A DNA stretch of 64,000 bases from Cavenderia fasciculata (Eukaryota > Evosea > Eumycetozoa > Acytosteliales > Cavenderiaceae): assembly GCF_000203815.1 (NCBI RefSeq), contig NW_004457713.1, positions 201,358-265,357 of the forward strand. Reading direction: 5' to 3'. Each line of letters begins with the position of its first letter. Position 1 is the first letter of the stretch. Position numbers and translations under genes: made by a program. A model generated the notes under the pieces. The model was not told where the DNA came from and ran no database searches. It saw nothing but the letters and a program-made list of their open reading frames with translations. Of the stretch, positions 1 to 64,000 are shown in pieces.

Positions 1-2473
1 GAAAAGGAAAAGGATGTCAATTGTATTAATTGTAAAGATAATCATCATCATCATAAACAAGGTAAAAAAAGAAATAGAAAGAAAAAAAAAAAAAAAGAAT
101 ACATTTTAAAACTTACTAATCTTTTATTTTTTTTTTATTAAAGGAAATAATCCATATTCAATTAAAAAATTATTGAGTCAATCTAGATTTGCAAGAGTAA
201 GAACTAGATTCCCATTCCCTGTTATCTATTTCCATAACAAGAACCTATGTAGATCATCGACCTTGTCAAAAAAGATTGAATACATGTTTCAATCTGGTGT
301 CAATTCAATGAAAAAACAATTTTCAACTGCGTAAGATTGAAGAGGAGAAAGATATATAACAGAAAATAGATTATTATTAATCCCATTTTTATTTATTTAT
401 CTAGTCCAACAACAAATCAAAGTCCAAATCCAAATCCAAATAATAATACAACAATTGTAAACATTCAACCACAAGCAGAAGAAACAGAAATTGGAGATCA
501 AAATATGGAAAATCTTCGAAACAATGATATTAATGCTATCAAACATCTTAGTGTTAAATATATTTGTGATTTAATGGTTGAAAACAAAAAGAAAAAGTAA
601 ATATTTTTAAAAAGAGGAAAAAAAATATAATTAACCTTTTTTTTTTTTTTTAGATTTGGATTTTATGTTTGTTCATCAGAAAAAGCAGATATGCATGATA
701 GATATACAAAACAATTTGTAATTGCATCAACCCCTTATCCAGGAGTTGAATTCTTTTCACTTTTCAATCAAAATAGTCATAATGGTCAAGATCTTTATTA
801 TGCCTGGGATATTACAGAATACCCAGCCGAATTAAAAATAGATAATAATTCTATTCCAGTTGATTGGAATCAATATAAATCTTGGGATTTATGTATGTAA
901 AAGAAAAAAAAAGAATAGTTGGATAAAACAAAATAATTAATATTTTTTTTTTTTTCTATTTTATTTAGTAATTTTGACACAAAATTATTTTAAATTATTA
1001 ATGGAATATACAGCTGATGATACAAAGGATTCAGGTGTTTTAGTTCATTGTATTTCTGGATGGGATAGAACTCCATTGTTTATCTCATTGTTGAGAATCA
1101 GTCTCTGGGCAGATGGAGAGATTCATCAATCCTTGTCATCGGCTGAATTGCTCTATCTTACTGTTGCCTATGATTGGTTCTTGTTTAGTCATCAACTTTA
1201 TGATCGAGCTGGTCGTGGTGAGGATATTTTCTACTTTTGTTTTTATTTTTTGGAATTCATTACCTCAATGGATTATTCTGTACATTCATATACTTCAAAT
1301 ATAAATCGAAACTCTAATAATAATAATAATAATAACAACAATAATGTATCATCAAATGTAAATAATAATAATAATAATAACTCTAATAATAACAACAGAT
1401 GTAATAATAATAGTAATAATAGTAATGGTAGTAATGGTAGTAATAATGGAATTGGAAATCATAGATCAAAAGTACAAATTGGAGGTAGAGCAATATCAAC
1501 ATCTGCATCATCATCAACAACAACTAAAACTACCATTAATGGTGGATCATTATTGGATGTTTCACAATCAGCTCCTCCAACACCAAAGAATAATTCACCA
1601 AATGGTTTGATCAAACTACCAGCATTTATTACCAACTATACATCGGCTCCACCAACACCAATCAGTCATTCACCACTTCCCAACAGTATTTTAAATAGTA
1701 ATGGTGGACAACAGTTACAAGGTGGTTCGCCCAGTCTCAATGGTATGACTGCCACCAATGCCATTGACGTGCCAACAGCATCACGCAAGATCAACAATAG
1801 TGCTGCTGTCGTTGGCAATAGTAGCAATGGAAGTGTTCACAATGGCAGCAACGGCAGAGGATACCCAATCAATGGTAGCTATGTCTGCGGCAGTCACAAT
1901 GACCCAGAGATTGGCGGCAGCTGGCAGTTGATGGGCTCCCTACAGGACAAGTTCAAGTCGCTCTCTTCGTTTGGATCAACTCCAAAGTTTGTTCATCCCA
2001 GCAGCAACAGTTACAGCAGTTCAACTGGTGGAGAATCAATTGAAGGTGAGGATACAAACTCTAAAAATGTATCAGACGATGAAGATGATCTCAGTGATCT
2101 TTCAGACAATACTTGGGATCCATCAACTTCCTTTATCCCTGGTATTCTCGATCCAAATAATGATTCATCAACAAGTTTATTACCAGAAAAGAAAAAGAAG
2201 AATAACAAAATCAATATTAATAATAATAATAATAATAATGTAAATAACAGCCCTGATAAACAACAACAACAAGAGGAAAATAATAATAATCAACAAAGAC
2301 CAATTCATAATCATTCACATCATTTGACAATGAAAGAGATTGAAGAAAGAAGAAAACAAAGATTGATGGAAATTAAATCTCTATTTATTGCAATCTATCA
2401 ACAGAGTTGCGTCGAATCATCAAAGGACAGTTACTGGAATTCCTTTATTTCCTATCTACCAAAGTTTGGTTAA
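1..2473 (+). CDS. mtmr14: MTMR14-like myotubularin phosphatase (5' end outside window)
   Basis: Likely a phosphoinositide 3-phosphatase of the MTMR14 (jumpy) branch. Five exons can be read: <1-61, 144-330, 405-596, 654-892 and 969-2473, with GT-AG introns that keep one frame. The exon at 144-330 carries the family block RFPFPVIYFHNKNLCRS. Exons 3-4 join to give KYICDLMVENKKKKFGFYV, also typical of MTMR14. The last exon holds the catalytic CX5R loop HCISGWDRTP followed by LFISLLRISLWADG, so the active-site Cys and Arg are both present. After the catalytic domain comes a long low-complexity region (Asn runs, Ser/Pro, about residues 120-440 of the last exon), then a basic helix and a C-terminal motif FIAIYQQSCVES that resembles the family's C-terminus. 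The start codon lies upstream of base 1. It converges with the minus-strand mlh3 gene. Family assignment is firm; substrate is inferred. Confidence 0.88.
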
Positions 2474-2712
2474 AACAAAGAAAGAAAGAAAGAAAGAAAA
2501 ACAAAAAAAGAAAAAGAATATACCAAAAAAAATATTAGTAATAATAGCCAATGTCAACAACAACACCACCAAGTTGTTTCCTTCCAATATATTTATTCTT
2601 CACCCAATATATTAGTTTTCTCATCACCAACAACAACAACATCCAACAACAAAACAATCAAATAAATAATTTAATATATGTAAATATAAAGTCTTTTATT
2701 ATTACAATTGAT

Positions 2713-4655
2713 TTAGCCTTGATTAAATAATTCTTTATCTTCATCTTGATAGTTTATCATAAAATTTGAAAGGGAAGCATAATTTATTAAAGCTCCCATT
2801 GAACTTCTACCACTAAATAAAGTAAAAAGGTAAAAAAAGATATTAATACCTGGACAATATTTGATACTTTACTTTAAGTTTACTTACTGTACACATTGAA
2901 ATGGTAATCTACAAGTGGCCAATTCTTTTAATAATTCACAACTTCTTTCGTGACCAAGAGTATGACCAAATTTAATTGCAGCTAAAAATAAAAAAAAAAA
3001 GGTATTAGAATCGATTGTTGTTTTCTTTTTTCTATTCTTTTTCTTTGTTTTTAATTTTTCCTTACATCTACAAGCTTTGTTACGAATAATACGATCAACA
3101 GCATCTGGTCTTGTTGCCATTTGACCACCATTTGATTCCAAAGTATAAAGGAATTCACGAAGATCATTGTGACCAAGACATGTTAGACAAAACATTGGAA
3201 CCGATTCAATAAAGATGGCACCGTTACCTACTTTATAGGTGAACCCCCATAGTTTTAGATTACGACTAAATGTGTCTATGAGTTCCATTTCGTGTGCTGT
3301 AAATGGCCATCTTGTTCCAGGTCGCATTGGTGAAAGGTCAAACTTATATTCATACTTGTCTGAATCGACACGACATATATCGTAGGGTCCCAGCTTGTAG
3401 AGATCTTGCATTTTCTCCAATCTAATGCGTTCATGAATTGCATGTTGATCAAGTGCAAATAATACACCCTGGGATTCACACAATAAGAATTTCTTTTGCC
3501 ACTGTGTAATAAACCTTGCTTGCTCCAACATTGTTCGAGAGATTGGTTTCTCGGCCGATGCTTTCATCATGGTCATTATATTTCTCGAAATGTCCATTGG
3601 AATTGTTGGTATTTCAATACGTTTCTCCAAATTCTTTTCATCATCGAAAAATATACTAACTTTTTTACCATCTCTTTCTGTTATAAATGGGTCTTTTTCA
3701 ATCTCTTGTTGTGGTCTTTTTAAATTATTTTGATTATTTATATTATTATTATTATTAGTATTATTTTGTACATTTTTTGTAATTTTAAAAGTGGTTGGAT
3801 CAATTGATGGGATTACATAATTATTATTTGAATCTTTTAAATTAAAATTATTTTTAGTTGATCGAGGAGGCGAAGGAGGAGGATGTGGAGGTGTTTTTGT
3901 AGATGAAGCAACAGTTGAAAAGGAAGATAAAGATGAAAATGAATCATTATCTTCTTCCTGTGTACTTTGATCATCTAAATCATCCAATTCTATATCAAGA
4001 TCTTGATTTGGTTTTATGTTTTGATTATTATTAGTACTAGTTGTTGAAGTGGTTGAAGTAGTTGAGGTGGTTGAAGTCGGACCAGTTGAAGTGGTTGAGG
4101 TTGAGGTAGTTGAAGGTTTTTGTAATGGGAAAGGAATTGGCGCAACCACAGGTTTGTCTTTTGATGATTTGTTCTTCATTTCATTGTCATATGGATATGA
4201 AAACATTGAATCTCCAACAGGATCAAATTCATGACTACAACAATTGTTGTCTTGTTGTGGTTGTTGTTGTTGTTGTTGTTGTTGACTATTATTGCGACTA
4301 TAGTCTTGTTGACCACTACGACTGTTGAAATTTAGATTTGTTTGTTTGGAAGGTGAAAAATATTTTGATAAAGATATTGGTGGTCTGTCGGGTGTTGCTT
4401 TAAGTGGAGAAACTGGAGTCCGTTGGTAGTCCACTCCGGCGTTTGCAAAGAATTCACTTTTTTGCTTCTTTTGTGGTGATGGTGAGGTCTGATCAAATGA
4501 ATTTGAGAATAAATCGTGTGGTGATTGATTAACACTAGACATTGGTGAAAAAAAGTTTGACACTGCTATTGGTGTTTTTTGAGGTGTTCTTTGTTGAGAT
4601 TGTTGATTGTTTGGTGTCATATTATTATTATTATTTGTAGTAGGAGTATTATTAC

Positions 4656-4726
<71 letters not shown>

Positions 4727-6566
4727 GTATTTGATTGTTGGGGTGGAGGTTGTAGGGTTGGTTTTTTCTGGTTTGACAACAGGAGGAGTAGTCATTTTTG
4801 TGACAGTTGTGATGGTGACTATATTATCTTGGCCGTCGAGATCAATATATTCTGTTGTATTTGTTGAAGTTGTAAATCGTTCTTGTTTCACTTCTGTTTT
4901 TACAACTGGTGGATCAGATGATATTGTACCCTCAACCACTTCATTCTGTACATTATTATTATTACTGTTGTTATTAGATTCAGATTTGATTGGAATGTTT
5001 TGTGGTTGTTGTTGTTGTGGTTCAAAATCCATAGAGTCTATATCAATAATATCCATTTCGGGTTGGCTATCTTCTTCAAAAAATTGATCACTATCAAATC
5101 TTTTAAAAGGTACATTTGTTGTTGTTTGTTGATTATTGTTATTATCGTTGTTATTAATAGTATTATTATTGTTATTATTATTGGTTTGTGAAGAATACAT
5201 TTCTTGATATTGTATATCTTCATCGATAAAATCATTTAAAACATATTCCGTATTATCATCAATACTGTTATCATCAATGTTGCTAAAGTTGTCATTAATC
5301 AAAGTTGGTGAGGTAGTTGATGTTGTCGAAGTGGTTGTAGTAGTTGTTGTTTTTGTTGTAGGTGGCGCATCAAATTCATTTAGATGATCATTAGTTGGAT
5401 AATTTGGAAAATAATCATCTCCTCCATATTCTTCATTGTTTTGAATATCTTCTTCTTCAATCTCGAAAATTTCCTCATCATTACCAACTTGTTCCTCCTT
5501 CTCCTCATCACTTTCATCATCACTTCCTTCTATTGTATTAGATCTATTTTTTGTCAGAAATTTTGTAATAGTACTTGTAATTAAATCTATTGGTTTTTTC
5601 CATTCTACCAAAACAAATAATCAATTTTAGTTAATATTATTCTGTTATTATTATTTGTTTTGTTTTTTTTTTCATACATTAAATTCTAAAAAAGTTCTTG
5701 AAGATATATCATAACTTCTTTCAAACTCTGTTACAGGACAATCTAGAAACAAAATAAAAATTGGATTTACATCAATCAATTCTTTTTTAGTGAACCTTGA
5801 ATGAGTTGCTTCCACCTTTCGACGAGCATTAAATATTCTATACTTTTTGTAAAGTTCATTTACCAATCTATGTATCTTTGTATTGGTAATTAATCTTCTA
5901 TTTAAATCTAAAGATCGAGTCATATTAGTTATTTTTAAAAGTCTCTCAATCTTTCTCTCTTTTTTGATTTAACACATACAAACTAATTGAAGAGATCTAT
6001 TTGGTATACCATGTTCATTTGGTAGTGTAAGATAACCAGTGAATTTATAACCAATTGGTAGACCTTTAATAACATCGGCCGATGATGATATAAACTCTAA
6101 TGTTTGAGCTTTCGGTAAACCATAATATAAAGAAAATAATGAAAAAAAGTTTTGATCCTAGAGAAGAGATAATAATACTATTAGTTTACATCTTCTTTTG
6201 TGTGTATAACTACTATTATTTATGATTACTACATACAGGAGGAAGAGAAACCAATTTCTGATTTTTACTTGTTTCATAGAGAGTTATTTTAATTCTAGCA
6301 TGTGATAATGCACAACATTCTATACGTTTCTTGACTGCCAGTCTTAGTGTAGCGGGATTAATCTGTTGTCGACGAACAGGTACATTCTTGAATATATCTC
6401 TAACCTTTACAATAGTACCTAATGATTTAACAAGAGGTACACCACTACCAGGAGTCACAACATTTTTAATGTATTCTAATTTACCAAATTGAATGAGTTT
6501 AGATGCTGTTGAACGTGCAGCTGCATCTTTTTGTTCTTGTTCTTGTTCTTGTTGTTCTTGTTGTTC

Positions 6567-6625
<59 letters not shown>

Positions 6626-7001
6626 GACTACATAGAGTAGTTGATTGAATATCCAATGTTGCAATTTCTGCTATACTAGCCAATGATTCACCACGATATC
6701 CAATCGTTGAAATGTAATTCAAGTCGTCCAGAGTATGACATTTCGAAGTACAGTAACGTTGACCAATTTCTTGTAATCCTTCAAGTGTTATACCATAGCC
6801 ATCGTCGTGTACTTCAAATGATAGAGTAGATGCATTATAGACAACGAGAATATTGGTAGCACCGGCATCGATCGAATTGAACACTAACTCTTCAATTGCC
6901 TGGTCTACTGCCATAATAGTCACCGATGATCTTATCTTTACAACTACATCATCATCTAATTTATGAATATTACTAATACTAGTATTATTCTGTTGATCCA
7001 T
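2713..7001 (-). CDS. mlh3: DNA mismatch repair protein MLH3
   Basis: MutL-homologue subunit acting in mismatch repair and meiotic crossing over, normally as MLH1-MLH3. Exons on the minus strand: 7001-6237, 6157-5984, 5944-5678, about 5604-3066, 2981-2888 and 2812-2713. The N-terminal GHKL ATPase motifs are visible: ELVFNSIDAGAT, DDGYGI and GYRGESLASIAE. The transducer region follows (NRRLITNTKIHRLVNEL, then FILFLDCPVTEF). A long Asn/Gln/Ser/Thr-rich linker separates it from the C-terminal endonuclease domain. That domain carries the metal-binding DQHAIHERIRLE, then ACRSAIKFG and, across the last splice, FQCVHGRSSMGAL. Odd points: a poly-Gln run of about 30 residues sits inside the ATPase domain, and the frame breaks twice in the linker. 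The exon ending at 5678 leaves phase 0 whereas the exon from 5604 needs one more base, and the frame changes again near 4745-4800 with no plausible intron. These could be sequence errors or real lesions. Confidence 0.9.
4655..4727. repeat. (ATT)n microsatellite, poly-Asn in mlh3
   Basis: Near-perfect ATT trinucleotide tract; read on the minus strand it encodes the Asn run in the MLH3 linker. The reading-frame change in mlh3 lies just beyond it at higher coordinates, so slippage or assembly error at this tract is a reasonable suspect. Confidence 0.85.
6531..6626. repeat. CAA/CAG-type microsatellite, poly-Gln in the MLH3 ATPase domain
   Basis: A TTG/TTC trinucleotide tract on the plus strand that encodes about 22 consecutive Gln and then mixed Gln/Glu on the minus strand. 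It lies after the GYRGES motif (motif III) and before the VKVRDIFKNVPVRRQ block, so it falls inside the folded N-terminal ATPase domain and not in the flexible linker. Confidence 0.9.
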
Positions 7002-7547
7002 TGTTCATCTCCTTCTATCTACTTTGAAAAATGACGAAGTACAATAAAATATTTTCCAATGCACCCTTTTTTATTTTTTTCTTCGAAGTTTGATTTTTGT
7101 ATTTCATTCAGCTCTCTGGTTTGAGAATCATTGCTCATACTTTCTCTCAAAACATGCAACTAATGGATAGATATATTGGCATACTACTATAGCGTAAGCA
7201 ATGGTTGGTTAGGTTAGTGTATATATGTTGATTCACGTCCCAACCACATTGTCTTATTCATCACACCCACAGTTAATCGATGGTTGTACTAAAGGTTGAT
7301 GGATGATGAGTGTAATACTTGATAATGTTAATACTTAAAATTTTAAACCATCAACCCTTCTATTCTATTATATGGACCTAATTATCTAATACAATCCCTA
7401 TTCTATATAATGTATTCAATCGACTCGCTCTTTTCTCTCATTCATTGCAATATAATATTATTTATATAATATACATATAATACATATAATATATATTTTA
7501 ATATTATATACAACATTCATTCATTCATTCATTCATACATACACATA
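7002..7547. promoter_or_regulatory. Divergent intergenic region, mlh3 / AIG1-type GTPase
   Basis: 546 bases between two divergent start codons. It holds A/T runs, a TATA-like AT-rich block at about 7450-7510 and a short TTCA repeat just before the GTPase start. I see no further gene. It must contain both promoters, but no specific factor site can be named. Confidence 0.5.
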
Positions 7548-9283
7548 ATGTCAAGTGCCGTAACAAAAGCTGAAATCACTCAAATATTTATTGTACTTGG
7601 TCTAACTGGTGTTGGTAAGTTTATAATCATCATACAAGTAATAATAATCGATCATTCTCTTTCTAACCTTTCTTATTACATTCATTTTAGGTAAATCAAC
7701 ATTTATCAATACTTTGACAAACTATTTCAAGAATGGTTCATTTCCAAATGATATCAAAGTATCAATTGAAACAAAACATCTAAAGTCAACTGAAGGTTTG
7801 AGTAGTTCTGAATTGAATATTCATGATACTACATCAAGTCAGACTGATGAATGTACCATTTACAAATTCAACAAAGATGGTATCAACTATGAATTTATAG
7901 ATACACCAGGTTTGTCTGATACAAGAGGTATTGAACAAGATGAAATCAATATCAACAAGATTATTGATACTGTCTCAAAGGTACCTTCTCTCAGTGCCAT
8001 TATTATTCTCATCAATGGAAAGGATTGTAGAGATGTACTGTCACTTAGAAATGCAATCACTCGTCTTCAAGGATTTATTCCAGACGTAATCCTCAATAAC
8101 TTGGTTATCGTCTTTACCAAATGTAGAAAGGATACTTGTACCTTTGACCTCAAGTTGTTTGGTGACCTTCAATCCAATACAACCTTTTACATGGATAATT
8201 CTACATTCTCAACCGATCCATATCTTTGGTCACAAGACTCTCTTAGGTTTCTCAATTTAGAGTTTCAACAATCAATGAACACTATTGATAGAATGTTACA
8301 AACTATTCAACAAAAGGCTACCATATCAACTCAAGCATTTACTGATATGCAATCAATTAGATTCAAGTAGGATAGTATACTATAAATATTAATAATTTAT
8401 ATATTAATTCTTTTTTTTTTTTAGGGTAAAAGAAACATTACATCAATCAAAGATGAAATTTCAAAGAATCCAACAATTAGAATCAGATATTGCAGAAGCT
8501 CAACAACAACTTGGAGTCCATTCCAATGATGCTGTTAAATTTCAAAATTACACTAAAAGTACAATCGTCACAAGAAAGGATCAAATAGATGTTGACTACC
8601 ACAACACTATTTGCAGTAATTGTGATTATGTTTGTCACAGTCATTGTGGTCTACAAGAAATATCGACAAAGGGTGACAATGCTTTCAAAAAATGTACAGC
8701 TATGGCAGGCTATGACTATTGTACTGTTTGTCCAGGCAAGTGCAGTTACACTGTACACTATCACGCCAAAAAGAAGATCAAAGAGGTGACAGAGACACTT
8801 GAGGAAGAGATCGCAGGTATGAAAGTCAAGTACCAACAAGCCACTCAGGGTGTTGCTTCAGCTCAAACTCAAATCACATCAATTAGTAGTATCAAATCAC
8901 TTGTTGAAGTGGCCATCAAGAGTATGATTAATGTCATTACGAAATCATGTCAAGAATTGAAAAAGATTTGTAGAGGTTTCAATATTGTCGATGAACTTTA
9001 CATTACACTCCAACAGATGAAAGTAGAGTCTAGACTATTGACATCTCACGAAGCAAGAGAAGCCGCCGATACAATGATCAACGCTATCAAATTATTATCA
9101 AAATCATTGAATGAGAATTGTTCAACATTGCAACATAGCAACGACGACAACAACAACAACGAAATAATAATGACAAGAATAAGAAATGATACTGATAATA
9201 ATAATTATCCAATCTATATTATCTTTCAACAAATCATGTCAATAATCTACTATTTTTTAGGTATTCAATCGATTAACCCTTGA
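7548..9283 (+). CDS. AIG1/GIMAP-type GTPase with Cys-rich coiled-coil region
   Basis: Three exons: 7548-7614, 7691-8366 and 8425-9283; both junctions keep frame and the first intron splits the P-loop. The N-terminal G domain has GLTGVGKST (G1), IDTPGLSDTRG (G3) and IVFTKCRKD (G4-like), the pattern of AIG1-type GTPases of the septin/paraseptin class. After it comes a helical region with a compact Cys/His block (CSNCDYVCHSHCG ... CTVCPGKCSYTVHYH) that could bind zinc, flanked by predicted coiled coil. The last about 25 residues are hydrophobic (IYIIFQQIMSIIYYFLG) and could anchor the protein in a membrane, as in some GIMAPs. Start chosen because the first exon directly encodes the P-loop lead-in. 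The class is clear; the cellular role is not. GIMAP-like proteins elsewhere act at vesicles and in immunity. Confidence 0.82.
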
Positions 9284-9408
9284 AGTGTGAAGTAGCGAGC
9301 ACTCCCCTTTTTTTCAAACCAAATTAAATTATATATATATTTCTATTTTTTTTACTCCACATTATTTATTTATTTCTTTATCAAAGAAAAGTACGACTAA
9401 AATACAAG

Positions 9409-9792
9409 ATGAGTACAGATGATCAATGTATGTTAACAGATATGTGATACAAGTGTTCTCTGACTTATTTTGCTCTTAGACCCTAGTGATGATGATTATA
9501 AAGTGGAAGAGATGAAGGAATACTTGGGCAATACTCAAGAAACATATAAAGATAATGGTGGTTTTCAAGAAAAAGATGAAGAAGATGATGAAGAGGAGGA
9601 AAAAGATGAAGAGGAAGAGGAGGAGGATGAATATGATGGAATAGATCTACAACTGCAACAACAAGAAGGTGATGACAATGATCAACAAGAAGAGAGCAAC
9701 AAAAAAAAGAAAACATCAAAGATAAACAACAAGCGAAACCACAACAACAACATCAACATCAACAACAACACCAACAACATCAACAACAACAT

Positions 9793-9828
<36 letters not shown>

Positions 9829-9865
9829 GAAATTGGGTGAGTATTTTGGTCAGAAAGATCATTGA
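9409..9865 (+). CDS. Small acidic and Asn-rich hypothetical protein
   Basis: Proposed two-exon gene: 9409-9427 (MSTDDQ plus one base) and 9480-9865, joined by a GT-AG intron that restores frame to YPSDDDYKVEEMKEYLG. The product of about 135 residues has a very acidic middle (runs of Glu/Asp), then Gln-rich, Lys-rich and Asn-rich stretches. A strong donor-like GTGAGT at about 9836 leaves open an alternative last exon. No domain is recognised. Low complexity means the coding call rests mainly on the intron and the absence of stops. Confidence 0.45.
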
Positions 9866-10130
9866 TCGTATTGAACCACATTCGAAACGACGGAATCAGC
9901 TGGACCAATAGACAATAAATAAATAAAATGCCCTTCCCATGAAATTCTCGAAAATATCAATTTAAAAATTTCATGGAAAAAATGATTCACTCAGTGATCG
10001 ACTTTATCTTATCTGGTTCAGAAATGAAAGAAAGAATGATGGAGACCTTCAAATCACTTTTTATTAGCTAGTACTATATATTTGTTGTTTAATTATTTAT
10101 TTATTTATTTATATATCTACTATTATTATT

Positions 10131-11469
10131 ATGAACTTGACAAAGATCCCACCATATCATTTTATTCATATATTAGATACGAATACAAATATACCTAGAT
10201 TAGTCTCTGGTCCATTAACATTTCTATGTAGAGAACATGAAACTATTATCTATGGTCCTAAAAAGGTATATTGTAAACTATCAATATATCTATCATTGAT
10301 TATTAATCATCTTCTTCTTTTCTTTTCTTTTTTTAATTTTTGTTTAGATGCATGTTATACCAAATTCATATTATTGTGTAATTGAAAACCCAGTAATTAT
10401 TGATAACAAGACAAACAAGGCAGAGTTGGATAAACACGGTCAAGCAAAGTTAAAGCATGGACAAAAAGAGATTCGATTCGAACAAGAGGAACCATTCCCA
10501 TTGTACCCCGGTGAAAAGATGAGTGGAGATATTCGTGCGTTGCAAGTGGTACTCAACAATGAAGCGTTTCGTATTAGAGCATTGGTTGACTTTACCGACC
10601 CGGTCACATCGGTCAAGCGCAAGTCGGGTGACGAGTATTTGGTGATTGGACCTGCTACGTACCGTCCACTCGTCGAAGAAGAAGTGGTTGACAAACGTGC
10701 AGCCATCATTTTAAAGGCACATCAAGCACTCAAGCTACGTGCCCGTATCGACTTTGTCGACCGTGACCTAAAAGAGAGAAAGTCTGGTGAAGAATGGTTG
10801 CTCACTGAAGAGGGTACCTATATTCTCAACCCATACGAAGAGTTGCTTCAAACCATCAACGCTACAGTACTCGATGAACACCAAGCATTGATTGTACAGG
10901 CAAACAAGGCATTTACAAGTGATGCAGACGGAGGTGTCGAACGTAAAAAAGGTGAAAAGTGGTTGTTGACTCGTGATGATACGCCACTCTACATTCCACC
11001 ACCACAAGTTGACGTGGTGATGATCGTAGCATTGACAGTCTTGACCAACAAGGAATACTGTATATTGGAGAATCCAATTGACCCAGAAACCAACACTAAC
11101 CTATTAGGTGAATTGAAGCTGATTCGTGGTCCAACTCAATTCTTTATCAAACCAGGTGAAGTGATTAAATCAATTGAAGTGGTACGTGTCCTTTCACCAG
11201 AAGATTCTATTCAAGTATGTGCCAAAGAATCATTTGACGAAACTGTCAATACCAACGGTACCATCAAAACCATTCATCGAAAGTGTGGTACCAAATGGTA
11301 TGTCTATGGTCCAACCGAATATATTCCTCCACTTCAAGTAACCGAAATTAGACGTCAACGTGCAATCATTCGTTTCGAAGATTTAAATGTTTATATTTTT
11401 AAATCTCAATTAATCCCAATCATCTTATTATTATTTATTATTTTATTTTTTAAATTCTTTATCTTTTAA
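10131..11469 (+). CDS. mvp: Major vault protein, N-terminal half only, with hydrophobic tail
   Basis: Two exons, 10131-10265 and 10348-11469, giving about 418 residues; full-length MVP is about 850. The start MNLTKIPPYHFIHILD matches the MVP N-terminus, and the vault (MVP) repeats follow in order with the recurring PFPLYPGE, RALQVVLNNEAF and KSGDEYLVIGPATYRP-like blocks. After RRQRAIIRFEDLNVYIF, which is where the repeats normally lead to the shoulder, the protein instead ends in about 22 hydrophobic residues (QLIPIILLLFIILFFKFF). The shoulder, cap helix and cap ring are absent. Vault particles assemble through the cap helix, so this product probably cannot form a vault alone. It may be a decayed copy, or a repeat-barrel protein anchored in a membrane. 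The repeat part is intact and uninterrupted, which argues against old decay. Confidence 0.85.
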
Positions 11470-11564
11470 AAAAAAATAATAATCATTGTAAATTTTATTG
11501 TTTTAAAAAATATTATTTGTATATATACATTAAAAAAAAATAAATAAAAATAATTTATATATTT

Positions 11565-12092
11565 TTAATTAACTTTTGGAACAGTATATTGTTGTTGAGT
11601 TGCAGTAGCTTGATTTCTAGCATCTTCTAAATCCTTTTGAGCTTGAGCCATTCTAGTTGCAGTGTCTTGATAATCTAGCGTAGCAAAGATGGTACCCCAA
11701 CTTTTTGGAATTGATTTTGGATCAACAATAAATTTGTAGTACATGTCTACATAGGTAATTGGATCAATTGGACTACCACATGGTTTAGCATCCAACATCC
11801 ATTGTTTCAATGTTGCTTCGGTCTCTTTTGGACTATATTTCTTTAAATCATCCAATTCAATACATCTTGAGAAATTTGTATCAAGTTTTTGCTTAAGAAA
11901 AAGAAAAGAGTAAATTAATTTTAAAAGTACTTGGATGATTATCATTTTTTTACATACACAAAACAAGATAGCAAAAAGGTTAACTGCACGAGCTTCGAGT
12001 GGTAGATTTTTTTCCTTTATATGTTTATTTTGTTGATTAAGTACATCTAGTAATTGAGCTTTATATTCCGGTGATACTTTATTCATTGACAT
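11565..12092 (-). CDS. Unrecognised small protein, two exons
   Basis: Exons 12092-11958 and 11891-11565 on the minus strand; the intron begins GTATGT and ends AAG, and both sides are phase 0. The spliced protein of about 153 residues starts MSMNKVSPEYKAQLLDVLNQ, continues with ARAVNLFAILFCQKLDTNFS and ends in an Ala/Gln-rich helix and VPKVN. It looks globular and mostly helical with a C-terminal coiled-coil-like segment. There is no signal peptide and no TM segment. I do not recognise the family. It converges with the half-length vault gene. Confidence 0.7.
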   Translation of the reverse strand: MSMNKVSPEYKAQLLDVLNQQNKHIKEKNLPLEARAVNLFAILFCVCKKMIIIQVLLKLIYSFLFLKQKLDTNFSRCIELDDLKKYSPKETEATLKQWMLDAKPCGSPIDPITYVDMYYKFIVDPKSIPKSWGTIFATLDYQDTATRMAQAQKDLEDARNQATATQQQYTVPKVN

Positions 12093-12751
12093 TTTTGAAA
12101 GTAAGAAAGAAAATTTAATAAAATTAATTATTTATAAATAAATAGTAGTTGAGAGAAGAAAGAGAGAGATGTATACTAGTATAATGAAATGATTGTTGCA
12201 TGCCTCTTTTTTATTTCTTTTCTTTTGGATTAAGTGATTTATTTTATTGATTGATTAACCACCACAATATAAAATGTGGATAATAACTGGTTTGATCACC
12301 ACACGCACAAGTAGCCTGTACCAATTCCAAATTCAAAGGTATGTGGTTTTAAAATTATGTACCTACCTTTTTTGAGGTTGAATGAGGGTATTTTTTGATC
12401 CCTAAACACATAAATATTGTTGTGTGTTGTGTGTGTACTTACACACTGCACACACACTTAATGTAATAAATCTAGCCTGATGATGGGTGATCGATAATTT
12501 TCATTGCAATGAAACAAATAAATAAAATCACTTTTATCTCTCTCTTTGTTGTAATTATATATATATACAACTATAAACTAGTGATTGTTGTTGTTATTTT
12601 AGATATGCTATTTGAAAAAGGTTCAACGAATAAAAAATCTTGAAGATATATATTTTTGTTATTTTTTTTGAATATCTCTCTCTCTATAAAACTCTAAATT
12701 CATTTGTTCATTCTTGATTATTTGTATTTCTATTTATATTTATATAAACTT
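12093..12751. promoter_or_regulatory. Divergent intergenic region with TG/CA inverted tract
   Basis: 659 bases between divergent genes. It contains a GT-rich run followed by a CA-rich run at about 12418-12460 that could pair with itself, and a T-rich stretch with CT repeats just before the downstream gene. I see no coding sequence. It presumably drives both flanking genes. Confidence 0.45.
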
Positions 12752-15471
12752 ATGAATCAATTAAATATAGAACAAAGATTAATAGAATTGGTAGTAAAGA
12801 ATAAATGGTTATTTCAATTAATATTGTCATTGTGCAAGAGATCAAGAAAGGCATGTGATTCATTGACTTTGCATCACTTTGATAGAAAGTTTCCATCTAG
12901 TAATAGTTTGTTACTAAACTTTGAAGTAGCTATTAGAGAAAACTATTGGGACTATTATGCATTGGAGATGATTGTAAAGAATCGTCACTTTGGTCTGATC
13001 AAAGATCGTATAAAGAGTAATCGTCACATCTTTATCAACAAGACTGGTCTATGTGATTTCCTCAGGACTTGTACAGATCAGAAAGTGTTTGATTTGGTGT
13101 ATCAACATTATCGATCGGCTTTTGCACACCCTGAACTATTAACATGTGCAGCTCAAGGAGGGTCATTACACATATTCCAAACTTTGTTTCAACAAACCTC
13201 CCCCATCACATTTTCAAGAGAAGAATCATTGGAAGTGGCCATTGTTGGTGGACATTTGGATATTATGACCTATTTATCACAACACTATCATCAAGAGACA
13301 AACAAGAGAAAACAAGTTTATTATGATCGAGCCATTAATCATGATAGTCATCAGGTCTATGATCATTATTGTAGATTATATGGTGCTCCAGACGAGACTA
13401 TTGGAATGGTTAGAGTTAGTGGTAGATGTATTGTAAATGGAGATATTGATTATATAGTAGACACTATACCAGTAGAATCAAAACTTTCAATTTTCAATTC
13501 ATATCATATTATTTATCGTCACAAAAATAATGACTATGATAAACAACTAAAAGTATTTTCAAAACTATTAGGAAAAGAAAAAGATATCAATATTAAAGAC
13601 ATTTCAAATGATATTGAACAAATTGCAAAGAAAAATGGTTGGTCATTGACAGAGGATCAAATTAAAATGCATACCATTCAAAAAATTATAGTTGATTCAA
13701 ATCAAACAGATTCAATTGATCGTACAATATTAAAAGAATCAATTCAATTTGGTTTAATTAATTCTTTTAAATTTATTTTATTAAATTTAAATTTTGATAA
13801 TAATATTGGTAAAAATATATAAAAAGAAACAAATAATAATCATTATATTAATTTTTTATTTTGTTTTAAAAGAAAAAAAAGGAGAATTATTAGGATTATT
13901 ATGTAGATATGGAGAATTGGAACATTTTAAATATTTATATCAATCAAGAGAGGATTTACAAGAATTTAAAAATGTGGAATGGATGAATGAATATGTTGAT
14001 TGGAAAATGTTGGTAGAAAGAGAAAAGGTTGATATTTTAGAATTTATTTTAGATGTTTGTCCAGAAATGATTGATAAAATTCATTTTACATCAATCAAGA
14101 TATCAGATGCAGTGGTAGAATTTTGTTGGTCTAGAAATATTTTATACAAATTGTATAGTGGTTATTTAACAGATGAAGCTTTATTTAATTTAATAATGCG
14201 GTCACCCTATTTTAACTCTATAGTTTCAATGACACCAATGGAAAGACAAGATTTTGAAAAAAATCCAATTTCTTTTAATAGAAATGCATTTTTAATCATT
14301 GATCCAATTAGAATTGTATTATTGTTTTGTCAAATTGGTGATACAAAATTATTGGACCAATATTTTAAAATATTGGTAGAAATTAGAGATCAAATTTCAA
14401 ATTGGACTACAACTCTTGCTCATTATAATATTGAAATTTCTAAACAATCAACAACAACTCCTCCATCCTTTACACCGGTAGCAACAAAAAAACAAATAGA
14501 AGAAACCAATAATCAAGATGTATTTTTTACAAAACGTGCTCAATTGTACATTAATAATTATTATTTATATTGTTTTTTGGATCAAATTGCAAAAAGTGGT
14601 TCAATCAAATTAATTCAACACGTCATTCAAAATATTGAACAAGTTTATCATTTTGATGTCAATAATCAGCGAGTCGGTGTTACTTTTGGTACAGATATTG
14701 CTTTTAAATTGGCAGGTGAAACTGGTAATATTGATCTTTATAAATCAATCATTAAAAATCATCGTGATAAAAAAGCTGAAGTTTTATTAACTCTTGGTTT
14801 AACTTCAAAACATGGTAGATTTGATTTATTTAATTATTTATGGTAAAAGAAAAAAAACAAAGATAAAAGAAAGAAAAAAGAAATTTATATTAATTTTTCT
14901 ATTTAGTTATAATAATGTAGTACCAGATCCATCATTTCCAGTTCATCATTTAATATTACATAATCATTTTAATTTATTGGATTGTTATATAAATTATAGA
15001 CAATCAAAACAACCAAACAAAAGTATTCATCAATCATTTATTCAATCAATTGCTATTCAATCTATTTTTATTGGTTGTAATATTTCAACCTTTCAATATC
15101 TTTGTAAAAGATATTTTGAAATTGAAAAAGAGGAAAAGGAGGAAAAAGAGGAAAAAGAAAATGAAAATGAAATGTTGGAATGGAATTGGCAATTTAATAA
15201 TAATAATTTAAATGACAAGGTACCAGATTGTTTACCTTTATATAAAACTAATAATAATATACAAAATGAAATTGATACATTTGTAAGTTCAACAATGAAA
15301 TCATCAACTCAAACACTTCATAGAAACATTCCACCAGAATTAAAATATTATTTAATTCAATTAAATCTTTATGAATTGGAAATGGATGAACGACAAAATG
15401 TACAAAATAATAATAATAATAATAATAGTAAAAAATCATCTATTTTTAATTTATTTGGAAAAGGTAAATGA
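12752..15471 (+). CDS. Ankyrin-repeat-like protein (dictyostelid expansion family)
   Basis: Three exons: 12752-13808, 13873-14842 and 14907-15471; introns are GT-AG and frame is kept (junctions give IEKKGELLGLLCRYG and NYLCYNNVVPDP). The ATG at 12752 is used because the open frame upstream of it has no ATG. Product about 863 residues. The N-terminus resembles an F-box-like helical start (LIELVVKNKWLFQLILSLCK). Then come degenerate ankyrin-like helical pairs such as LLTCAAQGGSLHIFQTLFQ, EVAIVGGHLDIMTYLSQHY and GLTSKHGRFDLFNYL. A Glu/Lys-rich segment and an Asn run lie near the C-terminus. Members of this family are numerous in some dictyostelids; the function is unknown, and protein-protein recognition is likely from the repeats. 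Confidence 0.75.
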
Positions 15472-15645
15472 ATTTTAAAATGTAATGTAACTATAATAAA
15501 TCAAATAATAAATTAAAAAATATCAAAAAAAAACAGATATTTAATTTATAACCACACACACAATTCAAAAAAAAGGTTTAAGTTTTTTCAATCATTCTTT
15601 TCATTCATTTTCATTTTCATTTTTGCAGTTGTTATTTAAAAAAGA

Positions 15646-17225
15646 ATGAAAAGAGTATTAATTATAGGAGGAGGTATAAGTGGTATAACATCAGTTAAAG
15701 CATCATTGGAATGTGGAGGATTAGAACCTTTATGCTTGGAACAAGAAGATGATTTATTTGGTAATTGGAGTAAGAGATCAGGTAAACTATGGGATTCTCT
15801 ACAGACAAATGTATCGGTCAATATATTTGTATTCTCTGATTACCCTTATCCAGATGATGTTATTAAACAAGAGTTTGCAACAAAATCTCAAGTACAAGAT
15901 TATTTAAATGGTTATATCGATCATTTTAATCTAAGAAAACATTTTAAAACTGGTTGTAAAGTTGTCCAAGTTGAACAAATCAAAGAGGTTAAAACTACTT
16001 GGAAAGTAGATTATGAAACAAATGGTAAAATCATTACTGAAACTTTTGATTTTATTATCATTGCTACTGGAATGTTTAGTAAACAATCAATTAAATCTAC
16101 TAGTTTACCTAATTTTGAAAATGTAAATTTAAAAACAAAAAAGTAAAAAGAATCTATTTTAATTATCTTTTTTTTCTTTTTCTTTAGTTTACTGGTAATA
16201 TAACATTTTCAAAAGATTATAAAAATCCTATACCTTTTTATAATAAAAGAGTAATGGTAATGGGAGAAGGATGTAGTGGATGTGAAATTGCATCAGAATT
16301 GTCATCTGATCCAAATGTATCAAAAGTATTTCATCATGTTGGACATAATAATTGGATAGTATCAAGAAGATTAGAACCAAGACCTGGATTTATATTCCCA
16401 TTTGATGTTGTCATGTTTTCAAGACATATTAATCAACAAAACAAGGGTAAACCATATGAAGAGATCTTTTTGGATAATAATCAAAAACTAAATGTATTGT
16501 GTCAGAATCAAGCAGTGGTACCAGAATTACAAGTTGATATGAATAGACCTGGTTTTATTGCCATTTCAGATACCTATGTCGAAGCTGTAAAATCAAAAAA
16601 GATTCAACGTATCAAAGAAAAGGTTGAAAGTTTGGATGGTAAAACGATTCAATTCGTTCAACAACCGTCAAATATACAATCATCATTAGAGATTGATGAA
16701 ATTATAATGGCAACTGGATATGATGTAGATTTACCATTCTTTTCAAAAGAGTTGCAAAAAGTGATTGAATTTAAAAATCATCCAATGGCACCTGCAGTAC
16801 TTTACAAGACTGTATTTCATCCAGATTTGGATAATCTAGCATTTGTTGGATGGTTTAAAAATGCTTTTGCGCCGACCATGGAATTACAAGCTCGTTGGGC
16901 AACTCAAATATTTTCTGGTGTCCTCCCACCAATCGATAAAAACATAATGCGTCAAGGATTGGAATTGGAAAGAAATATTAGAGATTCCTATCCAAATAGA
17001 CAATATCAACATGGTGAATATGTAGATTTTAGTGATGACCTAGCCAGTCAAATTGGTGCTCTTCCAGATTTTGAAAAGATTAAACTACACGATGAAAGAT
17101 TGTATAATATGTTGTGGTATAATTTTACTAGTCCTGCTTCTTATCGTATGGTTGGTCATGGTTCAAATTTGGAATTGGCTATTCAAACTATTGAAAAACT
17201 TAATAATCATTATCATCATCTTTAA
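15646..17225 (+). CDS. Flavin-containing monooxygenase (FMO-like)
   Basis: Two exons, 15646-16122 and 16188-17225, about 505 residues. The donor at 16123 is chosen because it is the one that keeps frame into FTGNITFSKDYKNPIPF. The FAD-binding Rossmann motif is at the N-terminus (VLIIGGGISGITSV), the NADPH-binding motif follows the splice (VMVMGEGCSGCEIAS), and the FMO-type ATG motif is present (IIMATGYDVDLPF). These enzymes use NADPH and O2 to oxygenate soft nucleophiles such as amine or sulfur compounds. The FMO signature segment after the splice lacks the usual His, so substrate range may differ. There is no C-terminal membrane anchor, suggesting a soluble cytosolic enzyme. Confidence 0.85.
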
Positions 17226-17314
17226 AAAGAAAGAAAAGAAAATAAATAAAAATTAATTAAATTAAAAAAAAGAGACTTACACATTATATTACTTCTTTGG
17301 AATATGGAATGTAC

Positions 17315-17394
17315 GTGTTTTGGTAGATTTGTAAATAGGTGTATGTTTTAAAGTTATATTAGAGCTACACCTATTCATAAATCTACCAAAACAC
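17315..17394. repeat. 29-bp inverted repeat (hairpin)
   Basis: Arms 17315-17343 and 17366-17394 are reverse complements at 27 of 29 positions, with a 22-base loop. It lies about 90 bases after the FMO stop codon. It could be a small palindromic (MITE-like) element or a structured 3' processing site. Confidence 0.7.
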
Positions 17395-17730
17395 CTTCAA
17401 TACTCTTGGTATCTCTGTTTGCATATCGATTTTTAGTGGTCTCTAGAGATTTCTGTTATTCAGAATCTGTATGTACTGCGCAGACCTCTAGAATAGAATA
17501 ATGAGATGCTAAAAATACAATACAAGTACTAGATACAAGATAGATTGTCATAGAAATATGAATGATAAAAATACATAATAAAAACAATGAAAACGAGAGA
17601 TCATCGTTCGCCTATTAGTGGTTCTTATGGTCATCTACCACTAACCTCCTATGTAGAGGATAAAAAGTACAAGGCCACCTTTCATTCGCACCAAACCGTG
17701 GGAGGAATAGCACCCATATATTGGGAAAGG

Positions 17731-17890
17731 TGCAAAAAGGTGCAAAAAGGTGCAAAAAGGTGCAAAAAGGTGCAAAAAGGTGCAAAAAGGTGCAAAAAGG
17801 TGCAAAAAGGTGCAAAAAGGTGCAAAAAGGTGCAAAAAGGTGCAAAAAGGTGCAAAAAGGTGCAAAAAGGTGCAAAAAGGTGCAAAAAGG
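17731..17890. repeat. 16 perfect tandem copies of a 10-bp unit
   Basis: The unit TGCAAAAAGG is repeated 16 times without a single mismatch and is followed by a partial TGC. Ten is not a multiple of three, so it stays open in every frame of both strands and gives spurious Lys/Cys-rich or Phe/Leu-rich reading frames. On the minus strand each unit contains TTTTT, the RNA polymerase III termination signal, and the array starts about 10 bases beyond the 3' end of the adjacent tRNA gene. Confidence 0.97.
17884..17888 (-). terminator. First Pol III T5 terminator after tRNA-Glu
   Basis: On the minus strand this is TTTTT, 12 bases past the last base of the tRNA-Glu coding region, and it lies in the first of the 16 decamers. 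It is the nearest Pol III stop and would give a short trailer. The next 15 units each supply another T5 at 10-base spacing. Confidence 0.75.
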
Positions 17891-17900
17891 TGCTAGGAGC

Positions 17901-17971
17901 TCCCCTGCCGGGAATCGAACCCGGGGTGTCAGTGTGAGAGACTAAAGTGTTACCGACTACACCACAGAGGA
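17901..17971 (-). tRNA. tRNA-Glu (anticodon CUC)
   Basis: The 71-base sequence folds as a complete cloverleaf on the minus strand. The acceptor stem TCCTCTG/CAGGGGA has seven pairs including one G-U. The D stem is GTGT/ACAC, the anticodon stem TTAGT/ACTGA, the loop CTCTCAC with anticodon CTC, a 4-base variable region, and the T stem CCGGG/CCCGG with loop TTCGATT. A and B boxes are intact and no intron is present. CCA is not encoded. A poly-T terminator array follows, and a TRE-type retrotransposon end lies upstream. Confidence 0.95.
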
Positions 17972-18019
17972 ATCGATGCCTTGTTTTCAATCTCGGTTTG
18001 GCCTAGGTTGCCACGATTT

Positions 18020-18697
18020 TTTTCATTGCCAGAATAATGAAACGTACCCCAGCTGACACCAATACAATATGCTACGCATGCCACACTGTATTCGATGGGG
18101 ATACACACACATCTCCAATCATACACCATTTGTTTGAATGTATACACGTTCAACCACGAGCTCCACTGTTTAGCAAGTTGATTCTCGACTGGACCGACAA
18201 CAGAGTGCAGTGGAATGTCCACGCTCTCAACTTCACCAAGCAGAGAACACATCACAGACGCTATGTCAATGCTGTTGCTATACTCTTCCATCGCACATGG
18301 TGCCACCACCTGAATGTGCAATTCGACTTTGACGATGACCATCGCAACTACTCTCTCGACCCAAACGAAGCAGCAATCGTTACCAAACGATTCAAACTAT
18401 AATCTATCTTGAATACCCGAAACTAATCCAAAACTGCAAGTCGATTCTAGCTAAATGTCAACCTGATCGATGGTCGGTCACTAATCTCGAACTGATCGCA
18501 AACTTTAGTAAATTCTCTCTCATTTGGGGCAAACTAGCTTCACCCTATCGCATTCCCTCCTTCCTAACTAAAACTAACCACTATCTAACAACTACTCCAA
18601 ATTAAACAATAATAATTAAATCATTAATTTAAAAATAAACAATATGACTTCAGCGGTGATGAAGAGGTCAAAGATTTTATTAAAAAAAAAAAAAAAA
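18020..18697 (+). mobile_element. 3' end of a TRE-like non-LTR retrotransposon (LINE)
   Basis: A 5'-truncated element. An open frame at 18037-18402 has a zinc-knuckle-like CYACHTVF ... HHLFECIH pattern as found downstream of the reverse transcriptase in dictyostelid TRE elements. Clear coding similarity continues in another frame at 18405-18605 (RWSVTNLELIANFSKFSLIW) to a natural-looking C-terminus, so one frameshift separates the two parts. An AT-rich 3' UTR and a 16-base A run at 18682-18697 form the expected poly(A) end. The element starts about 50-60 bases upstream of the tRNA-Glu gene and points away from it. TRE5-type elements are known to insert about 50 bp upstream of tRNA genes, which fits. 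The reverse transcriptase itself is missing. Confidence 0.72.
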
Positions 18698-18765
18698 GAT
18701 TTTTTTCCTTATATTACCTTTCTTCCAGAAAGGAGGACGGTGGATTGCCAAAAGTGATACGAGGA

Positions 18766-18809
18766 GTCAGTGTGAGAGACTAAAGTGTTACCGACTACAC
18801 TACAAGGGA
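18766..18809 (-). pseudogene. Partial tRNA-Glu copy (5' half)
   Basis: Bases 18766-18809 match the acceptor 5' strand, D arm and anticodon arm of the intact tRNA-Glu, including the CTC anticodon loop, but the variable region, T arm and 3' acceptor strand are absent. About 30 bases of 5' flank (CTTGTTGACAACCTCGG-like) are also shared with the intact copy. It is a relic of a tandem tRNA duplication and lacks the B box, so it should not be transcribed. Confidence 0.8.
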
Positions 18810-19477
18810 TGGCTTGTTGACAACCTCGGTTTGCCCTAAGTCAATATATACCTGGGTTCCAATGAGAGAAACTAAAGGGTAGACCATAACTTGTTCAAAA
18901 ATAATCCAACTACCATACCAACTATGACCTACTACTAACCACTGAAAGGACGGTGATGAATCAGTGATATGAGTGACCCATTCTAATGAGAAGCAGAGGG
19001 GGTCATAAATTATTAACCCTGACAATAAATTATTTACAACCTAATTAATAGAGAGTAGTAAGTAAAAGGGGAAACCGTCTCAACACTAGGTCACCAGTGC
19101 ATCTCTTGATCTATAAACTACTTGATACATACGTATTTACTACCATTGATCCTTCTACCATAAAAGTATGATAGAGAATGTTAGAATACAGCAATGATTA
19201 CAACAGGTCGAATCCAAATGAATCATCAGGTTGTAAATACATACAACTATCAATCAGGACTGATCAAACTATAGCTCATTCCACAAAACTCTTCTCTCTA
19301 ATTTCTTTATATATATAAATATAACAAAGCAAAACAACTACAGAATAAAATAGAATAATAATTCATAATAACCCAACACCATTCATGAACAACCCTTTTG
19401 ATAAAAAAAAAAAAAAAAAACAAAGTTACACCCACTGCAGCCTATCTATATTTCTATCTTTGACTTTACCGATCCAT
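18810..19477. other. Intergenic region without a clear gene
   Basis: About 670 bases. The first 30 repeat the tRNA-Glu 5' flank. A further weak resemblance to the tRNA-Glu anticodon arm occurs at about 18851-18890 and may be a third, older relic. The rest is unremarkable AT-rich sequence with an A run at about 19402-19419 ahead of the next gene. No coding signal was seen. Confidence 0.5.
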
Positions 19478-22123
19478 ATGGTACGTTATAGTTTCCAATC
19501 CGATACGATCGTTAAAAACATTGCTAGAATCATCCCATTCACAAATGTAAGCACAACTATTATAAAGCAATGATGATGATATGATTGCACTTGAAGATGA
19601 TTACTTGGTATTTATTATTTATTTATTCTAAAACAGATTAAAGGATGTAATGATGAAAGATGTAATGAATCAAACAAAGAACAACATGATAGAGTGATTA
19701 AAAGTGTACTATGTAATATTGTATTGTTTAGAAGGATTATATCAGTATCTTCTTTCAACAACAAAGATATAAAGACATACAAGTTTAATCAATTACCAAA
19801 CAAGATTGGTTGGTATCTCAGATGTGGGCATATCAATCAATTAAAACAAAGAATTGAAAGAGAAGAAAAAGAATTACATCAATTATTTAATAATACTTTA
19901 TCCTCTTCATCATCATCATCATCATCTTCTTCTTCAACTTTATCATCATCATTTACAATTAAAAAAGATTATTTATTTGATGATGATCATTTAAAATGGA
20001 ATTATAAAACAACAGAAGATATATGTTCATTTAATGGTCAAGATAAACAACACTTGGAGATATTTAGATATCTGTTTGAAAAGAAACCTGAATGGTTTAA
20101 CCACCCAGATTGTTTCAAGATTGCAGCAAGTAAAGGCAACATAGAGATATTTAAAATATTGGCCGATAATACAGTCCCTATCAAACCATCATTTGACATG
20201 AATGAATGTATTACTGTTGCCATTAAAGGAATGCATCCAGACATGGCAAGGTATTTATTGGAAATGAATAATTACAAATTCCAAATGGTCAAACATTCAT
20301 TTTATTTAAAGGGTCGTTTATTGCAATACAACCAATCAGATTTAATCAAACTTGCTAGAATCTTTATTGGCATTTGCAACCAAAACAATGATAGAGTCAA
20401 AATGGAGAGGATTTTTGCACATTTCTTTATTGATCTAGTCATGCCATCTCAAGATATAGATCTGGTTAAAGAAGCGACCGGCCACTATTCTTACTCGATA
20501 GAAGGTGTACTTGATCAATTACTCAGTAGTGGTGCGCCAAAAGACATGAATCTCGATCAACACATTGATTTTATCAAACAAGTTATAAAACTAAACACCA
20601 TAGAATATGAACAACGGTTTGATATGGCAAACAAATTTGTTGCCAAGTATGTCATTGACGAGGAGATGGATTGTATTGAAAAGAGTAGTCTGGAAATGGA
20701 TCAATATTATTACAATAATAATCATTTCGATAGTATTTATCAACTATCAACCAAACAATCTCGTTGGTATATGTTTATGTTTAGCATTATGCACATCCTA
20801 CCACCAGCTCATATTTTCAAAGTACGTGTCAAAGATGAACAAAAAACAGAGTTTATCGAAATGGTATACAAGATGTATGGATGGGGATTCATCATGAACC
20901 AAGGTAGATTAGAGCATGTCAAGTTGGCACATTCAATGGGTTTGATAGATCCAAATGATTTATTTGTCCCAAAACATAAAGACGGTCATCAAACAATGAA
21001 TATAATGCAATATCTCTACGACACGAATGGAATCATCACGTCACAAACCTACAATTATACAGTGGATCAATGTGGTAGGAATGACGACAAGGTTATTATG
21101 TTTCTTTATCAACATTATCCTCACGTGATCAGTCAAGATGATATTCTCAAATATATTAAAAAATATGGTCATTATTATCTTGTTGACATACTTGTCATCA
21201 AACAAGAAGAAGCTCGATCTGATAAAAGGTGCTATATAAGGAATAGTAGGAATATCAATGCAACCCATCTTGATAAATTAATCAAAATGGGACCCGTTCA
21301 CTACTATTACGATGATCGTGTTGGTCAAAAGAGTTTTCAACTCTTGCAACAATATTATAATCATATTGACAATGATATGGAATCTGTTGAATCAACATTT
21401 CAAGAACAACTAGATATTTCAACAAAAAATAACCAAATTGATATTGTAGAATGGCTATTATTTAAACAATCAAAATGCAAACCAAACAAGACAACTATTA
21501 TATCAATTCTATCAGAATCATACAATCATCAATACAAACCACTTTACAAGTTAATCAAACGTTATTATCAAGAGGAAAATGAATCATTGGAGGAACCTTT
21601 ACAATTTAAATTGGAAACTTGGGATACCATAGCATCAAGAGGTGATATTAAAACATTTGATAAATTCATATCAAGTTGCCCTGAGCCCTCTAAAGTGTAT
21701 GAATCAGTCATCTTGGCATCCATCACTCATAATCAACTAGCATTTATTCAACACCTTGCTAACAACAATTACCAACATTTAAAGAAAATAATGGAAATGA
21801 TTAATACCTTGATGAAAACTGCTATCACCAACGATTGTCCAATGATACTGAAATACTTTTTAGATTTGGTCAAAGAAGAAAATAGTCAACCCAAAAATAT
21901 TGAAAATGCTCTTAAAATGTGTTTCATGGAAGGAAGCTTCAATTGTCTCAAAATGGTATTGGATCTAGATTATTATAATAATTCATCAATCAGTCGAGTA
22001 TATTATAAACTGTTATCAAAAGGATTATTAAAAGAAAAATCACATCTACCACTAATTACATATTATCTAATGCATCATGGTTATATAGATAATTGCGGTA
22101 ATGTAACTGTGGAAAATAATTAA
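19478..22123 (+). CDS. Ankyrin-repeat-like protein, full-length paralogue
   Basis: Two exons: 19478-19546 (MVRYSFQSDTIVKNIARIIPFTN) and 19637-22123. The short first exon and intron are conserved in the next gene, which supports the start. Product about 850 residues. After a Cys-containing N-terminus (KGCNDERCNESNKEQ) comes the family block NKIGWYLRCGHINQLKQRI, a Ser run, then degenerate ankyrin-like pairs such as EIFRYLFEKKPEWFNHPDCFK, AASKGNIEIFKILADN and IASRGDIKTFDKFISS. No TM segment or signal peptide. Likely a protein-interaction scaffold; the partner is unknown. Confidence 0.75.
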
Positions 22124-22234
22124 AATAATAAAACATTAACAAATCAGTATGCAAAGAGAAAAAAAAAACACCTCAAATCAAACTTTATAAGGTCTGCTAT
22201 TTCATTGATTGATTCATTCATTCACATGTAAGAA

Positions 22235-23936
22235 ATGAAATTAAGGATTATTCAAAGTTATGCTAGAGTCATTCCATTTCAAAGTGTAAGTAGATATAGC
22301 TATATATATAAATATATATTTGCAAAGATATTCATGTATTGATCTATCTATTCAACAGATAAATGGGTGTGAAAAATGTAATGAATCAAACAAAGAACAA
22401 CATGATAGAGTGATTAAAAGTGTAATATGTAATATAGTATTGTTTAGAAGGATTATATCAGTATCTTCTTTCAGCAACAAAGATAATATTATAAAAACAT
22501 ACAAGTTTAATCAATTACCAAACAAGATTGGTTGGTATCTCAGATGTGGTCATATCAATCAATTAAAACAAAGAATTGAAAGAGAAGAAAAAGAATTACA
22601 ACTAGATGATTCTTTTTCATCTCATCATTTAAAATGGAATTATAAAACAACAAAAGATATATGTTCGTTTAATGGTCAAGATGAACAAAACTTGGAGATA
22701 TTTAGATATTTGTTTGAAAAGATACCTGAATGGTTTAATCACCCAGATTGTTTCAAGATGGCAGCAAGTAAAGGAAATATAGAGATATTTAAAATATTGG
22801 CCGATAATACAGTCCCTATCAAACCATCATTTGACATGAATGAATGTATTCAAGTTGCCATTCAAGGAATGCATCTAGACATGGCAACGTATTTATTGGA
22901 AATGAATGATTACAAATTCAAAGTGACTAGTATATTCTCTATAAAGGGTGCTCTCTTTAAATACAGCCAGTCAGATTTAATCAAACTTGCTAGAATCTTT
23001 ATTGATATTGTTAAAAATAACGAACGAGTCACCATGGAAAAGTTATGTAGACAATATTTTTACAAGCTATTATTGGCAACTCGAGATATAGAAACGGTCA
23101 AATACGCCCATGCCAACTATTATGTCGACACTGAATTTTACCTACCTCATTCATATGTGTATTACCTCCGAAAAGGAGCACCAAAAGACATGGATCTCGA
23201 TCAACACTTAGACTTTATCAAACAAGTTCTTCAACTTTTCGATACCGATTTTGAAACAGATTTACAAAATATGGTCACTGATGAGGAGATGGATAGCATC
23301 GAAAAGAATCTTGAAAAGGATCAAGAAAACTATCACAACAATGGAAACTACTGTTATTTCGATAGTCTCTCTCAACTGTCAACCAAACAATCTCGTTGGT
23401 ATATGTTTATGTTTGGAATGTATTTCAATCAAGAATTAAATGCACATCAAAACATTGAAAGTTATTGGAGAGATTTACCTCATATTTTCAAAGTACGTGT
23501 CAAAGATGAAGAAAAGGATGATGATGAAGAGGAAGACAAAGAGGAATGGCCATCACAAGAAAAAGAAGAGTTTATAATGAAAATATGTGAAAAGTTTGGA
23601 AAGGAATTCATTATAAACCATGGTACATTGGAACATGTAAAATGGGTACATAAAATTTTAGGTTTTCGTTGTGCCAATGATATTCTATTTTATCCAAAAC
23701 ACCAAGATAGCAACCAAACATTGGCAATCGCTCAATACCTCCACGACAATGGAGTGGACCCATTTAGCAAGTCACCATACTTGGTCGATCATTTACGCAA
23801 GGGTGATGACAAGGTAATCTTGTTTATTCATCAACATTATCCTCATCTTGTCAAAAGAGATGACATTCTCAACTATATCAAGAGACATGGTTGTCATTAT
23901 TATCTTTCTAATTTGGATTTGGTAGAGCAAGGATAA
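22235..23936 (+). CDS. Ankyrin-repeat-like protein, shortened paralogue
   Basis: Exons 22235-22285 (MKLRIIQSYARVIPFQS) and 22359-23936. It is the tandem duplicate of the preceding gene, nearly identical over the first about 150 residues (NKIGWYLRCGHINQLKQRI, AASKGNIEIFKILADN). It stops after about 543 residues, roughly 300 short of the neighbour. Sequence resembling the neighbour's later coding region (its FKQSKCKPNK part) persists at about 23980-24060 beyond the stop, so the 3' part has decayed by deletion and stops. It may still make a truncated protein. Confidence 0.65.
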
Positions 23937-24730
23937 GCAGGGGGTAGTTGTAGATAGTTTTCATCTATATATATATTTCTACAAACAATCAAAATTCAAA
24001 CCAACCTATAACGCGGAAACTCTTGCAATCTCTATTCTCACCGAATCTCTATACTTTGTATATATTACTATTTAAATTTCATCCAACCTATTCTGTTAAA
24101 ATCAATAATAATAAAAACTATTCATTATTGGAATGAAAATGACTGATGGTTGATTCAAGAAATGACATTGATTAAGATAAACAGTTAATCCAAAGTGACT
24201 CAAAACTCCACATCCCATTATATTTGCTTCTCCATGTATGTCTGGTGTTTTTTGAGCATAAAGACCGAGATTACCTATATTGATGTCATAATAATGTTTA
24301 TTGTTACCTGGTGAATAAACCTCTTTCACAATTCCATGGTCCATCAAAGCCTGTATCACATACAAATGTAACTGGTAAAACTCCGAATTCTTTCCATGCT
24401 TCCACTACTAATAGCTTATGCTATTTGCAAAGTGTTGATTTACATAATCAATCATGGTTTAAAGAAATGGTGTAGAACTTAGCTACAGAGAAAGAAGATG
24501 ATTTTGTGTTATCAGTATCTGCCATTCAATTAGCCATCATGATAGTTTTTGATATTTGAAACACACCAGTTTACAAATTATCAAAGTACAAATGATGTTT
24601 ATCAAATATCAAACTACTCAATCCAACTTATTATCTATTATCTGTTTGTTTATAAAAAAAAAAAAAAAAAAAAAAGATAACTTTAAACTTCTATTTCTAT
24701 TTATATTTCTATTTATATTTATTTTTATTT
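23937..24730. other. Region with decayed 3' part of the ankyrin-like gene
   Basis: About 790 bases. 23980-24060 is the remnant of the duplicated gene's coding sequence. A minus-strand open frame at 24102-24365 (about 87 residues, with HGEANIMGCGVLSHFG) and further coding-like sequence up to about 24420 on the same strand may be a broken gene that I do not recognise. A long A run ends in GATAA at about 24653-24677. No intact gene was seen. Confidence 0.4.
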
Positions 24731-26419
24731 TTAGTGAACATTTGAATAATGATAATTTGTAGCATATTTTAATTGATTCTTTCTACGTTTATAAATAATA
24801 TAAACTATCAAAGCCAATATTAAAACACCAACCACTACACCAATAATAATACCAACAACAACCTTTTTAGGTAAACCATCACCATAACCATTATCATCAC
24901 CATTATTTGCCAAACAATAATTATGATTACTATTACCAGAAACTTTACAATTATTATTTTCACAAGATACCAAATCCGAAGTTTCATTACTATTCTTGTC
25001 AATGTTTTCATCAAATAGAACATTTTGAGCTACAATGGTTGAATTGTTACATTCAATAGCACCACCACTACCTGCACTATTACCATTAAATACTGAAGTT
25101 GAAATATTAAAATAGGAACTAGAACTTGAAAAGATTGCACCTCCAACGTTGTTTGCACTATTGTTACTAAATTTAGAGTTGGTAATAGTAAATTGTGTGG
25201 TAGCTTTTGAATTGATTGCACCTCCACTACCAGTTGCTACATTTTCCGTAAAGTAGGTCGAGTCAATTGCAAAGCTTGAAGTGGCCAATGCAGAGATGGC
25301 ACTACCATTGATGGCAGAATTACCAACAAAGCTACTGTTTGAAATGACGATAGACGAAGTATCGGTAGCATAAATTTGACCATACTTTAAAGCAGAGTTG
25401 GAGATAAAGCTACTATTTGATAGGTAGAGTACTGAACCATCACCTACAATGATACCATTGGTATTGATGGCCTTGGTAAAGAGACAGTTTGAAACGAATA
25501 GTCTTGATCTAACCGACATGATAATGGCACCATACACTTGATTCGATGTAAATGTATTGTTGGCAATTTGAGATGTTGGACTTGTAATATACCCAAACAA
25601 AAATAATGCACCAGCACTAAGATTTGTAAAATTATTATTACTAAATGTATTATTGACGATGATTGGTAGACCCCACATATGTTGAACCAAAAAGATACCA
25701 TTGTTGGCGGTGAATTGTGAATTGGTAAGATTGAAACCAACATTTTGAGGTGCAATGATGACCTCGTTTGATGAAACATTGGTCATTATACATTGATCAA
25801 TCAAGAGGTATTGATTAACAGCCAACATTGATTGAAGAGATATTAAAGCACTATTGGCAGTAAATATATTTGTAAATTGACATTGTACAAAATTGACTAG
25901 TACCTCTGTAGATACTGTAGTAGATACTAGAATACCACCAGATGTAGTATTTGATCTTGACAAATCCAATCCAGTAAATGACAGTCTTGACAAAACAATC
26001 TCGGTCATATCCTCTGGCAATGATTGATTGACCGATACTTGAATAAAATAGGTTGCCGTTGTATTGGACATATCAATAGTGACAGTTCCAATATTATCTG
26101 CTTCAATAGAAACCGATTGATTATAGATTGTAAAGTTTGCATTATTGTCACCTAAATAGGTACCAGCAGACATGACAATATTAAGGTCTTGTGTTACTCC
26201 ATCAACTATAGAGCCTGCGTTACTATTAAATGCAATCAAAGCACTTGATATATCCGAGCATGCATTTACAGTTGAATTATCAATTCCACATGTTGTATTT
26301 GTATTTAATGATTGATTATTTACATATATAGTTATTGGTAATGAAATTGATATTGAAATTAAAAATGATAAAATAATAAATGAAAGAGAAAGAGAAAGAA
26401 ATAAAAGGGATGATGACAT
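24731..26419 (-). CDS. Beta-helix cell-surface protein with one TM segment
   Basis: Intronless, 562 residues. An N-terminal signal peptide (LLFLSLSLSFIILSFLISIS) is followed by many N-glycosylation sites and parallel beta-helix-like repeats of the GGAI/FSNN type (SGGAINSKATTQFTITNSKF, VGGAIFSSSSSYFNISTSVF). Such repeats resemble the polymorphic outer membrane (Pmp) repeat and pectin-lyase folds. A single TM helix near the C-terminus (VVVGIIIGVVVGVLILALIV) precedes a basic stop-transfer KRRK and a short cytosolic tail. Likely a type I plasma-membrane protein of the adhesion or recognition kind. A multi-exon gene with the same architecture lies at 36.8-39.2 kb. Confidence 0.8.
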   Translation of the reverse strand: MSSSLLFLSLSLSFIILSFLISISISLPITIYVNNQSLNTNTTCGIDNSTVNACSDISSALIAFNSNAGSIVDGVTQDLNIVMSAGTYLGDNNANFTIYNQSVSIEADNIGTVTIDMSNTTATYFIQVSVNQSLPEDMTEIVLSRLSFTGLDLSRSNTTSGGILVSTTVSTEVLVNFVQCQFTNIFTANSALISLQSMLAVNQYLLIDQCIMTNVSSNEVIIAPQNVGFNLTNSQFTANNGIFLVQHMWGLPIIVNNTFSNNNFTNLSAGALFLFGYITSPTSQIANNTFTSNQVYGAIIMSVRSRLFVSNCLFTKAINTNGIIVGDGSVLYLSNSSFISNSALKYGQIYATDTSSIVISNSSFVGNSAINGSAISALATSSFAIDSTYFTENVATGSGGAINSKATTQFTITNSKFSNNSANNVGGAIFSSSSSYFNISTSVFNGNSAGSGGAIECNNSTIVAQNVLFDENIDKNSNETSDLVSCENNNCKVSGNSNHNYCLANNGDDNGYGDGLPKKVVVGIIIGVVVGVLILALIVYIIYKRRKNQLKYATNYHYSNVH

Positions 26420-27188
26420 TTTTTAAAAAATTAAAAAAAAAAAGAGATAATAATAATAATAAAAGAGATAATAAGAAATGAGGAACTATTATAATCGAAC
26501 GTTTCGTTTATTTTTAAATGGTTTAAATCAATTAAATGATCATCCGAATGAATCAATGAATGAATGACGTGTTTCCCAAAAATATCATAAACAAAAGATC
26601 TTTGGGATCGAAACATTGCTTTTTTGTAAAAGGTGTAAAGGAAGAAGGTCAAAAACAAGAACAACAAAGAAAAGGAAAGATCAAAATAGATAATCATAAT
26701 TACACTACAAACTCGTCCTAGATCAAAAAAAAAAAAAAAAAAAAAGCTTTTGTTTTAAAGAATGTCTTGGGATCAACAAGATCACTTTAAGAATTATTAT
26801 TACTATATTTGTACTAGTTTGGTTAGCTTGACTTTGCAAGAGTAGTTTTTTCGATCTATAATGTTTATATAGTACATAACTATAAAAATAGTATATATAC
26901 TAGATACTAGCTAGTTGGTAAAAGGAAGTTTACTCGATTTCTTTTTCGTTTCGCACATGTCTGTCCATTGTAGTTTTTAAATCTTGTAACACCCTCCAGC
27001 TCAAATTCAATTTAGCACCATTGTAACCCTACAACAATTTTAATTTAAACAGTCTCTCTGGTGTAGAGTAATCACAGATTACAGATTACATCAAAACACA
27101 ACATATCTTATCATCATAGCAACATCAACTGAAAAAACATATCTTAAACAACTCGACCTTTAAATATAATATTATATTTACACGTTTG
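26420..27188. promoter_or_regulatory. Divergent intergenic region, beta-helix gene / tetraspan gene
   Basis: About 770 bases between divergent starts, with a 21-base A run at about 26724-26744 and AT-rich blocks close to both ends. A minus-strand open frame at 26431-26697 is hydrophobic, low complexity and not convincing. No gene is supported. Confidence 0.5.
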
Positions 27189-28021
27189 ATGGTGTTTACA
27201 ATAGTTACATTATTCAAAGGACGAGGAGGAGGAGGAAGGAAATTAATAGTTTTTCATTTATTATTTCATTCGATATGTGTAATACTATACTCTGCATCAT
27301 TGGCAACACCTTTTTATTTTATAGATCGTACCTATAAAATATCATACCAAGCTTTATTTAGATGGGAATATGCTGAATTGTTTGAAAAGAATCAATACCT
27401 TGTAAGTTAAAAATATAATACATTTAAATATATAATTATTATTTATTAATTTCTTTTTTCCTTTTTCAAAAGGTTGGAAAACAATATTATCAAAAATCAT
27501 TAAATAATACATTTAAACCAATTGCAGCAATTGAAGCAATTGGATTAATAATGTGTCTAACAAGTATCATGACGATGATCATTTATTTAATGAAAAAAAG
27601 ACAAGTACAGCAGACTTGGAAACAACCATCTCAACCATCCCCACCATCATTTTTAATAACAAAAATAGTATCATCAGTATCTTTATTATCCATCATCTTT
27701 TCAATTATTTATTTTTCAATCACCATTGCAAATAATCTAAGTAAAGATGATTATTGGTGTAAAAATAATAATGAAAGTGATAGTTTAAATATTAATAATT
27801 ATAATCTTGATGATTATTGTTTTAAACATTTTTCAGGAAAGAGTAAAGATGGAACTTTAACATGGGGTCCAGATACAGGATGGTATTTATTATTTCCATT
27901 GGCAGTTTTTCAATTAATAGGTTTATTCTTTTCAATCAAAATTGGAAATCATTTTAAAAACTCTGGATCAAAAGGAGGAGGAGGTGATTATGAATTGGTT
28001 CAATTTAAACCTTTAAAATAA
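27189..28021 (+). CDS. Four-TM (claudin/PMP22-like) membrane protein A
   Basis: Exons 27189-27401 and 27473-28021; the intron is GT-AG and phase 0. Product about 254 residues. Four hydrophobic segments are visible: VFHLLFHSICVILYSASLA, AIGLIMCLTSIMTMIIYL, ITKIVSSVSLLSIIFSIIYF and WYLLFPLAVFQLIGLFFS. The first is followed by ATPFYF, as in the paralogue ATPWYV, and the loop between TM3 and TM4 has two Cys. The intron position after the first loop is shared with the gene at 32.0 kb. Architecture resembles the dictyostelid tetraspan claudin-like family; function unknown, membrane-located. Confidence 0.75.
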
Positions 28022-28127
28022 AACTAAAACAAAATAAATTTTACAAATGGATTCATTATATTTGATCCAAAAAATAAATAAATATATAAATATAAATATA
28101 TCTTTATTACTTTTTACTTTTTACTTT

Positions 28128-29662
28128 TTAATAAAAATAATCGGATATATTATCAATGATTTTATTTAAATCTTTCATCTTTCCAATCGCTTTAAATGCT
28201 TGCATTGGAGTTTTATACCAAACATCATCTTCTGGATGGTCATCATCATCACAACTTATATCGTTTAGTTGATCCAACCAAACATAAATACCTTGTCTTT
28301 GTTTGGCTGTATATTTTTCTCCATAATAATCACCATCATCAAAATGTAATCTTGCTATTATTTGTTTGGATTTTAATTCTTTAATTGTATTGGTAAATTC
28401 TAAAAAAATAATAAATTAATATATTAATAATAATTGAATAGATATCTATTATACTATATATTACATACTCTTTCCAATAGTTGATCTATTTTGTAAAGAT
28501 TCTTGAATATCTAAATTTAATTGATTGGCCATAACTTGAACAATATCGATTGGAATATCACGTACTAAATCCTTTAGATTTTCTAAAGTTGGCATAGTTG
28601 TAAATCCATCACGTTCATCATGATAGTTTGCATAATAACTAAACATGTTTTTAATGTTTTTCTTTGTTGTCAATGGTTCTTTTGATTGTTTTGTGTACTC
28701 TAAATCAGTCTCTTTAATCTTTTCCAACATTTCATTTTGTTCTTTACTCAATGATTGTATTATACTTGAATTGACAGGTGGTGTTGGTGATTCCAAAGAT
28801 ACATTATATACCAACTCTTTAAAATCACTTGTAAATAATTCATCTTCTTCCAAGAGTTGTTTGATATCTTTAGAGGTGACTCTTAAATCTTTGGAAATTG
28901 ATCTGTCAATCTAGATAGATAGATAGATAATATTAATAATCAGGTCAATATAATATACTTTCTAATATACTACTACTGCTATCAAAAACTTACAATTAAT
29001 TTCTCTTTCTTTGAAGAGATACCAACTACGATTCGATAAAGTATCATCTCGATAAATTGTTGGAGGAATACGACAGTTGTCATGTATAGATGATTTACAC
29101 TGTCATCGGCAGCAAATGATGATAACATCAGATCTGCGATAAATGGTGCATCATATACCTCCAAAGTTGTTGGCTGTTTATCTTCATCTTCATCTTCATC
29201 TTCATCTTCATCTTCATCTTCATCTTCATCTTCATCTTCATCTTTATTTTCTTTAGGGTTGTTGTATTTATCTACAAATTTACAACAACTCTCAATAATG
29301 TAGCTGTTATATTCTTGATCAGTAATGTATTCCAAGATGGCTGCAGTAATATGTCTGCAACGAATACCACCACTACCAGCTGATTCAGATTCATCACCAT
29401 TCTCCTCCAACGACATGTATTGTAATGATCGATTGACCATCTTGGATACGACAGCTCTCATTATATTGGTGAGTGGCTCTAACGCTTCCAATGTAATATA
29501 TATTGGTTGATAGTTTCTGAGTAGCAGTTGATTGACAGCATGAAATTTCCTTTTAATGTAGATATGGTCCAATTCTGCTCTACCAATCTCTAATGTGTAC
29601 TTTGTACCTGGTATTTTATAACTTTTTGTTGTTGTTGTTGTTGTATTTGTAATAGTAGACAT
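28128..29662 (-). CDS. Histone-fold-like protein with acidic repeat, intact copy
   Basis: Exons 29662-28994, 28910-28469 and 28399-28128. Junctions are phase consistent (KEKLI/IDRSISKDLRV and STIGKKFTNTIKEL). Product about 460 residues. The N-terminal part, GRAELDHIYIKRKFHAVNQLL then PIYITLEALEPLTNIM ... GIRCRHITAAILEYITDQEY, parallels the order of an H2A-type histone fold (VYLAAVLEYLAAE ... RITPRHILLAVRNDEEL). This is a judgement by eye. A (GATGAA)n tract adds a run of Asp-Glu, then comes a helical block (VNHLYMTTVVFLQQFIEMIL) and a C-terminal domain with RLHFDDGDYYGEKYTAKQRQ and WYKTPMQAFKAIGK. It could be a chromatin-associated protein, or simply an unclassified helical protein. A broken tandem copy follows. 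Confidence 0.6.
29176..29245. repeat. (TCTTCA)n hexamer tract encoding Asp-Glu repeats
   Basis: A near-perfect hexanucleotide repeat inside the coding region of the histone-fold-like gene; on the minus strand it gives alternating Glu and Asp. The neighbouring paralogue lacks it, so the expansion arose after the duplication. Confidence 0.85.
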
Positions 29663-29886
29663 TATTATTACTTCCTTATTATTATTATTATTATTACTTA
29701 TTATTGTTATACATTAAATAAATAATAATGATGATGATCAACTTTTGTAAAATGGTGATACTTTTGAAAAATTAAAAAGTGTTGGGTTTTTGGCGGGTAA
29801 ATTTTTCTGTACAGGATGTGTTATATACTTTTATTAATTATAATTATATAGGGTATGTATGTATGTATGTATGTATGTTTGCGTCA

Positions 29887-31417
29887 TCAACGACGATAAC
29901 TTTCATCAAAATCTTTAATCTTTCCAATCTCTTTAAATGCTTGCATTGGAGTTTTATACCAAACATCATCTTCTGGATGGTCATCATCATCATCACCACT
30001 TTCATTTAGCTCTTGAAACCAAATAGATATACCTTGTCTTTGTTTGGCTGTATATCTTTGACCAAAATAATCCCCATCATCAAATTGTAATCTTGCTATT
30101 ATTTGTTGTTTAGATTATTCTTTAATTGTATCAACAAATTCTAAATAAGTTAACAACAAACAAAATATAATATAATAAATTTAGAAATAATTAATAGTTG
30201 TAATTATAATCATATTTTACATACTCTTTCCAATAGTTGATCTATTTTGTAAAGATTCTTGAATATCTAAATTTAAGTGATTGGCCATAGCTTGAACAAT
30301 ATCGATTGGAATATCACGTACTAAATCCTTTAGATTTTGTAAAGTTGGCATAGTAGCAAATCCATCATATTCATTATAATAGCTTTTATAATAATAACTA
30401 AACATTTTCTTAAAGTTTTTTGTTGTTGTCAACAATGGTTCTTTTGATAGTTTTGTGTACTCTAAATCGCTCTCTTTAATATTTTCCAACATTTCATATT
30501 GTTCTTTACTCAATGATTGTATTATACTTGAATTGACAGGTGGTGGTGGTGATTCCAAAGATTCATCTTCATTATATACCAACTCTTTAAAATGACTTGT
30601 AAATAATTCTTCTTTCAAGAGTTCTTTGATATCATTATAGGTGACTCTTAAATCTTTGGAAATTGATCTGTCAATCTAGATAGATAAATTATAGAAAAAG
30701 AATAGTAAGTATTATTAATGTAGTACTTATATATATATATATATATGAAACTTACAATTATTTCCTCTTTCTTTATACAGGTATGAAATACGATTCGATA
30801 AAGTATAAAATCGATAAACTTTTGGAGGAATACGACAGTTGTCATGTATAGATGATTTACACTGTCATCGGTGACCAGACCTCCTCCTCCTCCTCCTCCT
30901 TTTGCTCCACTAAATGATGATAACATAAGATCTGCAATAAATGGTGTATCATATACCATAAAAGTTAACGACACCCTCTCCTTTTCTTCAGGTTTGTTGT
31001 TGTTGTTGTATTTATCTACAAATTGACAACAACTCTCAATAATGCAGCTGTTATATTCTTGATCAGTAATGTATTCCAAGATGGCTGCAGTAATATGTCT
31101 GCATCGAATACCACTACCACCGATGCTGCCAGCTGACGACATATCATCACCATTCTTCTTCTCCAACGACATGTATTCTAATGATCGATTGACCATCTTT
31201 GATACGATAGCCCTTATAATATTGGTGAGTGACTCTAACGCCTCCAATGTAATATACATTGGTTGATAGTGTCTGAGTAGCCTTTCATAGACAAGATGAA
31301 ATTTCCTTTTATGTAGACGTGATCCAATTCTGCTCTACCAATCTCTAATGTGTACTTTGTACCTGGTATTTTATAACTTTTTGTTGTTGTTGTTGTTGTT
31401 GTTGTTGTATTTGACAT
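29887..31417 (-). pseudogene. Broken tandem copy of the histone-fold-like gene
   Basis: Same exon order as the intact copy. Near 31309 one base is missing relative to the intact copy, so the frame shifts after MSNTT...RAELDHVYIKG and the conserved ITLEALESLTNII block is in another frame. The last exon has an in-frame TAA in place of a Leu codon (KE* before SKQQIIARLQFDDGDYF). The middle parts remain very similar to the intact gene, with a Gly run in place of the acidic run. Two independent lesions suggest a young pseudogene, although a sequence error cannot be excluded for the single-base loss. Confidence 0.72.
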
Positions 31418-32048
31418 TATTATTATTACTTATTACTTTTAAATAAATATTAATGACATTTTGTTTACTAAATGAATGAAGGTGTTGTTTGTTCAGTTCA
31501 GGGTGTGGTAGAGCACACACGCGGTTCAAAGGTTGGTTATGATAAAGACCCCCCCCCCCCCCTACCCTAACAAACAAACATCACTATCTTTCTAATACTT
31601 GATTACTTATATACTACTATACTGTAACATATTGTATGAATCAAAAGAAGAGAGAGAGCAAAGATAAGAGATAAAATTTAATTTAATTTAAATTAATTAG
31701 AAAGATATTAATCTTGATCAATAGATAGATATCTATTGATAGCAAAGATCACATCACTATCTGACTGTTGCTGAGGTGTATCTTTGGAATCAAGGTTGGG
31801 GTTGCCCAGTGCTGTGTGTGTTGGTGCAAACCGAGAAAAAAATAAAAAAATAAATAAATAAATAATATTTTAAAGTTGTTTAAGGTGGAGGGTTCAACAA
31901 AAAAAAAGCAAAACGAACAACTATAACAACCAACCACCATAAAGATATATAACAATCTCTTATTTAGTTGTTGTTTTTAATCAAGTTTATATTTATATAT
32001 ATTAGTAATATAGTAGTTTGGTGAATAGTAATACTATAAACTTTAGGG
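31418..32048. promoter_or_regulatory. Divergent intergenic region with poly-C tract
   Basis: 631 bases. It contains a run of 14 C at 31549-31562, striking in such AT-rich DNA, an AATTTAATTT-rich stretch near 31675, and AT-rich sequence before the downstream ATG. No gene was seen. It should hold the promoter of the tetraspan gene. Confidence 0.5.
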
Positions 32049-33127
32049 ATGGGACAAGCACCAGCAATAACCAATATCGTTTTGACATCGATTGCACTGA
32101 TACTCTATATAGCATCGTTTGCAACACCTTGGTACGTCATCGAACCACAACTACTCAACAAGATTAACTTTAAATGGAATGGTGCAACTTATAATGAATT
32201 TATGGGTGGTGTTGTATGTTACATACATAAAACAAACCAAACAAAATGTTAATATTCTAATATATTTTTTTGTTTTGATTTTAGACTGAAAGATATGATT
32301 ATACATCATTAAAATCAACATTTACAACTACAGGTGCATTATTGGGTATTAGTTTAGCATCGGCCTTTTTCAATCTAATCTGTTTGATTACACATCTATC
32401 GAATAGTAAAAACACACGTAAATCATTGGTCAATGTATCACGTCTATTTTCATGGATGGCCGTCACCTTTGCCGTCATTTGTATCATCTTTTTCCCAATC
32501 TCTTTTACCGATAATATTCAAAAGGAGCCATTTTGTCCGTATGGTAAGTCGTCTGGCTACTATTGTTCGAGTTTCTCTGGTAGTGGTAGTCCAACTGATA
32601 GTAATGGATTTTCTTCATTTGGTTCCTATGGTGGAGGTCCTGGATACTACTTGGTCATTCCAATCATTGTACTCGAGTTGATTGTCGTCGGCTTTTCTTT
32701 TGCTCTCAGACCACATTCGTGTCACCATGCCGATGTTGCAAACACCATTGTTCATCCAAGAGCTACCCTCTCTCTTACTAAAGTGCAGCAACAACCAGTT
32801 GTTGGTGGTCTATCACCAGTGGTCGCTCCAGGAGGTGGAGTATACGTACAATCTTCACCTGCTACCTATGGATACCAACAACCACCACCACAACAATACG
32901 CATACCCTCCACAATACGGTCAACCATATGCTCAACCAGGTCAACCGTATATTCCTCAACCACCACAACAACAATACGCATACCCACCACAACCACAATA
33001 CGCATACCCCCCTCCTCCTCAACAACAAGCACCTGCAGGATACACCCATTCTCCACCACCACCATCCAATTCAAATACTATTGGTATTGATTCATCAATC
33101 GATCCAAATAATTTAAAGGATTGTTAA
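32049..33127 (+). CDS. Four-TM (claudin/PMP22-like) protein B with Pro/Gln/Tyr-rich tail
   Basis: Exons 32049-32213 and 32285-33127, about 336 residues. Four hydrophobic segments: ITNIVLTSIALILYIASFA, ALLGISLASAFFNLICLI, LFSWMAVTFAVICIIFF and YYLVIPIIVLELIVVGFSF. The loop before TM4 has Cys residues (FCPYGKSSGYYCSS), as in claudin-like proteins. The C-terminal about 110 residues form a cytosolic Pro/Gln/Tyr repeat (YAYPPQ, QQPPPQQYAYPP) typical of dictyostelid trafficking or signalling tails. It shares the intron position and TM layout with the gene at 27.2 kb, which lacks this tail. Confidence 0.78.
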
Positions 33128-33345
33128 ATAGGGACATGGTGCATTAATAATACTTTTACTTTGTAATATAATATAATAAATTTTTTGTAGATTCATTTCT
33201 TTTTTTTTTTTTTTTAAAATTAATATATCTTTTTATAAAAAACTCGGTGTCTCTACAAACCTCTCTGAAGATCTTTCACGGTCCGACCCCTTGACAAAAA
33301 TGTTATATTTGACTCAGAGATATAGAGAGAGATAGAGAGATAGAA

Positions 33346-35286
33346 ATGTCATCTATAATAATAGATGATGAACAACCAATAAAGAGTAAAGAAGAAGAAT
33401 CAAATAATACAACTTCACAATCATTACTAGATAATATAGAGGATATACAATCACCTACAAGTAGTGATGAATATAATAATGACAATGATGATGATCTTTC
33501 AGATAATAGTGATAAAGTTAATAATAATAATAATGATGATGAATCAAATTGGTTAAACATCAAAGTTGAAGAAGAATGTTCAAAATATATGTTAATATCT
33601 CATTTTATAACTAGAATGGGTTAGTATTAAAAAAAAAACAAAAAAAAAAGATTATATATCTAACATTTCTATTTCTTTTTGTTGTTTTAGGTGATAGAGG
33701 ATGGGAATTTGTTATACCATTAATATTAATTTATATATCACCAAATTCATTAATACCAACTACATTATTTGGTTTATCTGTTACGATTGTTAGAATTTTA
33801 TTTGGTACTACAATTGGTCATATGACTGATAATTATAAGAAATTATTAGGTAAACAAACTAATAGATAGATAAAAAAGTATTATTCTTTTTTCTAATTTT
33901 ATTTTTTTACTTTTTGTAGTTATAAAAGTTGGAATAATTGGACAATTATTATCAATTGGATTATCATGTATAATTCTTTTTAAACTTGTAAATATGAAAA
34001 ATGATGATCTTGAAACGAGATGTTTAGTGGATAATATATTTTGTAGTGGATTATCATCATTTTTATTTTTTGTATTATTAACTCTGGCTGGGACACATTC
34101 AGTTTCTTCACTGATTATGGATATATCGGTAGAAAGAAAATGGGTACCTGCTATTTGCAAAAAAACTCTAAGCAAAACAACTAGTAGAATGAAACAAGTT
34201 GATCTTTCAACTGAAGTTTTGGCTCCATTCATTGCTGGTTTAATTGCAACTTTTTATCAATTGGATAAATTTACAGAATCTTATAAATTGGAAAATAATA
34301 ACTCATCAACCAACCATTCTTCATCCTCTTCATCCAATTCATCCTCTTCATCTGTTTCATCACATGGACCATTATTTGTATTTATGATAATTGGATTATT
34401 TAATTTCTTTTCATTTGCACCACAATATTTCTTTTTACATCGAGTAGAATCAATTTGTCGTCAACATAGTTTTAATATTGATAGTAATTTATCACAAGAA
34501 TTAATAGAATTACAACAACCAAATAACCAGATAAATAATAGTCAAGAGGAAATGATTAGTAATGATATTGATATTGAATTATTGGAATTAAAAAAAAGAC
34601 ATAGTTTAAAACAAGTAATCATTGAAAATATTATCATTGGAGAATGGAATCCACTAAGAAATATTATTAAAGGATGGAGAACCTTTATTCAACAAGAACG
34701 AGTCTATCTGATGATACTTGCCTATGTGTGTTTATGGTTTACATTGCTTAGTCCACATGACCCCATTCTCACAGCCTACCTTTCAACTCATGGTTACAAC
34801 TATTTGGATCTTTCCATTTTCCGTGGTTTAGGTGCTTTGTTTGGTTTGGCAGCAACTTTTTCCTATACACCGTTGATGCGAAGATTTGGTGGTCTAAACA
34901 ACACTGCCACCTTTTACATTTTCGAAGAGTCTGTTCTCATCTTTTTGGCTGCCATTTTATTCTCTTGGATAGAATCTTCTTATCCTGCCAAATACATATT
35001 TTTGGTTCTTATTGTACTGTCTCGATGTGGATTGTATGGATTTGAAATATGTGAAATCAATTATGTTCAACGTGTCGTTCCCGATAATGTCAAAGGTATT
35101 GTCAGTGGTTTTGAAAGTTCACTCACCAATTTAGCAATGCTCATTGTATTTAGTGTTACCCTTGTCCTAAACGATCCAAAATCATTCTTTATCTTGGTTT
35201 GGTTTTCTGCTGCTTTCATAGGTCTTGGTTCTTTCTTAATATTTATTTGGAGAACTAAAAAAATTACCCGAAATAATAGACTCTAA
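33346..35286 (+). CDS. Ferroportin-type iron exporter (SLC40 family)
   Basis: Exons 33346-33619, 33691-33849 and 33920-35286, about 600 residues. After an acidic Ser/Asn-rich cytosolic N-terminus, the first TM region carries MLISHFITRMGDRGWEFVIP, the ferroportin N-terminal signature. The second is ERKWVPAICKKTLSKTTSRM followed by QVDLSTEVLAPFIAGLIA, which matches the conserved ferroportin block between TM4 and TM5. About 10-12 hydrophobic segments follow, with a large loop in the middle. Family members export Fe2+ across plasma, contractile vacuole or phagosomal membranes. Likely role here: iron efflux; the membrane cannot be told from sequence. Confidence 0.82.
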
Positions 35287-35324
35287 AAAAAAAATAGAAA
35301 TATAAATAATAAATTATAATTTAT

Positions 35325-36719
35325 TTATTTCTTTATTAATTTAATTCTATAAAAAACTAAATTATTATTATTTGGATTATCAACAAATTTAGTTGATTGA
35401 ATTTTAAAATTTGGGGAAGAGGATAATGTATGAATTTTTGTTGGTGGAATATTTAAAGTTATTTGTTCTAATAATGGTAATGATAGATTTTCAATAGTTG
35501 AGAGTTTAGAGTGATATTCATCTATGATATAGGTATAATGATCTTTATAACATTTTAAAGTTGGGATTGTTTTTAGATAGTGTCCCCATGAAGACATATC
35601 ACTACAGTAGACAGTGTCTAGTGCAATTGGCCATTTACATTGATTGGGGTCGGGTATGTATTGTTGGTAGTATGGGAGTTCTCTTTTTAAATAAAGACTA
35701 TGAATCTTTGGATAATCTTGTAATAGAGGAACACAAGAAAATGTTGCACTTGTCACTTCAAGTTGTTGTTTAATGTGTAGAGGAAGAGTTTTTAACATTT
35801 CATTGATTCTATCATATGAAATGACCAATTTTCTAATTCTTTTTCGAGTAATCTTTGAGAAGTTTGTAAATGGTAGAGTTGTACCAGTACCAAATTCAAT
35901 GTCTACCAAATTGATCAATACAGAATCATTTTGAAATAAAAGATTTGTCATTGTCTTGCTAATACAACTTTGCATTGTAATAGCTATACTTGTTAAATTT
36001 GGCATTAACCTAGCCATCTTGTTTAAATGAGCCAAAGTAAATGAATTGGTTATACTTTTGAAGCGTGTCAATTCACGATAGGTTTGTTGTGCCAAATGAC
36101 TATCATCTAGTATATCATCCAAACCATGTGTATTGACAGACAACCTTTTCAATCTTTTTACAATTGACCATTGTTTTGAAACTGATTGCCAGAGATTGTT
36201 TGATTGTTCCATTCCTCTAATTGTCAATCTATCAAATAAATGATTTGAAACGTATTGATATACTTGTTTTGATATTAAACAAATATCAATTCTCCATGCC
36301 GTATAAAGTTTCGAGGAGGATGAGGAGGAGGAGGATCCTATAGGCCATCTTTCACTATCATATATCTTTCCAGATCCTCTATAATGTATTAAACAAGAAG
36401 TAGTAGGAGTAGATGTGAAAGAATTACAATGACAATTACATTGACCACTTAAATTATAAGCATGTTTTAGAATAGATGATACGAGTATCCATGGTAGTGC
36501 ATAATCTACAGTACCACGATGATACTTGTTTAAAGGGTTATCATCTACAATAGCAGATTGATACCATTCCTTTTCTTTTAGTCTTGCAGCAATACATGAC
36601 CTAAGAGTTGTTCTATTTCTTGGTTTTGGTATTGATATATTTAAATCTTTACATATATTTGTTAATTCTTCTATATCTTTTAAACTTAATAAATATATAT
36701 TATTTGTATTTGTATTCAT
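35325..36719 (-). CDS. SAP/F-box-like and LRR-like protein, single-module
   Basis: Intronless, 464 residues. The N-terminus (LKDIEELTNICKDLNISIP ... LRSCIAARLKEKEW) resembles a SAP-type helical hairpin. A block like LPWILVSSILKHAYN ... ISKQVYQYVSNHLFDRL looks like an F-box-type start seen in dictyostelid families. The rest is irregular leucine-rich repeats (LKRLSVNTHGLDDIL, LPLLEQITLNIPP). The gene at 54.4 kb has two such modules, so the two belong to one family. A substrate adaptor for ubiquitin ligation is possible but unproven. Confidence 0.68.
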   Translation of the reverse strand: MNTNTNNIYLLSLKDIEELTNICKDLNISIPKPRNRTTLRSCIAARLKEKEWYQSAIVDDNPLNKYHRGTVDYALPWILVSSILKHAYNLSGQCNCHCNSFTSTPTTSCLIHYRGSGKIYDSERWPIGSSSSSSSSKLYTAWRIDICLISKQVYQYVSNHLFDRLTIRGMEQSNNLWQSVSKQWSIVKRLKRLSVNTHGLDDILDDSHLAQQTYRELTRFKSITNSFTLAHLNKMARLMPNLTSIAITMQSCISKTMTNLLFQNDSVLINLVDIEFGTGTTLPFTNFSKITRKRIRKLVISYDRINEMLKTLPLHIKQQLEVTSATFSCVPLLQDYPKIHSLYLKRELPYYQQYIPDPNQCKWPIALDTVYCSDMSSWGHYLKTIPTLKCYKDHYTYIIDEYHSKLSTIENLSLPLLEQITLNIPPTKIHTLSSSPNFKIQSTKFVDNPNNNNLVFYRIKLIKK

Positions 36720-36819
36720 TCTAGAAATAAATTAGAAAACAAAAAATGAATCTTTTTTCGAGCGGACTCCTTTTCTTCTTTTTTTTATTTACAAAAACAT
36801 ATCTATTTATTTTATTTAT

Positions 36820-39229
36820 TTAATTAAATTGAGAATAACCTGATTTTTGATTAACATTTGTGTTTGATTCAAAAGTAATAGAGGGAGAAAATTCAACCTT
36901 TTTCTGATTATGTTGATCAAGTTTTCTTTGTTGTAGTTTAAGGTAGGCCAAACGAACTAGAATGACCAATAGGATGATAATCCCAATCCCAATAATCAAT
37001 GACCATGCAATGACTGCTGCAACCTTTAATCTATGTTTGTTTTGACGATCTTTATCAGTGTCTACATGGAATGCTGTTGTATCTTGATCTTGAAATGAAA
37101 TTCTCATTCCAACCTTGCCTTCAGTACCTTCAATGTATTCAATCGTTGGGTAGAGTGGAGCAGTTGATGGGTAATCTGAAACAACGGATTGAGAAGTTTC
37201 AACCCATTCACCATCATCATTGAATTTCTTGGTGACTGACCATTTCATCAATTTAAATTGTATCTTTGCTTTGGAGAAATCTACTCTTTTACCTCCATTA
37301 CCATCGGCATCATAAAATGGTGAATAATTATTAATCAATACATCATATGATAAATTTGGATAAACTGCATCTTGATAAATATAAATCATTATCTTTCCTT
37401 CGATTTCAAATCCATTTTCAACAATTACTAAAGAAATAAATTAAAATAAAAATAAATTAATATATTATTTATCTTTTTTGTTTTCTATTTTATATTATGA
37501 TTTTACCTTTAGTTGAAGATAGAGGACTATATAAAACAATATTTAAAATGGATGTAGAATCTAATTGTAGATTACCATTGATATGAATTAGATTTGGATC
37601 ATTATCAGAACCAAGTGTACCAGATGATACCATATCACCATGAATATTAAAATGACCCTTGACACTTGATGTATCATCCAAATACCATGTCGAACCTCCA
37701 GCTCCCATAACATTCCACTCAAAGAAATCAATCGATGAATTATTATTTAAATAAACATCCGATGAATTGATAAATAAATTCATTTGTCCAATTGTATCAT
37801 TTAATATTTGATTATTAAATCTTAATCTTGATCTTTCAATATTAATTGATTTCTAAAAATAAAAATAAATAATAAATATTTCAAAGTTAATAAATAAATA
37901 CATTATTATTATTTGTTTTTCTATTTCGACATACCAAATTAATTAAAGAATTATTTGAAAGGAAAATATCCAATTTTTTAAATGATGAATTGGATAAATC
38001 AATTTGAGATTCTATTATTTTTAAAGTAGTTGATTCCAAATCTTGATTTGATTGAATCTTTGAATCAATCAATTCCAATAAACAATTTTCAAATGTAATG
38101 GTTTGATCCATTTTCATAGTAGTTTGATTCAAAATAAAGGTTGTATCTTTGATTGAATAATAATCTTGTTCAATAATCATTAATTTTGATGAATAATGAT
38201 TCATTGCATCTCTTGTCAAACTATTATATGGTGGTTCAGTTAAAGATAATTCTGAACCATTAAATTGAATAAACTAAAATAATAAATTAGAAATATTAAT
38301 AAGTGAATCAATATAATTAATTGTTGTTTTGTTTTCTATTTACATTATCATTAAATAAAGAATATTTTGATTCAAAATCAATAAATGCTAGTACATTATT
38401 ACCAACAATAACACAAGTTGAAAATACTTTTGAATTTAAAATATTTAATTGTGATTCATTTTCAATTGTTATAAATGTCCATGACTAGAAAATTAAATAA
38501 AAAGAAGAAGAATATTAATAAATAAATAATAATAATAATAAAATTCTATTCTATTATTATTTTACTTACAATATTTGAAATTAAAGAATTTGAAATAGTC
38601 ATATTTGATTGAATTAAATTTAAATTATTTAAACTAGTTTTTGTATGATCAATCAATACATAGGAATTTTCAAACTTTGAATCACCATTAAAATCAATTG
38701 TACTATTATTAATAATAGTAAAGTTTGAATTTAAAAATGAATTTGTTTTTGATTCTAATTTACTATTATCTAAAGAAAAATAAAAGAAAAAAGAATATTA
38801 GAAATGTGTATAAATATATTTATATGTTTTCTTTTTGTTTTTTTTGTTTTGCATACTTGAAAAAATAAAAGAATTAAAAGAATTTAATAAAGTTGAATTT
38901 AAAAAACTATTTGATAATAGTAATGATGAATGATTGGTAAATGATAATTGATTGATATAGACTTGATTTCCAACAACAGCAAATTCATTCATGAAATTGG
39001 TATTGACTAGTTGTAGTGTTGATTGATTGTCCAATATTAAATCTGGAATCGTAAAAGTGTATGGTTGACTACCATTGGTGTTTTTAGATGGCAACAGTAA
39101 TGTTGTCGATTCACCACCACTATCATTGGTTGTTTTTGTGATACTATCTTTGGTTTCTCCTTTTAAAATGATCTTGGTAGAGTTTACCAAACTAATAATA
39201 ATTAATATTAATATATATATCTTTATCAT
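36820..39229 (-). CDS. Beta-helix-like surface protein with TM segment, six exons
   Basis: Exons on the minus strand: 39229-38857, 38769-38580, 38484-38344, 38273-37935, 37852-37507 and 37427-36820; all introns are short GT-AG. A signal peptide starts the protein (IYILILIIISLVNS), followed by a Ser/Asn-rich ectodomain with short beta-strand repeats of the LxLxNSxLxxST kind. The last exon ends in a TM helix (VIAWSLIIGIGIIILLVILV), a basic stop (KLQQRK) and a cytosolic tail with SGYSQFN. Same general layout as the intronless surface gene at 24.7 kb. Likely a cell-surface adhesion or recognition protein. Exon borders were placed by eye and the small ones are less certain. Confidence 0.65.
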
Positions 39230-40158
39230 CTTTTTTTTTTTGAAAGAAAAAGAAAAAAGAAAAAAGAAAAAGAAAAAGGAAAAAAAACTAAATCAAATAA
39301 TAATTGATTGATTGATTGATTTGGATATATATTGAATTTACGATACGATATGATAAATATATATATATTTGATGATCATTTAAAATACCATCAAAAAAAA
39401 TAAAATATATTATCCAATATAATATATGGGGTGAGGTGAGGTGATTGCTCCGATCACTATGATATTGGTGGGTGGGTATACCTACTAGGGAGTGGTGGTG
39501 ATATTTATCAACAGCAGCAGCAGCAGTAGCGGTAACTAAACTACTACTAGTATAGTGAATTAACCGCATTCGATTCATTCACATACTTTCCATTTTTAGG
39601 TTGTACTCTAATTTTTACACGTGATGATGTGATCTTTCACATACACTCATGTGTTTGTTTTTTGTAGTTGTTTTGGTTGTGAATACCACTTTAATGATGG
39701 GGTGGTGTGAAAAGGGTGGATGGGGGTTAACCAACAATATAACTTTGGTTATCCAATCAATCGTATTTATTCCATATCAAATAGACTTACTTTTTTGGTG
39801 TATAGCTAAAACAGGCATAGAAAGAAAGATTTCTTTAGAATTCAAACAATGATGATCAAATTTGATTGGTTATAGCTTGCAGTACTAGTTAACCTTTTAT
39901 TTCTTTTGTTTGTTGTCAGTCCCCGATGATGATCATTCATCATCATCATAAATGATAAGAAGATTTCTTTTCTAATCTAATCTGCATGCTGAGAGTTGTT
40001 TGTTTTGTATATTCTCTCTGTTTGCAAAGAGATTAAATAACTATAGAGACAAAAAGAATGAAGTGGATGTTGAAAAAATAATAATAAAATAAAAAAAAAA
40101 ATAATGTCATGTCTTTTGAACTTCAATAATAATACTGTTAATAAGATAATTATTAGAG
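39230..40158. promoter_or_regulatory. Divergent intergenic region before the F-box array
   Basis: About 930 bases. It contains A/G-rich repeats (AAAAAGAAAAAG) next to the surface-protein start, an imperfect GATT repeat, a small CAGCAG/TACTACT tract near 39510, and AT-rich sequence before the first F-box copy. I see no supported gene. Confidence 0.5.
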
Positions 40159-42135
40159 ATGTCTCTATTATCTTTATCTAATTTATTAGTATCACATATT
40201 ATATCATCAATTGATAATGTAGATATAATATGTTTATTGTTAACTTGTAAACAGTTATTTAATGATAGCAGTGTTAGAAGATCGATTAAATTTAAAGGTG
40301 TAGGAGGAGCTATCGATACAGACAATAGAGATATATCATTACAGTTTAAAGCAACAACTAGTACTACTAGATACAAACTATTATCATTTAAAGATATATT
40401 GGTGAATAGTATATCTTTGAATCAACATGTAGTACTTGAACATAACACCGCCGGCGATAAAGAGATCTTTTCGAATAGATCAGCTGCTGCTGCTGATAAC
40501 ATTATTACAACAGCTTTGGTAACACACTATAACCTTCAAGCAATCAATTCACTCTATGAAACTATGCCATCGATCGAGACACTATTCATCAAATATCGAC
40601 AATTAAACCTCCGCGAAAAGACAACGATCGATCTTGGATCAATCTCACGGCTACCTAATCTTCAACGACTATCGGTTCAAGGTAATTCATTAAAACTTGG
40701 TCCACACTCATCATTAAAGTCACTTAATCTAGACATCGGCACTTGTTACACTGCAAGTGAGTTGGGACTGGATCAATTCGTATCATTGACAGAGTTGGCA
40801 TTAAACAATTTCTGTGTGCCCGAGATAGGACCGGGTGTCTTGCCAAGCAGTCTGACATCACTCACTTTGACATTGTTTGAGTTACCACCAAGAGATACAT
40901 TCATTGCATTAACCTCGTTGGTGTACCTCGATATCTTTGTGGAAAAGGGATTGGATAAAGAACTAGAACAAGAACAACAACAACAACAAATATTCATCGA
41001 TCTATCTACTCTACACAATCTAAAGAAACTAGTGTATAATGAAAATTTACACCGAGAGGATGGTCCCATTGAAATTATTGTACCTCCCAACCTAAAGATT
41101 CTTTCCATTTGGTCTACCCAATGTGTACCAATAACACCACCACAACAACAATGTACAACAACTACTCTAATGCCTGTATTAGAGAAACTATATCTTTTAG
41201 AAGGTTTATTAACTGGTGGTAAAATCAATCTCCTATCACAATGTCCATCACTCAAGAAACTTTGTATTTATCAATGCTTTAAAACCATTCCATCTAATCT
41301 CATCCCACCTCATTTGGAGAAACTATCAATCCACAACTATTCAACAAAAGATATACTCGATCAATTTGTATACCCACCATCACTCAAACATCTAACCTAC
41401 TTGGGAGACTTTTACGACGGGTCTCCCAGTGTTACATCGTTACCCGAGTCACTCGTCAAATTAAAGAGTAAACTCAATGCATCTTCATCTTTAAATTTGC
41501 TTCCAAGTCATTTAAAAAAATTGGTTTGGATGTATAGATACGGTGGTCAAGGTGAAGATATAGACTTGGCACAGTCAAATTTTCCACCCAATCTTGAAAC
41601 GATTGACTTTTCTGGCATGAAGGGATTATTTAAAGTAACTATACCACCAGTCACAAAATATCTATCAATATTCTTGTCTCAAAAACAACAACAACAACAA
41701 CTAGATCCAATATTTTCAATCACCTCTAGAATAACCATACCCACCAAAGATCAACAACAACAACAACAACAGGAACAATGGTTACCAATCAATACAACAC
41801 ATCTAAATTGTAGTATGTCTTGTTCACAATCAAAATGGTCATTTAGATTAGATGAAATAATCAATCATACCAATGTTAGATATTTATCTATCATTAATCA
41901 ATGTTCTACTGCTACCAATATTCAATTTTCAATTCAAAGATTAGACAGTGACAATAGAAATGTATTGGTATTGGAAAGACAATCATTGACTGGTGGAATC
42001 ATCTCTCAGCTGAAAAGTATAACAAATACAAATATTAATCGAAACCAACAACAACAATATGACCCTATTTATTTACATTTTAATGATCGATCTCCATTTG
42101 AATTTAGTTGGAGTAAAGAAATAATTAAAAATTAA
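40159..42135 (+). CDS. F-box/LRR-like protein, array copy 1
   Basis: Intronless, 658 residues. The first about 45 residues form an F-box (LSNLLVSHIISSIDNVDIICLLLTCKQLF). Leucine-rich repeats follow, in which LPSSLTSLTL, PSLKKLCIY, PPHLEKLSIHN, YPPSLKHLTYLG and LPESLVKLK recur. The C-terminal module WLPINTTHLNCSMSCSQSKW, then FRLDEIINHTNVRYLSI and FSIQRLDSDNRNVLVLERQS, is shared by all copies. F-box proteins normally link substrates to SCF ubiquitin ligases through Skp1, with the LRR binding the target. Variable repeats and a conserved frame suggest a diversifying target-recognition family. Substrate unknown. Confidence 0.8.
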   Translation: MSLLSLSNLLVSHIISSIDNVDIICLLLTCKQLFNDSSVRRSIKFKGVGGAIDTDNRDISLQFKATTSTTRYKLLSFKDILVNSISLNQHVVLEHNTAGDKEIFSNRSAAAADNIITTALVTHYNLQAINSLYETMPSIETLFIKYRQLNLREKTTIDLGSISRLPNLQRLSVQGNSLKLGPHSSLKSLNLDIGTCYTASELGLDQFVSLTELALNNFCVPEIGPGVLPSSLTSLTLTLFELPPRDTFIALTSLVYLDIFVEKGLDKELEQEQQQQQIFIDLSTLHNLKKLVYNENLHREDGPIEIIVPPNLKILSIWSTQCVPITPPQQQCTTTTLMPVLEKLYLLEGLLTGGKINLLSQCPSLKKLCIYQCFKTIPSNLIPPHLEKLSIHNYSTKDILDQFVYPPSLKHLTYLGDFYDGSPSVTSLPESLVKLKSKLNASSSLNLLPSHLKKLVWMYRYGGQGEDIDLAQSNFPPNLETIDFSGMKGLFKVTIPPVTKYLSIFLSQKQQQQQLDPIFSITSRITIPTKDQQQQQQQEQWLPINTTHLNCSMSCSQSKWSFRLDEIINHTNVRYLSIINQCSTATNIQFSIQRLDSDNRNVLVLERQSLTGGIISQLKSITNTNINRNQQQQYDPIYLHFNDRSPFEFSWSKEIIKN

Positions 42136-42741
42136 TAAAAATTATAAGAAGTGGTTTGAGCCTTCGCAGGAGCAAAAATAAGAAAAAGAGGTCAAAATCG
42201 TCATCAACTACTAATGATCGTTGTAAGGACCAAGATCAAAGCAATAGTCAAAAGGATGGGAACAAGTCTACAAGCAACTCTGTTTCGACCCACGATTATG
42301 GTTTTGGTAAGTCTCTTTGTGATAGTCAGATCAAAGATCTCTGGAAGTCAAAGAACCCAAATGCGACAGAAATGCCATTTAAAACTAAATGGCAATGGCT
42401 ATATTGTCCAGTTTGTGATCATTTCTTCAACAGAGACTCGAGCGCTGCAAAGAATATTCTCTTATTGGGAATCTTACACCAAACCGCAGATTACAGGCCA
42501 TGGATTTATCGTCCTTTACCTGCCGATATCGTGCATATTGGGAGGGTAGACACGACCTAGTTAACCTTAACAGGGCCTTCCTGCATAAATATGAAAGTCC
42601 CCCCCCCAGCTGTAAGTTATTAGATAGAAAATATAATGTTGATCTCAATTTACTGATTTTCCCCTTTTTTTCTGTACTTTGTCTTTTTTTTTTACTTTGT
42701 CTGTTTTTTTTTTCTTTCCTCAATTCAAAATAAAAGTTCAA
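42136..42741. other. Gap between array copies 1 and 2, holding a mobile-element relic
   Basis: About 600 bases. The first 425 carry the Fanzor/TnpB-like fragment described separately. A run of 9 C near 42599 and T-rich sequence precede copy 2. The other gaps in the array are much smaller (about 110-150 bases), so this one has been enlarged by insertion. Confidence 0.6.
42156..42560 (+). mobile_element. Fanzor/TnpB-like C-terminal fragment (transposon relic)
   Basis: An open frame of about 134 residues with no proper ATG near its start. After a basic Ser/Lys-rich stretch it contains KTKWQWLYCPVCDHFFNRDS followed by SAAKNILLLG. The C-x-x-C knuckle directly before NRDxxAAxNI is the C-terminal zinc-finger and RuvC-III signature of TnpB/IS605 OrfB and their eukaryotic Fanzor relatives. 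It is followed by YRPWIYRPLP and a stop. The earlier RuvC motifs and any terminal repeats are absent, so only the C-terminal end remains. The assignment rests on this motif seen by eye. Confidence 0.6.
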
Positions 42742-44745
42742 ATGTCTCTATTATCTCTATCTAATTTAATATTATTACATATTATATCATCAATAGATAA
42801 TGTAGATATAGTATGTTTATTGTTAACTTGTAAAAAGTTATATCATCATAATAGTAATAGTTTAAAAAGATCGATACAGTTTAAAGGAATAGAACCTATC
42901 GATATTGATAAAGTAGATATATCATTAAAGTTTAAAGGAACAGCAACTAGATTCAATCTATTATCATTTAAAGATATATTAGAGAATAGTATAATATCAG
43001 ATCAACTTTTAATACTTTCAAAAAAACAAGAAGATGATAACAAAGAGTATCCATTATGGATACAAGATCGTATCTATTACACAGATAATAGAATAGATAA
43101 AAGTAACAACATTACAACAGCATTGGTAACACACTATCAACATAAAGTATTAGATTCTAATCTACTCTACAAGATACCATCAATCGAGACTTTATTCATC
43201 AACGAACCACAACACAATGGTATAATAGATCTTGGATCAATCTCACAGTTACCCAATCTTCAACGTCTATCAGTTCAAGCACACTTGCTTAAACTTGGTA
43301 ACCACTCTTCATTACAGTCACTGACACTTGGTCTCACCACTCGTTACACTGCAAGTGAGTTGAGACTAGATCAATTCATATCATTGACAGAGTTGACAGC
43401 AAACAGTTTCTGTTTGTATGATATTGGTCCAGGCCTTTTGCCAAGTAGTTTGACGTCACTCGATTTGGCAGTTAGAGATTTCCCACCAAGAGACACATTC
43501 ATTGCATTAACATCACTAGTGAACTTCAAACTCTGTCTAGAACAGGGATTGTATATATTTCGACTCCAACAAGAGGAGGAGGAGGAACAACAACACCTAT
43601 TCCTCGATCTATTTAATCTACACAATCTAAAGAAACTAGAGTACTCTGAAAATTGGACTGGTAAAAAGGGTATCATCGAGATTATTGCACCTCTCAACCT
43701 AAAGATTCTTTCCATTTGGTCTAATAGATCCGTACAAATCTCAACCCCAGGTACGTTGCCACTACTATTATTAGAGAGAATAGTGATTGGTGGTAAAATC
43801 AATCTATCATCGTTGCAGTATGGCCCATCGCTCAAGAAACTTTTTATTTATAATTGCTGGGAACCCATTCCATCGGATATGATTCCGTCCACTCTCGAAA
43901 AGCTTATGATATCAATATCAAATGTTTCTGAGGGCAGCATACTTGGACAAATTGTATTCCCACCATCACTCACTCATCTAACCATTTTGGGTTCGTTGTC
44001 CGGTCACGACGAACCTTTTCCACCTTTACCTGAATCACTCGTCAAATTAAAACTGGAAATCAATTCTACTGCTTCTCATCATTCAACGATAATGTCTCTT
44101 CCTCGTCACTTGAAAAAACTGGCTTTGAAATATGCTTTTGAAGTCCAATGTGAAGATTTTGACTTGTCACAGTCAAACTATCTACCCAATCTTGAAACGA
44201 TCGATATCTCTTACAAAAAAGGATTTTTCACCTTTCCACCAAGTACCAAATATCTATCAATAACTTTGATTCATAAAGATCAACAAAAAAATTGTCTTCC
44301 AATCTATTCAATCGCTACTAGTTTAACCATCCCCAAAGACATCAATGATCAATCACAACAACAACAACAATGGTTACCAATCAATACAACACATCTAACT
44401 TGTAGAATATTTTGTACTCAAGCAAAATGGTCATTTAGATTAGATGAAATAATCAATCATACCAATGTTAGATATTTATCTATCATTATTTTTTATTCAA
44501 AGACTACCAATTTACAATTTTCAATTCAAAGATTAGACAGTGATAATAGAAATGTATTGGTATTGGAAAGACAATCAATGACTGGTGGAATCATCACTCA
44601 AAGAAGAATATCAAACACAAATATTAATCAACAACAACAACCTCAACCTCAACCTCAACAACAATATGACCCTATTTATTTACATTGGGATTTAAACTCT
44701 CCATTTGAATTTAATTGGAGTTTTGTCAAAAAAATAATAAAATAA
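42742..44745 (+). CDS. F-box/LRR-like protein, array copy 2
   Basis: Intronless, 667 residues from the ATG at 42742, which lines up with the family start MSLLSLSNL; the frame is open further upstream, but no paralogue has that extension. F-box LLHIISSIDNVDIVCLLLTC, then LRR-like units and the C-terminal WLPINTTHLTCRIFCTQAKW and FRLDEIINHTNVRYLSI blocks. Gln/Pro repeats near the C-terminus differ from copy 1. It is nearest to copy 3 in the LLKLGNHSSLQSLTL region. Confidence 0.8.
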   Translation: MSLLSLSNLILLHIISSIDNVDIVCLLLTCKKLYHHNSNSLKRSIQFKGIEPIDIDKVDISLKFKGTATRFNLLSFKDILENSIISDQLLILSKKQEDDNKEYPLWIQDRIYYTDNRIDKSNNITTALVTHYQHKVLDSNLLYKIPSIETLFINEPQHNGIIDLGSISQLPNLQRLSVQAHLLKLGNHSSLQSLTLGLTTRYTASELRLDQFISLTELTANSFCLYDIGPGLLPSSLTSLDLAVRDFPPRDTFIALTSLVNFKLCLEQGLYIFRLQQEEEEEQQHLFLDLFNLHNLKKLEYSENWTGKKGIIEIIAPLNLKILSIWSNRSVQISTPGTLPLLLLERIVIGGKINLSSLQYGPSLKKLFIYNCWEPIPSDMIPSTLEKLMISISNVSEGSILGQIVFPPSLTHLTILGSLSGHDEPFPPLPESLVKLKLEINSTASHHSTIMSLPRHLKKLALKYAFEVQCEDFDLSQSNYLPNLETIDISYKKGFFTFPPSTKYLSITLIHKDQQKNCLPIYSIATSLTIPKDINDQSQQQQQWLPINTTHLTCRIFCTQAKWSFRLDEIINHTNVRYLSIIIFYSKTTNLQFSIQRLDSDNRNVLVLERQSMTGGIITQRRISNTNINQQQQPQPQPQQQYDPIYLHWDLNSPFEFNWSFVKKIIK

Positions 44746-44855
44746 ATTAATAAATAAAAACAAAATAATATTATTTTGGTTTCATCACTTAAACACACTT
44801 GGTCATCTACCACCTTTCTTTTTTTTTCATTATTTATTTTTATCAAGTTATAATT

Positions 44856-46862
44856 ATGACTAGTATTTTATCTCTATCTAATCTATTACTATTACACATT
44901 ATATCAGATATTGAAGATAATGGAGATATAGTATGTTTACTGTTAACTTGTAAAAAGTTTTATCATAGTGGTGTTAGAAGATCGATTCAATTCAAAGGAA
45001 TAGAAACTATCAATATTGAAATGGGAGAGATATCACAACAGTTTAAAGCAACAGCAACTAGATTCAACCTATTATCATTTAAAGATATATTAGTGAATAG
45101 TATATCAGATCAACAAGTAATACTTTCAGAAAAACAAGGAGAAAGCTATCCATTATGGATAAAAGATTGTATTTATTACACCGATAATAGAATAGATTCT
45201 AAAACTAGTAACATTACAACAGTATTGGTGAATGAAGATAAACATCGAGTATTAAATTCATTACTCTACAAGATACCATCAATCGAGACATTATTCGTCA
45301 ACCACAATGGTACAATAGATCTTGGATCAATCTCACAGTTACCCAATCTTCAACGACTATGGGCTCAAGCGCACTTGCTTAAACTTGGTCACCACTCTTC
45401 ATTACCAATTGGTAAAAACTCGTCACTAAAGTCTCTGACACTTTGTCTCACCACTCGTTACACTGCAAATGAGTTGAGACTAGATCAATTCATATCATTG
45501 ACAGAGTTGACATTTCGCAATTTCTGTCTGATAGGACCTGTTTCTTGTCTCTTACCAAGCAGTCTGACATCTCTCAATTTATTATTGATGGAGTTCCCAC
45601 CAAGAGATACATTCATTTCATTACAGTCACTAGTGAACCTCAAAATACATGTGGATTTGGGAACCAAGGACTATAACCAAGTGGCTGAGCAACTCCTGGA
45701 TCTCTCTAGTCTAAACAACCTAAAGAAACTAGAGTATACAGATTTTTTTGAAGAGTGGGAACGAAAAGATGGTATTACCGAGATTAGTGTACCTCTCAGC
45801 CTTAGGATTCTTTCACTCAGTTCTGAAGAATGTATACAAATCGCGACCCCATGTCCAATGCCATTATTAGAGAAACTATATCTTTTAGAACCTATAGTGA
45901 TTGGCAATCTAACATCATCACCATCATCACAGTATCCATCACTCAAAAAGATTTCTATTGTTTGTGATGACCCCATTCCATCAGATATTGTGTTTCCATC
46001 AACACTAGAAAAGCTTACGATTTCATCAAACTATTCTGGTGATACCAGTCTACTTGAACAAGTTGTATTCCCACCTTCACTCACTCATCTAACCATTTTG
46101 GGAGAGTATGACCAACAAGTCCAACCTTTACCAGAATCACTCGTCAAACTAAAGTGGGAATTCAACACTATATCTTCTCATCATCTTTCAACAATAATAA
46201 TGTCACTTCCTCGTCATTTAAAAAAACTGGTTTTATTATACGAAATTGTCCAAGGTGGTTATTTAGATTTGTCATCCAACTATCCACCATCCCTTGAAAC
46301 GATTGATCTCACTGACATACAAGGACTTTCTACCTTTACTCTACCACCAACTACCAAATATCTAACAATTTCAATGTGTACAGATCAACTACCATACATT
46401 CCAATATTTTCAATCCAGAATAGAATAACAATACCCAAAGTTCAATCACAGCAACAACAGCAACAATGGTTACCATGCAATACAACACATCTAAATTGTA
46501 GAATGACTTTTTCTCATTCAAAATGGTCATTAAGATTAGATGAAATAATCAATCATACCAATGTTAGATATTTGACTCTCTTTATGACCAACAACAACAC
46601 TATTATTTTACAATTTTCAATTCAAAGATTAGACATGGATAATAGAAATGTATTGGTATTGGAAAGACAATCACTTACAGGTGGAATCATCACTCAGAAA
46701 AGAAATGAAAATACAAATACAAATACAAATATTAATCAACAACAACAACAACAACAACAACAAGAAGAAGAATATGTTCCTATTTATTTAAATTTTAATT
46801 CAAATTCTCTATTTGAATTTAATTGGAGCTTTCTTAAACCAAACAACAATAATAATTCTTGA
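44856..46862 (+). CDS. F-box/LRR-like protein, array copy 3
   Basis: Intronless, 668 residues from the ATG at 44856 (MTSILSLSNL), preferred over an upstream in-frame ATG because paralogues begin here. It has one inserted LRR-like segment (LPIGKNSSLKSLTL) relative to copy 2. It keeps the F-box, the LRR-like core and the C-terminal FRLDEIINHTNVRYLTLF module, and ends in Gln/Glu and Asn runs. Confidence 0.8.
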   Translation: MTSILSLSNLLLLHIISDIEDNGDIVCLLLTCKKFYHSGVRRSIQFKGIETINIEMGEISQQFKATATRFNLLSFKDILVNSISDQQVILSEKQGESYPLWIKDCIYYTDNRIDSKTSNITTVLVNEDKHRVLNSLLYKIPSIETLFVNHNGTIDLGSISQLPNLQRLWAQAHLLKLGHHSSLPIGKNSSLKSLTLCLTTRYTANELRLDQFISLTELTFRNFCLIGPVSCLLPSSLTSLNLLLMEFPPRDTFISLQSLVNLKIHVDLGTKDYNQVAEQLLDLSSLNNLKKLEYTDFFEEWERKDGITEISVPLSLRILSLSSEECIQIATPCPMPLLEKLYLLEPIVIGNLTSSPSSQYPSLKKISIVCDDPIPSDIVFPSTLEKLTISSNYSGDTSLLEQVVFPPSLTHLTILGEYDQQVQPLPESLVKLKWEFNTISSHHLSTIIMSLPRHLKKLVLLYEIVQGGYLDLSSNYPPSLETIDLTDIQGLSTFTLPPTTKYLTISMCTDQLPYIPIFSIQNRITIPKVQSQQQQQQWLPCNTTHLNCRMTFSHSKWSLRLDEIINHTNVRYLTLFMTNNNTIILQFSIQRLDMDNRNVLVLERQSLTGGIITQKRNENTNTNTNINQQQQQQQQQEEEYVPIYLNFNSNSLFEFNWSFLKPNNNNNS

Positions 46863-46934
46863 AAATTTGTCTAGTAAAAAAGTGTGTCAGCTGATGATGT
46901 TCATTTTCATATTCTCTTTTTCTCACAAAAGATA

Positions 46935-48821
46935 ATGTCTATTTTAAAGTTATCTAATTTATTACTATTAAATATCATAAAAGAGACTGACAGTAATATA
47001 GATATAATATGTTTATTGTTAACTTGTAAACAGTTTTATCATAGTAGTAGTTTAAAAAGATTGATCAGATTTAAAGGAATAAGAGTTATCGATGATAAAG
47101 GAAAGATATCAAAAAAGTTTTTAGCAACAGTTTTTAGATTCAACATCAACTCTTTTAAAGATATATTAAAGAATAGTATACCAGATCAACAAGTTTTATT
47201 ACTTGTCGATCATGAAAACTATCCATATTGGATACACCCTTACATCTTTGCACCAGTAGAAGAAGAAGAGAATAGAGTAGATAAAAGAAACATTACAACT
47301 GCCTTGTTGGGGGATTATGAACCTACATTGATCAATTCAATCTACAAGATACCATCAATCGAGACATTATACATCGACCCACACGACCACGATGGTACAT
47401 TGGATCTAGGATCAATCTCACTGCTACCGAATCTAGAACGTCTTTCAATTTGTTCAAACTCTTTTAAACTTGGTCAACACTCGTCACTCAAATCACTTAC
47501 TCTTGACGTCTATAATATATACTCTCAAAGACCCTATCTATCCTCTTTGGGACTAAAATTCATATCATTGACAGAGCTTACAATCAAGAGTGCTTTTGTA
47601 CTTGGGTTTGAATCAAGTCTATTACCACGTAACCTTACATCTCTCAGTTTAAAACTGTTAGATATGCCACCAAGAGATATGTTCAATTCTTTGACATCAC
47701 TCACTTCGCTCGAGATTGACTTTGAAAGGATAGAATTATTAATAGAGGAGGATCAAGAAGAAGAACGACCTCATCAGTTCCTAGATTTCAATAATCTACA
47801 TTGTCTAAAAACACTCCTTTTGGATGATTTCAAATACGCCATAGAGGTTAGTGTACCTCCTTCACTCCAATATCTTAGACTTTGGTCAAATCATATTCAT
47901 ATCGCACCTCCATCTACATCACTTCCAATGTTGGAGAAATTATATGTTTTGGAAAATGGATTGGTTGGTGGTAGAATTAATCCATTATCATATCCATCTC
48001 TCAAGAAACTAGGTATTTTCGAATGCGATAATACAATTCCATCCAATTTAATTCCATCAACTTTGGAAAAACTTAAAATACATAAATTAACTCTGGCAGA
48101 TGATATTATACTTGATCAAGTTGTATTCCCACCATCACTCACTAGTCTATCCATATTTGGAGATAATGAGCCTGTACCAAACAATTTACCAGCATCACTC
48201 ATCAAATTAAAGCAGAATGTCCAAAAAGCTCCAACCGTCCCACTACCTAATCATTTAAAAAAACTGGTTTTAGGTTTAGAGTTTAGAAAAGATATCAATC
48301 TTTTAAAAGAAGATTTTATCCTTCTATCCCCATATCCACCTAATCTAGAAACTTTCAACATCATTGAATCGACTGGCTCTTTAAAGATTGGTATTCCACC
48401 AACCATCAAATACCTATCGCTAACATTGTCCCCAAACCCTAGAGAAAGTTCAAATTGTATTGCAACCCATTCAATCAGTTCTAGAATACCCAAACCAATC
48501 GACGACGATCAAACACAACAACAACTATGGCTACCACCAAATACTACACATCTAACATGTCAACTAAACCATACATGGCATCACTCAAAATGGGCTTTTA
48601 GATTAGATAAAGTTATCAATCACACCAATGTTAGATATTTATCAATCACTATTCAAGATAATTATGATTTACAATTTTCAATTCAAAGATTAGACCCAGA
48701 TAATAGAAATGTATTGGTATTGGAAACACAATCACTGACTGGTGGAATCATCACTCAGCTGAAAAGAAAGAATAATATTGATCAACAACAACAACTATAT
48801 TCCTATTTATTTACATTATGA
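46935..48821 (+). CDS. F-box/LRR-like protein, array copy 4, C-terminus altered
   Basis: Intronless, 628 residues from the ATG at 46935 (MSILKLSNL). The most divergent member: the LRR core has its own sequence (FVLGFESSLLPRNLTSLSL), but the FRLDKVINHTNVRYLSI and FSIQRLDPDNRNVLVLE blocks remain. It stops at LYSYLFTL. The DNA just after the stop still encodes the family tail (YLHY ... NWSFVK) in a shifted frame, so a small indel in the last about 20 codons replaced the normal C-terminus. Probably still functional. Confidence 0.75.
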   Translation: MSILKLSNLLLLNIIKETDSNIDIICLLLTCKQFYHSSSLKRLIRFKGIRVIDDKGKISKKFLATVFRFNINSFKDILKNSIPDQQVLLLVDHENYPYWIHPYIFAPVEEEENRVDKRNITTALLGDYEPTLINSIYKIPSIETLYIDPHDHDGTLDLGSISLLPNLERLSICSNSFKLGQHSSLKSLTLDVYNIYSQRPYLSSLGLKFISLTELTIKSAFVLGFESSLLPRNLTSLSLKLLDMPPRDMFNSLTSLTSLEIDFERIELLIEEDQEEERPHQFLDFNNLHCLKTLLLDDFKYAIEVSVPPSLQYLRLWSNHIHIAPPSTSLPMLEKLYVLENGLVGGRINPLSYPSLKKLGIFECDNTIPSNLIPSTLEKLKIHKLTLADDIILDQVVFPPSLTSLSIFGDNEPVPNNLPASLIKLKQNVQKAPTVPLPNHLKKLVLGLEFRKDINLLKEDFILLSPYPPNLETFNIIESTGSLKIGIPPTIKYLSLTLSPNPRESSNCIATHSISSRIPKPIDDDQTQQQLWLPPNTTHLTCQLNHTWHHSKWAFRLDKVINHTNVRYLSITIQDNYDLQFSIQRLDPDNRNVLVLETQSLTGGIITQLKRKNNIDQQQQLYSYLFTL

Positions 48822-48960
48822 TTCAAACTGTCCATTTGTATATAACTGGAGTTTTGTAAAAAAAAAAAAAATTAAAACTATAAAGTTTTAAAAAAAGAAA
48901 ATAAAATTTAAAACTCAATACACATGATCATTCATACATTTTCCTTTTTCAATCACAAAG

Positions 48961-50911
48961 ATGTCTACTCTATTATCTCTATCTAATTTATTACTATCAC
49001 AAATCATATTAGAGATTGATGATAATGTAGATATAATATGTTTACTGTTAACTTGTAAAAAGTTGTATCAAAATGGTAGTAGTTTAAAAAGATCGATTAG
49101 ATTTAAAGGAATAGGTCCTATCGATACTGACAATGGAGGTATATCATTAAAGTTTATAGAAACAGTTAATCAATTCAACCTATTATCATTTAAAGATATA
49201 TTAGATAATAGTATATCAAATCAACATGTAATACTTTCAAAAGATAAAGAAGATGAAGAGTATCCATTATGGATAAAAGATTACACAGAAAATAGAATAG
49301 ATAAGAGTATTAACATTACAACAGTATTGGTGAATGAATATGAACCTAAAGTATTAGATTCTAATCTACTCTACAAGATACCATCAATCGAGACATTATT
49401 CATCTACCATAGTAGAATAGATCTTGGGTCAATCTCATTGTTACCTAATCTTCAAAGACTATCAGTTCAAGGAAATTCATTAACCAACTTGGTCCACACT
49501 CGTCATTAAAGTCACTTTCTCTAGAAATCATCAACAATAATTATTCTACAAGTGAATTGGCTCTCGAGCAATATGTATCATTGACAGAGTTGACATTAAA
49601 CAATTTACGTTCGATTGGACCTGGTGTCTTGCCAAGCAGTCTGACATCACTCACTTTGACATTGTTGGAGTTCCCACAAAGAGATACATTCATTTCATTA
49701 ACATCGTTGGTGCACCTCGATATTCATGTGGGAAAGAGACTACTGGCTAAACAAGAGGAGGAAGAGAAACTATTCATCGATCTATCAAGTCTAAGCAATC
49801 TAAAGAGACTTGAGTATAGTGAATATTGGCACCAAAAATTTGGTATCATTTTCGAGATTTGTTTACCTCCTTCAATCGTCATTCTATCCTTTTATTCCAA
49901 AAATATACAAATAGCACAACAACAACAACAACAACAACAACAATGTACAACAACTACTATAATGCCTGTATTAGAAAAACTATATCTTTTTGAAAGTTTA
50001 TTAACTGGTGGTAAAATCAATCTCCTTTCACAATGTCCATCACTAAAGAAACTTTGTATTTATGATTGCCAAAATACTATTCCATCCAATCTACTCCCAC
50101 CTACTTTGGAAAAGTTATCAATCCATAATAGCTCATCCAATGATATCAATTTGTATACCCACCATCACTCACTCATCTATCTATTATTGGAGACTCCTAT
50201 GACGAGTCTGTTCCATTACCTGAATCACTTGTCAAATTAAAGGGTGAACTCACCACATCTTTTCTTTCCTCAAGACCTTTTGCTCGTCATGGTCAATTAA
50301 AAAAATTGGTTTGGATTTATGGATACGGTGGTCAAGGTGATGATTTGGACTTGTCACAGTCCAATCTTGAAACGATCGATCTCTCTGACATGCACGGATT
50401 TTTTACAGTAACCATACCACCAAGTACCAAATATCTAACAATATACTTGATTCAAAAACAACAAGATATTCCAATCTTTTCAATCTCGGATAGAATAACC
50501 GTACCCAAAAAAAAACAAATTCAATCACAACAACAACAACAGGAACAATGGTTACCAATCAGCACAACTCATCTAACTTGTAGCATGTCTTGTACTCAAT
50601 CAAAATGGTCATTTAGATTAGATGAAATAATCAATCATACCAATGTTAGATATTTGTCTTTTTCAATGTCCAGAAACACTACCTTTTTACAATTTTCAAT
50701 TCAAAGATTAGACAGTGACAATACGAATGTATTGGTTTTGGAAAGACGATCACTTCTAGGTGGAATCATCACTCAGAAAAGAAAAGAAAATTCAAATACA
50801 AATATTAATCTACAACAACAACAACAATATTCTCCTTTTTGTTTACATTTTAATGATTATAATTCAAGTTCTCCATTTGAATTTAGTTGGAGTTTTGTCA
50901 AAGACAAATAA
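48961..50911 (+). pseudogene. F-box/LRR-like gene, array copy 5, frameshifted
   Basis: Starts with an intact F-box (MSTLLSLSNLLLSQII ... CLLLTCKKLYQ). Compared with copy 6, one A is lost near 49482 and seven bases are lost near 50150, so coding similarity moves through three frames: 48961-49509, 49557-50240 and 50306-50911. The 3' end is well preserved (FRLDEIINHTNVRYLSFS). Two small lesions and otherwise close similarity to copy 6 suggest recent inactivation. Only an F-box plus partial LRR protein could be made. Confidence 0.8.
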
Positions 50912-51014
50912 CTATTGTAAAAAACAAATAATAAAAATAAATTCAGAAATAATATAAAACAATGACCTGACCTGTCCCTTCATTTGTTCATTTTCATTTC
51001 TCATCACAAAGATA

Positions 51015-52958
51015 ATGTCTATTTTAAAGTTATCTAATTTATTACTATTAAATATTATATCAGAGATTGATGATAATGTAGATATAATATGTTTATTGTT
51101 AACTTGTAAAAAGTTGTATCATCATAATAGTAATAGTTCGATCTTTTTATATCAAAATAGTAGTAGGTTAAAAAGATCGATACAGTTTAAAGGAATAGAA
51201 CCTATCGATATTGATAAAGGAGATATATCATTAAAGTTTATAGAAACAGTTAATCAATTCAACTTATTATCATTTAAAGATATATTAGAGAATAGTATAT
51301 CAAATCAACATGTAATACTTGTAAAAGAAGATGATAAAGAAGAAGAGGACTATCCATTATGGATACAAGATCGTATCTATTACACAAATAATAGAGTAGA
51401 TAAAAGTAGTAGCATTACAACAGCTTGGGTGGAAGAATATAAACCTAAATCATTAGATTCTAATCTACTCTACAAGATACCATCAATCGAGACACTATTC
51501 ATCTACCATAGTAGAGTAGATCTTGGATCAATCTCATTGTTACCCAATCTTCAAAGACTATCGGTTCGAGGAAATACATTAAACCAACTTGGTCCACACT
51601 CGTCACTCAAATCACTTACTCTAGATATCTACGCTAGTTACACTGCAAGAGAATTGGCACTTGATCAATTTGTATCATTGACAGAGTTGACATTAAATGG
51701 TTACAGTGTGTCTGGTATAGGACCAGGTGTCTTGCCAAGCAGTCTAACGTCACTTACTTTGACACTGACAGGGTTTCCCCCAAGAGATACATTCATTGCA
51801 TTAACCTCGCTTGTGTACCTCGAAATTCATGTGGAAGGAGATGAACAAGAAGAGGAAGAGAAACTATTCATCGATCTCGAAACTCTAAACAATCTAAAGA
51901 CATTTGATTATAATGAAAATTGGTACGAAAAAGATTGTATCATCGAGATTAGTGTACCTCCCTCAATCGTCATTCTCTATCTTTGGTCTGAAAATGTACA
52001 AATAGCACAACAACAATGTACAACTATAATGCCTGTATTGGAGAAACTATATCTTTTAGAAAGTTTATTAACTGGTGGTAAAATCAATCTCCAATTACAA
52101 TGTCCATCACTAAAGAAACTTTGTATTTATGATTGCCAAAATACGATTCCATCCAATCTAATCCCACCTACTTTGGAAAAGTTATCAATTCACAACAACT
52201 CATCAAATGATATACTCGACCAATTTGTATACCCACCATCACTCACTCATCTATCTATTATTGGAGACTCTTGCGACCAGTATGCTAAATCGTTGTCTGG
52301 ATCACTTGTCAAATTAAAGAGTGCGCTCACCACATCTTTTCTTTCTTCACCATCATTTACTCGACATGATCAATTAAAAAAATTGGTTTGGATTTATGGA
52401 TACGGTGGTCAAGGTGATGATTTGGACTTGTCACAATCCAATCTTGAAACGATCGATCTCACTTATATGCAAGGCTTTTTAACCGTCTCCATACCACCAA
52501 GTACAAAATACCTAACAATATTCTTGCTTCAAAAACATCAACCAGACATTCCAATCTTTTCAATCTTGGATAGAATTACCAAACCCAAAGAAGATCAATC
52601 ACAACAACAACAGGAACAATGGTTACCAATCAATACAACACATCTAACTTGTGAAATGTCTTGTTCACAAGCAAAATGGTCATTTAGATTAGATGAAATA
52701 ATCAATCATACCAATATTAGATATTTATCTTTTTCAATGGCCAACACTACCTTTTTACAATTTTCAATTCAAAGATTAGACAGTGACAATACGAATGTAT
52801 TGGTGTTGGAAAGACAATCACTTCTAGGTGGAATTATCACTCAGAAAAGTAAAACAAACCTCCAACAACAGGATGTTCCCATTTATTTAAATTTTGATAA
52901 CAGAGCTGTTAATTGGAGTTTTAATACTTTAAATGCCAAAATCATTTCAAATAAATAA
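51015..52958 (+). CDS. F-box/LRR-like protein, array copy 6
   Basis: Intronless, 647 residues (MSILKLSNLLLLNIISEID). F-box, then an extended LRR-like core (NQLGPHSSLKSLTLDIYASY, LPSSLTSLTLTLTGFPPRD, PPSLTHLSIIGDSCDQYAKS) and the C-terminal FRLDEIINHTNIRYLSF module. It is the closest relative of broken copy 5, so the two arose by the latest duplication in the array. It lacks the long C-terminal Gln run. Confidence 0.8.
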   Translation: MSILKLSNLLLLNIISEIDDNVDIICLLLTCKKLYHHNSNSSIFLYQNSSRLKRSIQFKGIEPIDIDKGDISLKFIETVNQFNLLSFKDILENSISNQHVILVKEDDKEEEDYPLWIQDRIYYTNNRVDKSSSITTAWVEEYKPKSLDSNLLYKIPSIETLFIYHSRVDLGSISLLPNLQRLSVRGNTLNQLGPHSSLKSLTLDIYASYTARELALDQFVSLTELTLNGYSVSGIGPGVLPSSLTSLTLTLTGFPPRDTFIALTSLVYLEIHVEGDEQEEEEKLFIDLETLNNLKTFDYNENWYEKDCIIEISVPPSIVILYLWSENVQIAQQQCTTIMPVLEKLYLLESLLTGGKINLQLQCPSLKKLCIYDCQNTIPSNLIPPTLEKLSIHNNSSNDILDQFVYPPSLTHLSIIGDSCDQYAKSLSGSLVKLKSALTTSFLSSPSFTRHDQLKKLVWIYGYGGQGDDLDLSQSNLETIDLTYMQGFLTVSIPPSTKYLTIFLLQKHQPDIPIFSILDRITKPKEDQSQQQQEQWLPINTTHLTCEMSCSQAKWSFRLDEIINHTNIRYLSFSMANTTFLQFSIQRLDSDNTNVLVLERQSLLGGIITQKSKTNLQQQDVPIYLNFDNRAVNWSFNTLNAKIISNK

Positions 52959-53029
52959 AAAACATTTTCTTGTTGCATCAAAAGAAAAAGTACACCCATC
53001 TCTCTATTTCATTTTCATATTTCACAAAG

Positions 53030-53105
53030 ATGTCACTATTATCTCTATCTCATTTATTACTATTACATATCAGAGATTAAGTATGTTTATTATTAACTTC
53101 GTAGT
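53030..53105 (+). pseudogene. F-box 5' fragment (array relic)
   Basis: About 75 bases match the start of the family (MSLLSLSHLLLLHI, then CLLLTS-like), with a deletion that removes the middle of the F-box and brings in a stop. Nothing further of the gene follows. It marks an eighth position in the array, now almost gone. Confidence 0.65.
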
Positions 53106-53358
53106 TTATCTCACAGTTGTTTGTCTCCTTGTTGGTTTGGAATTTTTCTATTAATTCTTCGATCTCTGCTCGAAACCAGTTTCCTCTTGACAATAGAACA
53201 CCACATCCTATCAAGAACCAATCAAATTGAAGAGGGAAAATGACCACCTTTTCATTCCCTCGCACTTCATCTTTATTTATGGATTCAAGAGCCTTCCATA
53301 ATAGTTTTTTTAAATAAAGAGGAAGGGAATGAAACTTGTCCCATTTTGTAATTTTGTA
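53077..53358 (-). pseudogene. Unrecognised coding fragment
   Basis: An open minus-strand frame of about 94 residues without a convincing start, containing WDKFHSLPLYLKKLLWKAL and GNEKVVIFPLQFDWFLIGCG, then WFRAEIEELIEKFQTNKE. The composition is protein-like, not low complexity, so it looks like a piece of a real gene inserted between array copies. I cannot name the family. It overlaps the end of the F-box relic on the opposite strand. Confidence 0.4.
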
Positions 53359-53443
53359 AGTAAATAAATATGAAAAAAAAAAAAGATAATCATTAAAAAA
53401 TGATCCTTAATCATTTTCATTTTTTTTTTAGCTCTTGCGCACA

Positions 53444-53764
53444 ATGATGATGTCTACAAGTATTTTAAAGTTATCTAATTTATTATTATTGCAAATCATA
53501 TCATCAATAGATAATGTAGATATAATATGTTTATTGTTAACTTGTAAACAGTTGTATCAAAATTGTGGTTTAAAAAGATCAATACAGTTTAAAGGAATAC
53601 ATTCACCTATCGATAGTAAAAAGAGACTCTCAGACGTGATATCACAACAGTTTAAAGCAACATCAACTAGATTCAACCTATTATCAAATAATGGCACAAA
53701 AAAAAACAAAAGAATTTTTTTGTCGTCACTAAAAATAGTTATGCTTTGGGATGACTGGAAATAG
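53444..53764 (+). pseudogene. F-box/LRR-like gene, array copy 7, 5' piece only
   Basis: About 106 residues. The F-box and the following block are intact (ILKLSNLLLLQIISSIDNVD, CLLLTCKQLY, KATSTRFNLLS). Where paralogues continue with FKDILENS, the sequence changes to unrelated Lys/Asn-rich residues and stops. The break lies just upstream of the fold-back element. It may yield an isolated F-box peptide or be dead. Confidence 0.7.
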
Positions 53765-53789
53765 CGTAAGACGTCTATAAAAACAGTGC

Positions 53790-54330
53790 AATATTGTAGT
53801 ATTTATGTTTTGATCAAAATTGACAATCCTGGCCAAATGTACTTGGAAGCAGACTAAAAAAAAATATTCAAAATTTATTGTACATGAAATCAAAAAATGT
53901 ATATTATAGTAAAGATGGTCTAATATAAGAGTATATAGCTTAGAATCTTTTATTTTATTATTTTTTCATATTCCGGATTCCTTTTATTTTACAATTATTA
54001 ATATAAATAAGAGTTAAATATTCAAGCCTATGAAAAATTACCTTAAAAGTATCTGAATCCGGATATGAAAAAAATATTAAAATAAATGATTCTGAGCTAT
54101 ATAGCCTTATAATATAATATTCATTTTTTGATTTCATCTACAATCAATTTGTAATAATAATCTTTTACTTTTTAACCAACCTATTTTTCTAATTTTTTAA
54201 TTTTAAAGCAATACATAAAACCAATTCAAGATCTTGAAAGAAATGATTTTAACCTATATATTCGTAAGCTACTCATTTTTTGGACCAGAAAACATATATT
54301 ACAGTTTACTGACAATGTTGATTCATCTAT
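53790..54330. mobile_element. Fold-back (MITE-like) element at the end of the F-box array
   Basis: The core arms 53877-53980 and 54055-54144 are inverted repeats: ATGAAATCAAAAAATG at 53884 pairs with CATTTTTTGATTTCAT at 54122, and TTTTTCATATTCCGGATTC pairs with GAATCCGGATATGAAAAA. The arms differ by an extra segment of about 15 bases in the left arm and scattered changes. Weaker complementarity seems to reach out to about 53800 and 54325, near CAGT-like ends, so the whole element may be about 540 bp. No transposase is present. It abuts truncated F-box copy 7. Outer borders are uncertain. Confidence 0.65.
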
Positions 54331-54417
54331 ACTTTTGATGAAAAAACAGCTTGGTGCAAAAAAAAAAAATTTCTTTCTTCAAAAGTATACATCGCAACTT
54401 GGCTTTATTGTTATTAA

Positions 54418-57240
54418 ATGAGTAAAAGAAAAGAAATAGAGAATGATAAAGATGATGAGCAGAGAGAGAAACAATATACAAAAGAAGAGTTGGAGAGATT
54501 GTATAAACAAGATTTGTACGAGATATGCTTAAAGAGAAAGATTGGAGTTGGAGAAGCAATCACAACTATAGATGACCTGATAAAGAGAATATTAGAACAA
54601 CAACAACAACAACAACAAGAGGAAGAGGAGATTACAACAACAACAATAGCAAATACAATAAATGATGATGATGATGATGATAAAACATTGGAGTATGGAT
54701 ATACACTACTACCATGGAGAATCATCAAGAGAATATTAGTGTTGGTATACAACGACTCAAACATTTGTACATGTGTCTACAGTGATAGATTAAAAGATCT
54801 TGTTTTGGAACGTGACGAGTATGCCTTGAAAAAAGGAGTTAGAACATTTACATACATACAAATGCAACCACAAATCAAACAACAATCACCTAGTCGACAA
54901 GATATGTGTCCTACTCATCAATACTACTACGATATGGGTTACACACCATCAATCAACTTTGGCAACACTAGTAACCAGAAAGACGACAGTAAAAGATGGA
55001 AACGAGAGTCATTGGCATTGGTATCAAAGAGAGTATTTGAGTTGGTGTCGACCACTCTCTACACTGACATTGTCATGCGACCGACCGAGGAAATGTGGAA
55101 TCATATCAACAACAAATATTGTATCGTCAAGAGACCTACCACTTTGACCGTCCTAGACAACCCTCATAGTACAAATTACCTAATGTCTGACGATCAAACC
55201 AAACCGTCGAGGGATCTATTCAGTCAAGTACAAAAGATCAACATCAAGGGAAAATACCTCACAAAAAGCGTTGACAAAATAATACCAAAACTCTTACCCA
55301 ACCTAACGAGTATTATACTGGATCGTAAAGTCAAACCACCTGTCGTCAATGCACTGCTCACCAGTTTTAACAACTTGACATCCATCACTCTTTCAAAGAC
55401 TTTTTTCTCAAACAAACATCTTTTTGGTGATGGTCCAAAGGTTAAATATGCAACATTACTCCAGCCTGGTACATCAATCACCAAGATCGTTCTTCCCACC
55501 CACTTTGATTGGAATACATTGGATGCTCGAGTCAAGATGAATCTTAGGGTCGTGTCGGTGCATCATCATTACGAAACGGGGTATCCCGAGCTCAAACAAG
55601 AAGATTTCCCTCAACTCGAGCACATCCACATTGAGGAAGGCGCCAAAAAGAAATCAAAGCAGCCCGTCGTACCAGAAACAGTTTGGAAATTCACACTCAT
55701 TGCAAATAATTACCGAAAACAGGGTACATGGTTTACCAATATGCCAGATGCGTCAGAAACTCACGATACTCAGGGTCCATGGCCAATTACCAATATGCCA
55801 CATGCCAAAGTGCTCAGATTTAAAGGTTACAAATATGCTCTTACAAAAAATCATCATATGAAGAATTACTTTGGCTTGGATCAATCAATCATTTCCAAAA
55901 TTATTGTATATTCACCAAACGATATTGTAGACAGTCAAGTCACTCGGTTTAAAGAAATTGGATTCCAATACACTGGTTCAACATTGAAAGGTCATTCTTT
56001 AAAAAAATTATCTTTTAAATTAATTGACAAAAATAATAATAATAGTAACAGTATTTTGGAGAGTAATAATAATAATAATAATAATAGTATATTGGATAGT
56101 AGTTATAATAATGGTAATTCAAGAATATTTCCAAATTATATAATACGTAAAATTATTGGAATGGTTTGGTATGCGAGAAATAGATGTACATGTATTTATG
56201 GAAAGGATTATTTGTATAGAATAGAACAACAAGGTTTGAAATCATTGGAGGACCAAGAAATGATCGAACAATATTTCCAAGTTAAAAATCAATGTGCAGT
56301 TCATTTTTCAACAACCAAACCATTTACACCACTCTATCACACAATGGTTGAGTCAAATAGATCAAGATTACAATTGACACTCATATCCAAAGATATATTT
56401 GAATATATCGCCTTCAACTTTTTCAACAATATCTCCTCCTCTTACATATATCCTCCTCGTAATAGTAAATACAGTGTATTGAAAACAATTCAATCCATTA
56501 CTTGTTTCAATGCCGAGCAACCACAAGTACAACCTGCAGATAGAAACAATGTCACAAGAATTATAGCTCCTTTGATTTCATATTGTGAATCTATTCCAAT
56601 GTTCCGTTCCTTGTCGGTACTAGATATGAGGGATACGGTATTTGCATATGGACATTGGAGAGCTAGCGAAGTTTTAAGACTTTGTTCGTCTTTAAATGGA
56701 CTACCAATCACCAAACTATACCTCTCTTCTATCCATAATGGTCCAGAGAACTACGCGGCTCTACCAAACAACGTCAAACAGTCTCTCCGATCAATCTCTG
56801 TCAATTTCTCTTTAAAGAAACCTTATCGCTTGGATGAATATCCAAACTTGACAAGCTTGGACATTACCGTTTCGTCCTTGGGATTTACATTATTCCAACT
56901 GCCAAACACAATCACAAAAATTATTTCAAAAAGAGAACGAACTATCGAATTCCTCCCTCTCAATACATCAGTTGCTACATTCAAGTTGTACGCTGATGGT
57001 AAGATCAACGACGACAAAAATCCTATTGACATTTTAAAACAACTTTCACCAATCAAACATGTCACAACAGCCATCGTGCAAATCAAATCACCACCATCCG
57101 AATCACGATTATCGTTTTTAAATGGACCAGACTTCAATCTATGTGCCAGTGTATCCAAACCACCTACTTGTTTTGAAGAGAAAGTTATTCAACTTGCAAT
57201 GTATTCAAATCTAATATTTAAAAGAAAATTAGAAAGTTAA
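54418..57240 (+). CDS. SAP/F-box-like and LRR-like protein with two modules
   Basis: Intronless, 940 residues. The N-terminus (LERLYKQDLYEICLKRKIGV ... LIKRILEQ) resembles a SAP hairpin, followed by Gln/Glu and Asp runs. Module 1 begins LLPWRIIKRILVLVYNDSN, with CTCVY and LALVSKRVFELVSTTLYTDI, then LRR-like strands. Module 2 (from about residue 560) begins IFPNYIIRKIIGMVWYARNR, with CTCIY and LTLISKDIFEYIAFNFFNNI, then LRR-like strands again. The shared C-T-C-[VI]-Y and [VI]SK-x-[VI]FE landmarks show an internal duplication. The single-module gene at 35.3 kb belongs to the same family. Possibly a ubiquitin-ligase adaptor; unproven. Confidence 0.7.
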   Translation: MSKRKEIENDKDDEQREKQYTKEELERLYKQDLYEICLKRKIGVGEAITTIDDLIKRILEQQQQQQQEEEEITTTTIANTINDDDDDDKTLEYGYTLLPWRIIKRILVLVYNDSNICTCVYSDRLKDLVLERDEYALKKGVRTFTYIQMQPQIKQQSPSRQDMCPTHQYYYDMGYTPSINFGNTSNQKDDSKRWKRESLALVSKRVFELVSTTLYTDIVMRPTEEMWNHINNKYCIVKRPTTLTVLDNPHSTNYLMSDDQTKPSRDLFSQVQKINIKGKYLTKSVDKIIPKLLPNLTSIILDRKVKPPVVNALLTSFNNLTSITLSKTFFSNKHLFGDGPKVKYATLLQPGTSITKIVLPTHFDWNTLDARVKMNLRVVSVHHHYETGYPELKQEDFPQLEHIHIEEGAKKKSKQPVVPETVWKFTLIANNYRKQGTWFTNMPDASETHDTQGPWPITNMPHAKVLRFKGYKYALTKNHHMKNYFGLDQSIISKIIVYSPNDIVDSQVTRFKEIGFQYTGSTLKGHSLKKLSFKLIDKNNNNSNSILESNNNNNNNSILDSSYNNGNSRIFPNYIIRKIIGMVWYARNRCTCIYGKDYLYRIEQQGLKSLEDQEMIEQYFQVKNQCAVHFSTTKPFTPLYHTMVESNRSRLQLTLISKDIFEYIAFNFFNNISSSYIYPPRNSKYSVLKTIQSITCFNAEQPQVQPADRNNVTRIIAPLISYCESIPMFRSLSVLDMRDTVFAYGHWRASEVLRLCSSLNGLPITKLYLSSIHNGPENYAALPNNVKQSLRSISVNFSLKKPYRLDEYPNLTSLDITVSSLGFTLFQLPNTITKIISKRERTIEFLPLNTSVATFKLYADGKINDDKNPIDILKQLSPIKHVTTAIVQIKSPPSESRLSFLNGPDFNLCASVSKPPTCFEEKVIQLAMYSNLIFKRKLES

Positions 57241-57283
57241 TAAATAAGTAAAAATGTAAACAATAAATTAATCAATAAAAAGC

Positions 57284-58094
57284 ATGATTCTCAGTTTGCA
57301 AAAGTATTTCAGGATGATCATTAATATACTAAAGAGACAACAAGACGAGAGAAGTTTACACATGCTTGTGTATATACTTGTTACATATTATGAACCATTG
57401 GCGCCATTCATACATTGTCTGATACAGCCACTATGCAAGTGCTTGGAAATGGGTGTCAACACTATAATAGTTTCCGATGAAATATTGCCTGCCTGTATGA
57501 AGCTGTGCAATCAAGCACTCGAGGGTATCGACAAGACAATCGAGGAGTTTGGCAAGGTACTCGACTCGGTCATCATTAAATATTTTAATGTCGACCTGCA
57601 AGACACTGCTCGTTTCTTTGACATTGGAACAACAATCATTAGAACAATGGAAAATGACACTGTAACAGGTGGAAGCGATTCAAGGATTGGAAACTATGAT
57701 CCTAAAGTCTACATCAGAAGATTCAGGCAAAAAAGAAGCAATATCAAGTATTGGAAAAATCATCAGATATGCCAACAACACTATCGATATTATTCCAAGA
57801 TGGTTGAATCATCTTCCAATACCATACATGTACAGGAGAGAGACTGTTATTGAAGACCTGTGTGCGATTGTCAATCTCTACACCAACCAATGTTTAGGTA
57901 AAGATTACCAACATGTTGCTCAACTCTATAAAATCATCGATCACTATAAACAAAGAACAGTCAAAAAGAGTCATATACATTTTGAACTACTCGACCAAAC
58001 GTGGACATTTATCAAAGATACATTAGAATCAAATTGGGACACTATTCCATCAGATCAGAGAGATTCACTCTCATACTATTATAAGCAACAATAA
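57284..58094 (+). pseudogene. 3' remnant of an importin-beta-type gene
   Basis: Matches the importin-like gene at 61.6 kb onwards: LKRQQDERS ... YEPLAPFIHCLIQPLCKCLE and LPACMKLCNQALEGIDKTIE correspond to YKPLAPFVHSLVHPLCNFAV and LPGCMKLCIRAQVGVEKTIK there. Beyond a one-base frame change near 57660 it continues with KKEAISSIGKIIRYANNTID and RWLNHLPIPYMYRR, then EDLCAIVNLYTNQCLGKD, which resembles the C-terminus of importin-5/KPNB3-type karyopherins, up to a natural stop at 58094. The N-terminal about two thirds is missing. It is a truncated tandem copy. Confidence 0.75.
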
Positions 58095-58278
58095 ACACAA
58101 TGACATGATGTATAACATGACGCAAAATAAAGATAAGTTTGGTGATCTAGAAAATAATAAATATATTATAAAATAATTGGTAATTTAATTTTTGTTTATT
58201 CTAAAAAGAGTCAGGTTCGAAAGGTTTAAAGGTTGATCTTGACTAGTCAGGAGGTTCGACCAAGGGCAAAAGTGCAAT

Positions 58279-58403
58279 GTGATGGTCTTTTTATTAAAGC
58301 AAAAAAAAAAAAAAAAGATAAATGATCATCATTAAAATCTAATCTAAACTCTGATAATGATCATATATAAATTTATAAGTTGCTCTAATAAAAAGACCAT
58401 CAC
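58279..58403. mobile_element. Small palindromic MITE-like element
   Basis: Terminal inverted repeats of 24 bases, 58279-58302 and 58380-58403 (GTGATGGTCTTTTTATTAAA on the left), match at 23 of 24 positions. Total length is 125 bp. The inside begins with a 16-base A run and has an inner TGATCAT pairing. No coding capacity. Candidate non-autonomous DNA element. Confidence 0.65.
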
Positions 58404-58912
58404 CTACGAATGACTTTTAATTAAAAAGACAATCGACGGCATGAAATAATGAATCATTTGCCAATATCCCAATATTCAACTTGTATCCAAGACTATTAAT
58501 GTAAACCAATACCATACTGACCAACTCTATTGAAAAAAATAAAATAAAAAAAATAAATAAATAAATAAATCTAAAGTAGTCAAACAATTCTCGATACGTA
58601 CAATCCAATTTCTCTAGTTGAGGGAGAAGTGATATCTATTGGAATCTCATATCATTGGTAGATGAATGGAATGCCTATGGCAAAGAAAAAGTTCATTGGT
58701 CGCTAGAGGTAAATCAACCAATTACTATTCAGAAGAAAAGTACGTGCTCTATAAGATGTAATAGTATGTAAAAGATAAATTTCAGGTTAATAAAAGATTG
58801 AATTATCTTGGTTCTTTTCCATGTTACCTATTTTGGATGTCCGCTGCTATGTATTGTTTATCTATTGTGACCAAACGATAGATGGTCTTGTTGGCTTTAT
58901 TTTTCACCTCAT

Positions 58913-59227
58913 CTAGCCAACTGACTTGTTTTTTTCCTCGTGCCTTGATCGAGCAATGATAGCTTTGATTTCCTGATCAATCTCTTCTATGTCCTTATAA
59001 AGACAGAATACTTTTTCATTTTCAGGATCATAGATACAACCACTACCTTGAGGGGAAGACGAATCTACATTACTACAACTGCGCAATCTCTGCTGGAGTG
59101 CTTCGGCAATCGATGCGGTCACTTGCTGGATTGCTGCTGTCAAGCTGATCAGTTGCAATGATAGCAAATCGAAAATAAGTTGTCGTCTGATTGATATATG
59201 ATAGATTAAATAAGTATAGTTATACAC
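58913..59227 (-). pseudogene. Decayed unidentified gene piece
   Basis: A minus-strand frame of about 100 residues with LISLTAAIQQVTASIAEALQ and IYDPENEKVFCLYKDIEEID, ending at a stop near 58913. Coding-like sequence continues past it in another frame (SWLDEVKNKANKTIYRLVTI), which suggests a frameshift. No start or family could be recognised. Confidence 0.35.
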
Positions 59228-59698
59228 TCATAGGCTTATCCAATGTACATACTTTAGTTTGTAGTAGATGTGGTTTGTATACTCTGATCTACTCTGCTGT
59301 ATCTATCTATTATTTGCGTATATCTCTCCCTCTCTTATTATTTGAACAAAGTATATTTACATTTATTATTTATATGTGATGTATAAATATATATATACGT
59401 CTATATACATAAATATATGTATTTACATATAAATATAAATATGATTCTCTCTCTATCTCTTTCAATAATAAAGAAAAGAGTTGGAGTTGAGTTGTTTGTT
59501 CAACTTTTTTGTAGAGCCGGGCAATATTTCATCAAAAAATAAAATGAATTTGAACATTTTTTCAATATTTTTTTTTAGTGTCGTTTGTCGTTGTGGGTAC
59601 TCTCGTGCTTCGGTCAGTCACCGCCTGCTCTCTCTACTATTCATAACCTCTATCTGAGATATCTGATCCTTCCTTTTTAGCAATCACGTAGAGATACA

Positions 59699-60465
59699 AT
59701 GACCACTGTTCAAAAGAAAAAGTCCGTCCAAACTCACGGTAAGAAGCGTAACGCTGTCGCCGTCTCTTACTGCACTGAAGGTAAGGGTATGATCCGTGTC
59801 AACGGTGTCCCACTCGAGCTCATCCAACCACAAACCCTCCGTTTGAAGGTATTCGAGCCACTCGTCGTCCTCAAGAACAACGAAATCAACGCTTTCCAAA
59901 CCGTCGATATGCGTGTTCGTGTCCGTGGTGGAGGTCCAGTTGCCCAAATCTACGCTATCCGTCAAGCTATTGCCAAGGCCCTCGTTGCTTACACCCAAAA
60001 GTGTATGTATAAACTATTATCAATATTAATCCCTCACCCTCTTCACTTTTTACCGTAGTAGCAGCAGTATAGTATGACGAGTAGTATAGTACAGAACAGC
60101 AGTATTAGCATCTAGCAGTCTCTTCTACCTCTCCTCTCTCTCCTATTACCTGTCTGCTGGTAAAAGTGTAATGACAACATTTTTCTTTTTTTGGGTTTCC
60201 AAAAAAAAAAAAAATTGTTTGGGATTTCCATTCACCAAATGGAATCTTGTACATCTTAGAGATAGTTTATCTAACTCGTTGATTGTATCATTACCTCTCC
60301 TCTCTCCTACCCTTTCTAGACGTTGATGAACAATCCAAGAACATCATCAAGAAGGCCCTCCTCGCCTACGATCGTGCCCTCCTCGTCGCTGACCCACGTA
60401 GATGTGAGCCAAAGAAGTTCGGTGGTCGTGGTGCCCGTTCAAGATTTCAAAAATCGTATCGTTGA
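59699..60465 (+). CDS. rps16: 40S ribosomal protein S16 (uS9)
   Basis: Exons 59699-60002 and 60320-60465; the intron begins GTATGT and the junction rebuilds the Tyr codon in AYTQKYVDEQSKN. Product about 149 residues, the usual eukaryotic length. Diagnostic blocks: [51 protein letters not shown] and the C-terminal [17 protein letters not shown], whose terminal Arg reaches the P-site tRNA in the small subunit. Codons are strongly biased to C-ending forms, unlike every neighbour, as expected for a highly expressed gene. The 3' end of the gene is partly duplicated downstream. Confidence 0.97.
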
Positions 60466-60528
60466 GTACGTGGTCCTTGGGTTGCTCTTGGCCATGCTGG
60501 AATTATCATATACTATCACTTGGTCATG
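60454..60528. repeat. Direct repeat, copy 1: rps16 3' end
   Basis: 75 bases that start in the last codons of rps16 (SYR-stop) and run into its 3' UTR. They recur at 60623-60697 with a single T/C difference. The pair is separated by about 95 unique bases. Confidence 0.93.
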
Positions 60529-60622
60529 TATATACCTCTAAACCCAATAAATTTGACGATATTTCTTTTTTATTAGATACAAAAATTATAGCTGGAAAAA
60601 TGCGTTCCTTTTAGTGCAAAAG

Positions 60623-60697
60623 TCGTATCGTTGAGTACGTGGTCCTTGGGTTGCTCTTGGCCATGCTGGAATTATCATATACTATCACTTGGCCATG
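60623..60697. repeat. Direct repeat, copy 2
   Basis: Second copy of the 75-base segment, containing the last codons, stop and proximal 3' UTR of rps16 without the rest of the gene. Either a local duplication or the remainder of a deleted rps16 copy. Confidence 0.93.
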
Positions 60698-61625
60698 ATA
60701 TTATTATTATCACTCTTCCTGTGGAATGTCCTTGCAAAAAAAAATGGAGCGATATCATTCAATCTTTCCTTTATCATCGAAATATATAGATTACAGAGAA
60801 ATCAGTATAACTACTTGAACCAATAGATTCTACTCTAGTAGAGTCCATTGCAAATGGAGAGGACCATCACGAAGAAGGATTCAAATTAAAGAAAGATAAC
60901 TTAACATGTTAATTAATACTATAGAAATGTATCAAAGATGATGACTAATCATGGCCACATTGTTATTGAACAGTGTGAATTACTTCAATAAATTCGATGG
61001 GATGATTGATGTTAGCTGGCTAGATTACAAAGACATAAGTTTTTGAAAAGAATCAACAGTGGAAATGACCTATCAGATCATTGGCATGTTGGTCAATGGT
61101 GTTGGACAGACGATGTGGAACGGCGGCACTATACCGATCGAAGAAAGCATCATCGTCCATTTCTACGAGTGGTTGATTCAAATCAGCGATGTGTCAGACG
61201 ACTTTTTCAACTCTTAACAGCAAGACTAAGAAGATGAACCGATTTAATTTTATTTCAACAATATGTTGATGATAGTATTTTTTAAACTACAAAAGTTGTT
61301 GGGTTGAGATACTACCCGTATCATAAACAATCAAAAGAGAATAGGTATATCTCGCTTTTAGGCAACATATATATATATATATATGTATTAGTCTAGACTA
61401 GATTCATATTCACCAACCATCATCCATATTTTTTTTTTTTCCCTTTTGAACTGGAAACTCAGCCTTTTTATTTTTAGAATAGAATATGCAAACCCACCGA
61501 CAGAAACAAAAGGAATCTATCTATCTATTATTATTCTAAATAGAGAGATAATACAACAATCAAATAAAAGAAAGAGTAGAGTAATCTAATAAAAAAAAAA
61601 AAAAGATTAAAAAATTATCAAAAAT
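60698..61625. other. Intergenic region with a decayed importin fragment
   Basis: About 930 bases between rps16 and the importin gene. The part at 61060-61215 is a relic of importin coding sequence, listed separately. A TA dinucleotide run lies at about 61370-61384 and an A run ending in GATTA at about 61590-61606 precedes the importin start. Nothing else is recognisable. Confidence 0.5.
61060..61215 (+). pseudogene. Decayed importin internal fragment
   Basis: The DNA around 61083-61115 (CATGTTGGTCAATGGTGTTG) closely matches the importin gene at about 62455-62480 (CAAGTTGGTCAAGGTGTTGG). The stretch ESIIVHFYEWLIQISDVSDD corresponds to ESVINHLYKWLANQFEDVSL. The reading frame is interrupted, so it is a relic. 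It shows that importin sequence was once present on this side of the rps16 gene too. Confidence 0.6.
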
Positions 61626-64000
61626 ATGGAACAACCAGATGAAGAATTTATTGAGATGATTGTTGTTTTAGCAAATCAAGATAACAATAACAATAACAAT
61701 AACAATAATAATAATAATAATAACAATTCTGACAATAATACAAAGGTTAGAGAAGCACACCAACTATTCGAAATCTATTCTCGTCTTCCTAACAAAGTTG
61801 TATCATGGTTACTCTTTTTGACGGTCAAGGGTCTTTCCCCAATTGTATGTATAGTATTGAACAAATCGATTTGTTACCCTCATATTATTTTAATCAAACT
61901 TTGTGTGAATGATCTAAATTATGCTAACTGATATCATTCACAGATAAGAGAAAAAGCAATAGAGTTACTTTATAGCTTACTGTATCTTGATGAAGAGTTT
62001 GTAGAATCAGTGCCACAACCAGTGTTTGAGGCTGTAAGGTATGAGGCAGCCGAGTTGATCAATTCAACACTTACAGATACCTTCAAATCCCATTTGTTTG
62101 GTATTATTAAATCAATGGCTACTTTTTTAATATCAAGTCGTATGTACCACCAATGTAATCTTATTTAATTTTAATAATAATTATTAATCAAAATACTGCT
62201 ACTTATCTTTAGGTGGATGGGATGAATTAAAACCATCATTGGAGACCATTTTAAATAGAGAGAAGAGTAAGAAGAGAAAGAATTGTGGAGAGGAAGAAGA
62301 AAAGGATAATGAATTAATGATTCATTTAGAATATGTATTACTTTTACCCAAAATGGGATCAAAGAACAAATATCAAAGGATGTTTAGAAATTTTCTATCT
62401 GGTCAAGACTTGGCAGAGTCACTTGAACAAGACAAGACTCAACAAACTATTGGCAAGTTGGTCAAGGTGTTGGACAGACATTGTGAAAATGATTATACAG
62501 GCACTCCAAGAATCATTTTTGACTACTTGTTGGATATGGCCACACCCACCAACTATACCGACAATCTAATAGAGAGTGTCATCAATCATTTGTACAAGTG
62601 GCTGGCCAACCAATTTGAGGATGTGTCATTGGAAGAGTGGACAAATTGTGAATACGATAAACAAGAAGCTCAACTCATCGGCATTCATAATTCAACCGTG
62701 AATCGATTGATAAGAGGTTTTGGTGAACGTGCGGCAGTCCTCATTTTCAATCATTTAACCACTCTATTTGAATCTAAAAGATGGAGAAAAAGATATGTGG
62801 CATTGATTAGTTTTGCCCAATTATTATTGTGTTCACATATCCACTATTACAGTATTTCAAATCAATTTTCATTGTTTTTAAAGTATGTAAAATTATAAAG
62901 AGATTGTTGATATCAATTATAAATTTTATTTATTTATTTATATATTTTTTAAGGTTGATATTAAAATTGATTGATGATGAAAATACAAAAGTTAGATGGG
63001 CATTACTTCATTGTTTGTTTAAATTATCTTTTGTTATGGGTAAAGAGATTGTTAAATCAAGGGACAACCCATTTTCTATTATATCAAAATTTGTCATTGA
63101 CCCGAATGAACGTATCAATACTGGTTGTTTCGAGTTGATCTTTCAAAAGTACCAATCGGTGAGAAATGGTGTATGTGGTAAATACATTTACAAAGTATTA
63201 CGTGACTGGATGAAAATACTACTTGAATCTCCAAAAAAGGATGTACTTGAATGGACAATTCATACGTTAGTGTCTTTGTCCAACTCGGATATAAATGTAA
63301 GTAATATACATAACTGTAATGATTACTATTATAATAATTAGTTTATTTATTTATTTATTTTGATATTTTTTAGAAGTTAAGAAAATTTGTACCAATTTTC
63401 TTTTCATTGTTGGAAAAACCTTCAACAGAAAATGTTAAAGAGATTTTATGGAGTGCAATCAAGAAATTTTCAGATAATTATTCAGATATTGACAAGAAGA
63501 CCTTGAACAGGTTTATGGTTTTCGCCAAAGGGAGTGAAATGTCTATTGACCCGATTGATGTTGTCGAGGCGTCACCTCTATTCATTCGAGCTGTTGGAGA
63601 GTCATTTAAACTCTATTTACCAATGGTAGTCAAGATGATTGTCGATATACTAGAGAATTTCTCAGATGATTCTTTGGAAGAGGAGAGGGAAAGAGCGTTC
63701 AATGTTTTGAAAAAAATGATAAATTCAGATTACAAACCATTGGCACCATTCGTACATTCCTTGGTACATCCACTGTGCAACTTTGCAGTTTCGAGCCTTG
63801 AAGTTGACTACGATAGAGACATAATTTTCTTAGTTTCCAATCTTTTACCTGGATGTATGAAGCTGTGCATTCGAGCACAAGTGGGTGTCGAAAAGACAAT
63901 CAAAGAGTTTGGTATGGAACTGGATTGCTTACTCAAAAAAATTTCCGATGATACCAACGATGACATCATGTATGAATGTGCCGACCTGGGAGCCAACATC
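61626..64000 (+). CDS. Importin-beta-type karyopherin (IPO4/IPO5-like), 3' end outside window
   Basis: Exons 61626-61844, 61944-62139, 62213-62882, 62954-63296 and 63374->64000; all junctions keep frame. After a short start and an Asn run, HEAT-repeat helices follow: VSWLLFLTVKGLSPIIREKA, YEAAELINSTLTDTFKSHLF and LILKLIDDENTKVRWALLHC (a typical inner-helix pattern), then NERINTGCFELIFQKYQSVR and ESFKLYLPMVVKMIVDIL. The order resembles importin-5/KPNB3 and importin-4, nuclear import receptors for ribosomal proteins and histones. Several sections are shortened relative to the usual about 1,100 residues, and the C-terminus is beyond the window. Decayed copies lie at 57.3 and 61.1 kb. Confidence 0.75.

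Follow-up and report, generated by a model that had tools for sequence, protein, structure and literature searches.

The window analysed here, a stretch of 64,000 nucleotides, corresponds to positions 201358-265357 of contig 10 of the Cavenderia fasciculata assembly, which comprises 31.0 Mb in 21 contigs. ARAGORN calls one tRNA gene in this window, an intact tRNA-Glu(CUC), and the gene is followed in its direction of transcription by a perfect minisatellite with a 10-bp unit (Table 1). The mature tRNA body (17900-17971) is identical to that of two other intact CUC genes elsewhere in the genome. Because these paralogs with the same body are called at 72 nt and the window copy at 73, we take 17900 as the mature tRNA end, which leaves a short spacer before the array. 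Direct comparison confirmed that each base of the array equals the base 10 positions further on. As originally predicted, the array behind the gene is real, with 16 exact units and 16 T5 runs in the minus-strand sense, the latter appearing as A5 on the plus strand. The whole GGTGCAAAAA units lie at 17729-17888 and form 15 overlapping dimers. The start that had been assigned to the array (17731) required adjustment, the true edge lying 5 bp further out. Read in the tRNA direction, the unit is GCACCTTTTT, and the first T5 behind the gene (17884-17888) starts at approximately +12 from the mature end. The link of the decamer with this tRNA gene also held up in a search of the 31-Mb genome, in which the exact dimer GGTGCAAAAAGGTGCAAAAA occurs at 15 overlapping places, all inside 17726-17893. 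A scattered or transposed repeat is thereby ruled out, and a lone unit was seen in a scan of the window at 54353-54362. What did not survive is the claim that the 10-bp phasing places every T run on the same face of the DNA. The helical repeat of DNA is 10.5 bp per turn, so that a 10-bp repeat slips by 17 degrees per unit and by about 274 degrees across 16 units.

Table 1. Features at and around the tRNA-Glu(CUC) gene, in window coordinates
Feature	Position	Strand	Basis
Relic of a reverse-transcriptase-coding retroelement	17618-17725	+	DNA matches for 17618-17679; 17680-17725 by eye only
Perfect decamer minisatellite	17726-17893	-	168 bp, period 10, 16.8 copies, 100% match (TRF)
Six-base spacer, mature tRNA end to array	17894-17899	-	Paralog comparison
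Intact tRNA-Glu(CUC)	17899-17971	-	ARAGORN call
TRE5-like non-LTR element fragment	18021-18697	+	DNA and protein matches, position
Broken second tRNA-Glu copy: 5' part and upstream flank	18760-18841	-	84% to the tRNA region, by eye

The far end of the array abuts the relic of a reverse-transcriptase-coding retroelement. Its portion 17618-17679 matches DNA at four other places, including one behind a tRNA-Arg, one behind a tRNA-Pro and one in the element located behind the array of another tRNA-Glu(CUC) gene (L010). The L010 fragment is a longer copy of the relic element and contains an RVT_1 domain (Pfam). On the other side, 50 bp upstream of the tRNA gene, begins a fragment of a non-LTR element, of which the whole of 18021-18400 is matched at five other places and parts are matched at further places. 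The position of this TRE5-like fragment fits the rule, described in PMC5006619, that TRE5 elements of dictyostelids insert about 50 bp upstream of tRNA genes. A 121-aa piece of it gave no Pfam hit, and we infer its right end from a poly(A) stretch at 18682-18697. Beyond this fragment lies the broken tRNA-Glu copy, which is not called by ARAGORN and has a related upstream flank. Upstream of the window gene (17972-18021) there is no TATAAATA box, which both of its intact CUC paralogs have in their upstream flanks. The activity of this copy is therefore uncertain, though the pattern is matched by only 37 of 111 surveyed tRNA genes.

We surveyed tRNA genes in the genome for similar arrays. We drew on the Rfam tRNA model, which gave 63 scored and listed places out of 1670 first-look candidates, and on B-box patterns, with 54 places in one search and the first 100 of 111 in another. 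Further loci were picked because they resembled the window, and GGTTCAA-type B boxes are covered solely via the Rfam list. In the fetched stretches ARAGORN called 131 distinct tRNA genes, an incomplete survey of the tRNA set of the genome, in which calls that agreed in both the tRNA body and the first 120 bases downstream were treated as one gene. Our exact rule demands a perfect array with a unit of 7-60 bp (longer units are not counted), at least 2.5 copies and a start at +1 to +31. A loose rule, applied to TRF output, sets minima of 7 for the period, 2.5 for the copy number and 85% for the match, with +30 as the latest permitted start.

Exact arrays follow 13 of the 131 genes and are found in 11 of the 32 isoacceptor groups. 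The count is 10 of 128 without the three tRNA-Glu(CUC) genes from which the inquiry had set out. The local background, measured more than 400 bp away from tRNAs (10 exact arrays in 139.6 kb, from 40 loci with 2-kb flanks), would lead one to expect 0.29 rather than 13, though paralogs within an isoacceptor group are not fully independent and Poisson and Fisher values overstate the significance of this difference. The association of the array with tRNA genes is thus stronger than the original prediction, made from the window alone, could see. Further downstream of the same 131 genes, the next six 31-bp bins contain 2, 0, 1, 0, 1, and 2 exact arrays. Upstream, one of 111 flanks carries one (genes for which 55 bp or more of upstream sequence was available, flanks of 55-80 bp), a count that excludes units above 60 bp and therefore omits a 4.1-copy array of an 86-bp unit by a tRNA-Arg gene. 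Twenty rounds of dinucleotide shuffling of the 131 downstream flanks yielded no exact array starting at +1 to +31. Likewise, among 39 tRNA genes at 40 loci, five TRF arrays start at 0 to +30, corresponding to 4.3 per kb, whereas no other bin exceeds 0.4 per kb. The loose TRF rule finds an array at 23 of the 131 genes, two of these being A/T-rich stretches behind tRNA-Pro. The exact arrays start very close to the gene, at +1, 1, 1, 2, 3, 3, 3, 3, 4, 6, 8, 27, and 31 (11 of 13 at +1 to +8), and some of the Gly and Leu arrays reported by TRF start inside the last tRNA bases.

What these arrays have in common is their position, not their sequence. The other two intact tRNA-Glu(CUC) genes carry perfect arrays of 16-bp units (10.1 and 6.8 copies) that start 1 and 3 bases past the gene. 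Their units differ from each other at two positions and are both unlike the decamer. Of the 21 genomic matches to the pattern CTTTTTGGCNTGG, these two arrays account for 16. Over all 13 exact arrays, the periods are 8, 8, 10, 10, 11, 11, 12, 13, 13, 15, 16, 16, and 24. With units of 8, 10, 11, 12, 13, 15, 16, or 24 bp, the helical spacing that had been considered meaningful at the window locus is incidental. Since the periods differ across the class and a 10-bp spacing drifts in any case, helical phasing is ruled out as the purpose of the array. As to other types of gene, two U6-like loci, one above and one below the family cut-off, showed no tandem array in the flank by eye, a number too small to weigh, and nothing in the genome matched the 5S model.

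Some paralogs differ by whole repeat units. Across the 110 bp of trailer that were aligned, two tRNA-Asn genes (L097 and L096) differ by exactly one 10-bp unit and nothing else. In the case of Leu(CAA), L123 exceeds L122 by three 13-bp units, and there are further small differences in the flank. The L123 array starts inside the tRNA end according to TRF, and the tRNA end (TGCAT) and the L122 trailer (TTGCAGG) have GCA in common. The two tRNA-Thr(UGU) genes are followed by an almost identical 11-bp unit, present in 21.3 copies at one and 2.5 at the other. These paralogs differ in whole-unit steps of the kind that slippage or template switching gives. The proposal that the window array is a recent slippage expansion within the trailer is strengthened by the total identity of its units, by the different units of its paralogs and by these whole-unit differences between some paralogs.

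Other sequences flank tRNA genes in this genome. At L058, a tRNA-Arg(UCG) gene at 2000-2074 is preceded by 4.1 copies of an 86-bp unit, which contains the upstream flank with TATAAATA and apparently the first tRNA bases. Downstream, a box like ATTCTTGTTCTACACACTCGTGGCTA is found behind tRNA genes for Lys, Asn, Arg, Cys, Ser, and others, mostly at about +24 to +77, with a loose matching that permitted up to 9 mismatches of 26 and had no chance control. This box may represent a downstream Pol III element; in the same loose matching it was not tied to the arrays. A further sequence around ATGAAGGAAGGCGTGGTACGCTGC is common to eight isoacceptor groups at about +38 to +108 behind the gene and is probably the end of a tRNA-targeting element. 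Both surveyed tRNA-Thr(UGU) genes, L108 (C16:99923-100403) and L170 (C18:1799131-1799611), are followed by more than 200 bp without a T4, the first such run being found at +234 and +211, respectively.

We consider it probable that the window array is a young minisatellite that arose as the tRNA trailer was duplicated in tandem again and again, and that such events have a genome-wide hotspot at the 3' edge of tRNA genes. In other words, our data suggest that the ends of tRNA genes keep giving birth to short repeats and that the array is not a special stop device. The observations behind this view are the position and the number of the arrays, the identity of units within an array, the different units at different genes and the whole-unit steps in some paralogs. 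Mechanistically, replication forks may be stalled at the 3' edge of an active tRNA gene by the Pol III/TFIIIC complex bound to it, and the nascent strand could slip or switch template there. Such slippage would often use short direct repeats, provided either by the paired T runs of a double terminator or by bases of the tRNA 3' end. Extra T runs would then be copied merely because they are located in the duplicated trailer, and the arrays may be tolerated because the gene, usually with its first terminator, stays intact. We infer fork stalling at the Pol III complex from work in yeasts, where tRNA genes act as fork barriers (reviewed in PMC5368702), and fork pausing at tRNA genes has also been offered as an idea for the short tandem repeats (STRs) of Entamoeba (PMC2652664, section Origins).

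Alternatively, the arrays may be selected as terminators, with the extra T runs catching Pol III that has passed the first terminator or helping its recycling. Indeed, 8 of the 13 exact-array units, that of the window among them, contain at least one T4 or longer run, and double T runs are frequent: at least two T4 runs occur within +80 in 103 of the 118 trailers that lack an exact array. One terminator, which had been assumed to be normally enough, is thus not the usual state here. In yeast, primary termination is described as only partly efficient, with secondary T tracts acting downstream (PMC9278858). However, the remaining 5 of the 13 units have no T4, and close paralogs manage without arrays. 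The position of the T4-free arrays is not uniform either, since the Asp array follows the first T run and the Asn array precedes the first long one. At L108, a Thr(UGU) gene is followed by 21.3 copies of a unit with T3 at most and no T4 until +234. Because 5 of 13 units are without T4 and periods range from 8 to 24 bp, neither termination nor a 10-bp phasing is shared by the class, and the data do not support Pol III termination as a common cause. Selection for termination is an unlikely account of the class, though it may apply at single loci. The T runs in the units seem to be mostly passengers that might still play some part, given that 8 of 13 units carry T4 or longer.

Slightly less likely still is the possibility that the arrays are scars of tRNA-targeting retroelements, formed when staggered nuclease cuts are filled in without insertion, each event adding one unit of the length of a target duplication. 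By eye, elements seem to insert in the same zone, and published downstream insertion zones are 26-97 bp for Df_Skipper-2, 7-133 for Dp_Skipper-2 and 8-23 for Dd_Skipper-2 (PMC5006619). In addition, the arrays of the window and of L010 end against reverse-transcriptase relics. Yet 11 of 13 arrays have their start between +1 and +8, which is level with the nearest insertion sites on record or closer to the gene, and units of 8-24 bp vary beyond what would be expected for one nuclease. Sequence common to other tRNA families within +300 is rarer by exact arrays (4 of 13) than by genes without them (78 of 118), a comparison that is confounded by the arrays filling part of the +300, by conserved flank motifs that are counted and by missing at least the L010 element. 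The array as part of a retroelement is not supported either, as 9 of the 13 exact-array loci are without such common sequence within +300, with the same omission of at least the L010 element. This comparison does not favor elements as the cause and is compatible with arrays that keep elements away.

It is less probable again that tRNA genes only look special and that slippage happens in any AT-rich flank with paired T runs. T-rich units are frequent among the arrays and TRF reports many other repeats in the window, but the 64-kb window contains just two exact arrays of this kind, one of which is the decamer array itself. Moreover, when T-run pairs with fewer than three G/C in 30 bp are dropped on both sides, a T-run pair lies inside an exact array at 7 of the 63 tRNA trailers with a pair, versus 6 of 698 pairs elsewhere, which argues that the tRNA gene itself adds something. 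Finally, miscounted or false repeats in the draft genome are scarcely credible as an explanation, as there are many separate loci with different units, and because the 168 bp of the window array fits inside one ordinary sequencing read.

Returning to the birth of minisatellites at tRNA gene ends, a bolder version of this explanation, to which we give little credence, holds that dispersed tRNA genes continually generate new minisatellites at one fixed point, their 3' edge, and that these arrays act back on the gene. The arrays might function as weak distributed terminators, as conceivable for the T3-containing array behind the Thr gene, and as spacers that push downstream-targeting retroelements further from the gene. 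Natural expansions anchored at the same kind of site make minisatellite birth, and the role of stalled forks in it, directly testable.

Ordinary minisatellites also consist of perfect arrays of short units with differences in copy number. The arrays described here differ from them in being concentrated at one kind of site. The dictyostelid elements TRE5, TRE3, Skipper-2, and DGLT-A use the same tRNA flanks, as does the TRE5-like piece 50 bp upstream of the window gene. These tRNA-targeting retroelements (PMC5006619) account for insertions, not for perfect tandem arrays of trailer sequence. Fail-safe (secondary) Pol III termination in yeast resembles the present situation in that several T tracts lie behind tRNA genes, but the portion of PMC9278858 cited here does not describe these tracts as tandem minisatellites, and 5 of our 13 units have no T4. 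In the open-licence literature, judged by titles and the beginnings of abstracts, only work on Entamoeba was recognized as a report of such arrays, and the tRNA-linked STRs of Entamoeba histolytica and E. dispar (Tawari et al., PMC2652664) are the closest known case. According to this source, the STRs lie beside tRNA genes, have units of generally 7-12 and up to 44 bp, are wholly different in sequence between the two sister species and vary in copy number among isolates; its authors propose slippage, perhaps aided by fork pausing at the tRNA genes. Here, too, short tandem repeats are found directly beside tRNA genes, at 13 of 131 by the exact and 23 of 131 by the loose TRF rule, and as a dictyostelid, C. 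fasciculata also belongs to the Amoebozoa. The organization is different, however. In Entamoeba, most tRNA genes are reported to reside in long, tandemly repeated array units with STRs between the genes, and in E. histolytica all arrayed intergenic regions have STRs (PMC2652664). In our genome the listed tRNA places are scattered over the contigs, some pairs lying a few kb apart, with no tandem multi-copy units, and each array is attached to one dispersed tRNA gene, at its 3' edge. This suggests that Entamoeba-like repeats can do without a clustering of tRNA genes and may be part of a more general tendency.
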